From NCBI GenBank assembly GCA_030834835.1, contig JAUQXD010001340.1:1-13682 (forward strand): a stretch of DNA of 13,682 nucleotides. The letters run 5' to 3'. Made by a program: the position numbers and the translations under genes. The notes beneath the pieces are model-generated. The model was not told the origin of the DNA. It worked only from the letters and a program-made list of their open reading frames with translations, and made no database searches. This document shows, one piece after another, positions 1-13,682 of this stretch. The stretch is from Thermoflexales bacterium (lineage in GTDB: Bacteria; Chloroflexota; Anaerolineae; Fen-1058). Position 1 is the stretch's first letter. Each line of letters opens with the position of its first letter.

Positions 1-2067
1 TATGCATTCCAAATGAGCGGGTTAGTGTTCAACGGGAATGATGGACTGCTCGATTATTCTCGTTTTGGAAACATCCCGCCGTTAGACGAGTCTCATCTTA
101 ACGAGACAATCGGCCTAAATGGCGGAACGGCTATCAATAACTACGGCACACGCTATTTTTGCAAACCACCAATAGGTCTATCACGTTTAATCCCAGTTAC
201 GGTCGCGAATGATCCTATCAACTGGGACTGCCTTTTGTTTGCAGGCGGTACAGATGTGCAGGCAAATATCAACAATGACTATTCAGATACACCTACCAAT
301 ACACTTCCCGTTTATAGTACATTAACTGATTATAACGATTGGTCCAATCTTGTATTTGGTGGTGGCGATATCGGTCCGATCAACGGACTGGCGACTCGTG
401 CGCTGTCGGCTGCTTCAAGCAATCCAACCGAAGAGCTTACTTTCGAAGCAGACAGCCAGTTCTATAGGCCTTACAAAATCGCGATTCACGGCGGCGGTGA
501 TGTGATAGCATCCTTAAATGTCACTAAAACGACGTCTATTACGCTGACCAACCTTGGCGCTTTGACAGCTACTGTTCCAGTCAGTTTCACTCCTGGCATT
601 GGATGGTTCGATCTGTCGGCGGTGCCCATCTCCGTAACATTGGCACCCAGCACCAGCCTGTACATTCCTATCACGCTTACCGTGCCAGTTTCACGGTCTG
701 GAATCATCTCGGATAGTGCGGTCATATCCGCCTCCATCCAAGAGTCCTCACTGCTTGGCGATTCGATAGTTTTGTCTGCGCGCATTGGACCATTGGCGCG
801 ATACGTGGCCGAGCCAGTCAGGGGCAGCAAGCCTCTCACCGTGACCTTTAGCGATGCTTCGGTGGGGAGTATCACTGACTGGCTGTGGAATTTTGGTGAC
901 GGCGTAACTAGCACATTGCCTAGTCCGACGCATGCGTACACGACCACGGGAGCGTATACCGTCACGTTGACTGTTAATGGGCCGGATGGCAGCGACGAGG
1001 AAATCGAGGGGGCTTTGATCCAGGTTTACGAGCCGGCTCATGCCGCCTTCGTGGCTGATCCCATCGGCGGTATGGTCCCACTCGTTGTGACATTTACCAA
1101 CCAGTCTTCCGGCGACTACAGTGCATCGCTGTGGGGTTTTGGTGATGGACTGACCAGCACATTGCCGAGTCCAACGCATACCTATATCACCGGGGAGGCT
1201 TTCACTGTCACACTGACCGTAAGTGGACTGGGAGGAACAGACACATCAACGCGCACGAACTACGTCAGTGCTACCTGGCCCCTTGCCAGCATCATTATCA
1301 TCCCCACTCCGATTACGATAACCGTTGGCGCGACGCAAACGTTCAGTGCCTCCGGCATTGATGCTGGAGGAAACTCCATGACGATCAGTCCAACATGGAG
1401 CGCGGACGTGGGAACGATGACTAACAATATCTTAACTGCACAAACGACACCCGAAACCGGCGGACACGTCACAGCCAATGTGGGCGGCGTGAGCGGAACC
1501 GCCCTCGTCAATATAGTGGCTGGCCCATTGGCAAGCATCGGTGTGACGCCAAGTCCAGTGACAGTAACCGTCGGCATGACTCGCTCTTTCACGGCTATCG
1601 GCGCGGACGCTTTTGGCAATTCTTTGCTCATTAGCCCATCGTGGAGCACCGACGCTGGGGTGATGACAGGCAATGTTTTGACCGCACAGACCATACCGGC
1701 TAACGGCAAATTCGTAACGGCAACTGTTGGCAACATGAACAGCACAGCCGTCGTCAACGTCACGGCCGGGCCGTTGTATCGTTTGACGATCACCCCGACT
1801 AATGTCACACTGGCCGTGCATGCGACTCAGCAGTTCACGGCCAGCGGATTTGATGCTTATAGCAACACCATTCTCGGCCTGTCTCCCGTCTGGCAGGTTA
1901 CACCGATTGACCTAGGTCAGATCGACGCTTCAGGTTTGTTTACGGCAGGAATCAAGGCAGGCGAATATCTTAACGCAGTCGTAGTTGCCTCAGGTGCAAT
2001 CAGTGCGACTGCCAAAGTGGTCGTTTATTGGCCGTATCAAGTGTATCTGCCCGTCGTGCGGCGCTGA
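1..2067 (+). CDS. Secreted PKD/Ig-repeat surface protein, 5' end missing
   Basis: The reading frame is open from the first base (YAFQ precedes the first Met at 13), so the true start and any signal peptide lie upstream. In the 684 residues from Met13, residues about 65-115 resemble the Ca-loop-like segment (INxD...YNDWSNLVF) often seen next to secreted metalloprotease domains. Residues about 150-258 form an Ig-like beta domain. Residues 259-339 and 340-421 are two PKD domains with the signature FGDGxTS...PTHxY...TVTLTV. Residues 423-504, 505-586 and 587-about 670 are three Ig-like (Big-type) repeats. The protein ends YLPVVRR, which resembles the C-terminal tail common on Chloroflexota exported proteins. 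It probably acts outside the cell as an adhesin or as the stalk of an enzyme whose catalytic domain is upstream of the window. No catalytic site is visible here. The domain calls are sound; the overall function is not determined. Confidence 0.85.
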   Translation, partial: YAFQMSGLVFNGNDGLLDYSRFGNIPPLDESHLNETIGLNGGTAINNYGTRYFCKPPIGLSRLIPVTVANDPINWDCLLFAGGTDVQANINNDYSDTPTNTLPVYSTLTDYNDWSNLVFGGGDIGPINGLATRALSAASSNPTEELTFEADSQFYRPYKIAIHGGGDVIASLNVTKTTSITLTNLGALTATVPVSFTPGIGWFDLSAVPISVTLAPSTSLYIPITLTVPVSRSGIISDSAVISASIQESSLLGDSIVLSARIGPLARYVAEPVRGSKPLTVTFSDASVGSITDWLWNFGDGVTSTLPSPTHAYTTTGAYTVTLTVNGPDGSDEEIEGALIQVYEPAHAAFVADPIGGMVPLVVTFTNQSSGDYSASLWGFGDGLTSTLPSPTHTYITGEAFTVTLTVSGLGGTDTSTRTNYVSATWPLASIIIIPTPITITVGATQTFSASGIDAGGNSMTISPTWSADVGTMTNNILTAQTTPETGGHVTANVGGVSGTALVNIVAGPLASIGVTPSPVTVTVGMTRSFTAIGADAFGNSLLISPSWSTDAGVMTGNVLTAQTIPANGKFVTATVGNMNSTAVVNVTAGPLYRLTITPTNVTLAVHATQQFTASGFDAYSNTILGLSPVWQVTPIDLGQIDASGLFTAGIKAGEYLNAVVVASGAISATAKVVVYWPYQVYLPVVRR
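787..1278 (+). repeat. Two tandem PKD domains
   Basis: Two adjacent domains of about 82 residues carry the PKD hallmark FGDGxTSTLPSPTHxY followed by TVTLTV. The DNA encoding STLPSPTH is nearly identical in the two copies (around 909-932 and 1155-1178), while the flanks have diverged. This fits a duplication with local sequence conservation or occasional conversion. Confidence 0.85.
1279..2022 (+). repeat. Three tandem Ig-like repeats in the surface protein
   Basis: The first two units (1279-1524 and 1525-1770) are each exactly 246 bp, or 82 codons. Each starts PLASI or a close variant and ends near NxxAG. The third unit (1771 to about 2022) starts PLYRLTITP and is more diverged. Shared internal marks include VTVG/ITVG, FxAxGxDAxGNS and TWSxDxGxMTxNxLTAQT. 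DNA identity is partial, so these are old protein-level duplications rather than a recent tandem array. Confidence 0.85.
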
Positions 2068-2111
2068 TTTGTTTCGAAGATGCCAGAGAGTGCAGGCGGT
2101 CACGCACAGAT

Positions 2112-2336
2112 ATGGTCAATCCGTACGGTGAAGTGCCGCTGGTGGAATCGCTGCCGAAGCCGGTGATTGAGTTGCCAGTCATTACCTCCGGAGAGGGACG
2201 CGTCGTGGCGGAGGGCAAGGTCGAGTACGGGACGACGGATATGTTCGGGAATCCCCTCCAGACGGATTTGTTTGGGGAGGTGGTGACATCGAAGAGGGGA
2301 AAGAAGAGGGGAGGAAGAAATGACGCTCCAATCTAA
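2112..2336 (+). CDS. Small unrecognised protein or 3' remnant with clamp-like motif
   Basis: This 74-residue reading frame runs from ATG 2112. The frame is open further upstream (a TTG at 2028 lies inside the preceding gene), so it could also be the tail of a larger gene cut at a junction near 2067. Residues 41-45 (TTDMF) and 50-54 (QTDLF) are near-copies. The second resembles the beta sliding-clamp pentapeptide, consensus QLDLF, with QADMF in Pol III alpha as a comparison. The C-terminus is rich in Lys/Arg/Gly (SKRGKKRGG). I do not recognise the family. No good Shine-Dalgarno sequence precedes ATG 2112, which favours a remnant. Its last 17 bases overlap the next gene. Confidence 0.4.
   Translation: MVNPYGEVPLVESLPKPVIELPVITSGEGRVVAEGKVEYGTTDMFGNPLQTDLFGEVVTSKRGKKRGGRNDAPI
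2291..2320 (+). promoter_or_regulatory. 30-nt pure purine tract with strong Shine-Dalgarno
   Basis: Thirty consecutive purines precede and touch the ATG at 2320. They contain a direct repeat of GAAGAGGGGA (2291-2300 and 2303-2312) followed by GAGGAAGAA. The GGAGG at 2310-2314 lies 5 nt before the start codon and decides the start of the 2320 gene. On the coding side the tract encodes the basic tail of the preceding reading frame. Confidence 0.7.
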
Positions 2337-2757
2337 TGAACAAGCAGGCCTTGACCAACTCGTTCAAAAATTGCAGGACCTACAATCAGTTGTGAATCGG
2401 CAGTTGCCAACCAGCACGCCAGTTGATTGGCCGGCATGGTGTGCTTTTCTTGCTGACATGAAAAATGCGACAGGAAACCTCCGCAATGAAGCGAGCTTCG
2501 TCGCAACGATGCTGGCCAAGCAGTATATCACAGCCAAGCATAGCGCACTTAATGACTTCGATGCCGAAACCAAATCTCAAAACGCTCCCGGCTTAGATAT
2601 CGATGTACATACCAGTGACAGTAAGCGCATTGTCGCTGAAGTTAAAACGATGAAGCCGAACGGGCCGAATGATTTTGGTGCCAATCAATCCGGTCAGGTT
2701 ATAAAGGATCTGACCAGGCTGGAAGCTACGCCAGCCGATTACAGGTATTTTTCGTGA
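2320..2757 (+). CDS. PD-(D/E)XK nuclease-like protein, C-terminus lost by frameshift
   Basis: The 145-residue product starts with a probable coiled or helical region (residues 5-30). From residue 90 it carries a restriction-endonuclease-fold core: GLDIDV with D93 and D95, then VAEVKT with E107 and K109, then a glutamine-containing helix (FGANQSGQVIKDLTRL). The spacing D-x(11-13)-ExK fits the PD-(D/E)XK superfamily. The frame stops at TGA 2755-2757 in the middle of a predicted beta strand (YRYFS). The natural continuation (FFVTSKRAMQIV...) is present in the -1 frame up to 2840, so the gene is broken by one missing T in the run 2748-2752, or this is a sequencing error. It is the first gene of a compact + strand cluster with an ATPase and a giant helicase. 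The nuclease fold is probable; the substrate is unknown. Confidence 0.75.
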   Translation: MTLQSNEQAGLDQLVQKLQDLQSVVNRQLPTSTPVDWPAWCAFLADMKNATGNLRNEASFVATMLAKQYITAKHSALNDFDAETKSQNAPGLDIDVHTSDSKRIVAEVKTMKPNGPNDFGANQSGQVIKDLTRLEATPADYRYFS

Positions 2758-2840
2758 CGAGCAAACGGGCCATGCAAATTGTTACCGCAAGACAGAAGTA
2801 CAAACAGTACTTAGGCGGCATTGAGGTCGTGTTACTGTAG
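2751..2840 (+). pseudogene. Out-of-frame C-terminal end of the nuclease-like gene
   Basis: Read in the -1 frame from TTC 2751, this stretch gives 29 codons (FVTSKRAMQIVTARQKYKQY and then LGGIEVVLL) before TAG 2838-2840. It completes the core of the upstream nuclease: a hydrophobic strand, a helix, and a final strand ending in VVLL, as is usual at the end of such domains. The repaired protein would be about 173 residues and would end 9 bases before the next gene, which fits normal operon spacing better than the 92-base gap left by the early stop. Confidence 0.8.
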
Positions 2841-2849
2841 GAATCGATT

Positions 2850-4055
2850 ATGCCAGTGGCGAGGCCGCTCATGTCAATCATTCCCGATCCATTTCAGGCG
2901 AAGGTTAAACTCACTGTGCGCGTGAAAGATGGTCTGTTGGAGTTGCTTGCCGGCGTGCCATTTCCGACCTTGCATGAAGGTTCGCTGGGTGATTTGACGG
3001 TCCTTGCTTCGGCCTTTGGGAAGGATCCGATCGTCGCCTGGTTGCGCTATGATGGTGAGATTGGAGTCTTGCCCGAAGGCGAAAAACTTTTGGTGGGCAT
3101 TAACCCAAAGGATACGCCTGGAGAACTGACCGGTAAGCATTTCCCGTTGAAGGATGCACAGAGAAGTGCAGTAGACAATCCGCCCTGGATGCATTACGTT
3201 GAAGTCGTTCTTAAAGAATCGCTTGTCCTTTTGCTACACGGTACAGATAAGCCAACCCTGGCGGACTGTCAGTGCGTAATTCCAGCGCTTGAGCAAGAGG
3301 CAGAGAGTGTCAACCAGGCATACTCACTGGTGTCAATCGCTTTTGAGCCTACGCGCCGAGCACATACGGGCAACGTGTTTGAGCGGGTGTTCAACAAGAA
3401 CGAAAACGGCTTCTGGGTGCCGCTTGATCACTTGCGCGATGACCTTGAGAGGCTGCTTGAACGACGAACACGCTTTGCCTGGCTATATCGCGCTGTGGCG
3501 ATTGAAGCCAATGTATATCCCGGCTTACCTGACATGCAATTGAGGTTATTTGAAGAATCTGACAACCGAGCGCCTACCCTTATCGACTTTCTTCGTCGAT
3601 ACCCCAAACAAGTTGTCGCGGCGTTCAATAGATGCTGCGAAAAGATCGCTGGAATTCCCAAACCGCCGATCACTCTTACTTCATATGACTGGCTTGGCTG
3701 GGAGCAACTCACAATGGTCGCTGCCCAGCTGTCTGCTGAACGGCGCCAGTTGATTTCAGCGGACGGATTAGCAGACTGGGTGGGGCAATCTCTGCTAAAC
3801 ATCTATCGATTGTTAGATAGCGAAGACATCTTCGCTGATGATGATATTCGTCGTATGATGGGTTGGGCCACAGACATGCTGGAATCCATTTGGCAGTCGT
3901 GTGGGAAGTCCGGATTGCGTGCGCGATTAATAAGCATCTTTGAGCAGCTCAACGTGAATCAGCGCTCTCAGTTACTTCAATATGCGCGCTGCTTGAACGA
4001 GTCGAGACCACAGGACGATCGTGAAGTAGTTCGGCCTAACGGAGATAGCAGATGA
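2850..4055 (+). CDS. Unrecognised 401-residue protein of the defence-like cluster
   Basis: I do not recognise this family. Residues about 10-130 look beta-rich, with alternating hydrophobic strands (VKLTVRVKDGLLELLAG, IVAWLRYDGEIGVL, VEVVLKESLVLLLHG). Residues about 140-385 look mainly helical, with charged amphipathic segments such as PLDHLRDDLERLLERR. No P-loop, nuclease, methylase or membrane signature is visible. The ATG at 2850 has AGGA at 2839-2842, 7 nt upstream. A second ATG at 2871, with GAGG just before it, is a possible alternative start. The stop overlaps the start of the ATPase gene by 4 bases (ATGA), so the two proteins are probably translationally coupled and may act together, for example as an adaptor or sensor partner of the ATPase. 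That role is inferred from position only. Confidence 0.85.
   Translation: MPVARPLMSIIPDPFQAKVKLTVRVKDGLLELLAGVPFPTLHEGSLGDLTVLASAFGKDPIVAWLRYDGEIGVLPEGEKLLVGINPKDTPGELTGKHFPLKDAQRSAVDNPPWMHYVEVVLKESLVLLLHGTDKPTLADCQCVIPALEQEAESVNQAYSLVSIAFEPTRRAHTGNVFERVFNKNENGFWVPLDHLRDDLERLLERRTRFAWLYRAVAIEANVYPGLPDMQLRLFEESDNRAPTLIDFLRRYPKQVVAAFNRCCEKIAGIPKPPITLTSYDWLGWEQLTMVAAQLSAERRQLISADGLADWVGQSLLNIYRLLDSEDIFADDDIRRMMGWATDMLESIWQSCGKSGLRARLISIFEQLNVNQRSQLLQYARCLNESRPQDDREVVRPNGDSR
4041..4045 (+). promoter_or_regulatory. Shine-Dalgarno of the STAND ATPase gene
   Basis: GGAGA lies 6 nt before ATG 4052, inside the end of the 401-residue gene. Together with the ATGA overlap it supports the chosen start and translational coupling of the two genes. 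Confidence 0.6.
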
Positions 4056-6901
4056 CCGTCGAAGTATATTTGGGCAAGAAGTTTGAGCATAGTCATGAAC
4101 GCCGGGCGCTGGCCTGGTTTCTCAAAGACATGCTGGCCGGTTTCGGCGATGGCGACACACTGTATCAGGTCATCGTCGAAACAAAGGTCGACTCGGCCGA
4201 CATCGATCTGCTACTCATCAGCCCAACTGCCATCATTCTTGTCGAGTTCAAAGCGTTCGTCCACGCTGAAGAAAGTGAGGCGCAGCAGATTCACGTCGTT
4301 GGCAAACTGAATGATTCCTGGCAGTATGTTCTCCCGAACGGCCGCGAATACACCATCGGCGATCCGGCAAAGCACAGGAACCCATATCGGCAATCGAGCG
4401 GCATGCGCTACGACCTGGCCAACTGGCTGTCAGTCAACAGCCAGTCGATTCTGGGGCGAGCCTGGACAAAAGAAGACGCCCTGGAGCACCTCTGCGCCTG
4501 GGTCGTCGTCTTGCCCGGCTTTGACGGCAATACTTCCGACATTGCGTTGCCGCTTGATGAGCTGAAATTGCATCGCACACCGAGCCGCTGGTTTCAGATC
4601 TTGCCCATCGCACGCCTGGCTGCAGAGTTCGATTGCGCGCCGGACACCGGCCTCCAGTTGACGGATGCGCAGCGAGGACAATTGATCAGCCAGCTGGGCG
4701 TGGCTCGCTGCGACAACCTTCAGGAACTCGTGCCCGGTTATGCGGCGCCTGCACCGCTGTTCAGCAAGCCACCGGAACTTGAAACACTCATTGATCGCGA
4801 AGCACAACGTGACGCGCTACTGAATGCACTGACTAACCCCGCTCAGTCCATAATCGTCATTCAAGGTCTGGCCGGCGTTGGCCGGACGGCTGTCGCAGCC
4901 TGGCTGGTTGCCGAAGCCAACCGGCGCAACTACCGCACTCGCTGGATTGACTGTCGTGATCGCTCTAATCTTACGCTCGATGCCCTCCTCGTAGCCATCT
5001 CGGCTGAAATCGCCGATCTCAAACGCACACTCATTCGCAATCCCGATCAACCGTTGCCTGATCGGCTGGATGCGGCGCTTGAATTTCTAGCAGCGAGGCC
5101 GACATTGCTCGTCTTCGACGATTACCATCTGTTGAATCATCGCGCCGCGGTCGATCAATTCGTCGAACGCGCCACGCGCTATCATGGCGGGTTGTGCATC
5201 GTGCTGACCTCGCGCGAACGGCTGGCCGATGTGCCGTGGTCGGCTGGCGCCGTGTGCGAGCTCGAACTGGATAACTTGTCGCTGGACGCCTTTCGCGACT
5301 TCGTCAACATTCCCGCGCACCATGTCGATCTGAGCGCCGACGATCTCCAGATCGTGTGGCAACGTTTATCCGGCAATCCGCAAGCATTTCTATTGTCTCG
5401 CTCAATGGTTCGGCGCATGAGGCTATTGGGCCAACTCGCACAACTGCCTATCGTTGATTCGGAGGAGCAAGCCAAATCGTTGCTGAGCAACGTCAGCCCT
5501 GAAGCACAGACATTGGCTCAACGCTTATCGGTGCTGCGCACGCGCTTCACATTCGAGACGGTCGCCGCGCTTTCTCAGACGTCGCCCGAGCATGCCAGTG
5601 AATGGTTCCTGGAACTGGTTGACAACTACTGGCTGCAGCCGCAGTCAGCCCAGGAATTTGTCATGATCGAGGTTATCCGCACGGCCTTGCACAGCCGCAT
5701 GACCGATAAAGCTCGCAAAGAAGCGCATCTCAAGGCCGGCGAACATTATCTTACACTGGCGGATAATGCCGCAGCCGAGCAGCCGAAGACCGAGTATCTG
5801 ATCGAAGCGCTTTATCACGTACAGGCAGGCGGTCCACGCAAGCAATTGGTGAAGCGCGCCGACGAGCTTACTGAGTTGCTGGCCAGGGCTGGCGATCGCG
5901 AGCAAGCGTGCGCCATTGCGCAGGTAGCGCTGGCGGTAGCCAGGGAAGAGACCGATTTAGAAAAGCTATGCTACTGGCTCATCAAAACCAGCCGCTTGGA
6001 ATTGGATATGGATCACCGCACGTCGGCCGGACAACTGCTTGATGAAGCTGCGGCCTGTTTGCCTGCCTCAACCAGAAAACTGTCCGCCGACCGTGCTCAG
6101 TCGTGGCAGCAGCTGACCGCGCAGACAGCCCACATGCGCGGCCGTCTGGCCTATCGACAGCGTGACTACAAACAGGCGCAAGCACAATTCACGCAAGGTT
6201 TGCATTTGGCGCAGGACTGCGGTGATGATGTGACGGTTGCCACGTGTTTCACGTTGCTGGGCAGCATTGCCCGGCGGCGCGGCGATTTGGACGAAGCGGC
6301 GCTGCTGGGCAATGAGGCGCTGACCATCGCCCGGCAACTCTCGGATCAGAAATTGATTGCCGATAACCTGGGCCACATCGGTCTGGCCGAGCGTTCACGC
6401 ACACACTATGACAATGCCAAATGGTTGTTCGGCCGGGCATATGAAATAGCCGCGTCAATTAACGATGCCCCGGCGGCCGAGATCTTGTTAGGACACCTGG
6501 GGCGCACCACCATGCTGGCCGGCGACAACGAGGAAGCCGAGCGCATTTTTCGCCGAGCGTTGCGTATGGCGCAGGAACTCCACAGTTCCATGGGCATCCG
6601 CGTTCAAATGTCGAATCTGGCCGAGGTGCTGATCCGGCAGGCCCGCTACATCGAGGCCGAACCCATTGTCATCGAATCGGAACGCCGCAACAACGCAGCG
6701 AACGACCAGATTGGTCTTGCCTGGAATCTAAAACACCGTGGCCAAATAGCGAAGGCACGCGGGCAAATCGACCATGGCAACGATCTGATCAATCAAGGTC
6801 TTGAACGACTGCTCAAACTCGACGACAAAGAGTATGTGGCCGAATTTGAATTCGCTCTGCGGCAGGAATTTCAGTTACCGCTTGGCTTCGATCAAATTTG
6901 A
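4052..6901 (+). CDS. NERD-nuclease / STAND ATPase / TPR protein
   Basis: This 949-residue protein has three parts. Residues about 5-110 form a NERD-type PD-(D/E)XK domain with D50/D52, then E65-F66-K67 (ADIDLLLISP...VEFKAF). Residues about 245-480 form a STAND/NB-ARC-like ATPase: the P-loop is G272-LAGVG-R278-T279, Walker B is VFDD (D356-D357), and a sensor-like LTSRE follows. A winged-helix-like segment lies around 485-550. Residues about 560-930 are helical TPR-like repeats (for example GDLDEAALLGNEALTIARQL). The invariant Walker A lysine is arginine (CGG, 4883-4885), which may weaken or abolish ATP hydrolysis. The architecture of N-terminal nuclease effector, switch ATPase and C-terminal repeat sensor matches antiviral STAND proteins (Avs-like logic) in general form. 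GGAGA at 4041-4045 supports the start. It overlaps the 401-residue gene by 4 bases and is followed 65 bases later by the helicase gene. Confidence 0.88.
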   Translation: MTVEVYLGKKFEHSHERRALAWFLKDMLAGFGDGDTLYQVIVETKVDSADIDLLLISPTAIILVEFKAFVHAEESEAQQIHVVGKLNDSWQYVLPNGREYTIGDPAKHRNPYRQSSGMRYDLANWLSVNSQSILGRAWTKEDALEHLCAWVVVLPGFDGNTSDIALPLDELKLHRTPSRWFQILPIARLAAEFDCAPDTGLQLTDAQRGQLISQLGVARCDNLQELVPGYAAPAPLFSKPPELETLIDREAQRDALLNALTNPAQSIIVIQGLAGVGRTAVAAWLVAEANRRNYRTRWIDCRDRSNLTLDALLVAISAEIADLKRTLIRNPDQPLPDRLDAALEFLAARPTLLVFDDYHLLNHRAAVDQFVERATRYHGGLCIVLTSRERLADVPWSAGAVCELELDNLSLDAFRDFVNIPAHHVDLSADDLQIVWQRLSGNPQAFLLSRSMVRRMRLLGQLAQLPIVDSEEQAKSLLSNVSPEAQTLAQRLSVLRTRFTFETVAALSQTSPEHASEWFLELVDNYWLQPQSAQEFVMIEVIRTALHSRMTDKARKEAHLKAGEHYLTLADNAAAEQPKTEYLIEALYHVQAGGPRKQLVKRADELTELLARAGDREQACAIAQVALAVAREETDLEKLCYWLIKTSRLELDMDHRTSAGQLLDEAAACLPASTRKLSADRAQSWQQLTAQTAHMRGRLAYRQRDYKQAQAQFTQGLHLAQDCGDDVTVATCFTLLGSIARRRGDLDEAALLGNEALTIARQLSDQKLIADNLGHIGLAERSRTHYDNAKWLFGRAYEIAASINDAPAAEILLGHLGRTTMLAGDNEEAERIFRRALRMAQELHSSMGIRVQMSNLAEVLIRQARYIEAEPIVIESERRNNAANDQIGLAWNLKHRGQIAKARGQIDHGNDLINQGLERLLKLDDKEYVAEFEFALRQEFQLPLGFDQI

Positions 6902-6931
6902 TTGGCCGACCTAAAGAAGATCGGTTACTAT

Positions 6932-6952
6932 GAAACGAACCTTATTCGCTTC
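6932..6952 (+). promoter_or_regulatory. Imperfect inverted repeat before the helicase ribosome site
   Basis: GAAACGAA (6932-6939) and TTCGCTTC (6945-6952) can pair with one mismatch around a 5-nt loop. The hairpin ends 4 bases before the Shine-Dalgarno GAGG (6956-6959) of the helicase gene, whose ATG is 7 nt further on. No T run follows, so it is not a typical intrinsic terminator. It could tune helicase translation or mRNA stability, or be chance. Confidence 0.3.
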
Positions 6953-6966
6953 TTCGAGGCTATTAC

Positions 6967-9900
6967 ATGCTCCATCCCATTCGCGCCCTTGATCACGTCA
7001 TTGACTCCTACCGTGACTACCTGACCACGGAATTCCGCGCCCGTGATCCGTTATTGCGGCAGGCGTTGGAAAACGCCCTCGATCGGGCGGGCTTCCTCGC
7101 GCAGGAGCCATTCTTTTCGGCACATCGGCCGTTTCCGCAGAAACAGCGTTGGGCCGATCTCCCTCTCGATCCGAAACTCGCGGCGGCGATCAGCCAGCGG
7201 TCGCGCAGTGACTTCGCCTTTCTGCATCAATCAGACGCCATCACGCACCTGCTGGGCGACACAGCCGGCCCGCTGGTCGTCACTACCGGCACCGGCTCCG
7301 GCAAGACCGAGGCCTTTCTCGCGCCTGTGCTGCAGGCCGCCATTCAAGACGCCGTACAACAGCGCGGAGAGCCGGGTCTCGTCGCGCTGATCCTGTATCC
7401 CATGAACGCCCTCGCCAACGATCAACTGGAGCGCATTCAGGAATACCTCAAGAATTCCGGTTGGGCGGGTAGCGTCGATGTGCAGATGTATAACCGCACC
7501 ACCACCGAGGCCGAACGCGCCGCCATGCGCCAGTCGCCGCCGCACATCCTGCTCACCAACTATCAAATGCTGGAGTATCTGTTGGTGCGGCCCAAAGATC
7601 GTGACAATCTCTTTGCCAATCATCGTCTGCGCTTTCTAGTTTTCGATGAAGTCCACACCTATCGCGGCACGCTGGGCACGCACGTCGCCCTGCTGATCCG
7701 CCGCCTCAAGGCCCACTTACGCCGATCGGTTCCGGCGGCCCCCACGCCCATTTGTGTCGGCACGTCGGCCACAATCAAGAGCGATGATCCCGCCGCGCCG
7801 CGCGAACAAGCCGTGCAAGACTTTTTCGGTCGTCTGGCGGGTGAGCAGCCCGATCGAATCCGCGTCATCAACGAGAGCCGATTGGAACTCGATATCCCGG
7901 CGGACGCGCGTTATGCCACCGCACCATACGCGGCCGTCCCCGACCTCGATGTACCTGAATCTGTTCGGCGGGCCGTGATCGCGCTCTCGGATGCCCCGGC
8001 TGACACGTCCTTGCCCGAAGCCGCCCGCCGCGCCCGGCTGTTGTGGGAGTTGAATGAGTGGCTGGGCGCGGGACCAAAATCGCTGAGCGAACTCGTCGCG
8101 CTGGTACGAGCCACGCCCGCCCGATCGGCCTGGGACGCGATCACGGTCGAGCGCGAGGTGGCCGCCGCCTTGCGCATCGGCGCGGCTTTGCCCGAAGGCA
8201 CGCCCGCGGCGCTGCGGTTGCGGGCGCATCGATTTGTGCGCGGCGGCTGGCAGTTTCACCGCTGCCTCAATCCCGCGTGCGGGGCGCTGTATCCCAAGGG
8301 CGAAGAAAAGTGCAGCCAGTGCGGCACCCGCACCGCGCCCCTCTATTTGTGCCGCAATTGCGGCGCGGACTTCTGGCGCATGAGCGGCCCGATCGACGGA
8401 GCGGGCGACCTGCAGCCCTTTGTGGAAATCAATCCCTACGATCCGGCGAACAATGGTCAGGCCCCGAACGAGTGGTTGCTGTATCAACCCGAACGCTGGA
8501 AAGATGAAGTCTACGAGCCGGATGACGATGAAGACGCCGTGGCTGAAGAACCGACCGAGTATGCGGCCCCGGGCAAACGCCGTCCGGCGTCATCACGCCA
8601 GATCAAGGATTTGCATGGCTCCTTCGATTCAGCGTCACTGCGCTTTGATCTGGAACCGGATGCCTTGCCCCACCGCGCGTCGTTGTTCAACACGCGCAAG
8701 CGCTGCCCGGGCTGCGGTTCCGTCGGCGGGTTGCGGCCGATCATTACGCGCGTCAGCCTGGGCACCTCGGCGGCTGTGAAGGTTCTGGCCGAAGGTCTGA
8801 TGGAAGCGCTGCCGGCTGATCCGCAAGCCGCCGATCACAAGCAGCGGCTATTGGTCTTTGCCGACAGCCGGCAGGATGCGGCGCATCAGGCGCGCTTTGT
8901 GAAGTTCGCGGCCCGCTACGACCGCATGCGCCAGCGTGTCGTGCGTATCCTGCGCGACAAGGGGCCGTTGTCCTTGCAGAAGGTGGTGGAAGAACTGGGC
9001 CGCCTGGGTGTGGAGCATCGCGACAATCCGCGCCTGCCCGACCGCGGCTATCCACGCGGCGAAGAATTGGAAAAAGTCCTGGCGTATGAAGAGGCGCCGC
9101 TGCTGGACGACCTGGCTGTCAACACCCGGTATCGCGCCACGCTGGAGAACCTCGGCCTGGTCGCCGTGCAGTATCGTGACCTCGACGAGTTCATGCGCGA
9201 GCACGGCGCAGAGGTGACCGAATTGTTCGATCTGACACTGGCCCAGGCTGAATATCTGATCGTGCAGTTGCTGGACACCTTCCGGCGCGCGGGCCTGCTG
9301 CACCGTGATCTACTGCGCTTTCACCCGGATGGCGTGAGCAACCAATCGGTTACCTATGCCGCTGAATGGGAGCGCCGCTTGCGCAATCCGGTTGGTCTGC
9401 CCGTGGACGAGGCGGGGCATCCGGCCCTGCAACACTCGGGCAGCGACTTGCCGCCGGGCGTGCTCGTCAAACCGGTCTGGGGCAAAGGTCATACCCCGGC
9501 CACGCCGCAAAAGGTCCTGACCTTGCTGCTGGGTCGCATGTCGGAGACGCCGCCAGATCTTGAGGCCGTGCGCCGGCTCATGTATCTGTTGGGCGATTTC
9601 GGCTATTTGAGAAGCGATGACTTGCACGGTTTCAAGAGTAAGCCCGTGAAGTTGTATCAAGTCAACGACGCGTTGGTGGTGCTGTCGCTGGCGCGTGGGG
9701 ATCGGCGCGCCCAATGCGATACCTGCACGCGCGTGGTGCCAGACAGCCCAAGTGGTCTGCCGTGCCCGCGCTGCAAAGATGGCACACTGCGGCCGCTCAG
9801 CGACGACGAAGTTAGACACTCCCGTTACGCGCGACGCGCCCTGAATCCCGGCGGTGAGCCGCTCGTGGCCGAAGAACATACCGCTCAGATCACGGCCGCC

Positions 9901-12210
9901 AAACGCAAAGTGCTCGAAGATCAGTTCAAGTCCAGGACCGACGCGCTCAATTTCCTGGCGTGTTCACCGACGCTGGAACTGGGCATCGATGTGGGCCAAC
10001 TCGATTCGGTGGTCATGCGCAACGTGCCGCCTCGACCGGACAATTACGCCCAACGCGGCGGGCGGGCCGGCCGGCGCAGCCGGGTCGGCATTGTGCTGGG
10101 CTATACCCGCGCCACACCGCACGATCAATACTTCTTCGATCATCCGGGTGAAATGATCGCCGGTGAAGTGCCCGCGCCGGCGTTCGGTCTGGGCAATCGC
10201 GACGCCTTGCTGCGCCACGTCAACGCCATTGCGTGCGGCCTGGCCGAGCCGGGCCTGGCGGGGCGCATGATCGAGTATGTGACCTTCAAAGGTGAAGTTG
10301 TCGCCGAGCAGCTCGCCGAATTGCTGTCCGGCCTTGAGGCGGCGATCCCGCTGGCGGTGGACGTGGCGCTGGATGCCTTCGGCGCCGATGCTTTGTCAGA
10401 GGCCGCTTTCTCGCGTGAGGATCTCCGGGCCGCTTTGGAGCAATTGCCCGCCAGGGTCAAAGACGCGATCGAGCGTACTGCTCTGCAGGTGCAGAAACTG
10501 CATGCCTCCATGGACGCCGCCTATGAAACCGGCCAGCAGGCCCGGGTGGCCAATCGGTCGATGGACATGATCAACAAATTGCTCGGTGTGCAAACTGAGC
10601 AAAACCGGACCGACGAAGCCAACGACATGGGGGCCGCCTATCCTTTGCGGCGTCTGGCTGAATTCGGTCTGCTACCCGGCTATGAGTTCCCCGTCCAACC
10701 GGCCACGCTGCGGTTGCTGGGCGACGCCGATGAATGGAGCACGCTCTCCACGGCTCGCTCGACCGGCCTGCGCCAGTATGAACCTGGTGCGCCGGTGTAT
10801 GCCCGCGGCAAGCGCTGGAAGGTGTTTGGCGTTGATCTGTCTTCGCCGTGGAATCCGCAGGGCAAGCAAACCGCCTGGTACTATACCCAATGTCCAACCT
10901 GCAAGTTGGTCTACGATCCTCAGGAAGACGCCCGTTGTCCGCGCTGCAGCCAGGCCTCGGCGGGTCAGCCGCGCCCGGCCTACGCCTACGCCGGTTTCCT
11001 GGCGCGGGTCGATGAATCGGCTGTGGCGGACGAAGAAGATCGCGTGGGCAATGCGGACCGCGTGCAGATTCACCCCTCCTGGCATGCCGAGCAAATGATC
11101 GGCAAGTGGCGCTTGCCCGAAGGCTGGCGGCTTGAACTGCGGCGTGGGGAAGTCGTGCGCTGGGTCAACGCCGGGCCGCTCAAAGACCCGACCAACAAAG
11201 ACGGCGATCGGGTGGCCTACATGATCTGTCCGCAATGCGGCAAACTGTTGACCCCGCTTGAAGAGCCGGCGGGGCCGAAGAGCAAGCGCAAGGGGAGCAA
11301 GGCCCCGGCGCGCGGCAATCAAGAAGATGGTTACGGCCACGCCCAGAATTGCACCTTGAAAGGCCAGCCCGGCGACACGGGCGCGATATTCGCCGAAGAC
11401 AAAGTGGAGACCCTGCGACTGTTGTTCCCGTGGGCCGGGACACCTGATCAAGACCAGGCACTTAGGTCCTGGGCAATCACACTCGGTGAAGCGATCCTGG
11501 CTGGGGCAGAGCGGCACTTCGCTTTGTCGGGCAACGATCTTAACGCACTATGGGAAGGTGCACATGAAATTAAGCACAGCGACGTCGTGAGCTGCCAGGG
11601 TGTGTTGACCTTTATCGATCCTAATCTGGGCGGCAGCGGTTATCTGCGCAAACTGGCTGAGGAGTTCGATCAAGTGGCGCGCGCGGCCTTGCAACATCTT
11701 GATCATGACGGTTGCGAGACGGCCTGCTATCGCTGCTTGAAAACTTACCTCAATCAACGCTGGCATGGTGTATTGCGCTGGCCGGTGGTGACCGCGACGC
11801 TGCAAGGGCTGGCCGAAGCTACTCCTGAAGCCACCCCCCTGACTGCGCAGGACATCAACGATTCCGCCCCCTGGCAGCAGGCCTTTGCGGCCGGCTGTGC
11901 CTCACCGTTAGAATATCGCTGTATGCAAGTGTTGGAACAAGCCGGGTTCTCCCCAGCCAGACAATATGCCATTCGGGATGGCGCTGGCTTGCCTTTCACG
12001 GTTGCCGACTTCGCCTTTCCCGATCAACGCGTGGCGATCTACGTGGATGGTGTCGCTTTTCATACGGGCGATCGACTGCGGCGTGATCGAACGATTGAGC
12101 AACGCTTGCAGAGCATGGCGAATCCATGGAAAGTGCTGCGAGTAAAAGCAAAAGACATATATCAAGACCAGAACGACCTGATCGGGCGAATGAAATCTGC
12201 ACTTCCGTGA
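6967..12210 (+). CDS. Giant DExH helicase with DUF1998 and C-terminal nuclease (DruE/MrfA-like)
   Basis: The 1747-residue protein is a superfamily 2 helicase. RecA1 spans residues about 85-300: motif I is TTGTGSGKT with K113, motif Ia LYPMNALAND, motif II D227-E-V-H230, motif III GTSAT. RecA2 starts at LLVFADSR (628) and carries ELGIDVG (about 1004-1010) and motif VI QRGGRAGR (1029-1036), with a long insert between. Cysteine clusters that look like zinc ribbons occur at 433/438/449/452/462/465, 580/583, 917/920/933/936, 1309/1312/1324/1327 and 1421/1424 with H1458/C1462. C1583/C1587/C1590 (CETACYRCL) is the DUF1998 motif. Residues about 1650-1747 form a DUF559/Vsr-like nuclease: ADFAF (D1681), IYVDG (D1694), H1699, and a final VLRVKAKDI strand. 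Large DUF1998 helicases define Druantia (DruE) and resemble DISARM DrmA/DrmB and the repair helicase MrfA. Here the likely role is translocation on invading or damaged DNA coupled to cleavage. The helicase call is firm; the defence role is inferred. Confidence 0.93.
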   Translation: MLHPIRALDHVIDSYRDYLTTEFRARDPLLRQALENALDRAGFLAQEPFFSAHRPFPQKQRWADLPLDPKLAAAISQRSRSDFAFLHQSDAITHLLGDTAGPLVVTTGTGSGKTEAFLAPVLQAAIQDAVQQRGEPGLVALILYPMNALANDQLERIQEYLKNSGWAGSVDVQMYNRTTTEAERAAMRQSPPHILLTNYQMLEYLLVRPKDRDNLFANHRLRFLVFDEVHTYRGTLGTHVALLIRRLKAHLRRSVPAAPTPICVGTSATIKSDDPAAPREQAVQDFFGRLAGEQPDRIRVINESRLELDIPADARYATAPYAAVPDLDVPESVRRAVIALSDAPADTSLPEAARRARLLWELNEWLGAGPKSLSELVALVRATPARSAWDAITVEREVAAALRIGAALPEGTPAALRLRAHRFVRGGWQFHRCLNPACGALYPKGEEKCSQCGTRTAPLYLCRNCGADFWRMSGPIDGAGDLQPFVEINPYDPANNGQAPNEWLLYQPERWKDEVYEPDDDEDAVAEEPTEYAAPGKRRPASSRQIKDLHGSFDSASLRFDLEPDALPHRASLFNTRKRCPGCGSVGGLRPIITRVSLGTSAAVKVLAEGLMEALPADPQAADHKQRLLVFADSRQDAAHQARFVKFAARYDRMRQRVVRILRDKGPLSLQKVVEELGRLGVEHRDNPRLPDRGYPRGEELEKVLAYEEAPLLDDLAVNTRYRATLENLGLVAVQYRDLDEFMREHGAEVTELFDLTLAQAEYLIVQLLDTFRRAGLLHRDLLRFHPDGVSNQSVTYAAEWERRLRNPVGLPVDEAGHPALQHSGSDLPPGVLVKPVWGKGHTPATPQKVLTLLLGRMSETPPDLEAVRRLMYLLGDFGYLRSDDLHGFKSKPVKLYQVNDALVVLSLARGDRRAQCDTCTRVVPDSPSGLPCPRCKDGTLRPLSDDEVRHSRYARRALNPGGEPLVAEEHTAQITAAKRKVLEDQFKSRTDALNFLACSPTLELGIDVGQLDSVVMRNVPPRPDNYAQRGGRAGRRSRVGIVLGYTRATPHDQYFFDHPGEMIAGEVPAPAFGLGNRDALLRHVNAIACGLAEPGLAGRMIEYVTFKGEVVAEQLAELLSGLEAAIPLAVDVALDAFGADALSEAAFSREDLRAALEQLPARVKDAIERTALQVQKLHASMDAAYETGQQARVANRSMDMINKLLGVQTEQNRTDEANDMGAAYPLRRLAEFGLLPGYEFPVQPATLRLLGDADEWSTLSTARSTGLRQYEPGAPVYARGKRWKVFGVDLSSPWNPQGKQTAWYYTQCPTCKLVYDPQEDARCPRCSQASAGQPRPAYAYAGFLARVDESAVADEEDRVGNADRVQIHPSWHAEQMIGKWRLPEGWRLELRRGEVVRWVNAGPLKDPTNKDGDRVAYMICPQCGKLLTPLEEPAGPKSKRKGSKAPARGNQEDGYGHAQNCTLKGQPGDTGAIFAEDKVETLRLLFPWAGTPDQDQALRSWAITLGEAILAGAERHFALSGNDLNALWEGAHEIKHSDVVSCQGVLTFIDPNLGGSGYLRKLAEEFDQVARAALQHLDHDGCETACYRCLKTYLNQRWHGVLRWPVVTATLQGLAEATPEATPLTAQDINDSAPWQQAFAAGCASPLEYRCMQVLEQAGFSPARQYAIRDGAGLPFTVADFAFPDQRVAIYVDGVAFHTGDRLRRDRTIEQRLQSMANPWKVLRVKAKDIYQDQNDLIGRMKSALP
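11899..12207 (+). other. C-terminal DUF559/Vsr-like nuclease domain of the helicase
   Basis: Residues about 1645-1747 form a separate compact domain after DUF1998, beginning near SPLEYRCMQVLEQAGF. The order is helix, strand (VADFAFPDQ, D1681), strand (RVAIYVDGVAFH, D1694 and H1699), basic helix (DRLRRDRTIEQRLQSM) and strand (WKVLRVKA). This is the layout of DUF559/Vsr-type PD-(D/E)XK enzymes. The position that is usually Glu in the ExDG motif is Tyr1692, so catalysis may rely on the two aspartates and the histidine, as in Vsr-like variants, or may be impaired. Confidence 0.7.
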
Positions 12211-12556
12211 ATTGATGACAATCCTAGTTTGAGGCGCTACTCTTCGAACGAAAACGAACGCATCCAGTGTGTGTGGCTGCATGGGCTGAGACGATCGGTT
12301 CTGTCAAGAGCAGCGTTGTGCGCACCGAAAAAGGAAGATTTGGATACATAAGGATATTGGACGAGAGCCTCTAGTTCTAGAAGTAGGATGGGAGTTGTAA
12401 ACACATGCTGTACAGATTAAAGAATGGCGATCGGCCACAATGGAGATCGAGCGGAGAGTGATGGACGATAGTCAACTGTCCAGACTGCAAGCAATAATAC
12501 GCAAAATGCGAAGTTAACCGCGGGGGTAAATATGCAATCACAAGGGATTATCTTAC
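12211..12556 (+). other. Intergenic stretch without a confident gene
   Basis: These 346 bases between the helicase and the membrane protein gene hold no tRNA, no clear terminator hairpin with a T run and no intact long frame. A small inverted repeat TCTAG-TT-CTAGA lies at 12370-12381. The part from 12405 onward has protein-like content interrupted by stops and is listed separately. The AT content is higher than in the helicase gene. Confidence 0.6.
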
Positions 12557-12562
12557 TTGAAA
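12405..12562 (+). pseudogene. Possible decayed zinc-ribbon micro-gene
   Basis: From ATG 12405, preceded by GGGAG at 12390-12394, the frame reads MLYRLKNGDRPQWRSSGE and then TGA (12459-12461). It continues in the same frame as WTIVNCPDCKQ, TAA (12495-12497), then YAKCEVNRGGKYAITRDYLT and TGA. The pieces look like one small protein with CPDC plus a third cysteine. Two in-frame stops make it a probable pseudogene. Chance is a real alternative because the stretch is short. Confidence 0.3.
12542..12547 (+). promoter_or_regulatory. Shine-Dalgarno deciding a TTG start
   Basis: AAGGGA sits 9 nt before TTG 12557 and is the only ribosome-site-like sequence placed correctly for the long open frame that follows. 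It decides the TTG start because the only nearby ATG (12532) is in another frame that closes after about 50 codons. Confidence 0.5.
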
Positions 12563-13682
12563 TCACCATTGACTTATATCATCACCTTTCTTCATCGATA
12601 TTGGCGTGCATTTATCATCTCGATACTGGGTGTAGCAGGATTCGGTATTTATCTAGTTGGGTACAATTCTCAAGCCCGTGACGCTGGGATTCCCACACAA
12701 TTCACGCAAGAGCAGGCCAAGACATTGGCCCGCAGTTTTCTCGAAATCCAAGGTTACACTCTCGCGCCAGAGCCCCTTACAGTACTCGAAGAACAAGACA
12801 CTCAGGGCTACCGTTATCTCATTCAGCTGCTGGGAGCAGTAGATGCCGTCGAAGTCATTCGAACCCAGTCGCTGCCGCTGGTCTATTGGCGCATTGCATG
12901 GTCAACAGCAGATTATGCCGGTTGGTTCACGGTTGATGTCGGACTCAATGGCCGCGTCATAGGGTTCCAAGTGCCAGCTAAGTTCCAAGATTTTGGTGCG
13001 AACCTGCCGACTCTTGAAGCAGCGCGCCAGAGAGCGTCTGAATATCTTTCGGCCCTGCAAGACTGGGCCCCGGCTGAATGGCAGCTCATATCTAAGACTT
13101 ACTCGATTCAGTCGGGAACACGGGCCGACTATAGCTTCGAATGGCAATATAAGGCAGCCGATTGGTCGCGGGCGCTTCGATTGGCCGTGACGCTACAGGG
13201 CAACATTATCACTCAATATCGACGTTATCTTCAGGTTCCAGATGATTTTGCGGCGGCAACCGGCACAATTCGTACCCTGGCTCTCTCGATTAACGACACT
13301 GCGTTCAACTTAAGTAAGGCCCTAGTTCTCATTGCAAGCATAGTAATCTACTATCGGACAGCACGATACGGGCCAATACCTTGGCATACCGATTGGATCG
13401 TTGTCACTATTTTAGTCATAATCAGCACGTTGAAATGGCTCAATGACTGGCCACCAATTTCAACGTCGTATGATGTCACTCAGTCCACCGGTCTTTGGGT
13501 TGTCGACCTTGCTGTAAGCTGGCTTCAGTCAGTCGTTGCCGATGCGGGTACACTCTTTCTGTTATGGAAAGGCGGTACACTTCTAGGCCGCAAAGTGCAA
13601 CCACGTCGTAACTGGCTACTATTGCGCAGCGGCAATCGTTTGGAGTCGCTTGCGCACTCCTACTGGCGCGGGCTAGTTCTCG
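12557..13682 (+). CDS. Membrane protein with duplicated extracytoplasmic domain, 3' end missing (possible CPBP protease)
   Basis: The frame is open from TAA 12527-12529 to the window end, with no ATG near its beginning. TTG 12557 is the best start: AAGGGA at 12542-12547 lies 9 nt upstream, and the product begins with a short basic cytoplasmic end and then a transmembrane helix (residues 18-36, AFIISILGVAGFGIYLVGY). Two related domains follow, each starting with a helix of the pattern QAKTLARSFLEIQGYTL (from about 48) or EAARQRASEYLSALQDW (from about 152) and then strands; they look PepSY-like. At least three more membrane segments occur near 255-266, 280-294 and 313-334. This layout is known from Chloroflexota proteins ending in a CPBP (Abi) glutamic intramembrane protease domain, but the catalytic motifs would lie beyond the window, so that call is a guess. 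There is no sign that it belongs to the upstream operon. Confidence 0.8.
   Translation, partial: MKSPLTYIITFLHRYWRAFIISILGVAGFGIYLVGYNSQARDAGIPTQFTQEQAKTLARSFLEIQGYTLAPEPLTVLEEQDTQGYRYLIQLLGAVDAVEVIRTQSLPLVYWRIAWSTADYAGWFTVDVGLNGRVIGFQVPAKFQDFGANLPTLEAARQRASEYLSALQDWAPAEWQLISKTYSIQSGTRADYSFEWQYKAADWSRALRLAVTLQGNIITQYRRYLQVPDDFAAATGTIRTLALSINDTAFNLSKALVLIASIVIYYRTARYGPIPWHTDWIVVTILVIISTLKWLNDWPPISTSYDVTQSTGLWVVDLAVSWLQSVVADAGTLFLLWKGGTLLGRKVQPRRNWLLLRSGNRLESLAHSYWRGLVL

Follow-up and report, generated by a model that had tools for sequence, protein, structure and literature searches.

An ARMADA-derived operon as the probable setting of a nuclease, p401 and NERD-STAND-TPR cargo module in a Thermoflexales genome

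A nuclease, a protein of 401 residues (p401), a NERD-STAND-TPR protein and a giant helicase-nuclease are encoded side by side in a contig of 13,682 nucleotides, hereafter the window, of a Thermoflexales bacterium (contig JAUQXD010001340.1 of assembly GCA_030834835.1), which raises the question of whether these genes make up one undescribed defence system or whether they belong to an operon of another kind. An ORF check found the four genes where a previous sequence-only reading had placed them, all on the forward strand (Table 1), with an overlap of 4 bases between p401 and the NERD-STAND gene (4052-4055) and 65 bases between the 3' end of the latter (6901) and the start of the helicase (6967). 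That reading had overlooked ORF 2112-2336, lying directly upstream, which corresponds to the 3' end of ArmB. In our view the best explanation, with a probability of about 0.6, is that an ARMADA-derived defence operon of an Anaerolineae-type MAG is seen here at its ArmB|ArmC junction, that a nuclease, p401 and NERD-STAND-TPR protein occupy this junction as a cargo module, and that the operon works by the mechanism proposed below.

Table 1. Features of the locus, with positions counted in the window
Feature	Position	Strand	Basis
ArmB 3' end (DrmMI/PglX-like methyltransferase)	2106..2323	+	tblastn and DNA/protein alignment; readable as ORF 2112-2336 (74 aa)
PD-(D/E)XK-type nuclease, piece 1 (145 aa), cargo gene 1	2320..2757	+	NOV_C below cut-off; homologs P0020-P0022
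Nuclease piece 2, other frame	up to 2840	+	Homolog alignment
p401, cargo gene 2	2871..4055 (2850 start possible)	+	Homologs begin at Met8
NERD - STAND NTPase - TPR protein, 949 aa, cargo gene 3	4052..6901	+	Pfam, PADLOC, alignment, Foldseek, L019 ortholog in same place
Probable ArmC-type YprA/DUF1998 helicase, 1747 aa, with a putative PD-(D/E)XK (MTES_1575-like) domain at its C-terminus	6967..12210	+	Pfam, PADLOC, trees, clade-mate operons

As outlined in the preprint PMC12458937, ARMADA comprises ArmA (a BrxHII-like helicase), ArmB (a PglX-like methylase) and ArmC (a YprA-like helicase with a Vsr nuclease), to which type II adds ArmD (RelE-UvrD); the label is applied here on gene composition and on that description. 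The window helicase carries DEAD, Helicase_C and MZB (DUF1998) domains in Pfam, and its C-terminus matches REase_MTES_1575 (E 1.8e-6, below the Pfam cut-off), a match that is weaker or similar in the helicases of the related loci L018, L019, L020 and L044 and missing in L045. Residues D1681, D1694, H1699 and D1707 are invariant in six of six aligned rows, and the C-terminal nuclease segment gave no meaningful match in the PDB. The best PADLOC models for the protein are DruE1/DruE3; Pfam and PADLOC together support the DruE-like helicase-nuclease and the defence context recognised earlier. A single ArmC clade of nine rows (SH-aLRT 100) unites the window and L018, L019 and L020, L021, L022, L063, L028 and L044, the closest ArmC to that of the window being L018 (78%). 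ArmB stands upstream of ArmC in the clade-mates L020, L028 and L044, and in L020 and L044 it is accompanied by ArmA. The window helicase is therefore probably of the ArmC type, since it falls in one clade with the L020 and L044 helicases of ArmA-/ArmB-type operons. Viral contigs gave two distant helicases.

The upstream ORF points to the same operon. By tblastn, window positions 2106-2323 match residues 1331-1406 of the L020 ArmB; an alignment of 70 residues of the ORF with the C-terminal end of an intact ArmB on contig C121 of G489, a MAG of the same family, gives 74% amino-acid identity, and positions 2119-2323 share 85.9% of their nucleotides with that gene. A stand-alone conserved peptide was dropped as an interpretation of this ORF; simple truncation of ArmB is disfavoured by a second ArmB 3' copy in G489:C121, in view of which the fragment more probably arose as a by-product when sequence was duplicated or exchanged. 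The remainder of ArmB is absent upstream in the window contig, and a search of the same MAG for a contig overlapping the window start and carrying an intact upstream ArmB found none. A 716-aa ArmB 5' part occurs on another contig of the same assembly (G000:C1149), where it runs off the contig; a DDE transposase gene precedes it there. ArmA is absent from the window and has no convincing match in the MAG, which is 90.7% complete (best E 6e-4, 25% identity), and ArmA-type genes are present on C74 and C449 of G489, the C449 copy being frame-broken near the contig end. The ARMADA core may hence be broken in this genome, where ArmA was not found and ArmB is represented by a 5' part and a 3' end. 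For these reasons, and in a MAG that is fragmented, we do not class the locus as a complete ARMADA.

With the ArmB 3' end upstream and an ArmC-type helicase downstream, the nuclease, p401 and NERD-STAND-TPR genes lie in the ArmB|ArmC slot. The likeness to ARMADA consists in the helicase with its putative C-terminal PD-(D/E)XK-like domain, the ArmB end preceding the cargo and the clade-mates L020 and L044 that possess ArmA and ArmB, L044 having an ArmD-like gene as well, whereas the three genes in the slot and the state of ArmA and ArmB set the window apart. Relatives either leave this slot empty or fill it with an ArmD-like RelE/ParE-UvrD gene, GmrSD, AbiEi/ii or an HSDR_N protein. The L020 helicase directly follows ArmA-ArmB with no cargo, and L018 has another gene, with a frameshift and a stop, in this place. 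The L044 gene between ArmB and ArmC encodes ParE-toxin and UvrD domains and its L028 counterpart is 48% identical; this gene agrees with the description of ArmD in ARMADA type II (PMC12458937), in a different gene order, and is arguably core rather than cargo. It strengthens the link to ARMADA and indicates that genes of the core type, and not cargo alone, can occupy the slot. In the open-licence literature we found no paper describing the slot, nor one for the PADLOC name Zac.

Such variable contents within one ArmC clade speak against the proposal that the locus is one undescribed four-gene system. The sequence-only reading had set that proposal against a random neighbourhood and against a gene-for-gene match to a named Druantia subtype: the neighbours do vary, but most of them resemble defence genes, and it is ARMADA rather than Druantia that emerges as the named relative, the comparison covering two loci for the NERD-STAND gene (window and L019) and the window only for p401 and the nuclease.

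The cargo itself appears to have moved. The NERD-STAND gene adjoins two different ArmC alleles, 64-65 bp before ArmC in both the window and L019, and these loci share 81.5% of nucleotides in NERD-STAND and 63.6% in the helicase. The ArmC tree rejects a grouping of window and L019 (p-AU 0.0001), this pair having been picked for its common NERD-STAND gene and the AU test made after the ArmC tree had been seen. Fragments of the core genes accompany these arrangements: 95 bp of an ArmC 5' end stand at the start of L019, in whose MAG cut-off ArmB 3' and ArmC 5' ends flank cargo; in G489:C121, 78 bp of ArmC 5' end are joined straight to 260 bp of ArmB 3' end; and ArmB 3' fragments also occur in L018 and G489:C436. 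These fragments, which come from two MAGs (G000 and G489, contamination 7% and 9%), suggest that the core genes' own ends serve to exchange cargo or to duplicate it in tandem, misassembly being the alternative. Several of them are situated close to, or directly at, the end of a contig (L019, C436), and some of the genes beside them encode secreted-type proteins, not defence functions. A broader proposal, which we advance tentatively and with the odds against it, is that some ARMADA operons would be cassette platforms, in which ArmB 3' and ArmC 5' handles allow defence cargo, sometimes with bystanders, to be inserted, tandem-duplicated and passed from locus to locus in units made up of ArmB 3' end, cargo and ArmC 5' end, leaving ArmC5'-ArmB3' joints behind; the NERD-STAND-p401-nuclease module would be one such cassette.

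The most informative member of the cargo is the NERD-STAND-TPR protein. Pfam assigns it NERD, AAA_16/AAA_22 and TPR domains, D52, E65 and K67 are invariant in an alignment of ten rows, and the Walker A lysine is replaced by arginine in eight of these ten, a substitution that may weaken NTP hydrolysis. Residues 1-218 match the PADLOC candidate PDC-M16A (E 1.3e-10), a match confined to the N-terminus of the protein and to model positions 1-185 of 895. With its structural model as query, Foldseek ranked the STAND-TPR protein PH0952 (6mfv) first (E 2.3e-13, query TM 0.24), Avs3 (8dgc) 19th (E 1.6e-8, query TM 0.20) and Avs5 (9jap) 50th (E 2.5e-6, query TM 0.16). The low TM values of these STAND matches (0.16-0.24 of the query) and the many TPR proteins interspersed among them count against this reading of the protein. 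The effector-STAND-repeat architecture anticipated earlier is borne out by Pfam, alignment, structural model and Foldseek. Its likeness to Avs is one of architecture, an effector, a STAND NTPase and repeats in one protein, and not of a named Avs type: the window protein differs in its NERD effector, its TPR repeats and the Walker A arginine of most rows, and no Avs model of PADLOC matched it. Values of dN/dS, calculated with our own script, were 0.10 for NERD-STAND against L019 and 0.13 for the helicase against L018, and both genes are thus under purifying selection. Relatives of NERD-STAND were not found in viral contigs, and the nine plasmid records retrieved were all TPR matches, each covering at most 27% of the query.

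It is tempting to speculate on how such an operon would act. ArmC would load onto single-stranded or 3'-tailed foreign DNA, translocate along it and cut it through its C-terminal nuclease, and ArmB-type methylation would mark self. The NERD-STAND-TPR protein would be a putative second layer, or guard, whose TPR part might sense a phage protein or a state signalling failure of the first layer, whereupon the NTPase would drive assembly and the NERD nuclease would then destroy DNA. Recombination that makes use of the 3' end of ArmB and the 5' end of ArmC would swap or duplicate cargo. If this is correct, the locus is an ARMADA-derived operon with an exchangeable slot and not an unknown four-gene system, the gap between ArmB and ArmC becomes a place to seek new defence genes, and the operon offers a test of layered defence combining a core helicase-nuclease with a guard STAND nuclease; it would also suggest a concrete route by which such operons could acquire and swap modules with no integrase dedicated to the task, and would caution that naming systems by their neighbours can merge cargo with core.

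The nuclease, p401, NERD-STAND-TPR protein and helicase might instead cooperate as a self-contained new system that has shed ArmA and ArmB, with the STAND protein as sensor and the helicase-nuclease as executor. The constant spacing of NERD-STAND before ArmC in both readable loci, the low dN/dS values and the failure to find ArmA in the assembly would agree with this, as would L068, where a helicase gene that is ArmC-like but more distant is followed by one for a NERD-NACHT-HEAT protein; this pair also counts in favour of the ARMADA reading. Against it, the sister ArmC of L018 has a different slot gene, the L019 ArmC is sister to that of cargo-free L020 with its ArmA-ArmB, p401 and the nuclease could be placed beside ArmC in the window only, and, in a sample of 400 genomes of the phylum, p401 and NERD-STAND (the latter at E 1e-20, with the best two candidates per genome scored) each occurred in one genome, the window's own; cooperation of this kind is quite unlikely. 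Decay of an ARMADA remnant, with a broken core, incidental cargo and little function, we regard as unlikely. The truncated ArmB, the frameshifted nuclease, the failure to find ArmA, the lesions of the L018 slot gene, the transposase gene on C1149 and the broken ArmA copy of G489:C449 all point in this direction. Against it, purifying selection acts on the helicase and NERD-STAND, both of full length; ArmA and ArmB could escape notice because the MAG is fragmented; and cargo exchange could have left the fragments behind while an intact ArmB stands nearby, as it does in G489:C121.

Named systems other than ARMADA account for the locus less well. TALON, according to PMC12458937, is rare and largely from Chloroflexota, and combines an ARMADA-like YprA, a NERD nuclease, a TPR-CSD fusion and a TATA-binding protein, with an inactive RNase H at the helicase C-terminus. 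The Chloroflexota relatives and a YprA helicase with NERD and TPR domains nearby recall it, but a Pfam scan of seven window proteins gave no match to a cold-shock domain or TBP. At the helicase C-terminus it returned a PD-(D/E)XK profile but not RNase H, which Pfam could miss in an inactive, diverged form, and in the window protein a STAND NTPase joins NERD to TPR. TALON was set aside as very improbable, two of its defining features failing in this contig. A Druantia subtype, suggested by the DruE1/DruE3 matches, is barely credible: these models also recognise the helicases of L020, L044, L045 and L047, which follow ArmA-/ArmB-type genes. The partners of DruE are DruH in type III, DruA-D in type I and DruM/F/G in type II. 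No Druantia model of PADLOC matched the four non-helicase proteins scanned (ORF 2112-2336, nuclease, p401 and NERD-STAND), and the window helicase lies instead downstream of an ArmB end. DruE belongs to the same YprA branch, according to PMC12458937.

The two smaller cargo genes yielded fewer clues. The 401-residue protein was rightly called unrecognised, profile and structure searches having assigned it to no family: it had no match in Pfam, PADLOC or NCBIfam and none in the PDB up to E 5, its AlphaFold model from three rows was unusable (pLDDT 32), and no relatives were found in the viral contigs searched. Two homologs at 65% were recovered among the best 7995 word-sharing candidates scored; both begin at Met8 of p401, which is why translation probably starts at 2871 rather than 2850. 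As noticed earlier, the nuclease ORF ends early through a frameshift. Its homologs P0020-P0022 (n=3, 172-216 aa) run on into sequence which, in the window, is read in another frame as far as 2840, the pieces having been aligned apart; since all three read on through it, the frameshift is located in this assembly, where it may be biological or a sequencing error. Pfam returned only NOV_C (E 0.013, below cut-off), and a D...ExK stretch, read by eye, is what we take to be the PD-(D/E)XK motif. P0020, on a separate contig of 1659 bp, is extended at its N-terminus by a segment that looks, by eye, like the tail of ArmB.

Our ORF reading of the window, contig C979 of a MAG (G000; 6.48 Mb, 1452 contigs, completeness 90.7, contamination 7.0), confirmed the four genes at the positions proposed by the sequence-only reading, namely a nuclease, the 401-residue p401, a NERD-STAND-TPR protein and a 1747-aa helicase-nuclease. 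A frameshift interrupts the nuclease ORF, whose homologs run on in the other frame; helicase and NERD-STAND are both full-length, with dN/dS values of 0.13 (window versus locus L018) and 0.10 (window versus L019), respectively. The G+C content is 0.48-0.58 across the three cargo genes versus 0.63 for the helicase. The latter, whose closest named relatives come from Anaerolineae/Chloroflexi MAGs, carries the Pfam domains DEAD, Helicase_C and MZB (DUF1998). Its C-terminus matches REase_MTES_1575, short of the Pfam cut-off, and its top-scoring PADLOC models are DruE. A tree of 30 relatives placed it inside a nine-row clade (SH-aLRT 100; window, L018-L022, L063, L028 and L044). L020 presents, in this order, a DrmD/BrxHII-like helicase, a DrmMI-like methyltransferase and the ArmC-type gene; L044, on a Pseudanabaena plasmid, has DrmD/BrxHII-like and DrmMI-like genes upstream and then a ParE-toxin/UvrD-domain gene; upstream in L028 are a DrmMI-like gene and one of UvrD type that shares 48% identity with its L044 counterpart. 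These sets match ARMADA as described in a preprint (PMC12458937), i.e. ArmA, ArmB and ArmC plus, in type II, ArmD, a fusion of a RelE-like toxin domain and a UvrD-family helicase, all four genes being reported as required in an E. coli type II system. ArmD is sited there after ArmC, whereas its counterparts in L044 and L028 precede it. On gene composition, we call the window helicase a predicted ArmC-type protein. Scoring the best two candidates per genome, such helicases occurred in 11 of 400 phylum-sample genomes (E 1e-50) and in 11 of 376 class genomes (profile, E 1e-80), the window's own included in both.

The ArmB end in the window is closest to the intact ArmB on contig C121 of G489 (MAG fen_1063), of the same family, with 86% DNA identity over window 2119-2323; L018 and L019 contain letter-for-letter stretches of G489. 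Contig C1149 of G000 carries an ArmB 5' part, preceded by a DDE transposase gene, 92% identical to that of C121 and cut off by the contig end. ArmA was sought in G000 and not found, and because of this the locus is not counted as a complete ARMADA system; in G489 it lies on C74 and, frame-broken, on C449. The reading of the four genes as a candidate undescribed defence operon is only partly supported: the locus is probably an ARMADA-derived variant, with ArmC and an ArmB end. Since parts of an Argonaute lie near ArmB and near ArmA, the ArmA-ArmB interval of G489 may hold such a gene.

Coordinates of features in the window and compared loci
Locus	Position	Strand	Feature
Window	13-2067		PKD-domain secreted-type protein, C-terminal VYLPVVRR, directly 5' of the ArmB 3' fragment
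Window	2112-2336		C-terminal end of ArmB
Window	12557-13681		Partial ORF, at least 375 aa, hydrophobic stretches; neither Pfam nor NCBIfam matched up to E 0.1
L019	8416-14754		ZacA, ZacB, ZacC-like genes (PADLOC names) directly after ArmC, then 1041-aa ORF
L020	15328-19762		HamA and HamB after ArmC
L030 (G267)	4084-4580, 10571-13297		ArmA 5'/ArmB 3' fragments upstream of HEAT-ARM-like gene and shortened ArmC (908 aa, both ends kept); papain-like protease gene follows
L044	23252-29500	-	Second YprA-like helicase, convergent, overlapping the ArmC end
L068	5418-10022		1534-aa NERD-NACHT-HEAT protein directly after ArmC-like helicase, a second NERD-STAND pairing
L085 (G489 C121)	11980-13254	-	C-terminal part of a pAgo_II-like Argonaute, 5' of ArmB
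L086 (another G489 contig)	113-1219	-	Argonaute N-terminal part, just after ArmA

The gene directly before ArmC was readable in eight of the nine clade rows, the L063 contig ending too soon. Outside the tree, ArmC directly follows ArmB in the partial locus L023 and a UvrD-type gene lies in the ArmB-ArmC gap of L029; ParE-UvrD genes are also found 5' of the helicase in L065, L067 and L070, elsewhere in the tree. The slot can thus hold ArmD-like core genes, there in a different order, as well as cargo.

Contents of the slot before ArmC
Locus	Slot
L020	11 bp, then ArmB
L044	ArmD-like gene; small DUF559 gene on the opposite strand
L028	GmrSD_N protein, ArmD-like gene
L021	Partial protein, PADLOC family HEC-05 like the GmrSD_N protein of L028; contig ends further upstream
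L022	AbiEi and AbiEii; contig ends further upstream
L018	HSDR_N gene with weak Avs2 match, broken by frameshift and stop
L019	NERD-STAND; contig end upstream
Window	Nuclease, p401, NERD-STAND

Residues D52, E65 and K67 of NERD-STAND-TPR are invariant in 10/10 rows, two of them nearly identical, and its Walker A motif reads GxGRT in eight and GxGKT in two. Among the matches listed, at least eight relatives align at 99-100% coverage and 47-92% identity, and seven weaker ones come from different proteins that contain repeats or NTPase domains. The structure model (pLDDT 71.7, pTM 0.49) best matched the STAND-TPR protein 6mfv, followed by many TPR proteins; Avs3 ranked 19th and Avs5 50th. TM-scores were low throughout. 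For p401 at least two homologs were retrieved, and in the 400-genome phylum sample neither p401 nor NERD-STAND was found in any genome but the window's own.

NERD-STAND of the window and L019 share 85% protein and 81.5% DNA identity, but their helicases only 63.6% DNA identity; the helicases of the window and L018 are 75.8% identical. In the ArmC tree the window groups with L018 and L019 with L020, and a window+L019 grouping was rejected (p-AU 0.0001, a constraint tested after the tree had been seen). These comparisons indicate that cargo is passed from one ArmC allele to another. Over their first 450 bases the window and L018 helicases are 91.8% identical, with dS of 0.32 over the first 150 codons versus 1.12 overall, which would fit a recent exchange of the 5' end, a slower-evolving 5' end being the alternative. 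The clade has a nuclease-plus-NTPase slot gene in two forms, NERD-STAND (window, L019) and the broken HSDR_N gene (L018). Their recurrence in the slot, together with the NERD-NACHT gene after the helicase in L068, favours a working partnership over chance, although genes of this kind gather in defence islands in any case. According to PMC13192584, DruE binds 3'-tailed and ssDNA-containing DNA and cuts it. We propose that ArmC, as its relative, would engage and cut such DNA, self-DNA being marked by ArmB methylation, and that NERD-STAND would be a guard assembling on a trigger to cut DNA.

We searched the window and 29 of 88 loci, 30 sequences in all, for core-gene ends and, setting aside matches inside core genes, found fragments in the window, L018, L019, L085 and, in another family, L030 (ArmA 5' and ArmB 3'). 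L019 starts with a 95-bp ArmC 5' end followed by NERD-STAND, and ArmB 3' fragments occur in L018 and on G489 contig C436, there near the contig end, the other ORFs of C436 showing no match to ARMADA or cargo queries. On C121 the C-terminal part of an Argonaute is followed by a 477-aa gene, by intact ArmB and by a secreted-type RCC1 protein. Next comes a 78-bp ArmC 5' end joined directly to a 260-bp ArmB 3' end, the two sharing 4 bases, and last a TmtA-like gene that is cut off by the contig end. Within the window's family matches fall in two of five genomes (G000 and G489), and the nuclease homolog P0020, from a contig of 1659 bp, has an N-terminal extension similar by eye to the ArmB tail. 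Misassembly of strain variants is a possible origin of these fragments, but the copies differ by roughly 5-16% from each other, a divergence that speaks against simple chimeras of a single sequence; tandem duplication or exchange of a unit bounded by the ArmB 3' and ArmC 5' ends is the simplest reading. The RCC1-repeat protein directly before the joint of C121 (C-terminal VYLPLIRK) and the secreted-type protein before the ArmB fragment of the window are different proteins. C121 and C115 of G489 (L085 and L100) have an exact 26-base end overlap, and the TmtA-like gene may continue as a 495-aa ORF of C115, followed by a short ArmB 3' remnant.
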